Assembly (NCBI RefSeq): GCF_048128805.1
Contig: NC_136019.1
Coordinates: 17,691,381 to 17,755,380, forward strand
Reading direction: 5' to 3'
Length of the DNA: 64,000 nt
From: Centroberyx gerrardi
Taxonomy: Eukaryota > Chordata > Actinopteri > Beryciformes > Berycidae
A program made the position numbers and the translations under genes. The notes under the pieces were generated by a model. The model was not told the origin of the DNA, made no database searches, and was given only the letters and a program-made list of their open reading frames with translations. Shown piece by piece: positions 1-64,000 of this stretch. Every line of letters begins with the position of its first letter. The first letter of the stretch is position 1.

Positions 1-223
1 TCAATGGGCCTTACTTTGATGAAGCATTTTCCTCTTTCTAGTGTTATGCCTTATCTTCCCTCACCTTCATTTTTGGGTGTGCAGTTGATTCTGTATTAAA
101 TGTTCTATGGTTTAAAAGGTGCTGGAATAAATTCAAGTCATGATTATGCTACTAAAGATGTTTGTTACTCTGACAAACTCAGCTACGTGAGATGTGTGTG
201 ATTGTGTGTACTCTTATTTACAG
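1..223 (+). other. Intron 5 (3' part) of the left-most receptor copy, with an inserted repeat remnant
   Basis: This non-coding stretch precedes the last exon of a receptor gene whose other exons lie outside the window. Positions 1-100 match the sequence at about 16,664-16,760 in intron 5 of gene 3, so both copies carry the same insertion. The intron ends in the pyrimidine-rich acceptor shared by all copies (cttatttacag). Confidence 0.7.
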
Positions 224-346
224 AATCTGGACTCAGATGAGCTGAAGTACGCAGCGCTGAGTTTCCATCCAAAGCCAAAGAGAAGCAGGAGGCCCGCATC
301 AGAGAAAGAGGTGGAACCTAATGTTGTGTATGCTGCCACCAGATAG
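224..346 (+). CDS. Receptor gene 0, last exon only (cytoplasmic ITIM tail)
   Basis: This is the terminal coding exon (exon 6) of a receptor cut by the window edge. It reads 40 codons and a TAG stop in the same phase as the other nine copies. It contains the ITIM LKYAAL and the C-terminal tyrosine motif NVVYAATR. In the family an ITIM, once phosphorylated, recruits SHP-type phosphatases and inhibits cell activation; that is general ITIM knowledge, not shown here. A poly(A) signal AATAAA lies at 435-440. Whether the rest of the gene is intact cannot be seen. Confidence 0.85.
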   Translation, partial: NLDSDELKYAALSFHPKPKRSRRPASEKEVEPNVVYAATR

Positions 347-559
347 GACCATGAAGACACTGGAAATGCAACTCAGTGTGGAACTGATGCTTTGTTGCAC
401 TATTCTTGTTTATTGTCACTGGGGAATTTTTTTTAATAAAGATCCAATGTTAATGCAAAATTTACATCCTCTTGCTAGTGCTGAGGTTTGATCCTCACCT
501 GTTTCTTAATTTTTCTCTCTATCACTTTGCCGAAACCAATCTTCCTCTTATTTTGCCTA

Positions 560-1510
560 CCTTAGATCTCAATCTGCAAAATAATGTGATTGATGTGTGA
601 CAGAGGAGGGGCCAGTATCACTGTCCAAATTCCCTTACTGAGAGAGTTAGATGGGCGTCTGCAGCAGGGGAGGAGCAAGTTAGGTAGACATCACTTCTTT
701 GACAGGAAGAGACAGCACAGTGTGGCAAGAGATCAACTGAGGTGAAAACCATGAGGCCTGTCATGTCAAAGCTTTGTAACGGGTCAAAGGAAGCACTGAA
801 TACTGACGTACTTGCTTCTGTCATGTAAAGAAAATATGGTCGGCCTCTACATTTGTGTTGAAGTTCTGACATCAGTGTGTAAATAGTATTCTGTAGCGTT
901 TGTATCTGTTATTGGATATTTTCACTTCTGATACAGCCTATATGTCTTTGGTCTATACTGGTAAGTCAAATGTGTGAATGAAAAATACAAAGATACAGCA
1001 GCATTTCAGTTTTCTATCCTGAGTGTGTTTGGATGCACATGTGGACATGCAACAAGTCTTTATGGCCCTCTGCCATTTTCCACTGCAGTGACAAACAGCA
1101 CTGTCTATCTGAGCCAGCAAGGTCTCAACCACAGGAAGACTGGCTTTCAGCTCTCTGAATTGTAACCACACACACAACAACAAAAGCCTCACTGTTTCCA
1201 CAGAACAACAATGATACTACTTTATCAAAGAGAATTTCTTTGCTTATAAGATGTGCAGATCATGTTTGTGTTGTATTTGTTGAGATTCAAATGATGGAAA
1301 TGTTGTTCCCTTTATCACAGGCCAAACCAAACATTTCACACCTCACTTCGCTCTCTTGTCTAAACATGGTGCATCAGCTGCCGCTTTCAAATTTGCAGCA
1401 AAGATGCCTGATGCAACCCAACATTTCTATAGGCAGATATGAAAGGGTTACACTGTTAAAATGAGATGTCATACACATGTTCAACTCAACAGAAAATGAC
1501 TTCATGACTC
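560..1510. other. Conserved downstream block of the array unit (copy after gene 0)
   Basis: The same block follows every receptor gene. Its best conserved part (about 585-780) is nearly identical in all copies and better conserved than the introns. It holds a GGAAG (ETS-like) site beside TGTGG (RUNX-like). Further on come a perfect splice-donor consensus (ctg/gtaagt, about 960) and an acceptor (ccactgcag, about 1,088) before a short open stretch that ends at 1,165. I recognise no protein. It may be a conserved regulatory element, a degraded exon set of a lost gene, or an unannotated transcript. Confidence 0.45.
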
Positions 1511-1524
1511 CACAATTTTCTGCC

Positions 1525-3176
1525 ACCAACTGTCACCTCACTCTATCAGCCACCCCAAGTATCAGCACCCTGCTGAGAGGCAGGACCACTGCTATCGCAC
1601 TCAGACTCACTTGTCCTTCAAGCAGACTAGGGCCCCAAAGACTAACTGCCGCCCCCTGAAGCCTATAAAGGTCGTGATGCCAGGAACTGAAGGTCTAGGT
1701 CGGCTGTTGTAGAGCCCTGCACGGGCCTCAAATATAGGCCCGAGCCCGATGTATTTTTTGTTTTGTTTTTTACATATAAACCTAATATGTTTGATCAATT
1801 TCGAATAGCCTATTAAATCAACACCATACAAAACACTTCCAAAGCATTGCCAGTATTAAATGTGTCAGTTCTGGCCAAGCGCAAAGTAGGCTACCATAAA
1901 GCCGGATCAGAGCCGCAACTCTGGAGATACACAACACTTCTATTTTTGACGGACTACTACACATCCATCTGTTCTGTATTTTAGCCATATAAATGTATAT
2001 AAATGCCAATAGTTTGCTTATTGTAGTCATTTATCACCATGTCAGTTAACAAAATAGAGGATAGATGAACCAATGTCACTTAAATAAATGTTGGACATGA
2101 GGTTATCCACGGATAGCTGCTGAGAAGCTTCTATTTGGCAACAGTACACCTACACTCAAAAAAAGTGACGTAAGTACTCCTCTATGGTACATTAATGTTC
2201 CTCACAGTACAACGTGAGTTGTTTATAGAACAATAAGAAAAACTAGATAACTGTGTTCTCTTACCCATAGCCTAGGTAAAAACCTAGATAAGCGCAACAG
2301 AACGGGCTGACCGTAACGGAGCTGGTGTAGCAGCTTGGATACGCAAACGGAACGCATGCTGTGTACGATGATCAAAAGCTTCACCAAAGAACATGGCTAA
2401 AGTCCATTTTCTCAAGAACATTCCAAGAACAGTAATGTGCTTGCTTGGAAGCGACGACAGGGCATGTGTGTGTGCACCAGGCAGACTGTGTGTGTATGTG
2501 ATAGGCTAAAACGTTTTTTGTTTTAGAATTAATTTTTATTTATTTTCTTAAATTAATATTTTCTTTGATTGATATTTGCCTATTTATTTCAAGTCCCAAG
2601 CCAAAGAAAAAAAAAAAAAACAGGCCCGGCCCGACCTGAGCCCGAGCTAGTGATGTGAAAATCGGCCCGAAGCCCGGTCCGAAACGGTTTGTCGGAATGC
2701 AGGGCTCTAGGCTGTTGGTCACTTTTCCCAGCAGCAGCTCAGTTACTGGGCAACTCACACCTCTGACCCTGGGTTACAAGTTTCAATTCTGATGCCAGCC
2801 CCCAGTCTTCACATGGGTCAAAATGACCATGGTGAACAACCTGGAAAAAGCTCAGGCCCTAAACCAGGAGTTATCCACCCTCTTGGTAAAAGTGGCTATT
2901 GAACCTGTGGACCCCCTGATACAACCTGGGGTGTTGTATTCCACTTATTTTCTCATCAAAACGAAAGACGGTTGTTTTCACCCAGTTCTGAATTTAAAGG
3001 GGTTCTTAAAAGTTACACTGTTGCACATTTTCAGCACAGCAGACGTTCTTCTGCCGGTTGCCCAAGAACATTAGTTCATGTCTATCAGCTTGAAGAATGC
3101 CTATTTTCATGTTCCCATTGCACATCACTACACACAGTTTCTTCATTTTGCCTTCCAAGTCTGACATTTTCAGTTT
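1525..3176 (+). mobile_element. DIRS-type retroelement relic (reverse transcriptase part), split by a hAT element
   Basis: A broken fossil of a tyrosine-recombinase (DIRS-type) retrotransposon. The translated part from about 2,823 has the DIRS-type reverse transcriptase signature (lysine-rich xKKDGGFHPVLNLKGL followed by a variant of the DLKEAYFHVPIAPH region, seen best in sister copies). Several breaks. The same relic recurs in other units, so it was in the ancestral unit before the array expanded. A hAT element (1710-2709) sits inside it. It ends in an A-run at about 3,179-3,203. Confidence 0.6.
1710..2709. mobile_element. Non-autonomous hAT element, 1,000 bp, with 8-bp target duplication
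   Basis: The ends are inverted repeats TAGAGCCCTGCA and TGCAGGGCTCTA. They are flanked by a perfect 8-bp direct duplication GGCTGTTG at 1702-1709 and 2710-2717, the TSD length of hAT transposons. Sister units carry the empty site. No transposase ORF is present, so this is a deletion derivative or MITE-like copy mobilised in trans. Confidence 0.9.
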
Positions 3177-3239
3177 AAGAAAAAAAAAAAAAAAAAAAAA
3201 AAAGACCCACACACCGCGTTTGTGTTCCCAAGCAAGATA

Positions 3240-3630
3240 TTTTTTTTATTCTTACATGCTGTGATAGTGATTGATTTCATACCAACATAACATGATTAAA
3301 AAAAAGAAGTTGACTGATAAAATAACTACAGGTAATAACAATAATAATAATGACAACGTAAATCAATTAGGACAAAACAATACAACTGTAACAAACAAAA
3401 AGATGAGGACGTCGGCAATACAGTTTCTCCTGTAAGCATTGGAGGGAAACTCAACGCATTCAGCCTCAGGCAGCGTGCGGCGACACAATCGGACGATGAT
3501 CCTGTCAGAAAGTAAAAACCTGAAAAAAGCAAATCACACAAGTCAACTGTCTGCAACTGCAGATACAAGTCATCTTGAGTTCTGTAGCTTGTCTAGTTCT
3601 TCAGTCATAGAAAGACCAGACTCAGATTTA
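3240..3630 (-). pseudogene. Copy of the rbm14b-like terminal 3'-UTR exon and acceptor (unit 1)
   Basis: This segment aligns with 54,100-54,660 at the right-hand rbm14b-like gene, in the same (minus) orientation. It includes the intron acceptor (on the minus strand TTTTTTCAG/G, exon side starting at 3519) and an AATAAA on the minus strand just below 3,260. It is non-coding. It is a passenger of array duplication lying just upstream of receptor gene 1. Confidence 0.7.
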
Positions 3631-3899
3631 AAGTTATATTTCCTAGCAGCTCTGAACTGTCCTGTGAGTTCATTTTTAAAGCAGAGATCAACAAAAGTTT
3701 AGGTTGTCTTCCCTGTTGTGCTGAGAATCGATTTGACAGGCTTCGATGTTCCATTTTTGGTCACATGTTGGAACATGAGCAAGAATTATCAATTAACATG
3801 GGCTGATGCATAACTTTGTCTTGTACTATAAACTTTATAATTCACTCTTTGAGACTATGATGAACCCAATTATTCAAAAGCATTCATGTGGCCGGTGTA

Positions 3900-4005
3900 A
3901 GCGAACAAATAAACAGAATAAAACGCCCCGCCTCTTTCCATTGAAACCGCCTCACTGGAGCTCAGTTATATTAAGAGCCATTGCAGTGATACAGTCATAT
4001 GCACA
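3900..4005 (+). promoter_or_regulatory. Core promoter region of receptor gene 1
   Basis: This block of about 105 bp is nearly identical upstream of all nine receptor starts. It has an AT-rich ATAAAAC box, a GC box (CCCCGCC), a CCATTGAAAC element and a second TATA-like ATATTAAG about 40 bp before the ATG. The ATAAAAC box is the better TATA candidate because it leaves room for a 5' UTR of about 60 bp. Confidence 0.5.
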
Positions 4006-5848
4006 ATGATGAGCTATACCTTGGTAACAGCTTTACTTCTCTGCAACCTGAGTAAGTACTGGTATTATATTATTCTCAACACTAACTGCATCACTAACTT
4101 CTCATCAATACAGTAACCCACCAGAACTGAAACTTAATAACTTATCAATCTAGGATTAAATCACTTGTTTTCTCTGGTGTTTGTTTCAGGCTGGATCCCT
4201 GTCTCGGTTTCTGAGTCTCAGACTGTGGAGGTCCAGCCTGGTGGAGAAGTCACGTTGATGTGCACCAACATTTCCAGTTATCGCACTTTCTCAGCCTGGT
4301 TCAGACTGGTCAACAGATCCAAGCCCTGCTGCATCTCCTCTCTGTATGGCTCTGATGGCAACCCTTGGTTCTGTGATGGTTTTCAAAATGGCAAATTTGA
4401 AATGAGATCCAACATCTCCACTCTCTTTCTCAAAATCAAGCAAGTGGGTTTATCTGACTTTGGACTTTATTTCTGTGGGTTTTACATAGATGGCCACACA
4501 GTCATTGTCAATGCAACATTTTTAAAGGTTCAAGGTAAGATTATTTTAAAGTCTTGTCTGTATTTTGGTTCCCATTTGTGACTATAATGTCTTTCTCATG
4601 ATACTTATATCTGAAATGTATCCTCACAGTAACCTCAAAACAACATAAAGACAAACATATGTGGTCTATTTAAATATTGTCAAAATAGGATTATATGTTA
4701 TACTGTTTAAATAAAATCAAGATGAAGTCGTATCGTCATGTTTTTTAAAGGCAATGGCGAATTTGATGACAAAGTGGATGGCATGTCTGAAAGTAAGATT
4801 CTCCCTCTCTCTCATAAAGATTTCTTTCATTGTGCAGATTGATATTTTGTCAATTGTTTGAATGTAAAACAGCTTATCTGTACTCAGTTTTGTCCATTTT
4901 AGCATTAGCCAGGTCTAAAACCACTAGAGGAGAGTTCAGAGAGTCTAATTTAATAATCTTTAATTCTTGTAGAAAAGCCTGATGGAATAACAAGTCTGGC
5001 TTCTGTGATCCTGGGTGGTGTGACTGTTTTCCTCATTATGGTCATCGTCGGTCTGGTTCTCAAAATCAGGCAACTTCAGACAGGTACTTTCTGAGAGATA
5101 TCTTGTTTTTTTTGTGATCAAGTTTTTATTTCATTTCTTTACTGGGTGTAACGATAATAAATCATATACACATACCCACATGTATCACATACATATGTGT
5201 CCATAGATTACATCTCCATAACACATTGTTGCTGACAGTGCTGTTCAAGAGAAAACAAAAAGATAAATTATTTTACCGTTACCACCCACATTCCCCATCT
5301 TTCCCCTCTCCTGCCCTCCCCACCCTAACCTACTACTCTGTCCCACCTTTCCATTCCTTCCCCTCCCCCATGCTGGCTTCTGAGAGCTATCTTTTATATT
5401 TTGTTGCACATTCTCTTTAAGTTGTGTCAATATGATGGACAAATCCAAAACTTCCTGCTGCACCAAATGCATTGAAAACAGCAATGTTTGTGGACAATGA
5501 TAATTAACTGACTGGACTGATTTTCCCTGTTATTTAGCTGCTGAAGAAGAACTGCAGCCACAAAGAAGCGAGGTGAATCCAATATTGAGATTTGTTTTTA
5601 AATGTTCTGTGGTTTAAAAGGTGCTGGAATCACTTCAAGTCATGATTATGCTACTAAAAATGTTTGTTTCTCTGACAAACTCAGCTATGTGAGATGTGTG
5701 TGATTGTGTGTACTCTTATTTACAGAATCTGGATTCAGATGAGCTGAAGTACGCAGCGCTGAGTTTCCATCCAAAACCAAAGAGAAGCAGGAGGCCCGCA
5801 TCAGAGAAAGAGGTGGAACCTAATGTTGTGTGTGCTGCCACCAGATAG
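4006..5848 (+). CDS. Receptor gene 1: single-V-domain transmembrane receptor with ITIM
   Basis: Six exons: 4006-4051, 4190-4534, 4751-4792, 4973-5083, 5538-5572, 5726-5848; 702 nt, 233 aa, all GT/AG. Residues 1-16 ([16 protein letters not shown]) are a signal peptide; 17-130 a V-type Ig domain with Cys40, Trp52, Cys111 and an extra Cys62-Cys63 pair plus Cys77; 131-145 an acidic stalk without cysteine; about 153-174 the membrane helix; the tail holds the ITIM LKYAAL (Tyr202). There is no J-like motif after the domain, unlike classic NITRs. Odd points: the usual C-terminal tyrosine is a cysteine (NVVCAATR), and DSG before the second core Cys is DFG. Intron 4 holds a retroposed fragment and the 3' UTR an L2-like tail; AATAAA lies at 6106-6111. 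Function as an inhibitory immune receptor is inferred from architecture. Confidence 0.88.
5105..5377 (-). mobile_element. Retroposed 3'-UTR-like fragment in intron 4 of gene 1
   Basis: On the minus strand the insert ends in AATAAA, about 15 nt and then an A-run. It is flanked by a 16-bp near-perfect direct duplication (TTCTGAGAGNTATCTT at 5089-5104 and 5378-5393). This is the hallmark of LINE-driven insertion of an mRNA 3' end. Sister genes have the uninterrupted site. The source transcript is not recognised; a 3' piece of a LINE is the alternative. Confidence 0.65.
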
Positions 5849-5902
5849 GACCATGAAGACACTAGAAATGCAACTCAGGGTGGAACTGATGCTTTGTTGT
5901 AC

Positions 5903-6082
5903 TATTCTTGTTTTATTTTATTTTTTTTATTTTTTATTTTTTATTCTGTGTGCTTTTGCCTGCTTGCTTTTATTGTTTTTATCATTTGTTTCTTGTGCTT
6001 TTGCCTGTGTACTCTGTAAAGCACTTTGGGTTGCCTTTGGGTATGAAATGTGCTATATAAATAAATTTGCCTTGCCTTGCCT
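5903..6082 (+). mobile_element. L2-like 3' tail (SINE/LINE end) in the 3' UTR of gene 1
   Basis: The text TGTAAAGCACTTTGGGTTGCC followed by GTGCTATATAAATAAA and a CCTTG repeat is the familiar 3' end of fish L2-clade LINEs and the SINEs that use it. It splits the conserved 3' UTR between cttgttttatt and attgtcactgg. The gene's poly(A) signal lies after it, so the mRNA 3' UTR would contain it. Confidence 0.7.
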
Positions 6083-6121
6083 ATTGTCACTGGGAAAAAA
6101 GTTGCAATAAACATCAAATGT

Positions 6122-6345
6122 TAAGTTCTGAATTTAAAGGGGCTCACTGTGTTCTTAAAAGCTGTAACGTTCTACATGTTCAGCACAGCAGACGTTCCTC
6201 AGGCGGTTGCTCAAGAACATTAGTTCACGTCTATCAGCTTGAAGAATGCCTATTTTCATGTTCCCATTGCACCTCACTACAGACAGTTTCTTTGTTTTGC
6301 CTTCCAAGTCTGACATTTTCAGTTTAAGAAAAAAGAAAGAAAAAA
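6122..6345 (+). mobile_element. Short DIRS-type relic (unit 2)
   Basis: About 220 bp corresponding to the reverse transcriptase part seen at 2,990-3,176 and 18,520-18,720. A broken fossil, shared by descent with the other array units. Confidence 0.5.
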
Positions 6346-6374
6346 AGAAAAGAAAATCCGCACACTGCATTTAT

Positions 6375-6835
6375 GTTCCAAACATGATTTCTTTTGTATT
6401 CTTACATACTGTGAGCATGACAGTGATTGATTTCATACCAACATAACATGATTAAAAAAAAAAGTTGACTGATAAAATAACTACAGGTAATAACAATAAT
6501 AATAATGACAAAGTAAAACAATTAGGGCAAAACAATACAAGTGTAACAACTGCAACAAAATTTAAAAAAAAAACAGATGAGGACGTCGGCAATACAGTTT
6601 CTCCTGTAAGCATTGGAGGGAAACTCAACGCATTCAGCCACAGACAGCGTGCGGCAACAATGATCCTGTCAGATAGTTAAAACCTGGAAAAAAAGCAAAT
6701 CACACAAGTCAGCTGTCTGCTACTGCAGATACAAGTCACATTGTTCCATCTTAACCACCCAGATGTTGACGGTTATCTTGAGTTCTGTAGCTTGTCTAGT
6801 TCTTCAGTCATAGAAAGACCAGACTCAGATTTAAA
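6375..6835 (-). pseudogene. Copy of the rbm14b-like terminal exon and acceptor (unit 2)
   Basis: Homologous to 54,100-54,660 and to the unit 1 copy. The minus-strand acceptor (TTTTTTTCCAG/G, exon side at 6683) is retained. The minus-strand AATAAA of unit 1 is changed to AATACA here. It lies about 300 bp upstream of receptor gene 2. Confidence 0.7.
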
Positions 6836-7013
6836 GTTATATTTCCTAGCAGCTCTGAACTGTCCTGTGAGTTCATTTTTAAAGCAGAGATCAACAAAAC
6901 ATCAAATAACATGGGCTCAACAATAACTTTGTCTTGTACTATGAACTTTATACTTCAGTCCTTCAGGCTATGATGAACACAAGTATACAAACACATTCAT
7001 GTGACCAGTGTAA

Positions 7014-7118
7014 GCGAACAAATAAACAGCATAAAACGCCCCGCCTCTTTCCATTGAAACCGCCTCACTGGAGCTCAGTTATATTAAGAGCCATTGCAGT
7101 GATACGGTCATATGCACA
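7014..7118 (+). promoter_or_regulatory. Core promoter region of receptor gene 2
   Basis: Same conserved block as at gene 1: ATAAAAC box, CCCCGCC, CCATTGAAACC and ATATTAAG, directly before the double ATG. Confidence 0.5.
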
Positions 7119-8649
7119 ATGATGAGCTATACCTTGGTAACAGCTTTACTTCTCTGCAACCTGAGTAAGTACTAATATTAAATTACTCTCAACACTAACT
7201 GCATCACTAACTTCTCATCAATACAGTAAACCACCGGAACTGAAACTTATAAATAATTAATAACTTATCAACCTAGGATTAAATCACTTGTTCTCTCTGG
7301 TGTTTGTTTCAGGCTGGATCCCTGTCTCGGTTTCTGAGTCTCAGACTGTGGAGGTCCAGCCTGGTGAAGAAGTCACGTTGATGTGCACCAACATTTCCAG
7401 TTATTCAGTTTGGTTCAGACTGGTCAGCAGATCCAAACCCTGCTGCATCTCCTCTATGTACGACTCTGATGAAACTGCTTGGTTCTGTGATGGTTTCCAA
7501 AATGGCAAATTTGAAATGAGATCCAACGTCTCCACTCTCTTTCTCAAAATCAAGCAAGTGGATTTATCTGACTCTGGATTTTATTTCTGTGGGTTTTACA
7601 TAGACGGACACACAGTCATTGTCAATGAAACTTATTTAAACATTAAAGGTAAGATCATCCTAAAGTCTTGTCTGTCCTTTGGTTCCCATTCATGACTGGT
7701 ATGTCTTTGTCATGATACTTCTATCTCAAAATCCTCACAGTAACCTCAAACACACCACAACATCATTATTTAATCATTGTCAAAATAGGATTATATGTTA
7801 TACAGTCAAACTAAAATCAAGATGAAGTTTTATCGTCATGTTTTTTAAAGGCAATAGCGAATTTGAGGACAAAGTGGATGACAAGTCTAAAAGTAATATT
7901 CTCCCTCTCTCTCATAAAGATTTATTTCATTGTGCAGGTTGATATTTTGTCAATTGTTTGAATGTAAAACAGCTTATCTCAAGTCAGTTTTGTCCATTTT
8001 AGCATTAGCCAGGTCTAAAACCACTAAAGCAGAGTTCAGAGAGTCTATTTTAATAATCCTTAATTCTTGTAGAAAAGCTTGATGGAATAACAAGCCTGGC
8101 TTCTGTGATCCTGGGTGGTGTGACTGTTTTCCTCGTTATGGTCATCGTCGGTCTGGTTCTCAAAATCAGGCAACTTCAGACAGGTACTTTCTGAGAGCTA
8201 TATGTCATATTTTATTACACATATATTTCTCTTTTAATTTGTGTCAATATGATGGACAGATCCAAAACTTCTGCTGCATCAAAATGCAATGACAACAGTG
8301 ATGTTTTTGGTCAATGATTTGATCAATTAACTGACTATATTGATTCTGTCTGTTATTTAGCTGCTGAAGAAGAACTGCAGCCACAAAGAAGCGAGGTGAA
8401 TCCAATTTTAAGATTGAATTTTAAATGTTCTATGCTTTAAAATGTGCTGGAATTACTTCAAGTCATTTGTCTCTGACAAACTCAGCTATGTGAGATGTGT
8501 GTGATTGTGTGTACTCTTATTTACAGAATCTGGATTCAGATGAGCTGAAGTACGCAGCGCTGAGTTTCCATCCAAAACCAAAGAGAAGCAGGAGGCCCGC
8601 ATCAGAGAAAGAGGTGGAACCTAATGTTGTGTATGCTGCCACCAGATAG
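7119..8649 (+). CDS. Receptor gene 2: single-V-domain receptor with ITIM
   Basis: Exons 7119-7164, 7313-7648, 7851-7892, 8073-8183, 8361-8395, 8527-8649; 693 nt, 230 aa. The Ig exon is three codons shorter than in its sisters, in the loop before the core tryptophan (SSYSVWF). Core cysteines, the CC pair and the FCDGF cysteine are present. The stalk ([14 protein letters not shown]) has no cysteine. The exon 3 donor is gtaata instead of gtaaga. The tail has the ITIM LKYAAL and NVVYAATR. The usual poly(A) hexamer is changed to AATAGA near 8,733. No break is visible, so I read it as functional. Confidence 0.88.
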
Positions 8650-8889
8650 GACCATGAAGACACTGGAAATGCAACTCAGTGTGGAACTGATGCTTTGTTG
8701 TACTATTCTTGTTTTGTCACTGGAAAAAAATTTAATAGAGATCCAATGTCTATGCAAGTTTCTACTTCCTCTTGCTAGCGTTGAGGTTTGATTCTCACTT
8801 GTTCCTTTATCTTTTTCTCTCACTCTGTCAAAAGCAAATCTTCCTTTAATTTTGCCTACCTTCGATCTCAAACTGAAAGCAAAAGAATA

Positions 8890-9740
8890 TGATTGATGTG
8901 TGACAGAGGAGGGGCCAGTATCTCTGTCCAAATTCCCTTATAGAGAGAGTTAGATGGGCGTCTGCAGCAGGGGAGGAGCAAGTTAGGTAGACATCACTTC
9001 TTTGACAGGAAGAGACAGCACAGTGTGGCCTGAGAGGAAAGCAGCAAATGCTGATATACTTGTTTCTGTCATGTAAACAAAATATCATCTGCCTCTAAGC
9101 TTGTATAGAAGTTCTCACATCAATGTAGAAATGGTATTCTTTGGCATTTCTATATTTTATTGGATATTTTCACTTCTAATATAGCCTTATGTGTCCTTGG
9201 TCTATACTGGTAAGTCAAATGTGTGAATAAAAAATACAAAGATACAGCAGCATTTCAGTTTTCTATCCTGGGTGTGTTTGGATGCACATGTGGACATGCA
9301 ACTAGTCTTTACGCCCTCTGTCATTTCCACTGCAGTGACAAACAGCACTGACTATCTGAGCCAGCAAGGTCTCAACCACAGGAAGACTGGTCAACACACA
9401 CAATTGGCCTCTCTGTTTCCACAGAACAACAATGATACTACTTGATCAAAGACATTTTCTTTGCCTTTAAAATGTGCATATCATGTTTTAGTTGTATTTG
9501 TCGAGATGCAATCAGTTAGCATCATGTCAACTATGTATCCATCTCTTTTCAAACAACGTTGTTCCATTCATCTCATCTCAGACCAAACCAAACACTTCAC
9601 ACAGGCTCACTTCACTCTCTTGTCTAAACATTATGCATCAGCTTCTGCTTTCAGATTTGCAGCAAACATCCCTGACGCACCCCAACACTTCTACAACCAG
9701 ATACGAAAGGCTTACCTTGTGAAAAAGAGATGTCATACAC
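8890..9740. other. Conserved downstream block (after gene 2)
   Basis: Same block as at 560-1510. The 9,440-9,740 part is almost identical to 23,670-23,970 after gene 4, which marks a recent exchange or duplication between those units. The ETS/RUNX-like core and the splice-donor consensus near 9,212 are kept. Confidence 0.45.
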
Positions 9741-9754
9741 TGTTGGACCTGAGT

Positions 9755-11136
9755 CAAGGGCGTAGAATTGGGTAGGGACGTTAGGGACGTGTCCCTACCA
9801 ATATCAAGCGACTCTGAAATGTCCCTAGCAATTATTTTGATTGACAATAAACGTTGTTTTGTCCGTCAGTGTCTAGTCAATGTTAACAGATCGCGTTCTC
9901 TACTACGAGTCCCGCTGCATTGGTGTAGTGCATTGGTGTCCCGTGTCGGCATAGCAACGGACGCTGTAACGGAACTTTAGTATAACAGCTGTTTTAGAAT
10001 GTTATTGCGTCACCCGGATAAAAATTGGCGTGACACCGCCTCCCTAACCCCCCAAAAAAATCGCTGATTGGCTTTGCCATTTCTTGCTAACGTATGAAAT
10101 GTTGTGGGCAAGAAGAGCCAAAGCTCCGCCTACCGGCGAGCATGCGAGTGAAGACTCCATCCTATTTTATATTAGTAACAGTTGTGTTTAGCCATTAAAG
10201 TTAGTTTATTTAAGTACCGTGTCGCGTGCGTCTGTGTCGAGTGACGACCGTAAGTAGCCTACATGTCACAAGTGAGATTGAACAATGCTGCTGTGTGCCA
10301 CACTGGACAACACTGATGTAAAACAAATATGCCAACAGTTCATTTCTGTTAATGACAGGCGTAGGCATGTGTTTGGCTCCTTCAAATAAGAGCAAGGCAG
10401 TGGACACTCAGCTGTTTGTATGTAAGGTTTGGATATAGTTTACAATATCTTATTATTATTATTATTATTATTATTTTAAATGTAAATACAGATTGTTGGT
10501 TTGAATAGGCAACAGTACTACAGTACCTGCCTTAAAACAAAATGTGCTCTTCAAAGTCCCATTCAGCTGGCAAATTTGAGTAAAGGATTCATTAATGTGC
10601 TACACCCCTGTGTCTGTGTGTCTGTTAATGAGTGTATTGGCTACCATAACTATCTAGATCAGTGGTTCTCAACGTGGGGTCCGGGGACCACCAGCGGTCC
10701 TTGAGGGGGTTCCAGGGGGTCCCCAGCAAATTGATGAATTGTTAAACTTCAGCATTATTTAATTTACAAATAGTTAACACAATTACAGAATGTAGAAGAA
10801 TGACTGTTTTGATCTTAGTTTCACTGTTATCTCTCTACCTACAATACAGACAGTCATGGGATTCTGGATCAAAATCATATCTAACAATAAAAGTATTCTC
10901 AGATTTGGGGCTGAGAGACAAAATCTCATCAAATGGGGGTCCATGGCTCTAATGTGGACTAAACTAGGGGTCCTCGATATGAAAAAGGTTGAGAATCACT
11001 GATCTAGATGACATGAAATGGCGGTCAGAAGTCTATCATAAATGCAAAACGCCTCAGCTTCCAGTGGGGGTTACATCCCCTCCGGACCTCCCCCATTTGT
11101 GTCCCTACCAATGTCAAAATCAAACCTACGCCCTTG
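9755..11136. mobile_element. Non-autonomous hAT element, 1,382 bp, in the L2 LINE
   Basis: TIRs CAAGGGCGTAG and CTACGCCCTTG are flanked by the 8-bp duplication ACCTGAGT (9747-9754 and 11137-11144). The uninterrupted LINE site is seen at about 23,978. No transposase is seen. A second hAT (10660-11001) and an ATT microsatellite (about 10,450-10,475) lie inside. Confidence 0.9.
10660..11001. mobile_element. hAT MITE, 342 bp, nested in the 1,382-bp hAT
   Basis: TIRs CAGTGGTTCTCAA and TTGAGAATCACTG are flanked by the perfect 8-bp duplication ATCTAGAT (10652-10659 and 11002-11009). These ends are typical of a widespread vertebrate hAT MITE group. Confidence 0.93.
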
Positions 11137-11839
11137 ACCTGAGTGCAGCCTTTGATACAGTGGATCACAACATATTAATCCAAAGACTGGAAAGCTGGGT
11201 CGGCCTATCTGGCCCAGTTCTAATAATTTCTCTGTCTCCTTCTGAAACTTTAAGTCTGAAAACAGTGTGTAGACATAGTGTGTGGAGTCCCACAAGGGTC
11301 AGTTCTTGGACCATTGTTATTCAATAGCTCCTTTCACACATGCAGCCTGTTAAATTTAACGGCACTGGGGCCATGTGTGAATAGGAGCCGATGTCCAAAT
11401 GCCAGCAAATCAGTTCCACCAATTTCACTGTTAAAGACGTTGTAACATTTCTGGTAAAGTTCCGTATTGACCGCATGTGTGAACAATGCCATAACATTAC
11501 TGGCTCAAGCACACACAACGTTAGGACGCTCTGATGTAGGACGCTCTGTTGTTGAACTGTGTGAGCCGATCACAAAGTTCTCAAGGAGGTGAAGAGTTTA
11601 TTCCGCGCTGGCTAAGACGTGTAGGAGGGAAATACAAACCACCATACAATGAGCTGTAGCTTTTTGACATGGTATTGGCAAAAATGTCGACTTGGACAGA
11701 TATGCAAATAAGAAAGCTCTTCAGCGTCCGGGTGGACGAAGAGATTAGCCTGCAGCTTCACCTGCCATGTTTTCAAACTGCAGTGACTCCAGCACAAAGG
11801 TTAAACATAGTTTCTGGGAAATGACAACAGAGGAATTTA

Positions 11840-13971
11840 CAGGGATTAAAGCAAAAAAAAATCTTCTGACTGAAATTTTTTTTTTTTTCATATTCCCCAT
11901 CTACAATTTGTAAAACAAGTTACAGAGGAGGCCCCCACATTAGGGCGTGTACACACTGTCCGGCTTTTTTTTTTTTTAGAAAAGGCGGGTGCCGCACCGC
12001 CTTTTTAGAGTGGCCGCTTTTTTTCCACCGTGCGGTCGCTTCCCATAGGTTTTCATGTAAAAAAGGCGGAGGCAGCTGAGAAAAAGGCAGATAGTGTGTA
12101 CACGCCCTTAGCCCTCGACGCCTGCTAAACAAGTAAAATTATGAGATTTCAGCACCACCCCACGCATAACCATTGCTGCTGTTCTCTAATGCAGCCATCA
12201 AGTTGTAAAAAGGCCTTAACCTACACTTTATTTAAATACTTGAGACCAATAGTGTTTTAAGGGAAGAAGATGCTTTTGAACAGCTTTTCTATTGCCAGTT
12301 TGCTTTTACGTAATTTCAATGCTGTTTTCAATCTATGAAATAAAACTGATACTTTTTGCAAGGCTTGACTCAGTTTTTAGTCATACAAATAATCAACCAT
12401 CTACATAACTTTTCAGTGCATATGTTTTTATTTATCTTATTATAACACCAAACAAAACAATGTTTTCTGTTAAGTGAGTCTCTTATCACTTAACAGAAAA
12501 AGACAAAAAAACAAAACTAACAGCACCAGCATTAAAGAACAATAAGTGCAATTCTTGTGCAAAAGTCTCTAGAGTGCTTTTCACTTTTTCTGCTTTTTGG
12601 CAGTGAAACCATGTGCCTGAAGCTTGGCTACACCTGATACCCGTTTCAGGGTTATTTCTGTGGGACTAGGTACAGGTGCAGTGGCTCTGGCTCCATTGTT
12701 TGTATGTAGCCTACATACAACAACGTGACAAAACCCTTCAAAACCCCTATGTCCCACTATAATGGCCACCCATTAAAAGTCTATCTGCATGTTATTTTCT
12801 TTTAATAATAATGTGTTATTCTCTTTCCATTACTCTTGAATTATGCTATGCATTGTGTGTGCTATCAGTTGATTATATTGTATAATGAAGACGGATAGGA
12901 CGTCCTCACAGGCCAAGTACTATAGGGATGAGGGGAAATTAGTGCGCGCATGCAGGTGAACACGGCGTTCGGGCTCATCTAATTGCAAACTGTCACGATT
13001 CTTAGCTGCTGGAATAAACTTTCCTTGTGGATTATTCTCGGTCGGAAGATGTGGGTGGTTGCAAAAGGATTGCTTTCTTCTCGTTCGTCGGAGTGGTGAG
13101 ATTGCAGGTTGCTCCTTTTTGAACCGCGACTTCTCGCTCCTTCTTCGTCACAAACTTTGACTTTGATTGCAATCTTGATTAACTTTATTCGTATTTGAAC
13201 TATTTCTATTGCTTGCTGGACATTAAGACTCTCGTAATTTGGGGGTTTTGGGGTATTTTGTCACGTTTATAAATGTATATTTTGGTGTTAATCTAACGTC
13301 GGCTTGTGTGTAGACTAAAATTGAATGTGCGCGCGTCCGCCGAGATGTGATTAATTGATTAGCCTACTTCAATACACTGTGGGGCTATATTATCGTCTCC
13401 GATTGTTTTGTTATTATACATATTATTGTTATATTGTCAAGAAAGGAAGTGAATGATTTTCAGTTTGTGGCTTTAATTAGTAGCCTAAAAGAAGGCCCTC
13501 CAGCAGCATCAGTAGGCTAGCCTATAGGGCTCCATTACCCGATCCGTCTCCATTACAACATAAGGAACTGATAGTAGACAATCATATGGCAAAATTCACA
13601 AGTAGGCTAATGTAAATAAAATAACATTATAACATTATAGCCTACAGCCATAGCCTATCTGAAAAAGACATGGGGAGCCAAGCCTACATTATCAGCATTC
13701 TAGTCAAAAGACGGATTAGGCATTTGAGAATATTATGGCCTAACGAGAAATATAGGCTATAGGCTATATACATATAATTACCGACATCCAAGTAGATTGT
13801 ATGCCTATACAAATCAGCTACCTATCACTTGGTAGCGCGATTCCTAAGTCCCGTAACACCCCCCTCCCCTCGCTTTTTTTCCCCCTTCGGATCTACACTG
13901 ATCTCATACATGGTCTGTCTGGAATCCAATTGACGGAAATCCGTCGTAGCGACGGAGAACTTTAATCCCTG
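11840..13971. mobile_element. TIR element of 2,132 bp with CAGGGATTAAAG ends
   Basis: TIRs CAGGGATTAAAG and CTTTAATCCCTG with a 6-bp duplication AATTTA (11834-11839 and 13972-13977). The empty site is at about 25,985-25,995. No coding sequence is recognised. It contains a Harbinger-type MITE (11943-12107) and a stretch dense in TAGGCTA/TAGCCTA words (13,360-13,780). Its last 147 bp recur at 30625-30771. Confidence 0.75.
11943..12107. mobile_element. PIF/Harbinger-type MITE, 165 bp
   Basis: Ends GGGCGTGTACACAC and GTGTGTACACGCCC with a 3-bp TTA duplication on both sides, the TSD of PIF/Harbinger elements. It is the third level of nesting inside the L2 fragment. Confidence 0.8.
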
Positions 13972-14144
13972 AATTTAATGGTATTGCCAGTGTTGTGTGA
14001 ATGGTAGCACTACGTAAAAAATGCGGAAAAGCATGTCTTGTGTGAACAACATAGACTGCTACCTTTACTGGAAAAAAGAATCTGGCAATTTTCCAGGTTT
14101 CATGTGTGAAATGGGCTAATCTGGACATGCTCCCTCTTAAATCT

Positions 14145-14697
14145 TGTTACGCCCCGGCCTAGAGGAAACCCTGGCGCAACACGAAAGAGTGATTCCCTCC
14201 TTCCCTGCTCCCAAGCACAACCAGCAAACAAAAGGTTTCAGCCACAAACAGTTCATAGTTTTCATGGGGGAAGACTTCGGGGTGGGTACATGGCCAAAGT
14301 AATAAAAAAAAGAAAGTTAACACAAGTATCCTATTATTACCGTTTGAAAATTACAACCAAAATTACAGGAGACTTACCAAAACTCCTAGCCAAGGAAAAA
14401 ACAGAAGAAAACACAACAAAGGTACAGAACTAATGTGCTGGCAGGTTGGAAGCTGGCAAAGAATGGGGAGACATCTCTGGACAGGTGGGAGCAGTTTTAT
14501 ACTCCGGAGTACTCAGCAGGAACCAATCACCAGTCAGGACACACCTACACAATCACACACAGCAACCAATCACAGCACACCACCTGTTGCTCATCAGACA
14601 CACCCACAGATGAGGGAGAGAGAGAAACACAACACAGAGCAGAGGAACACAACACAATAGTACAGGGAAACCACACATATGACCAGGGGTCATAACA
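14145..14697. mobile_element. Solo LTR (Gypsy-type), 553 bp, in the L2 LINE
   Basis: It starts TGTTACGCCCC and ends GGGTCATAACA (TG...CA with short inverted ends), flanked by a 5-bp duplication AATCT (14140-14144 and 14698-14702). No internal retroviral-type region remains, so it is an old solo LTR. The duplicate at 30945-31497 arose by unit duplication, not by a second insertion, because flank and duplication are the same. Confidence 0.8.
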
Positions 14698-15180
14698 AAT
14701 CTGTCATTCGACATCATAATATACTGTATGTTATCACAATTACACAGATGATACACAACATTACATCTCTTTGGCCTCGGTAATCTGGATCCTGTCACCT
14801 CACTAACCAAATGCATAGAGGACATCAAACACTGGATGTCCCAAGATGTTCTTCAATTAAACAAAGACAAGACAGAGATACTTGTGTTTGGTGCAAAAGC
14901 ACAGAGACATGACATATCTGTTTATCTAGATTCTGTCTTATTAAAGTGCAGTGACCATGTCAGAAATCTTGGTGTCATTATGGATGCAGATCTGAACCTC
15001 CAGTGTCATAAACAACATCACTAGAACCACTTTTTACCACTTACAGAACATTTCCAAAGTAAGATGCTTTTCATCACAGACTCTGAAAAACGTACATGCC
15101 TTTATAACAAGGAGGCTAGATTATTGTAATGCCCTCTGTTGTAACCCAATTATCCAAACGCATTCATGTGATCAGTGTGA

Positions 15181-15286
15181 GATGAACAAATAAACAGCAT
15201 AAAACGCCCCGCCTCTTTCCATTGAAACCGCCTCACTGGAGCTCAGTTATATTAAGAGCCATTGCAGTGATACGGTCATACGCACA
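15181..15286 (+). promoter_or_regulatory. Core promoter region of receptor gene 3
   Basis: Conserved promoter block with ATAAAAC box, CCCCGCC, CCATTGAAACC and ATATTAAG. It lies directly after the LINE end; the rbm14b exon copy is missing in this unit. Confidence 0.5.
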
Positions 15287-17009
15287 ATGATGAGCTATAC
15301 CTTGGTAACAGCTTTACTTCTCTGCAACCTGAGTAAGTACTGATATTAAATTATTCACTAACTGCATCGCTAACTTCTCATCAATATAGTAATTCACCAG
15401 AATTGAAACTTATAAGTAATTAATAACTTATCAACCTAGGATTAAATCACTTTTTCTTTTTGGTGTTTGTTTCAGGCTGGATCCCTGTCTCGGTTTCTGA
15501 GTCTCAGACTGTGGAGGTCCAGCCTGGTGAAGAAGTCACGTTGATGTGCACCAACATTTCCAGTTCTCCCATTTACTCAGAGTGGTTCAGACTGGGCAAC
15601 AGATCCGAGCCCTGCTGTATCTCCTCTATGTACAAGTCAGATGTCAACGCTTGGTTCTGTGATGGTTTTCAAAATGGCAAATTTGAAATGAGATCCAACA
15701 TCTCCACTCTCTTTCTCAAAATCAAGCAAGTGGATTTATCTGACTCTGGACTTTATTTCTGTGGGTTTTACCGAGACGGAGACACAGTCATTGTCAATGC
15801 AACTTATTTAAAGGTTCAAGGTAAGATCATCATTAAGTCTTGTCTGTCTTTTGGTTCCCATTCATGACTATTATGTCTTTCTCAGGAGACTTATATCTCA
15901 AATCCTCACAGTAGCCGCAAAACAACATATAGACAAAAAGTAACTGATATGTGGCCTATTTAATCATTGTCAAAATAGGATTATGTGTTATACAGTCAAA
16001 ATAAAATAAAGATGAAGTTTCCTTCATCATCTTTTTTAAAGGCAGTGGTGAATTTGATGACAAAGTGGATACCTTGTGTAAAAGTAAGATTCTCCTCCCT
16101 TTGTCAATTGTTTGAATGTAAAACAGCTCCTCTGTGGTCAGTTTTGTCCATTTTAGCATTAGTCAGGTCTAAAACCACTAAAGGAGAATTCAGAGAGTCT
16201 AATATAATAATCCTTAGTTCCTGTAGAAGAGTCTGATGGAATAACAAGTCTGGCTTCTGTGATCCTGGGTGGTGTGACTGTTTTCCTCGTTATGGTCATC
16301 GTCGGTCTGGTTCTCAAAATCAGGCAACTTCAGACAGGTACTTTCTGAGAGATATGTGTCATATTTTATTGCACATTCTCTTTTAATTTGTGTCAATATG
16401 ATGGACAAATCCAAAACTTCCTGCTGCATCAAAATGCATTGAAAACAGCAATGTTTGTGGACGATGATAATTAACTGACTAGACTGATTTTCCCTGTTAT
16501 TTAGCTGCTAAAGAAGAACTGCAGCCACAAAGAAGCGAGGTGAATCCAATTTTAAGATTTACTTTTATATGTTCTATGGTTTAACACTAGAAAAAGAAAA
16601 AAAATGCTATCCGCACACTTCTGTCAGATGCAAAAGTACTATTTATTCAGGTATATTTTCGGTCAATGGGCCTTACTTTGATGAAGCATTTTCCTCTTTC
16701 TAGTGTTATGCCTTATCTTCCAGCACCTTCATTTTTGGGTGTGCGGTTTAATTCTGTATTAAATGTTCTATGGTTTAAAAGGTGCTGGAATCATTATAAG
16801 TCATGATTATGCTACTAAAGATGTTTGTTTCTCTGACAAACTCAGCTATGTGAGATGTGTGTGATTGTGTGTACTCTTATTTACAGAATCTGGACTCAGA
16901 TGAGCTGAAGTACGCAGCGCTGAGTTTCCATCCAAAACCAAAGAAAAGCAGGAGGCCCGCATCAGAGAAAGAGGTGGAAACTAATGTTGTGTATGCTGCC
17001 ACCAGATAG
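15287..17009 (+). CDS. Receptor gene 3: single-V-domain receptor with ITIM and stalk cysteine
   Basis: Exons 15287-15332, 15476-15820, 16042-16083, 16227-16337, 16505-16539, 16887-17009; 702 nt, 233 aa. Ig domain as in gene 1 with both core cysteines, CC and FCDGF. The stalk GSGEFDDKVDTLCK has a cysteine close to the membrane, a possible disulfide dimer site. Exon 4 begins KESDG. The tail has ITIM LKYAAL and [10 protein letters not shown]. Intron 5 holds an insertion shared with gene 0. AATAAA is at 17099-17104. Intact as read. Confidence 0.88.
16584..16763. repeat. Retroposon-like insertion in intron 5 of gene 3
   Basis: An insert of about 180-190 bp is flanked by a direct repeat of about 14 bp (TGTTCTATGGTTTA) that occurs once in most sister genes. 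Long variable duplications suggest LINE-type insertion. The family is not recognised. The same insert is at the left edge of the window (1-100). Confidence 0.5.
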
Positions 17010-17254
17010 GACCATGAAGACACTGGAAATGCAACTCAGGGTGGAACTGATGCTTTGTTGTACTATTCTTGTTTTATTGTCACTGGGGAATTTTTTTTAA
17101 TAAAGATCCAATGTTAATGCAAAATGTACATCCTCTTGCTAGTGCTGAGGTTTGATTTTCACCTGTTTTGTCATCTTTCTCTCTCTCACTTTGTCAAAAC
17201 TAAATCTTCCTCTAATTTTGCCTACCTTAGATCTCAATCTGAAAGCAGTAGAAT

Positions 17255-18150
17255 ATGATTGATGTGTGACAGAGGAGGGGCCAGTATCACTGTCCAAATT
17301 CCCTTATAGAGAGAGTTAGATGGGCGTCTGCAGCAGGGGAGGAGCAAGTTAGGTAGACATCACTTCTTTGACAGGAAGAGACAGCACAGTGTGGCCTGAG
17401 AGGAAAGCAGCAAATACTGACATACTTGCTGTCTGTCATGTAAACAAATACCTGCCTCTAAGCTTGTATAGAAGTTCTCACATCAATGTAGAAATGGTAT
17501 TCTTTAGCATTTCTATATTTTATTGGTTATTTTAACTTCTGATATAGCCTTATATGTCTTTGGTCTATACTGGTAAGTCAAATGTGTGAATGAAAAATAC
17601 AAAGATACAGCAGCATTTCAGTTTTCTATCCTTGGTCCTGCTTCTGTGTGTCTTGTGCTTTTCCTGATGTTTGTCTTTTATCATTCTGTTCTACGATTGA
17701 TTGTTGAACTTGTTCATGCAACAAGTCTTTATGGCCCTCTGTCATTTTCCACAACAGAGACGAACAGCACTGTCTATCTGAGCCAGCAAGGTCTCAACCA
17801 CAGGAAGACTGGCCTTCAGCTCTATGAATTGTAACCACACGCAACAACAAAGGCCTCACTGTTTCCACACAACAACAATGATACTTGATCAAAGACAATT
17901 TCTTTGCTTATAAGATGTGCAGATTATTTTTGTGTTGTATTTGTAGAGATTCAAACGGGGGAAATGTTATTCCTTTTATCACTTGACTCTCTTGTCTAAA
18001 CATGGTGCATCAGCTGTCGCTTTCAAATTTGAATAAAAAGATGCCTGATGCAACCCAACACTTCTATAGGCAGATATGAAAGGGTTACATTGTGAAAATG
18101 AGATGTCATACACATGTTCAACTCAACAGAAAATGACTTCATGACTCCAC
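17255..18150. other. Conserved downstream block (after gene 3)
   Basis: Block as at 560-1510. In this copy and after gene 6 the middle part has a different 17,630-17,720 segment, giving an 82-aa open frame (17586-17834) with a hydrophobic run (VCLVLFLMFVFY). It is near-identical to 34182-34430. Coding status is unproven. Confidence 0.45.
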
Positions 18151-18154
18151 ATCT

Positions 18155-18732
18155 TCTGCCACCAACTGTCACCTCACTCCATCGGCCACCCCAAGTATCA
18201 GCACCCTGCTGAGAGGCAGGACCACTGCCATTGCACTCAGACTCACTTGTCCTTCAAGCAACCTAGGGTCCCAAAGACTAACCGCCGCCCCCTAAAGACT
18301 ATAAAGGCTGTGATGCCATTCTGATGCCAGCCTCAAGCCTTCACATGAATCAAAATGACCATGGTGAACGACCTGGAAAAAGCTCGGGCCCTAAACCGGG
18401 AGTTATCCATCCTCTTGGTAAAAGTAGCTATTGAACCTGTGGACCCCCTGATACAGCCTGGGGTGATCTATTCCACTTATTTTCTCGTCAAAAAGAAAGA
18501 TGGTGGTTTTCACCCAGTCCTGAAATTAAAGGGGCTCAGTGTGTTCTTAAAAACTATGTCGTTCTATATGTTAAGCACAGCAGACATTTTTCAGGAAGTT
18601 GCCCGAGAAGATTGGGTCACATCTATCGACTTGAAGGAGGCCTATTTTCATGTTCCTATTGCACCTCACTACAAAGAGTTTCTTTGTTTTGCCTTGAAAA
18701 AAAGAAAGAAAAATATTGCCTAAAACTGTTGC
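18155..18732 (+). mobile_element. DIRS-type relic, reverse transcriptase part (unit 4)
   Basis: A translated stretch from 18355 shows the DIRS-type RT order: VKKKDGGFHPVL, then TSIDLKEAYFHVPIAPHYKE. It is a partial, broken fossil, nearly identical to 42458-42826 in unit 8. Confidence 0.75.
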
Positions 18733-18738
18733 TGATAG

Positions 18739-20490
18739 TGTAACCCAGCTGAACAAACGGGTTAAAATAGAAATGAATTAAGTTATAAACAATTGAACTA
18801 TTGACTTAAGTTTTAAGTTAATGCTTTTATTTCCATTATTGGATACTACAGTTGTGATAACTTAGTCAAATCTTTTGTTTCACCCATTCCCAATCCTTAC
18901 TAAAATCAACCGGAAGTTGCGCAGTGCAGTTTTACGAGCAGAAAAAAGCGCGTGATACAGTTCCTTCAAGTCGCCATGTTGAGCTAAAAGTAGTTGCTCC
19001 GTGTAACAATGTTGAGCTTCACAAAACTTGAGAAACAGTAAGAACTAAGGCAAAACGGTTATTGAAGAGCAGTTATCAGATGATAGTGAAACGGTTTCCC
19101 TGCAGAAGCCACGAGACCGCCAGAAGTGCCAGTTTCATCTTAATTAGTTGCATTTCACATGCCTCAGTAAGCTAGCTTCTCAGTTCCATTGTGCTAGTTT
19201 TGTTGTGTGTTAGCAAGGAAGTTATTTCCATGTAAAGCCCATTCTAGCATTTTACTGTGGTTTGTGAATATCAAGTGTCTAAAGGGAAACGTATTTGATG
19301 CTTAAAGTGTAAGTTTCATAGTAATATTCGCCATGTTACTAAAAGAGAAAAAACGGGAATTTCTTCTAATGTGGCGTTCTTAATCATTTACTCCTCATGT
19401 TGCTAGAGATGATTAAGTGATTTGTCAAGCAGTATTTTTGATAAGAAATAGTGAACTACGAAATTTAGTTTTACTGTTACTGCTAAGTAACAGTAAAATA
19501 ACAGTAAAATTTGTCAAAATGATTGTGCTTACTCAATTGGTGAAATAGGTACTGTGTTTCTACAGAAAAATACAATTTTGCTTTCACTGAAAGGGTAAGG
19601 TTTGTAGGTTCAATGTTTAATGTGTAAGATATATGCGTTTATTGCTTACTCAAATATTGGCTAAGTTGAAACAGTTTAATTCTAATTTCATGTCTGATAT
19701 TTGTATTGTGTTAATATATGCTAAGCATTTTGTTAGAACAAAATAATTCTAATATCATTTGAGAATTTGAAAGTTGAACTAGAGAGTAACAAATAATTTT
19801 CAATATGTAAAGTATTTGCATTCAGTCAGCGCTTACTTTGATGTTGTTATGATCTGGTATGATGTTGCACATCATAAGAGAAACATAAGATGAGATATAA
19901 AGGAAAGCAGAACAGAGACTATAAGCCTGTTTGTAAATGCAGGTCAGGTCTTTTATTGAGTGAGAAGATCCAGTGAAGAAGATCCAACAATTCCAGTAGA
20001 TGGCGAGCCTCCCAGCTTGATTTCCAGGAACCCGGATTTACATTGCCACTGTATCTGCCTTGTGGTAGGATCGTGCCAGTCACCTGGATTGGTACCAACT
20101 CGAACGCACGTTATACTTAAAGAGTGCACTCTGACTCATCAGACTCTGACAGATCAGACCTCCATCTGATCTGAACTCAAACAAAGTTGACTTTGACCAA
20201 TTTTCCTCTATGGTCATCAGACACTGACTTGGAAGTTACTTGAAACTGTGGAGAAATCCCACATAAGGACAATTGATACAACTAAGGTCAATTTTCTTTG
20301 GTTTAAAGGGTCCAGTTTTTTATTTTTCATATTCATGTAAATGTGATGCAAGTTGCATTGTTTTGCTGTTCATAGGCAAACTAAAGTTGCAGTTAACTGA
20401 ATTACTTGTGTTGTGTCTATGGTTATTGCACTCCAAACTTAGCTCGTTCCAAACCTAGAGCGAGGTGTACTTACCCAGGAGTGGGTTACA
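18739..20490. mobile_element. Inserted element, 1,752 bp, TG...CA ends (probable solo LTR)
   Basis: Ends TGTAACCCA and TGGGTTACA, flanked by a 4-bp duplication ATAG (18735-18738 and 20491-20494). Unit 8 has the exact empty site (about 42,838-42,842). TG...CA ends and a short duplication suggest a long solo LTR (BEL or Gypsy group). A non-autonomous TIR element is the alternative. No coding capacity is recognised. Confidence 0.6.
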
Positions 20491-20975
20491 ATAGGATTCA
20501 GCTTCCTGTGTCACACACAATATCAGAACTCTAATTATTAGTTAATTATGATTAGTTGAAAAAAAGTTGTGTTAAAATAACTACAGGTAATAATAATAAT
20601 AGTGACAACAATAATGACAAGTAAAACAATTCGGGGGAAAATCAATACAAGTGTAAAAACTGTCCCAAAATAATAAAAAAAATGAGGCAATACAGTTCCT
20701 CCTGTGAGCGTTGCTGGGGAACGTAACGTGCTCCGCCAGACAGGGAGGGGATAGTGTCACGTACATCAGGAGACAGTGTGCGGCGACGCAGTCGGACGAC
20801 GATCCTGTCGGATAGTTAAAACCTGAAAAAAGAGCAAATCACACAAGTCAACTGTCTGCAACTGTAGATACAAGGCACGTTGTTCCATCTTAACAGTCTA
20901 CATCTTTACTATTATCTCGAGTTCTGCAGCTTGTGTTTAGTTCTTCAGTCATAGAGAGACCAGACTCAGATTTAA
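20491..20975 (-). pseudogene. Copy of the rbm14b-like terminal exon and acceptor (unit 4)
   Basis: This is one of the two best preserved copies. It is close to identical to 54,290-54,650, including the GC-rich part around 20,700-20,815 and the minus-strand acceptor TTTTTTCAG/G (exon side at 20822). It lies upstream of receptor gene 4. Confidence 0.8.
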
Positions 20976-21190
20976 ATGTTGAATTTCCTACAACAGCTCT
21001 GACCTGCTCAGTGACATCATTTTCAAAACTGAGGTTACCAAAACTTCCCTGTTGTGTTGACAATCGATTTAAGTTTTTTAAACAAGCTTTGATATATTTT
21101 GTGTATATTTTTGGGCATATGTTGGAAGATGAGCAAGAAGGATCAAATAACATGGGCTGAAGAATAATAAATGTGTGAGGCCAGTGTGAG

Positions 21191-21294
21191 CGAACAAATA
21201 AACAGCATAAAACGCCCCGCCTCTTTCCATTGAAACCCCCTCACTGGAGTTCAGTTATATTAAGTGCCATTGCAGTGATACGGTCATATGCACA
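21191..21294 (+). promoter_or_regulatory. Core promoter region of receptor gene 4
   Basis: Conserved promoter block with ATAAAAC, CCCCGCC, CCATTGAAACC and ATATTAAG before the ATG. Confidence 0.5.
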
Positions 21295-22795
21295 ATGATG
21301 AGCTATACCTTGGTAACAGCTTTACTTCTCTGCAACCTGAGTAAGTACTAATATTAAATTATTCACTAACTGCACCGCTAACTTCTCATCAATATAGTAA
21401 CTCACCAGAATTGAAACTTATAACTAATTAATAACTTATCAACCTAGGATTAAATCACTTTTTCTTTTTGGTGTTTGTTTCAGGCTGGATCCCTGTCTCG
21501 GTTTCTGAGTCTCAGACTGTGGAGGTCCAGCCTGGTGAAGAAGTCACGTTGACGTGCACCAACATTTCCAGTTCTCCCATTTACTCAGAGTGGTTCAGAG
21601 TGGTCAACAGATCTGAGCCCTGCTGTATCTCCTCTATGTACAAGTCAGATGACAACCCTTGGTTCTGTGATGGTTTTCAAAATGGCAAATTTGAAATGAG
21701 ATCCAACATCTCCACTCTCTTTCTCAAAATCAAGCAAGTGGATTTATCTGACTCTGGACTTTATTTCTGTGGGTTTTACCGAGACGGAGACACAGTCATT
21801 GTCAATGCAACTTATTTAAAGGTTCAAGGTAAGATCATCATTAAGTCTTGTCTGTGTTTTGGTTCCCATTCATGACTATTATGTCTTTCTCATGATACTT
21901 ATATCTCAAATCCTCACAGTAAGTAAGGATTAGTAAAGTAACTCATATGTGGCCTATTTAATCATTGTCAAAATAGGATTATGTGTTATACAGTCAAAAT
22001 AAAATAAAGATGAAGTTTTTTTCATCATCTTTTTTAAAGGCAGTGGTGAATTTGATGACGAAGTGGATACCTTGTGTAAAAGTAAGATTCTCCTCCCTTT
22101 GTCAATTGTTTGAATGTAAAACAGCTCCTCTGTACTCAGTTTTGTCCATTTTAGCATTAACCAGGTCTAAAACCACTAAAGGAGAGTTCAGAGAGTCTAA
22201 TATAATCATCCTTAGTTCTTGTAGAAAAGCCCGATGGAATAACAAGCCTGGCTTCTGTGATCCTGGGTGGTGTGACTGTTTTCCTCGTTATGGTCATCGT
22301 CGGTCTGGTTCTCAAAATCAGCCAACTTCAGACAGGTACTTTCTGAGAGCTATCTGTTATATTTTATTGCACATTCTCTTATAAGTTGTGTCAATGTGAT
22401 GGACAAATCCAAAACTTCCTGCTGCACCAAAATGCATTGACAAAAGTGATGTTTTTGGACAATAACAATCAATTAACTGACTATATTGATTCTGTCTGTT
22501 ATTTAGCTGCTAAAGAAGAACTGCAGCCGCAAAGAAGCGAGGTGAATCCAATTTTAAGATTGACTTTTAAATGTTCTATGCTTTAAAAGGTGCTGGAATT
22601 ACTTCAAGTCATTTGTCTCTGACAAACTCAGCTATGTGAGATGTGTGTGATTGTGTGTACTCTTATTTACAGAATCTGGACTCAGATGAGCTGAAGTACA
22701 CAGCGCTGAGTTTCCATCCAAAACCAAAGAGAAGCAGGAGGCCCGCATCAGAGAAAGAGGTGGAACCTAATGTTGTGTATGCTGCCACCAGATAG
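21295..22795 (+). CDS. Receptor gene 4: single-V-domain receptor with ITIM and stalk cysteine
   Basis: Exons 21295-21340, 21484-21828, 22040-22081, 22225-22335, 22507-22541, 22673-22795; 702 nt, 233 aa. Ig domain with VTLTCTN instead of the usual LMC context and SDDNPWFCDGF. The stalk GSGEFDDEVDTLCK carries a cysteine. The juxtamembrane reads KISQLQT where others have KIRQLQT, so one basic anchor residue is lost. The ITIM is LKYTAL, which still fits the consensus, and NVVYAATR is kept. AATAAA is at 22890-22895. Intact as read. Confidence 0.88.
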
Positions 22796-23059
22796 GACCA
22801 TGAAGACACTGGAAATGCAACTCAGGGTGGAACTGATGTTATTGTATCGTTCTCATATTTTTGCTTGTGTGTGTTCTCTTCATCATTGGAATAAACAGTC
22901 AAATTTTGTTATAAAGATCCAATGTTCATGCAAGATTTACATCCTCTTGTTAGTGATGAGGTTTGATCCTCACCTGTTTCTTCATTTTTCTCTCTCTCAC
23001 TGCCGAAACCAAATCTTCCTCTTATTTTGCCTACCTTAGATCTCAATCTGACAGAAAAA

Positions 23060-23970
23060 TAATATGATTGATGTGTGACAGAGGAGGGGCCAGTATCTCT
23101 GTCCAAATTCCCTTATAGAGAGAGTTAGATGGGCGTCTGCAGCAGGGGAGGAGCAAGTTAGGTAGACATCACTTCTTTGACAGGAAGAGACAGCACAGTG
23201 TGGCAAGAGAACAACTGAGGTGAAAACCATGAGGCCTGTCATGTCAAAGCTTTGTAACAGGTCAAAGGAAGCAGTGAAAACTGACGTACTTGCTTCTGTA
23301 ATGTAAACAAAATATGGTCAGCCTCTACATTTGTGTTGAAGTTCTGACATCAGTGTGTGAAAGGTATTCTATAGCATTTGAATATGTTACTGAATATTTT
23401 AACTTCTGATATATCCTTATGTGTCTTTGGTCTATATTGGTAAGTCAAATGTGTGAATAAAAAATACAAAGATACAGCAGCATTTCAGTTTTGTAATCTG
23501 AGTGTGTTTGGATGCACATGTGGACATGCAACAAGTCTTTATGTCCCTCTCTCATTTCCACTGCAGTGACAAACAGCACTGACTATCTGAGCCAGCAAGG
23601 TCTCAACCACAGGAAGACTGGTCAACACACACAATTGGCCTCTCTGTTTCCACAGAACAACAATGATACTACTTGATCAAAGACAATTTCTTTGCTTTTA
23701 AAATGTGCATATCATGTTTTAGTTGTATTTGTCGAGATGCAATCAGTTAGCATCATGTCAACTATGTATCCATCTCTTTTCAAACAACGTTGTTCCATTC
23801 ATCTCATCTCAGACCAAACCAAACACTTCACACAGGCTCACTTCACTCTCTTGTCTAAACATTATGCATCAGCTTCTGCTTTCAGATTTGCAGCAAACAT
23901 CCCTGACGCACCCCAACACTTCTACAACCAGATACGAAAGGCTTACCTTGTGAAAAAGAGATGTCATACA
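23060..23970. other. Conserved downstream block (after gene 4)
   Basis: Same block as after the other genes, with the conserved ETS/RUNX-like core and the splice-donor consensus near 23,440. It joins the L2 LINE at 23,972 at the same base as after gene 2. Confidence 0.45.
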
Positions 23971-24193
23971 CTGTTGGACCTGAGTGCAGCTTTTGATACA
24001 GTGGATCACAACATATTAATCCAAAGACTGGAAAGCTGGGTCGGCCTATCTGGCCCAGTTCTAAATTGGTTTGCCTCTTATCTGAGCGGTCATAATTTCT
24101 CTGTCTCCTTCTGAAACTTTAAGTCTGAAAACAGTGTGTAGACATAGTGTGTGGCGTCCCACAAGGGTCAGTTCTTGGACTATTGTTATTCAA

Positions 24194-26128
24194 TAGCTCC
24201 TTTCACACATGCAGCCTGTTCCGTAAATTTAATGGCGCTGGGGTCATGTGTGAATAGGAGCCGATGTCCAAATGCCAGATTATCAGTTCCGCCAATTTCA
24301 CTACTTAAGACGTAACATTTCTGGTAAAGTTCCATATTGACCGCATGTGTGAACAATGCCATAACATTACCAGCTCAAGCACGCACAACGTTAGGACGCT
24401 CTGATGTAGGACGCTCTGTTGTTGAACTGTGTGAGCCGATCACCAAGTTCTCAAGGAGGTGATGAGTTTATTCTGTGCCGACTGTGTCATGTGAAGACAT
24501 GTAGGAGGGAAATACAAATCACTATACAATGGGCTGTAGCTTTTTTGACAAAGTATTGGCAAAAATGTTGAATTGGACAGACTTGGAAATAAGAAAGATC
24601 TTCAGCGTCCGGGCGGACGAAGAGATTAGCCTGCAGCTTCACCTGCCATGTTTTCAAACTGCAGTGACTACAGCACAAAGGTTAAAGGCCTACTTTACTG
24701 CTGTGAATATGATGATTTATTAAAACTAGGTCACCCATGTAGTAGAAATGTGCAATTATTTTAGAAATTGGAGCCCTATGACCAGAGAAAACTGAGTAAA
24801 CGGCTGTAGATTCCCCATATCGCTCTTAAGGGGGAATCCTACAACAACCAGAATGCATTGCGCGCGTCACTGACTCTGACGGTGTGTTCACGACCAATGT
24901 AGCACCAAAGACAAAGTTAGCAGAGACAAAGTAGCATTATATCTCTTTACTGAGGCTTATTTTCATTTACAAAACGTTTTTCCTCATCGAGTCTGGATAA
25001 ATCGCACCCGTTTTCAAAGGATCATAAAACAAACCAGCGCGCTGGAGTCAGTTACGTTATGTGGATCAACTGACCGAGTGCTGAACGGTGCCGCTGGATG
25101 TAGCCGCAAGTTACAGGTAAAGTTAACACAGTCGCTGTTCGCTGTTGTTCTGTATTCAGAGTTGGCAAAGACTGATATAATATTCTGTCAGAAAACAAAG
25201 TCAGGTTCACCAAAGCACCGTGAAGTTTGTTGCAGTGCAGAGTTTTCTGTCTGTCCCTCTGACGATCATCACCGGGCGTTCACAGGTGTTCAGCCTCCCC
25301 CGGCTCTCTCAGGCGCGTCTCTCTCGGCTGACGCTGTTACAGCTCCCGTGGTCGCCCTCTCCTCCACACTCTGTTTTGTCTGATTCCACAGCACTATATT
25401 CAGCCTCATAAGTTGTAATAGTTGCGCCACATCTCTGCTCCGACATTATATTGTAAAGCTAGTTGTTTTTTTGTGTTAGATTCAGCTCTTCTGGATGAAT
25501 CACGGAGAAACTTAGCAGCTTAGCTTAGCTGCGGCTGAAACGACGCTCCGGTTCAGTGGTCGCTTCCTCTTCCAGTGTCTGATTCAACAGCGCGATATTC
25601 GGCCTCGTATCATGAAACTAGTTTTCTTCCAAATATACTGATATTTTAAAGTATTTAGTAGTATGATATTTTAGTGTCTGCTTTTCCCTATCGCGAGTTT
25701 TTTGGGAGACCCACATTTTACCGTCCTTGAAGGCACCACTACAGAAAATGCGGAAACGTAGTTTGTAGTCTAAGGCCGTTCTCCAAAGTCCGCCGGATGA
25801 CGCGTTTTGCATCACCCGGCGGACTTTTGCCCATAAATGAGCAGGGAGCTCTGGGTGCAGGCAACATGGAGGGAAGTTAAACATTGTTCATTTGCATATA
25901 CTACCCATATTGTAATGATACAATGTTGGTTGAAAATCGGCCAAGTTGCCCTTTAACCATAGTTTCTGGGAAATGACAACAGAGGAATTTAATGGTATTG
26001 TCAGTGTTGTGTGAATGGTAGCACTACGTAAAAAATGCAGAAAGACATGTCTTGTGTGAACAACATAAACTACCTTTACTGGAAAAACATATTTGGCAAT
26101 TTTCCAGGTTTCATGTGTGAAATGGGCT
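24194..26128. mobile_element. TIR DNA element (TA-flanked), copy in unit 5
   Basis: Same element as 11335-14118: TAGCTCCTTTCACACATG at the left and CATGTGTGAAATGGGCT at the right, at the same site of the LINE. It has its own internal insertion (24686-25952). No transposase is recognised. Confidence 0.65.
24686..25952. mobile_element. TTAA-flanked DNA element, 1,267 bp (Kolobok-like)
   Basis: It is flanked by TTAA (24682-24685 and 25953-25956). Ends are AGGCCTACTT and, read inward, AGGGCAACTTGGC. TTAA duplication and AGG ends fit Kolobok-type MITEs; piggyBac is less likely because its ends differ. Unit 3 has the empty site (about 11,801-11,806). No transposase ORF. Confidence 0.65.
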
Positions 26129-26490
26129 GATCTGGACATGCTCCCTCTTGAATCTGTCAGATTCGGTCCGTCACTAGATTCCGTCACATTAAAGTACAGT
26201 GACCATGTCAGAAATCTTGGTGTCATTATGGATGCAGATGTGAACTTCTTATGTCATAAGCAACATCACTAGAACCGCTTTTTACCACTTACAGAACATT
26301 TCCAAATTAAGAGGCTTTTCATCACAGTCAGACTCCGAAATACGTACATGCCTTTATAACACGTAGGCTAGATTATTGTAATGCCCTCTTCTCCTGTCTT
26401 CCTAAAAAAGTTTAAATGTTCAATGTTATTTACTTACTTACTTACTTGCATTAACCCAATTATCCAAACGCATTTATGTGGCCAGTGTGA

Positions 26491-26595
26491 GCGAACAAAT
26501 AAACAGCATAAAACACTCCGCCTCTTTCCATTGAAACCGCCTCACTGGAGCTCAGTTATATTAAGAGCCATTGCAGTGATACGGTCATATGCACA
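26491..26595 (+). promoter_or_regulatory. Core promoter region of receptor pseudogene 5
   Basis: The conserved promoter block is intact (ATAAAAC, CCATTGAAACC, ATATTAAG), with the GC box changed to CTCCGCC. Confidence 0.45.
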
Positions 26596-26996
26596 ATGAT
26601 GAGCTATACCTTGGTAACAGCTTTACTTCTCTGCAACCTGAGTAAGTACTGATATTATATTATTCTCAACACTAACTGCATCACTAACTTCTCATCAATA
26701 CAGTAACCCACCAGAACTGAAACTTATAAGTAATTAATAACTTATCAACCTAGGATTAAATCACTTGTTCTCTCTGGTGTTTGTTTCAGGCTGGATCCCT
26801 GTTTCAGTTTCTGAGTCTCAGACTGTGGAGGTCCAGCCTGGTGGAGAAGTCACGTTGATGTGCACCAACATTTCCAGTTATTCCATTTACTCAGAGTGGT
26901 TCAGAGTGGGCAAAAGATCCAAGCCCTGCTGCATCTCCTCTATGTACAAGTCAGATGACAACGCTCGGTTCTGTGATGGTTTTCAAAATGGCAATG

Positions 26997-28495
26997 GTTG
27001 ACCTCATGTCAACCTTGTGTGGAAAAAAGGCGAGTGATAGAACACTCGCTCCACACAACACTGCCATTGCAGAATGTGAGACGTTGATTACGTATTGTAA
27101 TGATCCCTCATGCAGCCCACTAATCCATGATGATTAGATTGGGGGCGCACCGTTTGGCATGTGCGTAAAAACGCCAGATCTGACAACGCGTCATCTGCGG
27201 TCTAGCACGTTTAAGACTGAATGAGTCAGGGAGGACTCAGACACATCGCACAGATAGAAACGGATGAAAAGGCACGTACACATCCCCGCCTAAGAGGCTG
27301 TGAGCAGGTGCAGGTTGCTCTGCCGGCATCGCTATGCCCCTCAAATCTGCCGCCTGCTTAATGATGTCCGGCAAGTCCAGGAGAAGTCCTTTGGCGGCCG
27401 GCATGTGGCTGGCAGATTGGAGTGGAGAAGGAGAGGACCGCAGCAGCGGAGCTCCTTGCCGCGGTGGGGAAGGGGAAAGCCGCAATTGCGGGGCCCCGCC
27501 CTCAAGATCAGGCTCCAGGTCTCCCGACGGGGAGATGGGAGAATTGGGAGGAGAGCCCGAGATGGAGGGAGCCGAGCCGGCTGACTCGTGCCCGCCATCG
27601 AGGATTTCCTCCAGAATATTCGGGAAGTTGTTGCCGCAGAGGATTTTGTCCAGCTCGTCGTCCGGAGAGACGGCGCCGCGGTCAGCCCAGCTACCGTCAC
27701 CGCTTCCCTCCACCTGGAGCGCCATGAAGGCGTCTGCCCACCGCTGCAGTTCCTCCACAGGCAGTCGAGCACAGAATTGGCAGGAGGCCTGCGGAGTCAA
27801 CGCTAACCCGGCGTGAACGGCGCCCAGGCAAGCCTCGCAGCGGGGGTGGAGGTCCGACGGCAGGATATAGCCGGTCCAGCAGGTGGTACACAAGCGGACA
27901 GCTCCTCTGGCGCGGTGAGACGACTTCTTCATCTTCTTCTTCTTCTTCTTGACTGCTTGATCGCTGAAGAAATTTTGGGAGCAGAGCTCAGGTCCTGACG
28001 CTGTGTATTCTATAGTTGAGGACCTGAGTGTAGCCACTGTAGCGTAAAGTGGCGGGAAAGAAAATTGGTAAAGAAAATGAGCTAGCTAGCTAACATTACC
28101 TCTAAATATGGATCTGGCTGGGGATAAGTTAATTCACTTGAGGCGGTAAACACAGTCTGGTTATGTTTGCGCACGCTGGACATAAACAAAACCTTCAAAA
28201 AGTGTTGTGTTTATGTGTTAATTATTTCAAAAGTGGAGTCGGCTTCTATTAAATATACTGTATATTTTCAATTACATAATTTATTTAGAAATAATTTATA
28301 TTGGGGGGAAAGAAAACAACAAAATCTCCTACAAGCGCTAATAGGGGAAAATAATAATGTCCAATAAATATGAAAAGCTGCTCCTGTGGAAAGGTTATCA
28401 TATATTAATTTACTTATATTGACCCTATAAACAATTTAGTATAGGCAAGGTTTTGCCCACTCAGATGGTACCGATATCTGGTCTGGCCCATGGGC
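26997..28495 (-). mobile_element. Retroelement fragment with DIRS-like gag region, inserted in receptor pseudogene 5
   Basis: The minus strand carries a gag-like region (27237-28037) with a Lys-rich start, paired cysteines of the type CEACLG...CQFCARLP and a Ser/Pro-rich tail, resembling the N-terminal gag of fish DIRS-type elements. RT and recombinase parts are absent, so it is a partial fossil. The insertion came with loss of host sequence on one side. Family assignment is moderate. Confidence 0.5.
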
Positions 28496-29081
28496 TATTG
28501 TCAGTGCAACTTATTTAAAGGTTCAAGGTAAGATCATCATTAAGTCTGTCTTTTGGTTCTAGTTCATGACTGTTATGTCTTTCTCATGATACGCAGGTTG
28601 ATATTTGTCAGTTGTTTGAAAGTAAAACAGCTTATCTAAAGTCAGTGTTGTCCATTTCAACATTAGCCAGGTCTAAAACCACTAAAGGAGAGTTCAGAGA
28701 GTCTAATTTAATAATCCTTAGTTCTTGTAGAAAAGCCTGATGGAATAACAAGTCTGGCTTCTGTGATCCTGGGTGGTGTGACTGTTTTCCTCCTTACGGT
28801 CATCGTCAGTCTGGTTCTCAAAATCAGGCAACTTCAGACAGGTACTTTCTGAGAGATATATATTATATTTTATTGCACATTCTCTTGTGAGTTGTGTCAA
28901 TATGATGGACAAATCCAAAACTTCCTGCTGCACCAAAATGCATTGACAACAGCAATGTTTTTGGTCAATGATAATCAATTAACTGACTATACTGATTCTT
29001 TCTCTTATTTAGCTGCTGAAGAAGAACTGCAGCCACAAAGAAGCGAGGTGAATCCAATTATAAGATTTACTTTTATATGTT

Positions 29082-29755
29082 AAGTAATATGCTGATAAGT
29101 GATTAAAAAGCGAATTAATTATGTAGTATGTATGCTTATAGACAAAATTAACATGGGAACATACCAGTAGTTATATTTCAATTTCAATTTATTTTTATTT
29201 GAAAAGGGACAATGTACATTAATCAACATTCAAACAAATGTAAATGTGCCCGAGTTAGCCAAAAGGCTAGTTTTCATCGGCAGTCCTTTTGCCTGATGTT
29301 GTTAGGCATCCTAGAATAATAAAATAAAACATACAATAGTAAAAAACATCATTGTGATAAAAAGCATATACAATACAGTTAAACAACATGAGCAGACAAA
29401 ATCCAATGGTAGATGATACAGGTACAGTATATGTTAGTTACACTAGTTACACTAATCATGTGTGGCTGCATTTGCTCCTTCTTTATATGAGCATACATAC
29501 TACATAACTTATTAGCATTATAATTACCAGTGGCTACCAGAGAGGTAATGAATACATAAACTGTGACATAATGATAAATTAAGCTGTCAGTTAATGACGT
29601 CGTTCTTGATTCATTAATGAGTGCTTAATCACTTAGCATATTATGTAGTAGTGACTAAGAGGTAGTATGTAGCTAACTAACATATCAATTAGTGATTAAC
29701 CAATAATTGACTACATAATTAAAGATAAACTAGTGAACCATAATGCAAAGTGTTA
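29082..29755. repeat. Composite repeat in intron 5 of pseudogene 5 (LINE tail in a palindromic MITE-like element)
   Basis: The outer parts share inverted segments (around TAATATGCTGATAAGTGATTAA at the left and its reverse complement near 29,615-29,645), as in a MITE. Inside, about 29,175-29,330 reads on the minus strand as a LINE 3' tail ending in ATTGAAATTGAAAT repeats. The families are not certain. Confidence 0.4.
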
Positions 29756-30269
29756 TTGTTCTAATGGTTTAAAGGTGCTGGAATCATTTCAGGTCATATT
29801 ATGCTACTAAAGATGTTTGTTTCTCTGACAAACTCAGCTATGTGAGATGTGTGTGATTGTGTGTACTCTTATTTACAGAATCTGGACTCAGATGAGCTGA
29901 AGTACGCAGCGCTGAGTTTCCATCCAAAACCAAAGAGAAGCAGGAGGCCCGCATCAGAGAAAGAGGTGGAACCTAATGTTGTGTATGCTGCCACCAGATA
30001 GGACCATGAAGACACTGGAAATGCAACTCAGGGTGGAACTGATGCTTTGTTGTACTATTCTCATATTTTTGCTTGTGTGTGTTCTCTTTATCACTGGAAA
30101 AAGCAATAGAATTTTGTTATAAGGGCTCAATGTTCAAGATTTACCTTCTCTTGCTAGAGCTGAGGTTTGATTTTCACCTGTTTCTTCATCTTTCTCTCTC
30201 ACTCTGCCAAAGCAACATCTTCCTCTTATATTGCCTACCTTAGATCTCAATCTGAAAGCAGAAGAATAT

Positions 30270-30606
30270 GATTGATGTGTGACAGAGGAGGGGCCAGTAT
30301 CGCTGTCCAAATTCCCTTATAGAGAGAGTTAGATGGGCGTCTGCAGCAGGGGAGGAGCAAGTTAGGTAGACATCACTTCTTTGACAGGAAGAGACAGCAC
30401 AGTGTGGCAAGAGAACAACTGAGGTGAAAACCATGAGGCCTGTCATGTCAAAGCTTTGTAACGGGTCAAAGGAAGCAGTGAATACTGACGTACTTGCTTC
30501 TGTTATGTAAAGAAAACATGATTGGCCTCTACATTTGTGCTGAAGTTCTGACATCAGTGTGTAAAAGGTATTCTATAGCATTTGAATATGTTATTGAATA
30601 TTTTAA
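30270..30606. other. Truncated conserved downstream block (after pseudogene 5)
   Basis: Only the first 340 bp or so of the block is kept, including the ETS/RUNX-like core. At about 30,607-30,624 it is joined to transposon sequence that matches 13,825 onward. Confidence 0.5.
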
Positions 30607-30624
30607 CTTAACTTACTTAACTTA

Positions 30625-30918
30625 TCACTTGGTAGCGCGATTCCTAAGTCCCGTAACACCCCCCTCCCCTCGCTTTTTTTCCCCCTTCGGATCTACACTG
30701 ATCTCATACATGGTCTGTCTGGAATCCAATTGATGGAAATCCGTCGTAGCGACAGAGAACTTTAATCCCTGAATTTAATGGTATTGCCAGTGTTGTGTGA
30801 ATGGTAGCACTACGTAAAAAATGCGGAAAAGCATGTCTTGTGTGAACAACATAGACTGCTACCTTTACTGGAAAAAAGAATCTGGCAATTTTCCAGGTTT
30901 CATGTGTGAAATGGGCTA
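30625..30918. mobile_element. Right-hand ends of two TIR elements (duplicate of 13825-14118)
   Basis: 30625-30771 equals the end of the CAGGGATTAAAG element and 30772-30918 the end of the TA-flanked element, at a constant offset of 16,800 bp from unit 3. The left border is a duplication breakpoint, not a transposon end. Confidence 0.85.
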
Positions 30919-31945
30919 ATCTGGACATGCTCCCTCTTGAATCTTGTTACGCCCCGGCCTAGAGGAAACCCTGGCGCAACACGAAAGAGTGATTCCCTCC
31001 TTCCCTGCTCCCAAGCACAACCAGCAAACAAAAGGTTTCAGCCACAAACTGTTCATAGTTTTCATGGGGGAAGACTTCAGGGTGGGTACATGGCCAAAGT
31101 AATAAATAAAAGAAAGTTAACACAAGTATCCTATTATTACAGTTTGAAAATTACAACCAAAATTACAGGAGACTTACCAAAACTCCTAACCAAGGAAAAA
31201 AGAGAAGAAAACACAACAAAGGTACAGAACTAATGTGCTGGCAGGTTGGAAGCTGGCAAAGAATGGGGAGACATCTCTGGACAGGTGGGAGCAGTTTTAT
31301 ACTCCGGAGTACTCAGCAGGAACCAATCACCAGTCAGGACACACCTACACAATCACACACAGCAACCAATCACAGCACACCACCTGTTGCTCATCAGACA
31401 CACCCACAGATGAGGGAGAGAGAGAAACACAACACAGAGCAGAGGAACACAACACAATAGTACAGGGAAACCACACATATGACCAGGGGTCATAACAAAT
31501 CTGTCATTCGACATCATAATATACTGTATGTTATCACAATTACACAGATGATACACAACATTACATCTCTTTGGCCTCGGTAATCTGGATCCTGTCACCT
31601 CACTAACCAAATGCATAGAGGACATCAAACACTGGATGTCCCAAGATGTTCTTCAATTAAACAAAGACAAGACAGAGATACTTGTGTTTGGTGCAAAAGC
31701 ACAGAGACATGACATATCTGTTTATCTAGATTCTGTCTTATTAAAGTGCAGTGACCATGTCAGAAATCTTGGTGTCATTATGAATGCAGATCTGAACCTC
31801 CAGTGTCATAAACAACATCACTAGAACCACTTTTTACCACTTACAGAACATTTCCAAAGTAAGATGCTTTTCATCACAGACTCTGAAAAACGTACATGCC
31901 TTTATAACAAGTAGGCTAGATTATTGTAATGCCCTCTGTTCTAAC
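30919..31945 (+). mobile_element. L2-clade LINE 3' part (unit 6), duplicate of unit 3
   Basis: Contains the LQLNKDKTEILVFG and HVRNLGVIMNADLNL segments and the LTR of the next entry, all at the same 16,800-bp offset from unit 3 with only a few substitutions. Confidence 0.85.
30945..31497. mobile_element. Solo LTR (Gypsy-type), duplicate of 14145-14697
   Basis: Same TGTTACGCCCC...GGGTCATAACA ends, same AATCT flanking duplication and same LINE site as the unit 3 copy. A fossil copied by segmental duplication. Confidence 0.8.
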
Positions 31946-31982
31946 CCAATTATCCAAACACATTCATGTGATCAGTGTGAGA

Positions 31983-32086
31983 CGAACAAATAAACAGCAT
32001 AAAACGCCCCGCCTCTTTCCATTGAAACCGCCTCACTGGAGCTCAGTTATATTAAGAGCCATTGCAGTGATACGGTCATACGCACA
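31983..32086 (+). promoter_or_regulatory. Core promoter region of receptor gene 6
   Basis: Conserved promoter block, almost identical to that of gene 3. Confidence 0.5.
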
Positions 32087-33592
32087 ATGATGAGCTATAC
32101 CTTGGTAACAGCTTTACTTCTCTGCAACCTGAGTAAGTACTAATATTAAATTATTCACTAACTGCACCGCTAACTTCTCATCAATATAGTAACTCACCAG
32201 AATTGAAACTTATAACTAATTAATAACTTATCAACCTAGGATTAAATCACTTTTTCTCTCTGGTGTTTGTTTCAGGCTGGATTCCTGTCTCGGTTTCTGA
32301 GTCTCAGACTGTGGAGGTCCAGCCTGGTGAAGAAGTCACGTTGACGTGCACCAACATTTCCAGTTCTCCCATTTACTCAGAGTGGTTCAGAGTGGGCAAC
32401 AGATCTGAGCCCTGCTGTATCTCCTCTATGTACAAGTCAGATGACAACCCTTGGTTCTGTGATGGTTTTCAAAATGGCAAATTTGAAATGAGATCCAACA
32501 TCTCCACTCTCTTTCTCAAAATCAAGCAAGTGGATTTATCTGACTCTGGACTTTATTTCTGTGGGTTTTACCGAGACGGAGACACAGTCATTGTCAATGC
32601 AACTTATTTAAAGGTTCAAGGTAAGATCATCATTAAGTCTTGTCTGTGTTTTGGTTCCCATTCATGACTATTATGTCTTTCTCATGATACTTATATCTCA
32701 AATCCTCACAGTAGCCACAAAATGATATATAGACAAAAAGTAACTCATATGTGGCCTATTTAATCATTGTCAAAATAGGATTATGTGTTATACAGTCAAA
32801 ATAAAATAAAGATGAAGTTTTTTTCATCATCTTTTTTAAAGGCAGTGGTGAATTTGATGACGAAGTGGATACCTTGTGTAAAAGTAAGATTCTCCTCCCT
32901 TTGTCAATTGTTTGAATGTAAAACAGCTCCTCTGTACTCAGTTTTGTCCATTTTAGCATTAACCAGGTCTAAAACCACTAAAGGAGAGTTCAGAGAGTCT
33001 AATATAATCATCCTTAGTTCTTGTAGAAAAGCCTGATGGAATAACAAGCCTGGCTTCTGTGATCCTGGGTGGTGTGACTGTTTTCCTCGTTATGGTCATC
33101 GTCGGTCTGGTTCTCAAAATCAGGCAACTTCAGACAGGTACTTTCTGAGAGCTATATGTTATATTTTATTGCACATTCTCTTTTAATTTGTGTCAATATG
33201 ATGGACAAATCCAAACTTCCTGCTGCACCAAAATGCATTGAAAACAGCAATGTTTGTGGACGATGATAATTAACTGACTAGACTGATTTTCCCTGTTATT
33301 TAGCTGCTGAAGAAGAACTGCAGCCACAAAGAAGCGAGGTGAATCCAATTTTAAGATTGACTCTTAAATGTTCTATGGTTTAAAAGGTGCTGGAATTACT
33401 TCAAGTCATTTGTCTCTGACAAACTCAGCTATGTGAGATGTGTGTGATTGTGTGTACTCTTATTTACAGAATCTGGACTCAGATGAGCTGAAGTACGCAG
33501 CGCTGAGTTTCCATCCAAAAATGAAGAGAAGAAGGAGGCCCGCATCAGAGAAAGAGGTGGAAACTAATGTTGTGTATGCTGCCACCAGATAG
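32087..33592 (+). CDS. Receptor gene 6: single-V-domain receptor with ITIM and stalk cysteine
   Basis: Exons 32087-32132, 32276-32620, 32842-32883, 33027-33137, 33304-33338, 33470-33592; 702 nt, 233 aa. Upstream it is a duplicate of the gene 3 unit, but the Ig exon (VTLTCTN, SDDNPWFCDGF) and stalk (DDEVDTLCK) match gene 4, and the 3' UTR matches pseudogene 5. It is therefore a mosaic. The tail has LKYAAL and [10 protein letters not shown], with HPKMKRRRRP instead of [10 protein letters not shown]. The usual poly(A) hexamer reads AATAGA. Intact as read. Confidence 0.88.
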
Positions 33593-33849
33593 GACCATGA
33601 AGACACTGGAAATGCAACTCAGGGTGGAACTGATGCTTTGTCATACTATTCTCATTTTTGCTTGTGTGTGTTCTCTTTATCACTGGAAAAAGCAATAGAA
33701 TTTTGTTATAAGGGCTCAATGTTCAAGATTTACTTTCTCTTGCTAGAGCTGAGGTTTGATTTTCACCTGTTTCTTCATCTTTCTCTCTCACTCTGTCAAA
33801 ACAAAGTCTTCCTCTTATTTTGCCTACCTCAATCTGAAAGCAAAAGAAT

Positions 33850-34735
33850 ATGATTGATGTGTGACAGAGGAGGGGCCAGTATCGCTGTCCAAATTCCCTT
33901 ATAGAGAGAGTTAGATGGGCGTCTGCAGCAGGGGAGGAGCAAGTTAGGTAGACATCACTTCTTTGACAGGAAGAGACAGCACAGTGTGGCATGAGAGGAA
34001 AGCAGCAAATACTGATATACTTGCTGTCTGTCATGTAAACAAAATATCTGCCTCTAAGCTTGTATAGAAGTTCTCACATCAATGTAGAAATGGTATTCTT
34101 TAGCATTTCTATATTTTATTGGTTATTTTAACTTCTGATATAGCCTTATATGTCTTTGGTCTATACTGGTAAGTCAAATGTGTGAATGAAAAATACAAAG
34201 ATACAGCAGCATTTCAGTTTTCTATCCTTGGTCCTGCTTCTGTGTGTCTTGTGCTTTTCCTGATGTTTGTCTTTTATCATTCTGTTCTACGATTGATTGT
34301 TGAACTTGTTCATGCAACAAGTCTTTATGGCCCTCTGTCATTTTCCACAACAAAGACGAACAGCACTGTCTATCTGAGCCAGCAAGGTCTCAACCACAGG
34401 AAGACTGGCCTTCAGCTCTATGAATTGTAACCACACGCAACAACAAAGGCCTCACTGTTTCCACACAACAACAATGATACTTTATCAAAGACAATTTCTT
34501 TGCTTATAAGATGTGCAGATTATTTTTGTGTTGTATTTGTAGAGATTCAAACGGGGGAAATGTTATTCCTTTTATCACTTGACTCTCTTGTCTAAACATG
34601 GTGCATCAGCTGTCGCTTTCAAATTTGAATAAAAAGATGCCTGATGCAACCCAACACTTCTATAGGCAGATATGAAAGGGTTACATTGTGAAAATGAGAT
34701 GTCATACACATGTACAACTCAACAGAAAATGACTT
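33850..34735. other. Conserved downstream block (after gene 6)
   Basis: Nearly identical to the block after gene 3, including the 82-aa open frame at 34182-34430 with the hydrophobic run and the NSTVYLSQQGLNHRKTG end. The splice-donor consensus is near 34,168. Confidence 0.45.
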
Positions 34736-34739
34736 CATG

Positions 34740-35740
34740 ACACCAACTGTCACCTCACTCTATCGGCCACGCCAAGTATCAGCACCCTGCTGAGAGGCAG
34801 GACCACTGCCATCGCACTCAGACTCACTTGTCCTTCAAGCAGCCTAGGGCCCCAAAGACTAACTGCTGCCCCCTGAAGCCTATAAAGGTCGTGATGCCAG
34901 GAACTGAAGGTCTAGGTCAGCTGTTGGTCACTTTTCCCAGCAGCAGCTCAGTTACTGGAAGTGTTGGGGAAGTTACTTTCAAAATGTAATATATTATTTA
35001 TTACTTATTACTCCTTATTAAAAGTAGTGTGAATGAGTTACTTTATTACTTTCTGTATATGGTAACTAGTTATATTACTAGTTATATTACTTCAGTACTT
35101 TCACTCAAGGCAATTATGCTGATAAGTCCAACCGGTGGTAGGGTACTGAAAATCGGACACAGGCACAAAATAATGTCTTTTAACTCTTTATTTAAAGAGA
35201 TAAAACAACCTCTTCACTCCTAATTAAGAACTTGTGATTAGCAGCAAATGTTAACAAAAAATAAATAAGTAAATAAAATAAAGTGCCTAAATGGGCATTA
35301 AGTAGCATAATGCCTACAAGCTCACAGTGAGCTCTTGAAAAATAAAACAACATTGTGTGTAGGCAAAATTATTTTAAAAGTGACTATGGTGAACGACCTG
35401 GAAAAAGCTCAGGCCCTAAACCAGGAGTTATCCATCCTCTTGGTAAAAGGGGCTTTTGAACCTGTGGACCCCCTGATACAGCCTGGGGTGTTGTCTTCCA
35501 CTTATTTTCTCATCATATAGAAAGACGGTGGTTTTCATCCAGTTCTGAATTTAAAGGGGCTCAGTGTGTTCTTTCTCTGATCCACATTTTCAGTGCAGCA
35601 GACATTCTGCCGGTTGGTTGAGAAGATTAGTTCACGTCTATCAGTTTGAAGAATGCCTATTTTCATGTTCCCATTGCATGTCACTACAGACAGTTTCCTA
35701 ATTTTGCCTTCTAAGTCTGACATTTTCAGTTAAAGGAAAA
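34740..35740 (+). mobile_element. DIRS-type relic (unit 7), split by another repeat
   Basis: Pieces at 34,740-34,960 and 35,383-35,740 match the relics of the other units. A repeat (34961-35382) interrupts it. Broken fossil. Confidence 0.55.
34961..35382. repeat. AT-rich interspersed repeat inside the DIRS relic
   Basis: It begins GTGTTGGGGAAGTTACTTT and continues with TTATTACT words, the start of a common fish DNA-transposon end. The other end is not clear and no duplication was found. Confidence 0.4.
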
Positions 35741-36205
35741 AAGAAAGAAGAACAAGCACAGATCCTGTACAGACCTATGGCGCATGTTCAATTCTATCCA
35801 CTGAAGCACTACAACACGGTTAAATTACCTAATTCCACTAACATTACTTAAATACCACAAGGTAATGTTAAAGTCACCTACTGTTAAAGTTTGTAAAGCA
35901 GCGAAGATGAGGTACGGTCTGCAAATCCCCGTTACTGACTGTGGAATGCTAAATTTCACTTTTGTTTTCACAGCAGGAGACTCTTTGGATTGAGTTCAGT
36001 GCTGCTGGTCTGCTGTCTGTACATCTCCAAGAGAGAGACATGACGTGATGCGCACATCAGACGCATTAGAGATCGATTTACATCCATTTCTATACAGTGA
36101 CCAACTTTTGATTTTGTGCTTCTGTATGGGAAACACTGCATCTCACAGTCAAAAACACCCTCTAGAGGCCATCTGATGAAGCATATCATCTCACTAAGCA
36201 TTACC
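35741..36205. other. Intergenic stretch, no feature recognised
   Basis: I see no gene or known repeat here. It leads into the tetranucleotide array. Confidence 0.4.
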
Positions 36206-37335
36206 TGACTGACTGAGTGACTGAGTGAGTGAGTGAGTGAGTGAGTGAGTGAGTGAGTGAGTGAGTGAGTGAGTGAGTGAGTGAGTGACTGAATGACTGA
36301 CTGACTGACTAACTGAGTGAGTGAGTGAGTGAGTGACTGACTGACTGACTGACTGACTGACTGACTGAGTGAGTGACTGAATGACTGACTGACTAACTGA
36401 GTGAGTGAGTGAGTGACTGACTGACTGACTGACTGACTGACTGACTAACTGAGTGAGTGAGTGAGTGACTGACTGACTGACTGACTGACTGACTGACTGA
36501 CTAACTGAGTGAGTGACTGAATGACTGACTGACTAACTGAGTGAGTGAGTGACTGACTGACTGACTGACTGACTGACTGACTGACTGACTAACTGAGTGA
36601 GTGAGTGACTGAATGACTGACTGACTGACTGACTGACTGACTAACTGAGTGAGTGAGTGAGTGACTGAATGACTGACTGACTGACTAACTGAGTGAGTGA
36701 GTGAGTGAGTGACTGACTGACTGACTGACTAACTGAGTGAGTGAGTGACTGACTGACTGACTGACTAACTGAGTGAGTGAGTGAGTGACTGAATGACTGA
36801 CTGACTGACTAACTGAGTGAGTGAGTGACTGACTGACTGACTGACTGACTGACTGACTAACTGAGTGAGTGAGTGACTGACTGACTGACTGACTGACTGA
36901 CTAACTGAGTGAGTGAGTGACTGAATGACTGACTGACTGACTAACTGAGTGAGTGAGTGAGTGACTGACTGACTGACTGACTGACTGACTGACTGACTGA
37001 CTAACTGAGTGAGTGAGTGACTGACTGACTGACTGACTGAGTGACTGAGTGACTGAATGACTGACTGACTGACTAACTGAGTGAGTGAGTGACTGACTGA
37101 CTGACTGACTGACTGACTGACTGACTGACTGACTAACTGAGTGAGTGAGTGACTGACTGACTGACTGACTGACTAACTGAGTGAGTGAGTGACTGAATGA
37201 CTGACTGACTGACTAACTGAGTGAGTGAGTGACTGAATGACTGACTGACTGACTAACTGAGTGAGTGAGTGAGTGACTGACTGACTGACTGACTGACTGA
37301 CTGACTAACTGAGTGACTGAGTGACTCACTGACTG
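36206..37335. repeat. Tetranucleotide satellite of GACT and GAGT units, 1.13 kb
   Basis: Nearly every 4-mer is GACT or GAGT, with rare GAAT and AACT variants. They form a higher-order pattern: runs of GACT, then AACT, then runs of GAGT, repeated every 40-60 bp. This points to slippage plus unequal exchange. There is no spacer/repeat structure and no coding sense. The stretch after 37,931 still shows a few GACT units, so the array was longer before a transposon entered. Confidence 0.95.
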
Positions 37336-37931
37336 ACGTTTACATGGACTGCAATAATCCGACTATTGACCTTATTCTAAATAAGACAATATTTCGATTA
37401 AGGTGTTTACATGAGTTGCTTATAGAATATTCCATTCATATTCCCGTTTACATAATACAGAGCATAGTCCAATTAATGACTGAAGACGCACGCCCACATT
37501 ACGTCCCTACGTCCTACGTCTGAGTTCCCCTCCGGAATTTAACCTGAAACCCTTTCTGTCATGTTGCTACTGTGGTAGGGACTTCTTTTTACCGGTGGCA
37601 GTCATCTTTTCTTCTGTAAACAAGTTTGCAACACTCGCTGGAAGCTAAAGCATGCGTCAAGCAGTTGGATTGCCGTACGTGTCGCAAAATGCTGCGAAAA
37701 CTCCAATAGGACGTCATAGTACGATTAAGGTGTATACATGTCTACTATGCACTTCAATAATGCGACTAAAATCGGAATACTCCACTTAATTCTTAATTCG
37801 ACTATTGCTTACTCCGACTATGACCTTATTCGGGCTAAGGTAATCAGAAAATGCTGTTTACATGGCAGTTTCTTTTTCAGAGTATTGTCTTAATTAGGTT
37901 AATATCGGAATATTGCAGTCCATGTAAACGT
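37336..37931. mobile_element. TIR MITE of about 596 bp inserted in the satellite
   Basis: Inverted ends ACGTTTACATGGACTGCAAT and its complement at the right, with about 26 of 28 positions matching. Both flanks are tetranucleotide satellite (ctcactgactg), so the target duplication cannot be measured safely. No ORF. Superfamily uncertain. Confidence 0.75.
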
Positions 37932-38014
37932 GCTCACTGACTGACTGACTGCCAGAGCTGAAATTGCCTCATGATGCCCTCGACTGCACCGTGGGAAAAA
38001 AGAAGAGAAAACCT

Positions 38015-38375
38015 GCACACTGCGTTTGTGTTCCCAAACATATCTTTTTTATTCTTACATGTGTGAGCATGACAGTGATTTATTTCATACCAACATAACA
38101 TGATTAAAAGACAAAAGTTGACTGATAGAATAACTATAGTAATGCCAAAGTAAAACAATACAAGTGTAACAACTGTAACAAAATAAAAAAGAAGACGAGG
38201 ATGTCAGCAATAGAGTTTCTCCTGTCAGCATTGGAGGGAAACTCAACGCATATCACACAAGTCAATTGTCTGCAACTGCAGATACAAGTCACATTGTTCC
38301 ATCTTAACCAGCTACATGTTGACAGTTATCTTGAGTTCTGTAGCTTGTCTAGTTCTTCAGTCATAGAAAGACCAG
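38015..38375 (-). pseudogene. Copy of the rbm14b-like terminal exon (unit 7), partly deleted
   Basis: Matches unit 1 at 3,215-3,612 and the original at 54,100-54,650. The stretch with the GC-rich end and the splice acceptor is deleted (jump near 38,250), so this copy could not act as a splice target. The minus-strand AATAAA is kept. Confidence 0.65.
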
Positions 38376-38655
38376 ACTCAGATTTAAAGTTATATTTCCT
38401 AGCAGCTCTGAACTGTCCTGTGAGATCATTTTTAAAGCAGAGATCAACAAAAGTTTAGGTTGTCTTCCCTGTTGTGCTGAGAATCGATCTGACTTTTTTA
38501 AACAGGCTTTGATGTATTTTATGTCCATTTTTGGACATATGTTGAAACATGAGCAAGAATTATCAATTAATATGGGCTGAAAAATATCTTTCCCTCGTAC
38601 TATAAACTTTATAATTCAACCCAATTATCCAAAAGCATTGATGTGGCTGGTGTAA

Positions 38656-38760
38656 GCGAACAAATAAACAGCATAAAACTCCCCGCCTCTTTCCATTGAA
38701 ACCCCCTCACTGGAGCTCAGTTACATTGAGAGCCATTGCAGTGATACGGTCATGTGCACA
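38656..38760 (+). promoter_or_regulatory. Core promoter region of receptor gene 7
   Basis: Conserved block, but ATATTAAG is changed to ACATTGAG and the GC box to TCCCCGCC. The upstream ATAAAAC box is kept, which supports that box as the true TATA element. Confidence 0.5.
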
Positions 38761-40312
38761 ATGATGAGCTATACCTTGGTAACAGCTTTACTTCTCTGCA
38801 ACCTGAGTAAGTACTGATATTCAATTATTCCCAACACTAACTGCATCACTAACTTCTCATCAATACAGTAACACACCAGAATTGAAGCGTATAACTAATT
38901 AATAACTTATCAACCTAGGAATAAATCAGTTGTTCTCTCTGGTGTTTGTTTCAGGCTGGATCCCTGTCTCGGTTTCTGAGTCTCAGACTGTGGAGGTCCA
39001 GCCTGGTGAAGAAGTCACGTTGATGTGCACCAACATTTCCAGTTATTCCATTTACTCAGTCTGGTACAGACTGGTCAACAGATCCAAGCCCTGCTGCATC
39101 TCCTCTATGTACGACTCTGATGAAACTGCTTCGTACTGTGATGGTTTTCAAAATGGCAAATTTGAAATGAGATCCAATGTCTCCACTCTCTTTCTCAAAA
39201 TCAAGCAAGTGGATTTATCTGACTCTGGACTTTATTTCTGTGGGTTTTACATAGAAGGAGACACAGTCATTGTCAATGCAACTCATTTAAAGATTCAAGG
39301 TAAGATCATCATTAAGTCTTGTCTTGCTTTTGATTCCCATTCATGACTATTATGTCTTTCTCATGATACTTATATCTAAAATCCTCACAGTAGCCGCAAA
39401 ATGATATATAGACAAAATGTAACTGATATGTGGCCTATTTAATCATTGACAAAATAGGATTATGTGTTATACAGTCAAAATAAAATCAAGATGTTTCTTT
39501 CGTCATCTTTTTTAAAGGCAATGGCAACTTTGATGAAGTGGATGGCTTGTGTAAAAGTAAGATTCTCCTCCCTTTGATAATTGTTTGAGTGTAAAACAGC
39601 TCATCTGTACTCAGTTTTGTCCATTTTAGCATTAGTCGGGTCTAAAACCACTAAAGGAGAGTTCAGAGAGTCTAATTTAATAATCCTTAGTTCTTGTAGA
39701 AGAGTCTGATGGAATAACATGCCTGGCTTCTGTGATCCTGGGTGGTGTGACTGTTTTCCTCGTTATGGTCATCGTCGGTCTGGTTCTCAAAATCAGGCAA
39801 CTTCAGACAGGTACTTTCTGAGAGCTATATGTTATATTTTGTTGCACATTCTCTTTAAGTTGTGTCAATATGATGGACAAATCCAAAACTTCCTGCTGCA
39901 CCAACATGCATTGACAAAAGTGATGTTTTTGGATAATGACAATCAATTAACTGACTGGACTGATTCTCTCTCTTATTTAGCTGCTAAAGAAGAAATGCAG
40001 CCGCAAAGAAGCGAGGTGAATCCAATTTTAAGATTTATTTTTAATTTTACATTTTAATTATTATTAATTAATTATTTTTAAAAGGTGCTGGAATAACTTC
40101 AAGTCATGATTATACTACTAAAGATGTTTGTTTCTCTGACAAACTCAGCTATGTGAGATGTGTGTGATTGTGTGTACTCTTATTTACAGAATCTGGATTC
40201 AGATGAGCTGAAGTATGCAGCACTGAGTTTCCATCCAAAACAAAAGAGAAGCAGGAGGCCCGCATCAGAGAAAGAGGTGGAACCTAATGTTGTGTATGCT
40301 GCCACCAGATAG
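38761..40312 (+). CDS. Receptor gene 7: single-V-domain receptor with ITIM and stalk cysteine
   Basis: Exons 38761-38806, 38955-39299, 39518-39556, 39700-39810, 39981-40015, 40190-40312; 699 nt, 232 aa. The stalk exon is one codon shorter ([13 protein letters not shown]) but has the cysteine. A second extra cysteine is ITCLAS just before the membrane. The Ig domain has VWYRLVN and ETASYCDGF. The tail has LKYAAL and NVVYAATR; the linker has a Met (EEMQPQ). AATAAA is at 40402-40407. Intact as read. Confidence 0.88.
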
Positions 40313-40559
40313 GACCATGAAGACACTGGAAATGCAACTCAGGGTGGAACTGATGCTTTGTTGTACTATTCTTGTTTTATTGTCACTGGAAGAAAAAGCG
40401 TAATAAAGATCCAATGTTCATGCAAAATGTACATCCTCTTGCTAGTGCTGAGGTTTGATCCTCACCTGTTTCTTCATGTTTCTCTCTCTCACTTTGCCAA
40501 AACCAAATCCTCCTCTAATTTTGCCTACCTTAGACCTCAATCTGAAAGCAAAAGAATAT

Positions 40560-41395
40560 AATTGATGTGTGACAGAGGAGGGGCCAGTATCACTGTCCAA
40601 ATTCCCTTATAGAAAGGGTTAGATGGGCGTCTGCAGCAGGGGAGGAGCAAGTTAGGTAGACATCACTTCTTTGACAGGAAGAGACAGCACAGTGTGGCAA
40701 GAGAACAACTGAGGTGAAAATCATGAGGCCTGTCATGTCAAAGCTTTGTAACGGGTCAAAGGAAGCACTGAATACTGACATACTTGCTTCTGTCATGTTA
40801 ACAAAATATCATCTGCCTCTAAGCTTGTATAGAAGTTCTGACATCAATGTAGAAATGGTATTCTATAGCATTTCTAATTTTTTTATTGGATATTTTAACT
40901 TCTGGTATCGTCTGGTAACGTCTTTGGTCTATACTGGTAAGTCAAATGCATGAATTAAAAATACAAAGATACAGCAGCATTTCAGTTTTCTCTCCTGTGT
41001 GTGTTTGGATGCACATGTGGACATGCAACAAGTCTTTATGCTCTGTTATTTTCCACTGCAGTGATGAACAGCACTGAGCCAACAAGGTGTCAACCAGAGG
41101 AAGACTGGCCCTCAGCTCTCTGCATCGTAACCACACACAACAAAGGCCTCGCTGTTTCCACAGAACAAAAAAAACATTACTTGATCAAAAACAATGTCTT
41201 TGCTTTTACAACACATGCAATCACTTAGCATCGTGTCATCACACTAAACACATCACACAACCTCATTTCACTCTCTCCAGCAAAGATGCCTGATGCAACC
41301 CAACACTAATATAGCCAGATATGAAAGGTTTACCTTATGAAAAGGAGTTGTCATACACATGTACAACTCTACAGAAAATGACTATGAAAATAGTC
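40560..41395. other. Conserved downstream block (after gene 7)
   Basis: Same block, with the ETS/RUNX-like core (about 40,565-40,700) and the donor consensus near 40,937. The terminal acceptor-plus-open-frame part is altered in this copy (ATGAACAGCACTGAGCC). Confidence 0.45.
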
Positions 41396-41399
41396 AAGA

Positions 41400-42835
41400 T
41401 TTTCATGGGATATGGGTCTATTTTCTGGTTGAGATGTGATTCCACTATTCCATCATTCACATGGCTCCGGCTCACCTTCAACTGGACTCAAAGCAGCCAG
41501 ATCCAGGCCCTGTAAGGGACGTGCTCCAGCTCACTCTACCTTTACTGTCCTTCCCTTCAATGAGTACCTGAGTGCATGCATACTGGAGCCACTACAGCCC
41601 TATCCCATCATATGAGTATTGGCCGCACACTGGCAGTGGTGCAAGATGCAGCAAAGTTTCGGCCTTGACCACATGCCCACTGTCTAACCTACTAATGCCT
41701 CCCTCAGTCTCTCCTAAAAAGGCCCTGAGGTTGGAAGCCAGGTGGTCTCGACCCCAAAGTTGAGTTACTAATGACCTCATCTCTAAGGTTATGCCATAGT
41801 GGCAGGCATGGGCCATATCAGCAACTTCCTCTCTCACCTCATGCTTGCTCTCTCAGCCTCCCTACACTAGTCTGATGTCAGCAATGCTTCATTGCAGGCT
41901 TTTGCCTCATGTCAAGAGAGCTTGGACAGTTGATGTCTTCTCTTGTTCAGACTCACCGATAAGTTTGGCTGGCGAGTCGCCCTTGCCAGGAACCATGATA
42001 GGAGAACACTTCAGGGCCTCACTGTGGAAACAGTCGAGTTGTTCCGCCTGGCCACTGAGCAGGCGGTGCTCAAGCATACTGTTCAGGCAAACCACACTAG
42101 ACAGCACTTTTCAGGCCTTCGCAGGGACCTTGCTGCCATCGGTTCCCCTCAGTCCCCCTCTCCGCTTCCAACTGCCTCTTCACTCCATCGGCCACCCCAA
42201 GTATCAGCACTATGCTGAGAGGCAGGACCATTGCCATTGCACTCAGACTCACTTGTCCTTCAAGCAACCTAGGGTCCCAAAGACTAACCGCCGCCCCCTA
42301 AAGCCTATAAAGGCTGTGATGCCAGGAACTGAAGGTCTAGGTCCGGCCGTTGGTCACTTTTCCCAGCAGCAGCTCAGTTACTGGGCAGCTCACACCTCAG
42401 ACCCTGGGTTACAAGCTGCAATTCTGATGCCAGCCTCAAGCCTTCACTTGAATCAAAATGACCATGGTGAACAACCTGGAAAAAGCTCGGGCCCTAAACC
42501 AGGAGTTATCCATCCTCTTGGTAAAAGTAGCTATTGAACCTGTGGACCCCCTGATACAGCCTGGGGTGATCTATTCCACTTATTTTCTCGTCAAAAAGAA
42601 AGACGGTGGTTTTCACCCAGTCCTGAATTTAAAGGGGCTCAGTGTGTTCTTAAAAACTATGTCGTTCTACATGTTAAGCACAGCAGACATTTTTCAGGAA
42701 GTTGCCCGAGAAGATTGGGTCACATCTATCGACTTGAAGGAGGCCTATTTTCATGTTCCTATTGCACCTCACTACAAAGAGTTTCTTTGTTTTGCCTTGA
42801 AAAAAAGAAAGAAAAATATTGCCTAAAACTGTTGC
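41400..42835 (+). mobile_element. DIRS-type relic, longest copy (unit 8)
   Basis: About 1.4 kb covering a degraded part upstream of RT and the start of RT (from 42458; VKKKDGGFHPVLNLKGL, SIDLKEAYFHVPIAPH). It is a broken fossil with several breaks. It ends in the same A-rich junction as unit 4. Confidence 0.7.
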
Positions 42836-42840
42836 TGATA

Positions 42841-43330
42841 GGATTCAGCTTCCTGTGTCACACACAATATCAGAACTCTTAGAATTATTAGAGTTAATTA
42901 TTATTAGTTGAAAAAAAGTTGTGTTAAAATAACTACAGGTAATAATAATAATAATAGTGACAACAATAATGACAAAGTAAAACAATTCGGGGGAAAATCA
43001 ATACGAGTGTAAAAACTGTCCCAAAATAATTTAAAAAACGAGGCAATACAGTTCCTCCTGTGAGCGTTGCAGGGGAACGTAACGTGCTCCGCCAGACAGG
43101 GAGGGGATAGTGTCACGTACATCAGGAGACGGCGTGCGGCGACGCAGTCGGACGACGATCCTGTCGGATAGTTAAAACCTGAAAAAAGAGCAAATCACAC
43201 AAGTCAACTGTCTGCAACTGTAGATACAAGGCACGTTGTTCCATCTTAACAGTCTACATCTTTACTATTATCTCAAGTTCTGCAGCTTGTGTTTAGTTCT
43301 TCAGTCATAGAGAGACCAGACTCAGATTTA
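42841..43330 (-). pseudogene. Copy of the rbm14b-like terminal exon and acceptor (unit 8)
   Basis: Together with unit 4 the best kept copy. The minus-strand acceptor TTTTTTCAG/G has its exon side at 43178. It joins the DIRS relic directly at 42,841, where unit 4 has the 1.75-kb insertion. Confidence 0.8.
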
Positions 43331-43554
43331 AATGTTGAATTTCCTACAACAGCTCTGACCTGCTCAGTGACGTCATTTTCAAAACTGAGGTTAGCAAAAC
43401 TTAGGGCTCTTCCCTGTTGTGTTGACAATCGATTTTACTTTTTTAAACAAGCTTTGATATATTTTGTGTATATTTTTGGGCATATGTTGGAAGATGAGCA
43501 AGAATGATCAAATAACATGGGCTGAAGAATAATACATTTGTGAGGCCAGTGTGA

Positions 43555-43659
43555 GCGAACAAATAAACAGCATAAAACACTCCGCCTCTTTCCATTGAAA
43601 CCCCTTCACTGGAGCTCAGTTATATTAAGAGCCATTGCAGTGATACAGTCATATGCACA
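43555..43659 (+). promoter_or_regulatory. Core promoter region of receptor gene 8
   Basis: Conserved block with ATAAAAC, ACTCCGCC, CCATTGAAACC and ATATTAAG. Confidence 0.5.
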
Positions 43660-45258
43660 ATGATGAGCTATACCTTGGTAACAGCTTTACTTCTCTGGAA
43701 CCTGAGTAAGTACTGATATTATATTATTCTCAACACTAACTGCATCACTTCTCATCAATAAAGTAACCCAGCAGAATTGAAATTTATTGACTTATTAATA
43801 TGTAAATTTAAAGGCATTGTTTAGGTTCCTGTTGCATTATCAATCTAGGATTAAATCACTTGTTCTCTCTGGTGTGTTTTTTTTCAGGCTGGATCCCTGT
43901 CTCGGTTTCTGAGTCTCAGACTGTGGAGGTCCAGCCTGGTGAAGAAGTCACGTTGCTGTGCATCAACGTTTCCAGCTATTCCACTTACTCAGTGTGGTTC
44001 AGAGTGGTCAACAGATCTGAGCCCTGCTGCATCTCCTCTATGTACGACTCTGATGTCAACGCTTGGTTCTGTGATGGTTTTCGAAATGGCAAATTTGAAA
44101 TGAGATCCAATGTCTCCACTCTCTTTCTCAAAATCAAGCAAGTGGATTTATCTGACTCTGGACTTTATTTCTGTGGGTTGTGCATAGCTGGATCCACAGT
44201 CATTGTCAATGCAACTTATTTAACAGTTCAAGGTAAGATCATCATTAAGTCTTGTCTGTCTTTTGGCTCCCATTCATGACTGTTGTGGCTTTCTCATGAT
44301 ACTTATATCTCAAATGTATCCTCAAAGTAGCCGCAAAACAATATATAGACAAAATGTAACTGTGTAACATGTGGTAATATGTAATATGTGGTCTATTTCA
44401 TCATTGTCAAAATAGGATTATGTGTTAGTCAAAATAAATCAAGATGAAATTATGTCATCATCTTTTTTAAAGGCAATGGTGACTTTGATGACAAAGGGGA
44501 TGACAAGTCTAAAAGTAAGATTCTCCCTCCTTCTCATACAGATTTCTTTCATTGCACATTGTTTCATTGTTCGAAGGTAAAACAGCTTATCTACACTCAG
44601 TTTTGTCCATTTTGTCCATTTTAGCATTAGCCAGGTCTAAAATGACAAAAGGGAGAGTTTTAATCAGTCTAATTTAATAACCCTTAGTTCTTGCAGAAGA
44701 ACTTGATGGAATAACAAGTCTGGCTTCTGTGATCCTGGGCGGTGTGACTGTTTTCCTCGTTATGGTCATCGTCGGTCTGGTTCTCAAAATCAGGCAACTT
44801 CAGACAGGTACTTTCTGAGAGCTATATGTCATATTTTGTTGCACATTCTCTTTTAAGTTGTGTCAATCGGATGGACAAATCCAAAACCAAAATGCATTGA
44901 AAACAGTAACGTTTTTGGACAATAATTAACTGACTAGACTGATTCTTTCTGTTATTTAGCTGCTAAAGACGAACTGCAGCCACAAAGAAGCGAGGTGAAT
45001 CCAATTTTAAGATTTATTTTTAAATGTTCTATGGTTTAAAAGGTGCTGGAATCATTTCAAGACTAAATATGTTTGTTTCTCTGACAAAACCCAGCTATGT
45101 GAGATGTGTGTGATTGTGTGTACTCTTATTTACAGAATCTGGACTCAGATGAGCTGAAGTACGCAGCGCTGAGTTTCCATCCAAAACCAAAGAGAAGCAG
45201 GAGGCCCGCATCAGAGAAAGAGGTGGAACCTAATGTTGTGTATGCTGCCACCAGATAG
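43660..45258 (+). CDS. Receptor gene 8: single-V-domain receptor with ITIM
   Basis: Exons 43660-43705, 43888-44232, 44473-44514, 44697-44807, 44960-44994, 45136-45258; 702 nt, 233 aa. The signal peptide reads LLLWNLS where others have LLLCNLS. The Ig domain has VTLLCINVSS and an extra cysteine in the loop after the second core Cys (YFCGLCIAG). The stalk GNGDFDDKGDDKSK has no cysteine. Tail ITIM LKYAAL and NVVYAATR are kept. Intron 1 is about 40 bp longer than in its sisters. AATAAA is at 45345-45350. Intact as read. Confidence 0.88.
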
Positions 45259-45374
45259 GACCATGAAGACACTGGAAATGCAACTCAGTGTGGAACTGAT
45301 GCTTTGTTGTACTATTCTTGTTTTGTCACTGGAAGAAAAAATATAATAAAGATCCAATGTTCATGCAAAAGAAT

Positions 45375-45880
45375 ATGACTGATGTTTGAAGTAGGAGGGG
45401 CCAGTATCACTGTCCAAATTCCCTTATAGAGAGTTAGATGGGCGTCTGCAGCAGGGGAGGAGCAAGTTAGGTAGACATCACTTCTTTGACAGGAAGAGAC
45501 AGCACAGTGTGGCAAGAGAACAACTGAGGTGAAAACCATGAGGCCTGTCATGTCAAAGCTTTGTAACCGGTCAAAGGAAGCAGTGAAAACTGATAGAAGT
45601 TCTGACATCAATGTAGAAATGTTATTGTATAGCATTTCTATATTTTATTGGATATTTTAACTTCTGATATAGCCTATGTGTCCTTGGTCTATACTGGTAA
45701 GTCAAATGTGTGAATAAAAAATGCAAAGATACAGCAGCATTTCAGTTTTCTATCCTGGGTGTGTTTGGATGCACATGTGGACATGCAACAAGTCTTTATG
45801 CCCCCTGTCATTTCCCACTGCAGTGAAGTGACAAACAGCACTATCTGACTATCTGAGCCAGCAAGGTCTCAACCACAGGG
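45375..45880. other. Conserved downstream block (after gene 8), shortened
   Basis: Core and donor consensus are present (donor near 45,698). A stretch of about 50 bp after the core is deleted and the block ends near 45,880. Confidence 0.45.
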
Positions 45881-48055
45881 AGAATGAAAAACTCAGTGGT
45901 ATTCCCTTAAAGCTGTACATGCCAGCACTCAATGGTCTTTCTTCTGGCAGTCTTGCAGTAGCAGTCTGATGGCTACTTGGATGGCACAAAGTCATTATTA
46001 GCTTTCAATTTCAGTGATAGAAAATAATTAAATATTCTTGTTTTTATGTTGGATACAATTACAATATCAATTCGCTTGAGCTTTGAAATTATTTTCAGTA
46101 CTATTACTCAGCATGTTTCTAACTCACATGTTATTAATTAAAGAGAGAAGGAAGGATGTGTATGTGTTTCTATCTCCTGAAAATAATTATTGTTTCTGAA
46201 ACCTGGCTACTTTATCTACATACGACATGTTTCTCAACCACATAACATCTTCAGTAAACCACACAACACTACACCAGTACTGTATACGCACCATGTACCA
46301 CAACATGTATAGTGCTGAATCATCTCTCCTGTGGTGTATAAGACATAACATCAGATCACAGTGTTGTTCTTGTCAAGCCAGCAGATCCATGGTAGTTTGA
46401 AACAAGCTTGTGCTGAGCATGTTCCCCCTGTTGGCTTTCACAGGGAACTGTCAATTCAGCAGAATAAAACGGTAAAGGTCCAATATTATTCACTTACCAT
46501 GACTGTGTATGTTCTTCATGATGATTTGAAAATAGAAATAGTCTAGTTCAAAAGGTATTACTGAATGAATTTGTCCTCGCAGGCACACAAAACCACAATA
46601 CTGGACCCTGATTATTATTATTATTATCATTATGATTGGTCAATAGCAGCAGCTCCTCTAATTCAAATGAGGTAAACCTGCTGAGTGGAGGCGTTCCAGT
46701 GCAAACTGGCCTGATTGGAAGGAGTAATTCTTTATTGAGGGGAGCCAATCAGAACCAAGTCCAGTTGTGATGCGTTTACTGGAGCTTGTTTGAAAATGTT
46801 TCCATACTTTTGCCTTTTGATTTCAAAGGCCTCCAGCAGCCTTTGGTGTCATCTCTCCATAGATGCTCTCAGAGTAAACTAGTCTCAACTCAAATGCCAC
46901 CTGGTGGAGTATGGAGGCAATGCATTAAATATTAACCCCCTTCTCCACCTCAGCTGTGACATGGAGATTCTTTAGGGGACAAGCTAAAATGTAGGCTGGT
47001 GAGTGATAAAGGCTGGGGCATTTCAGACCAGATTAGAAAGGAGATATTTCTTGAATCAACGTAACGATTGTAACAAGTCTGGTATTTCATCCTTCCTGAG
47101 GCAGTGCACAACACTGAATATCTTCCGTCTCCCGCACACGCAGGTCGAGACTTTATACCAACAAAGTCACTTGTGACCCAGGATGACGTATGCTGACAGA
47201 GAGCATAACTGCCACCATCATCCGGAAAAATAGCTCCTTTTCATCTTCTCACATGTTAAAGTTCAAGTTCATTTTAAGTGCTTTATGGTCTTTGCCCCTC
47301 TTGTTTTGGCCTTGAGCATCTGAGGGAAGGCCTTTGAAGGGACCTTTGCATGAATTGCAGCCTCATGCCTCGAGCATTAAAGGCCACTAGGCTAGCCAAA
47401 GTGGAACTCCTGCTCAGAGGTGACATCCCCTTGTCCTTAATCTCAGCCTACCCCTTGCAAGCGTCATGCTGTGATACCCCCCCCCCAAGACAGCCCTTCA
47501 CCTGTCTTAAAATTCCTACAGTGAAAAGGTAAGCCTCTAATGTCATATATTTAAACAAATTTTAGACAAGTAGGTTATAGTTCAAAGTCTTCATAGGTTC
47601 CCCTACACCTAACATTAAGATTAACATGTATTGTAAAGCTTTATTTGGTGTAGGTTCAAGTAGGCCTCTGTCTCATGTCTGTTGAAAATAAGCTAGCAAA
47701 TTTTACAGTTACCAACAGCAATCAATGTTTAAATCTTTTCATATACTTCATCAGTTGTAGTTGCCCTAAATAGGTTTTTACCCAATTGTTTTGTCGATGG
47801 AAGCACTTTGGGTTGCCTTCTAGCCTCATCTCCTAGCCTCAATGGTAGAAAGCCTAAAGTGTATTAACCATAATTAATTCAGGACCTATTTTGAGAATTT
47901 CTAAAGTAGGAAAATTAAAGATATTCATAAGAAATGAGACTGTTACTAAGAAAATATTGAGGAATTGCACTTAAGAGCCTTCTTAAGAACTTCCTAAATT
48001 TTCCTCTTATGTCATTTCTTAAGATCTATCTTAAGAACACATTGGTGAATCTGGC
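45881..48055. other. Intergenic region with a segment shared with the right flank of the array
   Basis: No gene recognised. 46,820-47,085 matches 53,455-53,725 just left of the original rbm14b terminal exon. An ATT microsatellite lies near 46,612-46,630. 47,860-48,055 looks like the end of a DNA transposon (CTTAAGA words and the end TTGGTGAATCTGGCCCCAG). Confidence 0.5.
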
Positions 48056-48480
48056 CCCAGGCCCTGAGGTTGGAAGCCAGGTGGTCTCGACCCCAAAGTT
48101 GAGTTACTAATGACCTCATTTCTAAGGTTATGACATAGTGGCAGGCATGGGCCATATCAGCAACTTCCTCTCTCACCTCATGCTTGCTCCCTCAGCCTCC
48201 CTGCACTAGTCTGATGTCAGCAATGCTTCATTGCAGGCTTTTGCCTCATGTCAAGAGAGCTTGAACAGGTGATGTCTGCTCTTGTTCAGACTCACAGTGG
48301 ACCCTGTCAAGTTGTTCCGCCTGGCCACTGAGCAGGCGGTGCTCAAGCATACCGTTCAGGCAAACCACACTAGACAGCAGTTTTCAGGCCTTTGCAGGCA
48401 CCTTTCTGCCATTGGTTCCCCTCAGTCCTCCCTTGTGGAAGCAACCTAGGGTGCCAAAGACCACCTCCTAAAGCCTATAG
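48056..48480 (+). mobile_element. DIRS-type relic (unit 9)
   Basis: Matches parts of 41,720-42,300. A broken fossil, shortened relative to unit 8. Confidence 0.55.
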
Positions 48481-48483
48481 GCG

Positions 48484-48665
48484 AGCAATCGGACGATGCG
48501 TCGGATAGTTAAAACCTGAAAAGGCAAATCAAAAAAGTCAACTGTCTGCAACTGTAGATACAAGGCATGTTGTTCCATCTTAACCGTCTACATGTTGACA
48601 ATTATCTTGAGTTCTGTAGCCTGTGTCTAGTTCTTCAGTCATAGAGAGACCAGACTCAGATATAA
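48484..48665 (-). pseudogene. Partial copy of the rbm14b-like terminal exon boundary (unit 9)
   Basis: Only the acceptor (minus strand CTTTTCAG/G, exon side at 48515), a few exon bases and the adjoining intron part are kept. Confidence 0.65.
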
Positions 48666-48907
48666 ATGTTATGAGCAGTTCTGAACTGTCCAATGAGGTC
48701 ATTTTTAAAACAGATCAACAAAAGTTAGGGCTGTCTTTCCTGTTGGCTTTTTAGCAGCTTTGATGTATTTTCTGTACATTTCCAGACATTTGTTGAAACA
48801 TGAGCTAGGATTCTCAAATGGGCTTAAGAATGACTTTGTCTCGTACTATATGATATGATCTCGCAGTCTCACTTCTTTTTCCAAAGCCATTTATGTGGCC
48901 ACTGTGA

Positions 48908-49012
48908 GCAAACAAATAAACAACATAAAACGCCCCGCCTCTTTCCATTGAAGCCCCCTCACTGGAGCTCAGTTATATTAAGTACAATTGAAGCGATACA
49001 GTCATATGCAAA
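48908..49012 (+). promoter_or_regulatory. Core promoter region of receptor gene 9
   Basis: Conserved block with ATAAAAC, CCCCGCC and ATATTAAG, more diverged near the ATG than in the other copies. Confidence 0.5.
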
Positions 49013-50585
49013 ATGATGAGCTGTGCATTGATAACAGCTTTACTTCTCTGCAACGTGAGTAAGTACTGATATTCAATTATTCTCAACACTAACTACATCA
49101 CTAACTTCTCATCAATACAGTAACACACCAGAATTTAAGCTTAGAACTAATTAATAACTTATCAACCTAGGATTAAATCACTTGTTCTCTCTGGTGTTTG
49201 TTTCAGGCTGGATCCCTGTCTCGGTTTCTGAATCTCAGACTGTGGAGGTCCAGCCTGGTGAAGAAGTCACGTTGATGTGCACCAAAATTTCAAATTATTC
49301 CATTTACTCAGTCTGGTTCAGACTGGTCACCAGATCCAAGCCCTGCTGCATCTCCTCTCTGTACGGCTCTGATGAAACTGCTTCGTACTGTGATGGTTTT
49401 CAAAATGGCAAATTTGAAATGAGATCCAGTGTCTCCACTGTCTTTCTCAAAATCAAGCAAGTGGATTTATCTGACTCTGGACTTTATTTCTGTGGGTTTT
49501 TCATAAAAGGAGACACAGTCATTGTCAATGCAACTTATTTAAAGGTTCAAGGTAAGATCATCATTAAGTCTTGTCTGTCTTTTAGCTCCCTTTCATGACT
49601 GTTATGTCTTTCTCATAATACTTACATCTCAAATTTATTCTCACAGTAGCCTCAAAACAACATATACAAAAAAGAAACTTAAATGTGGAATATTGAATCA
49701 TTGTCAAAATAGGATGATGCTGAAATACAGTCAAAATAAAATCAAGATGAAGTTTTATCGTCATCTTTTTTTAAAGATAATGGCGAATTTGATGACGAAG
49801 GGGATGACAAGTCTAAAAGTAAGATTCTCACTCCCTGTCATAAAGATTTATTTCATTGTGCAGGTTGATATTTGTCAATTGTTTGAAGTTAAAACAGCTT
49901 ATCTAAAGTTAATTTTGTCCATTTTCAGGTCTAAAAGTACTAGAGGAGAGTTGAGTGTGTCTAATTTAATAATCCTTAGTTCTTGTAGAAAAGCCTGATG
50001 GAATAACAAGCCTGGCTTGTGTTTTCCTGGGTGGTGTGACTGTTCTCCTCATTATGATCATCATCGGTCTGGTTCTCAAAATCAGGCAACTTCAGACAGG
50101 TACTTTCTAAAATCTATCTGTTATATTTTGTTGCATATTCTTTTGTAAATTTTGCCAATATGATGGACAATTCAAAAAGTTCCTGCTGCACCAAATGCAT
50201 TGACAACAGCAATGTTCATGGACAATGATAATTAACTGACTGGACTGATTCTCTCTGTTATTTAGCTGCTAAAGATGAACTACAGCCAGAAAAAGTGCAA
50301 AGAAGTGAGGTCAATCCAATTTTAAGATTTATTTTTAAATGTTCTATGGTTTAAAAGGTGCTGGAATCATTTCAAGTCATGATTATGCGGCTAAAGATGT
50401 TTGTTTCTCTGACAAACTCAGCTATGTGAGATGTGTGTGATTGTGTGTACTCTTATTTACAGAATCTGGACTCAGATGAGCTGAAGTACGCAGCGCTGAG
50501 TTTCCATCCAAAACCAAAGAGAAGCAGGAGGCCCGCATCAGAGAAAGAGGTGGAACCTAATGTTGTGTATGCTGCCACCAGATAG
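49013..50585 (+). CDS. Receptor gene 9: most diverged single-V-domain receptor with ITIM
   Basis: Exons 49013-49058, 49207-49551, 49777-49818, 49989-50099, 50266-50309, 50463-50585; 711 nt, 236 aa. The signal peptide is MMSCALITALLLCNVS. The Ig domain has MCTKISNYS, losing one N-glycosylation site, and RSSVSTVF. The stalk is DNGEFDDEGDDKSK without cysteine. The membrane helix is more diverged (CVFLGGVTVLLIMIIIG). The linker exon is three codons longer (ELQPEKVQRSE). The ITIM LKYAAL and NVVYAATR are kept. AATAAA is at 50678-50683. As the copy next to rbm14b it may be closest to the ancestral gene. Intact as read. Confidence 0.88.
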
Positions 50586-50854
50586 GACCATGAAGACACT
50601 GGAAATGCAACTCAGTGTGGAACTGATGCTATTGTATTGTTGTCACATTTTTGCTTGTGTGTTCTCTTTATCATTGGAATAAACAGTCAAATTTTGTCAT
50701 AAAGATCAAATGTTCATGCAAGATTTACATCCTCTTGCTAGTGATTTTCTTCATTTCATTTCGTTTCTTCATCTTTCTATCTCTCACTTTGCCAAAACCA
50801 AATCTTCCTCTTATATTGCCTACGTTAGACCTCAATCAGATAGCAAAAGAATAT

Positions 50855-51850
50855 GATTGATGTGTGACAGAGGAGGGGCCAGTATCGCTGTCCAAATTCC
50901 CTTATAGAGAGAGTTAGATGGGCGTCTGCAGCAGGGGAGGAGCAAGTTAGGTAGACATCACTTCTTTGACAGGAAGAGACAGCACAGTGTGGCAAGAGAT
51001 CAACTGAGGTGAAAACCATGAGGCCTGTCATGTCAAAGCTTTGTAACGGGTCAAAGGAAGCAGTGAATACTGACGTACTTGCTTCTGTTATGTAAAGAAA
51101 ATATAATTGGCCTCTACATTTGTGTAGACGTTTGTGTGTAAATGGTATTCTTTAGCATTTCTATATTTTATTGGATATTTTAACTTCTGATATATCCTTA
51201 TGTGTCCTTGGTCTATACTGGTAAGTCAAATGCGTGAATGAAAAATCCAACAATACAGCAACGTTTCAGTTTTCTACCCTGGGTGTGTTTGGATGCACAT
51301 GTGGACATGCAACAAGTCTTTATGCCCCCTGTCATTTTCCACTGCAAGGACAAACAGCACTGAGCCAACAAGGTGTCAACCACAGGAAGACTGGCCTTCA
51401 GCTCTCTGCATGGCAACCACACACAACAAAGGCCTCGCTGTTTCCACAGAAGAACAATGACATTACTTGATACAAATATAATTCATTCAATTACTTGATA
51501 CTTGATACAAATATAATTCATTTCTTTACTAATAAGACATGCAGATAATTTCTGTGTTGTATTTGTAGAGATGCAATCAGTTAGAATCATGGCAACTATG
51601 TATCCATCTCTTTTCAAACAATGTTGTTCCATTCATCTCAGACCAAACCAAACACTTCACACAGGTTCACTTCACTCTCATCTTCCGCTTTCAAATTTGC
51701 AGAAAAGATGTCTGACGCAACCCAACACTTCTATAAGATATAAGATATTAGAGGTTTACCTTGTGAAAATGAGATGTCATACACAACAGAAAATGACTTC
51801 ATGACTTCACAATTTTCATGGGATTTGGGTATATTTTCTGGTTGAGATGT
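50855..51850. other. Conserved downstream block (after gene 9)
   Basis: Last copy of the block at the right end of the array, with core and donor consensus (near 51,221). A short local duplication of a TTACTTGATAC word with ATACAAATATAATTCATT lies at about 51,463-51,520. Confidence 0.45.
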
Positions 51851-53043
51851 AATTCCACTACTATGATTTCACCAAACAAAAGAAAAATGTTGTTTCCTGT
51901 TCAGCTCCAGGCTGTACATCTTAAAGACATAGAATTAATTCCTATAATAGGGCACCTTTAAGACTTAATGGGCAACACTCAAAAATGATATATTAGTAGA
52001 ATAACAAGTAGATGTTCTTATATCTAATTAAAATGTCCAACTTTTTATATGAGATGATGGAGCTTAAGTCCCATCTTTTTCCAGCCAGTCTGCAGACTGC
52101 TGCTGCCCCCATATGCATCTACATGGTAGATGTTGTCTATTTTAGGGTGAGAAAATGGTTATCAAGATTATCCAATATTATGCTGCAGCACTAGGTGGAA
52201 AAAAATTGCAATTCCACATAAATATCCCTTTATATGAAGTTTTACCCAATGTTAACTGGTCTTTTCACATTTGCTTTCTTGAAATTCAAGTATCTTCGAG
52301 CTGCATTTGCATCACTCCACTACGAGAGGAAAGTTTGCTTCCATGGCTGTTTGGCCTACATTTTGAGACTTATTGGGGAAGCTGCAAATGTGTTAATATT
52401 TGACCACACCAAACTTCAGCCAGCACTGTAATCATAAATATTTATTACAACCAACAATATGCACATTGAAAGACAAACAATTGTCACATTCAGCATTGTA
52501 AAACGATATATTGCCTTTTAAACAATTGGAGAAATCAGTTCAACTCGCTGCTCTGGTAGAAATATCACTCTACATCCAAATAAGTGGGACTCGTGGGTTC
52601 AAGACTGAGAGGAAACTTATTCTAATAGGAAATTACAGTTAATGCTGGTATAGTTCAACCATGTTATTGGAAAACAAACAGGCCTAGATATGATATTATA
52701 TTGCTTTAGTCAATGGGGAGGCCATAATTGTTTCAAATGTTTTATTTATGCAGGTCAGAATTAATATCTACGGGATACAAAGAGTGATCATAAGCAAGCT
52801 AATGTATATATATATATCTATTCCTCACATGCCATCAACACTAAAATTAATTCTCAGAAAAACACATAACATATCCATTTTAGAATGCAAATCTACATGT
52901 CATGCTCTGTACAAGGATTTAATAAAATGCCTTCTGCTGGATCAAGACAGTGTATTTTCTGATGCTTTTCTCAAGTCCGTTCCTTTGGCCCACGATTGCT
53001 GAGATCTTACCTCGTGTCCAGCTCAACCAAAATTTGCAATTTT
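51851..53043. other. Single-copy intergenic region, no gene recognised
   Basis: The sequence is not part of the repeated unit. Open frames such as 52234-52431 have no recognisable domain, and I see no RNA gene. Confidence 0.4.
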
Positions 53044-53342
53044 CAGGGTTCCTACACATTGTCACTTGTCCTTTTCCCAAACCTTAATTTCTTGACTGGA
53101 TTTGAGGATTATGGTTGGTTTTCAATATAACGTATACTGACTAGCTGGACAGTATGGCTGTCGACTTGTCGAGGGCACATCTGTAGGTGAGGATAGTTAT
53201 TCCCCTATACATATTAAATTTTCATTAATTCATACAAAATGATAAATGACAGCAGGTTTAGAACTGTATAAAATGGATCATCTTATAAAATAAATGATAA
53301 AAAATCATTTTTTATACTTTCCCGACCTGTGTAGGAACCCTG
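53044..53342. mobile_element. TIR MITE of about 299 bp
   Basis: Ends CAGGGTTCCTACACA and TGTGTAGGAACCCTG are inverted repeats of a common fish hAT-type MITE. I found no matching 8-bp duplication, so superfamily is by end sequence only. Confidence 0.65.
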
Positions 53343-53454
53343 TATCTTGTAATCTTCAGCCAACAAATTAAAAATGACAATGAGAACATGCATCTGTCAC
53401 CATCAGTTGCTACTTTAACAGTCCTTGATGCCCTGGACTTACCTGTTGATTGCG

Positions 53455-53725
53455 AAGGCCTCCAGCAGCCTTTGGTGTCATCTCTCCACAGGCGCTTTCA
53501 GTGTAAACTAGTCTCAACTCTATGAAATCCCACCTGGTGGAGTATGGAGGGAATTAAATAAATATTAACCCCATCCCGCCTCAGCTGTGGCATGGGGAAT
53601 ATTTAATTTGGCAGTGAAGGGGACCAGCTAAAATGTGGGCTGGTGAGTGATAAAGGTTGGGGCATTTCAGACAAGATTGGAAAGGAGATGTTTCTTGAAT
53701 CAACGTAACGATTGCAACAAGTGCA
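53455..53725. repeat. Segment duplicated at 46,820-47,085
   Basis: Shares CCTCCAGCAGCCTTTGGTGT, CACCTGGTGGAGTATGGAGG and a long tail to TCAACGTAACGATTG with 46,820-47,085, with indels. It is the flank between the receptor and the original rbm14b 3' exon, so its copy in unit 8 shows that the ancestral unit included it. Confidence 0.8.
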
Positions 53726-53884
53726 TTATTCTCCATTTCAAGATGAATAAACGAATTATCATTCAATCTAGAGGCAAGTTGCTTGACTAAGGATCGTGTC
53801 AGAGTATTCGGCTGATTTCAAGAGGAAGTCATAATGGTAACGGTGGGCATGATTTTGAGCACATCTATCAATAACATTAGCATC

Positions 53885-54516
53885 ACTGCACAAGTCAGGT
53901 CTTTATTGAAAACATAGGTCCGACAATGAACAGGTACATATGAACGCACTGCGGTAACTATCCTATTAACAGTTATTTTCCAAGTTTATTACGTTAAGCT
54001 TCTAAGTTGTAGCAGTTTAGATGTTCACAATACCGCCAAACGCAGGTTTTCATGGCCATAATTGGGAAGGCTTAAGATGATGGAACTAACGTGCAGGTTT
54101 GATTTCATACCAAACATTACATGATTCAGTTGAATTAAATCTACAGTCACAAATATCGCCTAAAACTGGTGCTGTAAGGATTCAGCTTCCTATGTCACAC
54201 ACAATATCAGAACACTAATTATTAGAACGTAAAGTTAAAAAGGAACAAAAAACACGCCTAACTCAGACTTTGAGTTGAGTGTTAAAATAACTACAGCACA
54301 ATGACAAAGTAAAACAATTAGGGCAAACCAATACGAGTGTAAAAACTGTCCCAAAATAATAAAAAAAGACGAGGACGTCGGCAATACAGTTCCTCCTGTG
54401 AGCGTTGCAGGGGAACGTAACGCGCTCCGCCAGACAGGGAGGGGATAGTGTCACGTACATCAGGAGACGGCGTGCGGCGACGCAGTCGGACGACGATCCT
54501 GTCGGATAGTTAAAAC
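53885..54516 (-). other. Terminal 3'-UTR exon of the rbm14b-like gene (inferred)
   Basis: On the minus strand the CDS exon runs past its stop and reaches a donor CTCAAG/GTGAGA (exon end at 54930). The next strong acceptor is CTTTTTTCAG/G with exon side at 54516. A poly(A) signal AATAAA on the minus strand lies at 53907-53902. The exon is inferred from splice signals and from its conservation in the array copies. It needs transcript evidence. Confidence 0.6.
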
Positions 54517-54964
54517 CTGAAAAAAGAGCAAATCACACAAGTCAACTGTCTGCAACTGTAGATACAAGGCACGTTGTTCCATCTTAACGGTCTACATTTC
54601 GACTATTATCTCGAGTTCTGTAGCTTGTGATTAGTTCTTCAGTCACAGAGAGATCGGACTGAACAACCTGCCAGTTTGTCCTGGTCTGCTTATCCCACAT
54701 CTATTTCAAACTGATGTTTATTTGAAATTCAAGTTAGTGCACGCATGTGCCTGCCAACGAAATTAGGACTTGTCGAATAGCTAATTTTACGCATGCTTCT
54801 TCAGATCTCGCTTTCCCCACAAGATCTACAGCGTGCGGGACAGGGCACAAGCTGCTTCTGCCTTTGCGGCGGCGCAGGGCAACTTTAGAGACAGACACGA
54901 ACACCAGTCTCTCTCAGACCTAGTCTCACCTTGAGTTCACACGGCGGAGGGGGGGGGGCCTTGC

Positions 54965-56126
54965 TTAATAAGCGTAGCGTGCAGGCGGTGGCGGAGGCAA
55001 CCGTTCCGTGTAGGGGTCCCTGGCGCGAGGAACTCCGTATGCCGGGACCCTGGAAACCGGGGAGAGACGGGAGCGCTCGTAGGAGTAGCCGTTACTGGCG
55101 GGGGCCATCGGCGGAGGCGGCGCTCTCCTGAGGGGGCTACGGTCTCGGGCGTAGTACGAGGACGGAGGAGGGGGGAGGGGCCGACGCTCGTAGGGGTCGA
55201 GCGACGAGGTCATGAGACGTTCTCGGACAACGGCCGAGGGGGGAGGGGGAGGCGGGGCGCCGGCACGTCGGTCCTCATAGGAGGCGAGGCCGTACGGACG
55301 GGCTCGGTACTTCTCGTAGTAATCTACCACTCCGTAGCCGTCCCGCTCGCCCTCATAGGGGCGGTCCGGGTAAACGGCTCGTCTAGGGGGAGGGGGTGGG
55401 AGGGGAGGGGCGGGGTAACCTGGGGGTATGTGGCTGAGGCGGCCTCTCAGGTAGCTAGGCGGGGGAGGCTCGTGTCGCTCCCCTGGGTAGCGCGGGGGCC
55501 AGTAGCCACCCCGGTCTGGGGGAAGAGGCGGGTAGTCCTCCCGCTCCTCATGTCTGGGGCGGCTCTTTGATATCTGGACATGGATGCGTTTGCCTATGAG
55601 AAGCAGACAAAGAAATAAAAGGTTGAAAAATCAGTGTTAGAATTATGCGACACGTATGCATAATCCTAATTTTTCACATTATACATTGGCTGGTTTAACA
55701 TACTGGACATTTCCTACCTTGGAATTCGGCATTGTCCAGTCCCTTGATGGCATCCATGGCCTCGTCAGAGTTGGACATGTGTACAAAGGCAAAGTTCTTG
55801 ACAACGGCACACTCTGAGACTGTGCCATACTCTTCAAACAGAGCGCGGAGCTCGTCATCAGAGCCTTTTTCTACATTAGCCACATGCAGTTTGACCGAGC
55901 CCTGGTTCTTCCCGTGGCTGGCCTCAACGTTGATTGGTGTGCCGTGAAGCTTGTAGAGGTGCAGGCTCTTGATGGCTTTGGTGGCAGCCTTGCGGTCATC
56001 CATGTGGACGAAGGCGAAGTTCTTGATGATGGCGCATTCTGTGACCGTGCCATACTGCGTGAAGAGTGCCTGGATTTCTTCCTGGTCTGCCTCTCGAGGA
56101 AGATTCCCCACAAAAATCTTCACCAT
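54965..56126 (-). CDS. rbm14b: RBM14/RBM4-type RNA-binding protein
   Basis: Two coding exons: 56126-55718 and 55593-54965 (phase 1 intron); 1,038 nt, 345 aa. Residues 1-70 are RRM1 (start VKIFVGNLP as RNP2, NFAFVHM as RNP1) and 77-145 RRM2 ([20 protein letters not shown]). The rest is a low-complexity tail of Pro runs with Tyr and Arg ([17 protein letters not shown], end PPARYAY). The CCHC zinc knuckle that follows RRM2 in RBM4 is absent, so it is closer to RBM14 of fish; the name is from memory of such proteins and the a/b suffix is uncertain. RBM14-type proteins are nuclear and act in splicing, transcription coactivation and paraspeckles. A 5'-UTR intron (56744-56137) and a 3'-UTR intron (54929-54517) are inferred from splice signals. 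Its 3' exon has been copied into the receptor array. Confidence 0.85.
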
Positions 56127-56744
56127 TGTAATAAATCTGTTTTTTGGAGCATTTTGGAGAAAAACGTTAGTAAGGATGTGTAGGGATGTGGAGGGAAAAC
56201 AAGTATCTTCACCTTTGATTGTCTTCCTGATTCATACTGCTTTGCTATCCAGTTTCATATTAAAACTAACAGTGCGCCTAAAACCCTTTGCTCAGACAGG
56301 AAACAGCAACGCATTCAGCAAGGACAGGGCCTTTGTCCTTGCAAACTACGTTAGCTTAGCTGGCATATTTGTTACATGCGTTTCTCAACACATTATCCAG
56401 TTAAATGAACAATTACAAAACATACCAATCCCTTTTTGTTATACTACATTCTGAATTATTATATAAATATAACCAGCCAATACAGAAGACGAGGGAATAC
56501 CAAATCCTGGTTTAGCAACGTAGCTAATGTTAGCTAAGGTAAGCTAGCTAGTCGAGCCATGCAGTCAACAAAGCACCCCAATCCTCACTGCACACAGTCA
56601 GCACTGCTGAGTGGTTAGCTGATAAACAAATCCTCTACTTTTTTTACTAGATATTACATCGATGCACAATGATGTATTTTTCAGATATCTGTAAAATAGC
56701 GTGTAGTTAATCGGCCCAGTAGCAGTGAGTAGAATTTTGGTTAC

Positions 56745-56870
56745 CTTCCCACCGGTCGCCGCAGGAAAGAATACAGGCGAAGCGAGAGATGTCACTGCTT
56801 CCTACTTCCGTCTTCGCTTAATTCACGCCGGGCAGACTGAACCGCTTTTTAAATGACAGTGTTTCTCATT
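56745..56870 (-). promoter_or_regulatory. First non-coding exon and promoter region of the rbm14b-like gene
   Basis: On the minus strand a short GC-rich exon ends GGTGGGAAG/GTAACC (exon end at 56745). An ETS-type site ACTTCCG (plus strand 56804-56810) lies in or just before it, usual for TATA-less housekeeping promoters. The start site is not determined. Confidence 0.5.
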
Positions 56871-58550
56871 CGGTCCAGTATCTTTTTTTTGCGATTTGAT
56901 TTAGGAAAACTGTGTAATGTTTAAAGTCTTAGCTACGTATAGCGTTGTGATACCTAGATATTTAAATGAGCGAAAATAAATAATAAAATCACCAAGTTTA
57001 CAAAAGTATTTTGGCCATTTATGTATAACGTTAGTAATAAGAGTAAACAGGTTTTCATTACACCAGATTTCACCGAATGGTACACTTTTAGGGAAAATCT
57101 TAGTTGGATTTGCAAACTCTTGGCTCTAGTTAAAGTTACCAGGCTGTCATAGATATGTAAACCATCTTGAGAGTATTAACTCTTTGGTCGAACGAACGGC
57201 TTTCTTTCAGTTTCACTGAGGCAAAAGTCCCGCCCACTGACGCGTCGTCTGGGAGTCTCATTGGTTGTTTACATGGCTGTACTACATCAATGATGAAATC
57301 CTACTTACCACAATGTAAGATGTGTCTGATATGATGATGCAAGTGCTGTATGGTACGATTATACCATTATATTGAACTGAATGGAGCTATAAGATAGACT
57401 GGAATGTAGTAGTGCACTATTTGTTAACTGACAATTCAAATCCCTGTATTTTTATTGTATTTATCGCCCTTACACAAAATAAATAGTCATCCTATTAGTC
57501 ATAATGATACACAAACAAGCAGAACACCAGAACTTGAAAATGGACAAAAAATTATACCACAGTAAATCCTATAGGAAATGTAAAAAAAATAAAATAAAGT
57601 GATTCCGGTGACAGTAAAATGATTCATCATCATCATGGGGTTTGGCTCCATGACTTCATCCAATATTGTGCTGAATCAAAAATAGGCCTTTTAGTGTGTG
57701 GAAGGGTGACAGAGTTCTTTCCCCATCATAGTTTGTTTTTCACTGCTTGATTCATACTCGCATTGCATTTATAAAGAAAGGGAGATAAAGGAATGGAGAG
57801 GCTGATTATAGGACTTCTCGCCATAAGCTGTTTCCCGATTAATGTTTAAACTGTTTCATGTAACAATGACGCTTGTCTGATTTATTGTTTCCCGCCATGG
57901 TTGTAAGTATTGCCGTGCTCAACAACACGTCAAACTACCGGCGCTGAAGTCCTTTCTGTTTCACGTTGCGACATCTGAGAAATTACAAGAGCTGTGATGC
58001 TGCATTCAGGTGCTCCTCTTAAGCTCGTACGTCTGGGCTGTTGTAAATAGCCTACGACTTATTGGTGCATTCCAGTAACTTTTGATCAGAAAACACAATA
58101 CATGGACTATGTAACAAAAGTAGCTTTCACATGGCTGTTGTTTTATTTTAGAAATCAGTTGCTGAAACAACTTCCATACTCTGCCGCTCCTACATGTTTC
58201 ATCTTGGCAACTCGGCTATCATAGAAAATCCCCAAATTCCCAGTCTTATTTGTTTATTCATTATCATATGCCATCCCATTAATATATCCCCTCATTAAAA
58301 TGTTTCCCTGTCATCTTTACCACTCTGTTGGGTTGTTCATGTGCGTCCAATTCAGAACAATGCTATTTCCAACTTTGCACATGAAGGCAGCATCATTACC
58401 ACTTGGTCTTGTGACACTGTAGGGAGATAGAGCTTGCAAAGAGCAGGAGGAGTCTGTTCTCTTCCTGCTTTCACTCTCATGTGGACAGTATAATCTGACA
58501 CCGTTAGTTCTCTGTCAAGCCCAGCGCTCAGTGAACATTTGGCCCTCCTT
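56871..58550. other. Intergenic region between rbm14b-like gene and TIFA
   Basis: No gene recognised. Around 57,203-57,217 the sequence TTTCAGTTTCACT (reverse AGTGAAACTGAAA) fits an IRF/ISRE site, and ATTGG (CCAAT box) follows near 57,260. This could be an upstream control element of TIFA, an immune adaptor gene, but the position alone does not prove it. Confidence 0.4.
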
Positions 58551-58554
58551 GCCT

Positions 58555-58594
58555 GCGTATTCAGGAAAAGCACATAAAGAAATTCAACATACAG
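58555..58594 (+). other. End of a non-coding first exon of TIFA (inferred)
   Basis: A strong donor (CATACAG/GTAAGG at 58594/58595) and an acceptor (CCTCACCACAG, exon from 58745) frame an intron of 150 bp just before the start codon. The exon's 5' end is not known. Confidence 0.5.
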
Positions 58595-58794
58595 GTAAGG
58601 CACAGACACATCTGACAACAGGAATTAATGTATTTGTTATCTATTTGTTGAATGACTTTACTTTCTTTCTGTTTGACCGGTGAGCCCCCACTCATCTCTA
58701 TGCAAATGTTCATGTGTCTCTTTGCATTCCCTCCCTCACCACAGCCTTTCATCACTGACACAGATCAAGAGGTCAGTTGATTGCATCATCCACG

Positions 58795-59388
58795 ATGGAT
58801 GCGTCCCAGACAATGGAGACCGAAGAGGACCTGCTGACCTGCCTCCACATCAAGCTCTACCACCCCCAGCAGAGTTCCCGAGGCTTTTACCACCAGCTGC
58901 CCGTGGGGAACAGAAACAAACGCCCGGTGGACGAACCCCTGAGGCTGGGCCGCGACCGCCAGACCTGCACCTTCGTCCTGGACGACCCCCGGGTGTCCCG
59001 CAAACAGCTGGCCCTGCACGCCTACCGCACGCCCATGAGCCCGGATACGCTCTTCGCCGTGCAGAACCTGAGCCAGAGGGGGCGGATGTCGGTGAACGGC
59101 TTGGCGCTGGGCTTCTTGGAGAGGGCCGACCTCCCGGACAAGGCCCTGATCCGGTTCGGGGAGTACGAGATGCTGGTGATCCGCGAGTCGGGCGAGGCCA
59201 AGGGCAACTTTGAGGTGGAGTTCGAGGTGCTGCCAGTGCCTCCGTCCAGGGAGACGGGCGCGGGCGTGCCGAGCATGACGGCCATCATGGACACGGGCTC
59301 GTGCCACTGCGTGACCAACAGCTTCCCGGCTGAACTGAGGGTGCGCGGCCCTCTGGAGACTGATGAGACTCTCATGTATCACTCCTGA
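58795..59388 (+). CDS. tifa: TIFA, TRAF-interacting protein with FHA domain
   Basis: Single coding exon, 197 aa. TIFA is the cytosolic adaptor that, after ALPK1 senses ADP-heptose, is phosphorylated on Thr9, forms oligomers through its FHA domain and activates TRAF6 and NF-kB. Here the ATG at 58795 puts a threonine in an ETEE context exactly at position 9, and it has a good initiation context (A at -3, G at +4). The FHA domain spans about 45-125, with LGR (51-53), VSRKQ (67-71), VQNLS (89-93) and RFGEYEML. The C-terminal PLETDE (186-191) fits the TRAF6 motif PxExxE, as in human PTEMDE. The coding sequence is GC-rich with strong codon bias. A poly(A) signal ATTAAA is at 59682-59687. Confidence 0.93.
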   Translation: MDASQTMETEEDLLTCLHIKLYHPQQSSRGFYHQLPVGNRNKRPVDEPLRLGRDRQTCTFVLDDPRVSRKQLALHAYRTPMSPDTLFAVQNLSQRGRMSVNGLALGFLERADLPDKALIRFGEYEMLVIRESGEAKGNFEVEFEVLPVPPSRETGAGVPSMTAIMDTGSCHCVTNSFPAELRVRGPLETDETLMYHS

Positions 59389-59709
59389 TGGAATCACCTC
59401 TCACTGCCTGACACTGTAAACCCTCTTACTGTGAAAGATGTCAAGCTGTCTTAAGACTGACTTGCGTTTGAAGGCAATACAAATGAGTGCTGTGTAGTCG
59501 TTACATCATAGTTTAAGCATGCTTGTATATAAATCTTTTTTGCAATGTGAAATCTGTATTTTTACTTTGCACTAAGCATATATATTTTTATAGACTATTT
59601 CTATACACTGGAAAGCTGTGATCTTAGTATTAGTATGCCTATTGTGAAGTGCTAAGGCTATTCATTTATACACAAATCCCATTAAATCATCTATTTAGTA
59701 ATCTTGTCA

Positions 59710-60084
59710 TTTTTTCTGAATGTTGTCTCAAGTAAAAAAAAATCTTATTTATAGAGTTGACAAGCTATTTTGAGGCCTTCATTTCCCATTCAGTAGTAGT
59801 TTATGTGTCTCTATCTGTTAAACACATGGATATTGTTGACCCTCTCAACAAACAGCACAGTGCCTCAGCTCCTAACCTTATAGGGAGCAGGTTTTTCCAG
59901 AATTCCTTGAGATGAGGCAACATAGGCCGCATTTTTTCTTGGGCTCGGGTTACTGTTACACTGCCAACCCAGACACAAAACACACGCCTCTTTTCTCGGC
60001 ATCAAATTTATTGAAACCGAAGCTCTTTCGCACAGCGTTACTACATTTCTTATTAAAGGACCTGCTGCGAGGAAATGTTAGTCA
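59710..60084. other. Intergenic stretch after TIFA, nothing recognised
   Basis: No gene or known repeat is recognised. The last 8 bp (GTTAGTCA, 60077-60084) flank the left hAT element. Confidence 0.5.
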
Positions 60085-60377
60085 CAAGGGCGGATATTTC
60101 ATTTCACTGTTGGGGGGGACAATAAACAGAAAAATTTCTCAAGAGCAATTCCTGAAGGGGACACCAAAGGTGCCGCCAAAAGTACTGTTGTATTAAATGT
60201 ATATAGAGGTCCATTATGAAACATTTCCATAAGCACGTCATTCCTTTCTTATGAAGATTTTATCAAATTGCCTTTGATATTACTGGGGTCTTTCTACTTG
60301 GCGTTTCGGTGCACTGAAAAATGATCGGATGTCTGTTTTTCTTTTCTCTGCCATTTTAACTGACTGGCTGACAAATA

Positions 60378-60410
<33 letters not shown>

Positions 60411-61454
60411 CATGCAGGTTATTTACAGTAGTAGGTGAGATGCAACACCCATTAACTGAACTAAAGCTAATATATGCCTAATTAGATTTAGTTTTCCCGA
60501 AAAAGCAGATCTCTAATGTTTTGCTGTCAATGTGTAAAAGTCCAGAACGCTATGAAGCCTGCCAGAAACTTACTTATATTTTAACATAATGTTTGTTGTA
60601 ATTATGTCTTTTTTATTAAGTCTCACAAATGAACAAAATTATGAACAAAATAACATAGTGGCAGCCATTTTACATGCAGTAAGAAAAAAATAATATACTT
60701 AGAACCTAATTACATAGGGTAAGTTAATCTTAAATATTATATTATAGAAATATTACTGTTACCATCTACAAAAGATAAAGTATTTTGGTATGAAATCCCG
60801 CATTTTAATTTAACCAACTATCCTGTATCATAAATACATGTCTGGCATTTGTAACAAACCAAACCGCTTGAAAATCGGTCGAAAATTCAGTGAGTTATGA
60901 TGATTTTAATTGTGGACAGACCTCCTGCCTCCATACACACACATGCATTAGGAGACGCGGCTCCGTACCAACACGCTGACGCACAAGATTCAACCGCGAG
61001 GTAACGGAACAAAATGTAGTCTGGTTACAATTGTGAATGTGTTTTATTCTATTGAGTGGTAGAAGTAAAGAAAAATGTCTGACACATCCTTTGTTTTAAG
61101 TTAACCTTTGCAAAGTAGCTTCTTACTGGAGGTCTGCCACCACTGACACACTTCCAGAGATCCTCCACACACACTCGTACCGAGGGCTAATGTGTGTGTG
61201 TGGGGGTTCGGGGAGGCAGGTAGGCAGTGGACCGAACCACTGTGAGGCATATGAGGGGGGGACTCAATCTTTCGAAACTTAAAAACGCATTGTTTTGCGT
61301 CTATAATTAGCACAAGTGCTTTCAATGCATATTATTATATTATTTAAAATTATATAGTTATGTTTACAATGATATATTGAGGGGGACAACTCTCTGTTAG
61401 TCCCAGGAAGGGGGGGTCCGGACCCCCCTGTCCCCCCCGTGATTTCCGCCCCTG
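60085..61454 (-). mobile_element. hAT element, left copy (1,370 bp), inverted relative to the right copy
   Basis: Ends CAAGGGCGGAT and TCCGCCCCTG. On its minus strand it keeps the first 24 codons of a transposase-like ORF (MAEKRKTDIRSFF, near 60,356), a start typical of ZMYM/hAT-type transposases, so it is an internal deletion derivative. An AC microsatellite (60379-60409) lies inside. The two flanking 8-mers do not match each other (GTTAGTCA left, CGCCTACA right). They match those of the right copy instead. Confidence 0.85.
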
Positions 61455-62336
61455 CGCCTACAGTAGATGATGACGACCACATTCCCAACATTTTACAACT
61501 GCTGCACTTCTTGTCAACAACTCCATTGACACTATGTGCTCTTCTTCATGTGAGGAGATGCAGATACCCAAGGATGAAGCTGGGATGTATCTGTAACAGA
61601 GTTGTTACCGTGTATAATTACACTAAACCTGTTATTTTAGTTTGTATACCTGACGGTTTTCTTCTACCTTCATTGACAATTCTGCTGTCATATAGGCTAC
61701 AGTATGTACAGTAAGAGCCCCACCCCCTCCTGCACCCCTCCTTCTCCTTGCCCCCATAAACTTCCTGTCCCCCTTCACCTCTCCCCTTTTGCTGTGTTCC
61801 CCTATGGGAGAGGTGGGTGTCATTTTCCCTCCCGTATTATATCACAATCCATCTTATTGTTTCTTATCATTCATATTTCTATTTTTGTTATCCCTTCCGT
61901 CATAAAGTCTGGATGCACCTGTTAGTTTATAGATTGTCATGTATTGGCCCTTATATAAAGTTATATTTAACAACGAAATCTGCTAGCTAACAACTATATG
62001 AGTTAAGCTAACATTCCCCCTTTTTCCTTAATTTCATTTGTGCAGGAGCTGGAATGCTGTATTAAATTGGAGGATTTGTTTTGTTTTTCTTATTTCATGT
62101 CAGGTATGTTTACTGTGTTTTATTTTAAACCTTAAATCCTTCCACACAACGCAGAATTTCACCGGTTACATATCTATAAATGTCATTTTTAGAGGGAATT
62201 GCCAGTACCAACTGTAAATTCAATACACTGAAAAAGAAACATTGCACTCAAACACAAGTTTAGGCTGATGCTGTTGTTCTGTGGCTTATTGGGAAAGTGG
62301 CTGAATGACATCATGGTGATAGAGGGCCTGACTAAC
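61455..62336. other. Segment of 882 bp between the two hAT copies, inferred to be inverted
   Basis: No gene is recognised. 61,465-61,560 reads DDDDHIPNILQLLHFLSTTPLT, weakly like the C-terminal dimerisation part of a hAT transposase. Its outer 8-mers are CGCCTACA and TGACTAAC, the complements of the right and left outer flanks. Confidence 0.6.
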
Positions 62337-63375
62337 CAGGGGCGGAAATCACGGGGGGGACAGGGGGGTCCGGACCCCCCCTTCCTGGGACTAACAGAGA
62401 GTTGTCCCCCTCAATATATCATTGTAAACATAACTATATAATTTTAAATAATATAATAATATGCATTGAAAGCACTTAATTATAGACGCAAAACAATGCG
62501 TTTTTAAGTTTCGAAAGATTGAGTCCCCCCCTCATATGCCTCACAGTGGTTCGGTCCACTGCCTACCTGCCTCCCCGAACCCCCCCACACACACATTAGA
62601 CCTCGGTACGAGTGTCTGTGGAGGATCTCTGGAAGTGTGTCAGTGGTGGCAGACCTCCAGTAAGAAGCTACTTTGCAAAGGTTAACTTAAAACAAAGGAT
62701 GTGTCAGACATTTTTCTTTACTTCTACCACTCAATAGAATAAAACACATTCACAATTGTAATCAGACTACATTTTGCTCCGTTACCTCGCGGTTGAATCT
62801 CGTGCGTCAGCGTGTTGGTACGGAGCCGCGTCTCCTAATGCATGTGTGTGTATGGAGGCAGGAGGTCTGTCCACAATTAAAATCATCATAACTCACTGAA
62901 TTTTCGACCGATTTTCAAGCGGTTTGGTTTGTTACAAATGCCAGACATGTATTTATGATACAGGATAGTTGGTTAAATTAAAATGCGGGATTTCATACCA
63001 AAATACTTTATCTTTTGTAGATGGTAACAGTAATATTTCTATAATATAATATTTAAGATTAACTTACCCTATGTAATTAGGTTCTAAGTATATTATTTTT
63101 TTCTTACTGCATGTAAAATGGCTGCTACTATGTTATTTTGTTCATAATTTTGTTCATTTGTGAGACTTAATAAAAAAGACATAATTACAACAAACATTAT
63201 GTTAAAATATAAGTAAGTTTCTGGCAGGCTTCATAGCGTTCTGGACTTTTACACACTGACAGCAAAACATTAGAGATCTGCTTTTTCGGGAAAACTAAAT
63301 CTAATTAGGCATATATTAGCTTTAGTTCAGTTAATGGGTGTTGCATCTCACCTACTACTGTAAATAACCTGCATG

Positions 63376-63428
<53 letters not shown>

Positions 63429-63721
63429 TATTTGTCAGCCAGTCAGTTAAAATGGCAGAGAAAAGAAAAACAGACATCCGATCATTTTTCAGTGCACCGA
63501 AACGCCAAGTAGAAAGACCCCAGTAATATCAAAGGCAATTTGATAAAATCTTCATAAGAAAGGAATGAAGTGCTTATGGAAATGTTTCATAATGGACCTC
63601 TATATACATTTAATACAACAGTACTTTTGGCGGCACCTTTGGTGTCCCCTTCAGGAATTGCTCTTGAGAAATTTTTCTGTTTATTGTCCCCCCCAACAGT
63701 GAAATGAAATATCCGCCCTTG
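62337..63721 (+). mobile_element. hAT element, right copy (1,385 bp)
   Basis: Same element as 60085-61454 in opposite orientation, highly similar over its whole length; most of the size difference is the TG microsatellite (63374-63427). The outer flank TGTAGGCG is at 63722-63729 and the inner flank TGACTAAC at 62329-62336. Confidence 0.85.
63452..63526 (+). pseudogene. Remnant of the N-terminus of a hAT transposase in the right copy
   Basis: The open frame MAEKRKTDIRSFFSAPKR runs 24 codons to a TAA. The basic start followed by a SFF motif is usual for transposases of the ZMYM/DUF4371-containing hAT group. The rest of the transposase is missing. Confidence 0.55.
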
Positions 63722-63729
63722 TGTAGGCG

Positions 63730-64000
63730 GGAACTGGATCAGTCCAGCCAACATATTTCCTTCATAACCACTGATCCAGACATCTTGGGGAGTGTAACCA
63801 CCACCCGAGGAAGGAGTGTGCTTAAAGGAAACCTCCTTTGAGCTGAAATAACCCCAATGAGCAAAGCAAACCCTCAAAATGGGGAAGAGAGAAAGTGGCA
63901 CTTCTCAGTCTTTGCCAAATACGGAAAATATAAATGAAAGTGTTGCTTTGAGCATTTTACGGTATGCTGCAACTTCATTACTGATAATGCTTTATATAAC
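63730..64000. other. Right end of the window, nothing recognised
   Basis: Open frames cross this stretch from the transposon and have no recognisable domain. Confidence 0.4.

What the first reader, a model, noticed from the sequence alone, without database searches (positions are those of the whole stretch)
60077..63729. Inversion between two hAT copies, shown by swapped target-site duplications
The left element is flanked by GTTAGTCA and CGCCTACA, the right one by TGACTAAC and TGTAGGCG. Each outer 8-mer is the reverse complement of the inner 8-mer of the other element. Turning 61455-62336 around restores two perfect 8-bp TSDs. So two independent insertions were followed by recombination between them that flipped the 882-bp segment.
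Basis: seen in the sequence. Interest (0 to 1): 0.85.

Follow-up and report, generated by a model that had tools for sequence, protein, structure and literature searches.

The report
Tiny inversion between two hAT transposons
Two copies of a jumping gene face each other in an animal genome, and their exchanged insertion scars show that the short piece of DNA between them has been turned around, most likely by recombination between the copies, a known kind of event seen here in a small and complete form.

Summary
Left copy: GTTAGTCA 60077-60084, element 60085-61454, CGCCTACA 61455-61462. Right copy: TGACTAAC 62329-62336, element 62337-63721, TGTAGGCG 63722-63729. Each outer 8-mer is the reverse complement of the other copy's inner 8-mer (chance about 2-4e-10). 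The family is young: of 38 other copies fetched from the same genome, 34 have perfect 8-bp duplications and 2 more differ at one base.

The spacer 61455-62336 is therefore inverted relative to the insertion state, if the assembly is right. The layout alone does not give the mechanism: recombination between two insertions and one aberrant sister-chromatid transposition simulate to the same sequence. Other family members help. Of 9 substitutions between the copies, 7 have both alleles elsewhere among 37 relatives; identical copies at birth would rarely give that (P about 2e-7). This favours two separately derived copies. Yet they share a base found nowhere else in the genome in its 18-base context and no difference over the last 253 compared columns, as gene conversion would leave. 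Recombination 0.66, aberrant transposition plus later conversion 0.20, assembly flip 0.07. A new example of a known kind.

The parts
60077..60084 (+). outer 8-bp duplication 'a' (GTTAGTCA) of the left copy
   Evidence: Reverse complement equals 62329-62336
60085..61454 (+). left hAT-type element, 1370 bases; starts CAAGGGCGGATATTTC, ends GATTTCCGCCCCTG
   Evidence: Inverted-repeat arms, alignment with the right copy, terminal motif scan, 38 relatives in the genome
60379..60409 (+). (AC)n microsatellite in the left copy, 15.5 units
61455..61462 (+). inner 8-bp duplication b' (CGCCTACA) next to the left copy
   Evidence: Reverse complement equals 63722-63729
61455..62336 (-). 882-base spacer including both inner 8-mers; inverted relative to the insertion state of the two elements
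   Evidence: Turning it restores two perfect 8-bp duplications
62329..62336 (+). inner 8-bp duplication a' (TGACTAAC) next to the right copy
62337..63721 (-). right hAT-type element in reverse orientation, 1385 bases
63377..63427 (+). (TG)n microsatellite in the right copy, 25.5 units
63452..63526 (+). possible transposase remnant in the right copy, MAEKRKTDIRSFFSAPKRQVERPQ then stop
   Evidence: End of the open frame 63368-63526; no Pfam match; likeness to hAT-type N-termini is recalled only
63722..63729 (+). outer 8-bp duplication b (TGTAGGCG) of the right copy

Best explanation
Two copies of one young, non-autonomous hAT family (Tip100-like ends) inserted in opposite orientation 882 bases apart, one at GTTAGTCA and one at TGTAGGCG. 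They probably came from different source copies. A crossover inside the inverted arms (non-allelic homologous recombination) turned the spacer around and exchanged the inner duplications; gene conversion at that time or later made parts of the arms alike. Shown: layout, exchanged duplications, old family variants among the differences, patchwork likeness. Inferred: the order of events, the crossover itself, conversion, and a correct assembly. Such arms could flip again, so both orientations may segregate.
For: Exchanged 8-mers on both sides, against perfect duplications at 34 of 38 other copies. A simulated crossover gives the observed layout. Of 9 substitutions, 7 have both alleles among 37 other copies; a new mutation would do so with probability about 0.065, so 7 of 9 has P 1.5e-7 (2.6e-4 if that rate is tripled). 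For 4 of 9 both alleles are in 3 or more others, P 2.7e-6. In alignment columns 961-1205 the copies differ at 6 sites, like unrelated pairs (mean 5.3), but at 0 sites in 1206-1468 (1.2% of 666 other pairs so alike) and 1 in 626-960 (4.1%): a patchwork as conversion leaves. PMC8225341 (passages) gives inverted, non-identical duplications as the mark of such recombination against reversed-ends transposition; PMC2775673 (passages) reports it for Galileo.
Against: The layout is also that of one aberrant transposition. The copies share a base seen in 0 of 37 others and, in its 18-base context, only at these two places in the genome, and a short deletion shared only with L020 among 38 others: this looks like common origin unless conversion spread it. 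They are each other's nearest copies on one mask (0.68%; next 0.91% for left, 1.06% for right), though on another mask the left copy is as close to L046 (9 differences). Partner switching as shown for Galileo was not demonstrated: only 4 sites are informative and the relatives show no clean pattern.
Confidence: 0.66

Rival explanations
1. Hybrid-element insertion: after replication the transposase joined the 5' end of one element with the 3' end of its sister-chromatid copy and inserted the pair 882 bases away, in one step duplicating the element inverted, turning the spacer and leaving exchanged duplications. A stretch of one copy was later replaced by conversion from a third family member.
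For: Simulation gives the observed layout with donor at either site. Explains nearness, inverted orientation, the genome-unique shared base and the rare shared deletion. PMC2775673 says the outcome is strikingly similar to ectopic recombination. Ac/Ds elements, also hAT, do sister-chromatid transposition (PMC8225341).
Against: 7 of 9 differences are old family variants, not new mutations (P 1.5e-7 for identical copies at birth), so a conversion tract must be added; in columns 961-1205 no sampled copy is nearer to the right copy than 4 differences. Two of the three differences outside that tract also have both alleles elsewhere. PMC7642927 (passage) knows of no wild Drosophila inversion made this way.
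Confidence: 0.2
2. Assembly flip: both elements are real with normal duplications and the assembler put the 882-base spacer in backwards.
For: Arms of 1370-1385 bases at 99.3% identity would defeat short reads; an error would give exactly this pattern. No second allele is held: the left flank is found once in the genome.
Against: The genome held is chromosome-scale, 778,876,752 bases in 278 contigs, the window has no N and crosses a 1.13-kb CTGA array and about nine similar tandem units: this suggests, but does not prove, long reads that would span 3.6 kb.
Confidence: 0.07
3. Reversed-ends transposition between two separate copies on one chromatid, or chance likeness of the 8-mers.
For: Maize Ac/fAc pairs do make inversions with elements at both breakpoints (PMC8225341).
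Against: In that model the fragment between the elements is lost, so I infer that only the new junctions should match; here both 8-mer pairs match. Chance is about 2-4e-10.
Confidence: 0.02

Closest known systems
Galileo inversion 2z3 of Drosophila buzzatii (PMC2775673, passages read)
   Same: Two copies of a DNA transposon in opposite orientation at the ends of an inverted segment, with exchanged target-site duplications
   Different: P-superfamily element with 7-bp duplications; a cytologically mapped polymorphic inversion; chimeric copies and uninverted chromosomes shown there. Here hAT type, 8 bp, 882 bases, no clean chimerism and no uninverted chromosome seen
Ac/Ds alternative transposition in maize (PMC8225341, passages read)
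   Same: hAT superfamily; inversions with an element at each end and 8-bp duplications at the junctions; sister-chromatid transposition described
   Different: The six inversions there come from reversed ends of two elements with loss of the fragment between them; here both duplication pairs match
Tip100 / Tip group of hAT transposons (PMC12511174 and PMC3942097, passages read)
   Same: Published terminal repeat CAGGGGCGGAG and 8-bp duplications; one end here is CAGGGGCGGAAAT, the other CAAGGGCGGATAT
   Different: No transposase in these copies, so placement in the Tip group rests on about 10 terminal bases

Membership tests
hAT superfamily of DNA transposons | 8-bp target-site duplications | tested here: met
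   34 of 38 other family copies perfect, 2 more with one mismatch; here exchanged. 8 bp as hAT signature: PMC12511174, PMC3942097
hAT superfamily of DNA transposons | short terminal inverted repeats (10-25 bp) | tested here: met
   CAAGGGCGGA and CAGGGGCGGA, 9 of 10 alike, in both copies; range from PMC3942097
hAT superfamily of DNA transposons | hAT transposase with dimerisation domain | tested here: not met
   All 26 frames of 35 or more residues overlapping the right copy (one cut to its last 26 residues) were scanned against Pfam up to E 10. No transposase family; the matches, best E 0.0013 to TMEM127 in a frame with a (VC)n run, are all below Pfam's cut-offs. Expected of a non-autonomous copy
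Tip (Tip100) group | terminal repeat CAGGGGCGGAG | tested here: inconclusive
   10 of 11 bases match at one end, 9 of 11 at the other (against PMC12511174)
Tip (Tip100) group | transposase groups with Tip100 in a tree | not tested
   No transposase in these copies; the autonomous partner was not sought in the genome
Transposon-mediated inversion by ectopic recombination | two homologous copies in opposite orientation flanking the inverted segment | tested here: met
Transposon-mediated inversion by ectopic recombination | exchanged target-site duplications | tested here: met
Transposon-mediated inversion by ectopic recombination | both copies chimeric relative to other family members | tested here: inconclusive
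   Patchwork likeness over four blocks, but no clean partner switch among 37 relatives
Hybrid-element insertion inversion | inverted copies with both duplication pairs matching across the inversion | tested here: met
   Simulated product equals observed layout
Hybrid-element insertion inversion | the two copies identical at birth | tested here: not met
   7 of 9 differences are old family variants, P 1.5e-7; a later conversion tract could hide identical birth
Reversed-ends transposition inversion | fragment between the elements lost, only the new junction duplications match (second half inferred) | tested here: not met
   Both pairs match; model from PMC8225341

The most novel reading that the evidence does not exclude
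A natural inversion made in one step by hybrid-element (sister-chromatid) transposition of a hAT element in an animal, probably a fish, later overlaid by conversion from a third copy. If so, some inversions read as recombination from exchanged duplications alone may be aberrant transpositions.
Probability: 0.2. Interest if true: 0.58.

Novelty: new member of a known kind. Interest (0 to 1): 0.38.

Why it matters
It is a compact, complete case of a transposon-flanked inversion: 3.65 kb, so one long read or PCR product types it in individuals and relatives, and the family is young enough (34 of 38 perfect duplications) that uninverted or one-element chromosomes may still exist. It also shows that exchanged duplications alone do not name the mechanism, and that family-wide variants can help to. 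If one-element chromosomes were found, it would be a wild example of hybrid-element insertion, which the authors of PMC7642927 say they do not know among wild Drosophila inversions.

Tried and rejected
Host-gene test of orientation: with the elements taken out, a minus-strand open frame of 144 codons crosses the right junction in the restored order against 59 in the present order. Not used as support: 209 of 5000 random window segments joined to the same flank did as well, and of the other three junction-and-strand comparisons two favour the present order (70 restored versus 100; 83 versus 136) and one is level (49 versus 49). The peptide has no Pfam match and only chance-level PDB matches (5 sequences, best E 0.72). 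The older repeat inside the spacer does not reach its ends, so it gives no orientation.

Crossover mapping: the 9 substitutions alone are not significantly clustered (P 0.52 and 0.61 on two measures; 6 of 9 past position 900, P 0.051). Dating from the 9 differences (0.33-1.1 My at assumed rates of 1e-8 to 3e-9) was dropped, since 7 of the 9 look older than the copies; each copy has 1 base seen in none of the other 38 aligned copies, against a family mean of 3.2 and median of 2, so both look young.

Alignment choices: L027 was dropped (lacks its right end), leaving 37 others plus the two copies; the (CA)n zone, gappy columns and, an indel zone (columns 586-625) were masked. The genome search scored 40 of 437 candidates, so relatives are a sample chosen by likeness to the left copy. 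Searches with the right copy as query and for the deletion allele genome-wide did not complete.

Other collections: 0 exact hits for two patterns in viral contigs and 0 for one in bacterial and archaeal genomes. Literature searches for a fish or hAT parallel showed none that I recognised from titles and abstract starts; one search returned 0. A search for the terminal motif listed 15 of 98 papers, none plainly about a hAT element by title.

Full report
Observation. The left element, 60085-61454, lies between GTTAGTCA and CGCCTACA; the right element, 62337-63721 and reversed, lies between TGACTAAC and TGTAGGCG. Each outer 8-mer is the exact reverse complement of the inner 8-mer of the other copy. 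By chance both pairs would match with probability 2.3e-10 (uniform) or 4.1e-10 (window composition). The motif CARGGGCGGA is found 4 times in 64 kb, all at the element ends, 0.05 expected.

The elements. They are 1370 and 1385 bases, with 9 substitutions over 1365 aligned bases (5 transitions, my count), a 20-base difference in a (CA)n run and a 5-base gap. One end is CAGGGGCGGAAATC, the other CAAGGGCGGATATTTC. The published Tip100 repeat is CAGGGGCGGAG, and 8-bp duplications are a hAT signature (PMC12511174 and PMC3942097, passages). The 26 frames of 35 or more residues overlapping the right copy (one of them cut to its last 26 residues) match no transposase family in Pfam, so the copies are non-autonomous. 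Filing under hAT rests on ends and duplications; the Tip group is only suggested.

The family. The window lies in a genome of 778,876,752 bases in 278 contigs. A search with the left copy gave 437 candidates, of which 40 were scored: the two copies here and 38 others. I fetched all 38. Thirty-four have perfect 8-bp duplications, two have one mismatch, one (L052) has unrelated 8-mers and one (L027) lacks its right end. So the exchange seen here is a real departure from the rule of this family.

What the exchanged duplications prove. Given a correct assembly, the spacer is inverted relative to the state in which each element sits between equal duplications. They do not say how. I simulated recombination between two inverted insertions and one aberrant transposition with ends from sister chromatids; both give the same layout, the second with either site as donor (right copy idealised as the left). 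Delprat et al. say that the second outcome is strikingly similar to the first except that the copies are identical rather than chimeric (PMC2775673, passages). Reversed-ends transposition loses the fragment between the elements (PMC8225341, passages), which does not fit two matched pairs.

Testing identical birth. Among 37 other aligned copies, 7 of the 9 left-right differences have both alleles present; only two are private, one to each copy. With the family's own spectrum of single-copy changes, a new mutation would land on such a variant with probability 0.065, so 7 of 9 has P 1.5e-7, and 2.6e-4 if that rate is tripled. Four differences have both alleles in three or more others (P 2.7e-6). 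In 36 pairs of the family with 7 to 11 differences (the left-right pair among them) the mean share of such differences is 0.66, so in this respect the two copies look like ordinary separate copies.

Signs of common origin. They are, however, closer than most: 9 differences against a mean of 19.1, with 2.25% of 666 pairs of other copies at 9 or fewer. The left copy is as close to L046 on that mask, but not on a wider one, where each is the other's nearest. They share a base absent from 37 others, whose 18-base context occurs at exactly these two places in the genome, and a short deletion shared only with L020 among the 38 others. Likeness is uneven: columns 961-1205 hold 6 differences (other pairs mean 5.3), 626-960 hold 1 (4.1% of pairs so alike), 1206-1468 hold 0 (1.2%), and 1-597 hold 2 (25%). 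I read this as two separately derived copies partly evened out by conversion between the inverted arms. The rival reading, one origin plus a tract converted from a third copy, is not excluded: no sampled copy is nearer than 4 differences to the right copy in 961-1205, while the left copy there is 1 difference from three others.

Other alleles. The left flank is found once in the genome and the spacer as a whole once, so no uninverted chromosome or empty site is held. An open frame crossing the restored right junction proved no better than 209 of 5000 random joins.

Setting. Frames in the window carry an immunoglobulin V-set domain (one tested, E 2.7e-07), an RNA-recognition motif (E 3.7e-29) and an FHA domain (E 9.9e-07). 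The last two read like RBM4 and TIFA by recall only. The contigs seen (numbers from C1 to C24) are 25 to 39 Mb long, which fits a teleost fish with 24 chromosomes; the species was not identified. The inversion lies about 0.7 kb beyond the end of the FHA frame.

Verdict. A real and clean signature, correctly spotted. It is a new example of a known kind. The listings (34 and 41 showed 10 of 52 and 10 of 156 papers; one search found none) showed no report of this locus in titles and abstract starts.

Noticed in passing
window 22-54674: A tandem array of about nine or ten similar units (20 of 58 repeat families shown), with V-set-like frames such as 4165-4581 (Pfam V-set E 2.7e-07): it seems an expanded immunoglobulin-type receptor gene cluster.
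   Followed up: partly
L052 (G000:C23:2163390-2165390): Another copy of the same hAT family with unrelated 8-mers at its two ends (GGTACTGG and ATACTACT); neither 8-mer nor its reverse complement flanks the other fetched copies. It may mark a second rearrangement.
   Followed up: partly
L022, L023, L029 (G000:C22, 24.32-24.37 Mb): Three nearly identical copies of the family within about 52 kb (2, 2 and 4 differences), one in opposite orientation, each with its own perfect duplication: looks like local hopping without inversion.
   Followed up: partly
window about 61586-62186: Most of the spacer is an older dispersed repeat, with partial copies elsewhere in the genome (56 further matches, the ten best of them at 76-94% identity).
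   Followed up: no
window 36205-37337: A 1.13-kb array of the 4-base unit CTGA, 283 copies, 89% matches.
   Followed up: no
window 63587-63904 (minus) joined to 61455 onward: A minus-strand open frame (GGYTPQDVWISGYEGNMLAGLIQFPP...) continues across the right junction only when the spacer is turned back; 209 of 5000 random joins are as long. It could be an exon broken by the right insertion.
   Followed up: partly
window 62046-62103: An exon-like stretch on the present plus strand (gtgcag before, GTATGT after), read by eye; it lies inside the older repeat.
   Followed up: no
window 18355-18723 and 42458-42826; 10989-11327 and 23692-24114: Repeated frames that read like reverse-transcriptase pieces of two retroelement kinds (the likeness is recalled, not searched).
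   Followed up: no
window 60085-63721: The two elements form a palindrome with arms of about 1.4 kb some 0.7 kb beyond the FHA (TIFA-like) frame; read-through transcripts could fold into long double-stranded RNA. Inference only.
   Followed up: no
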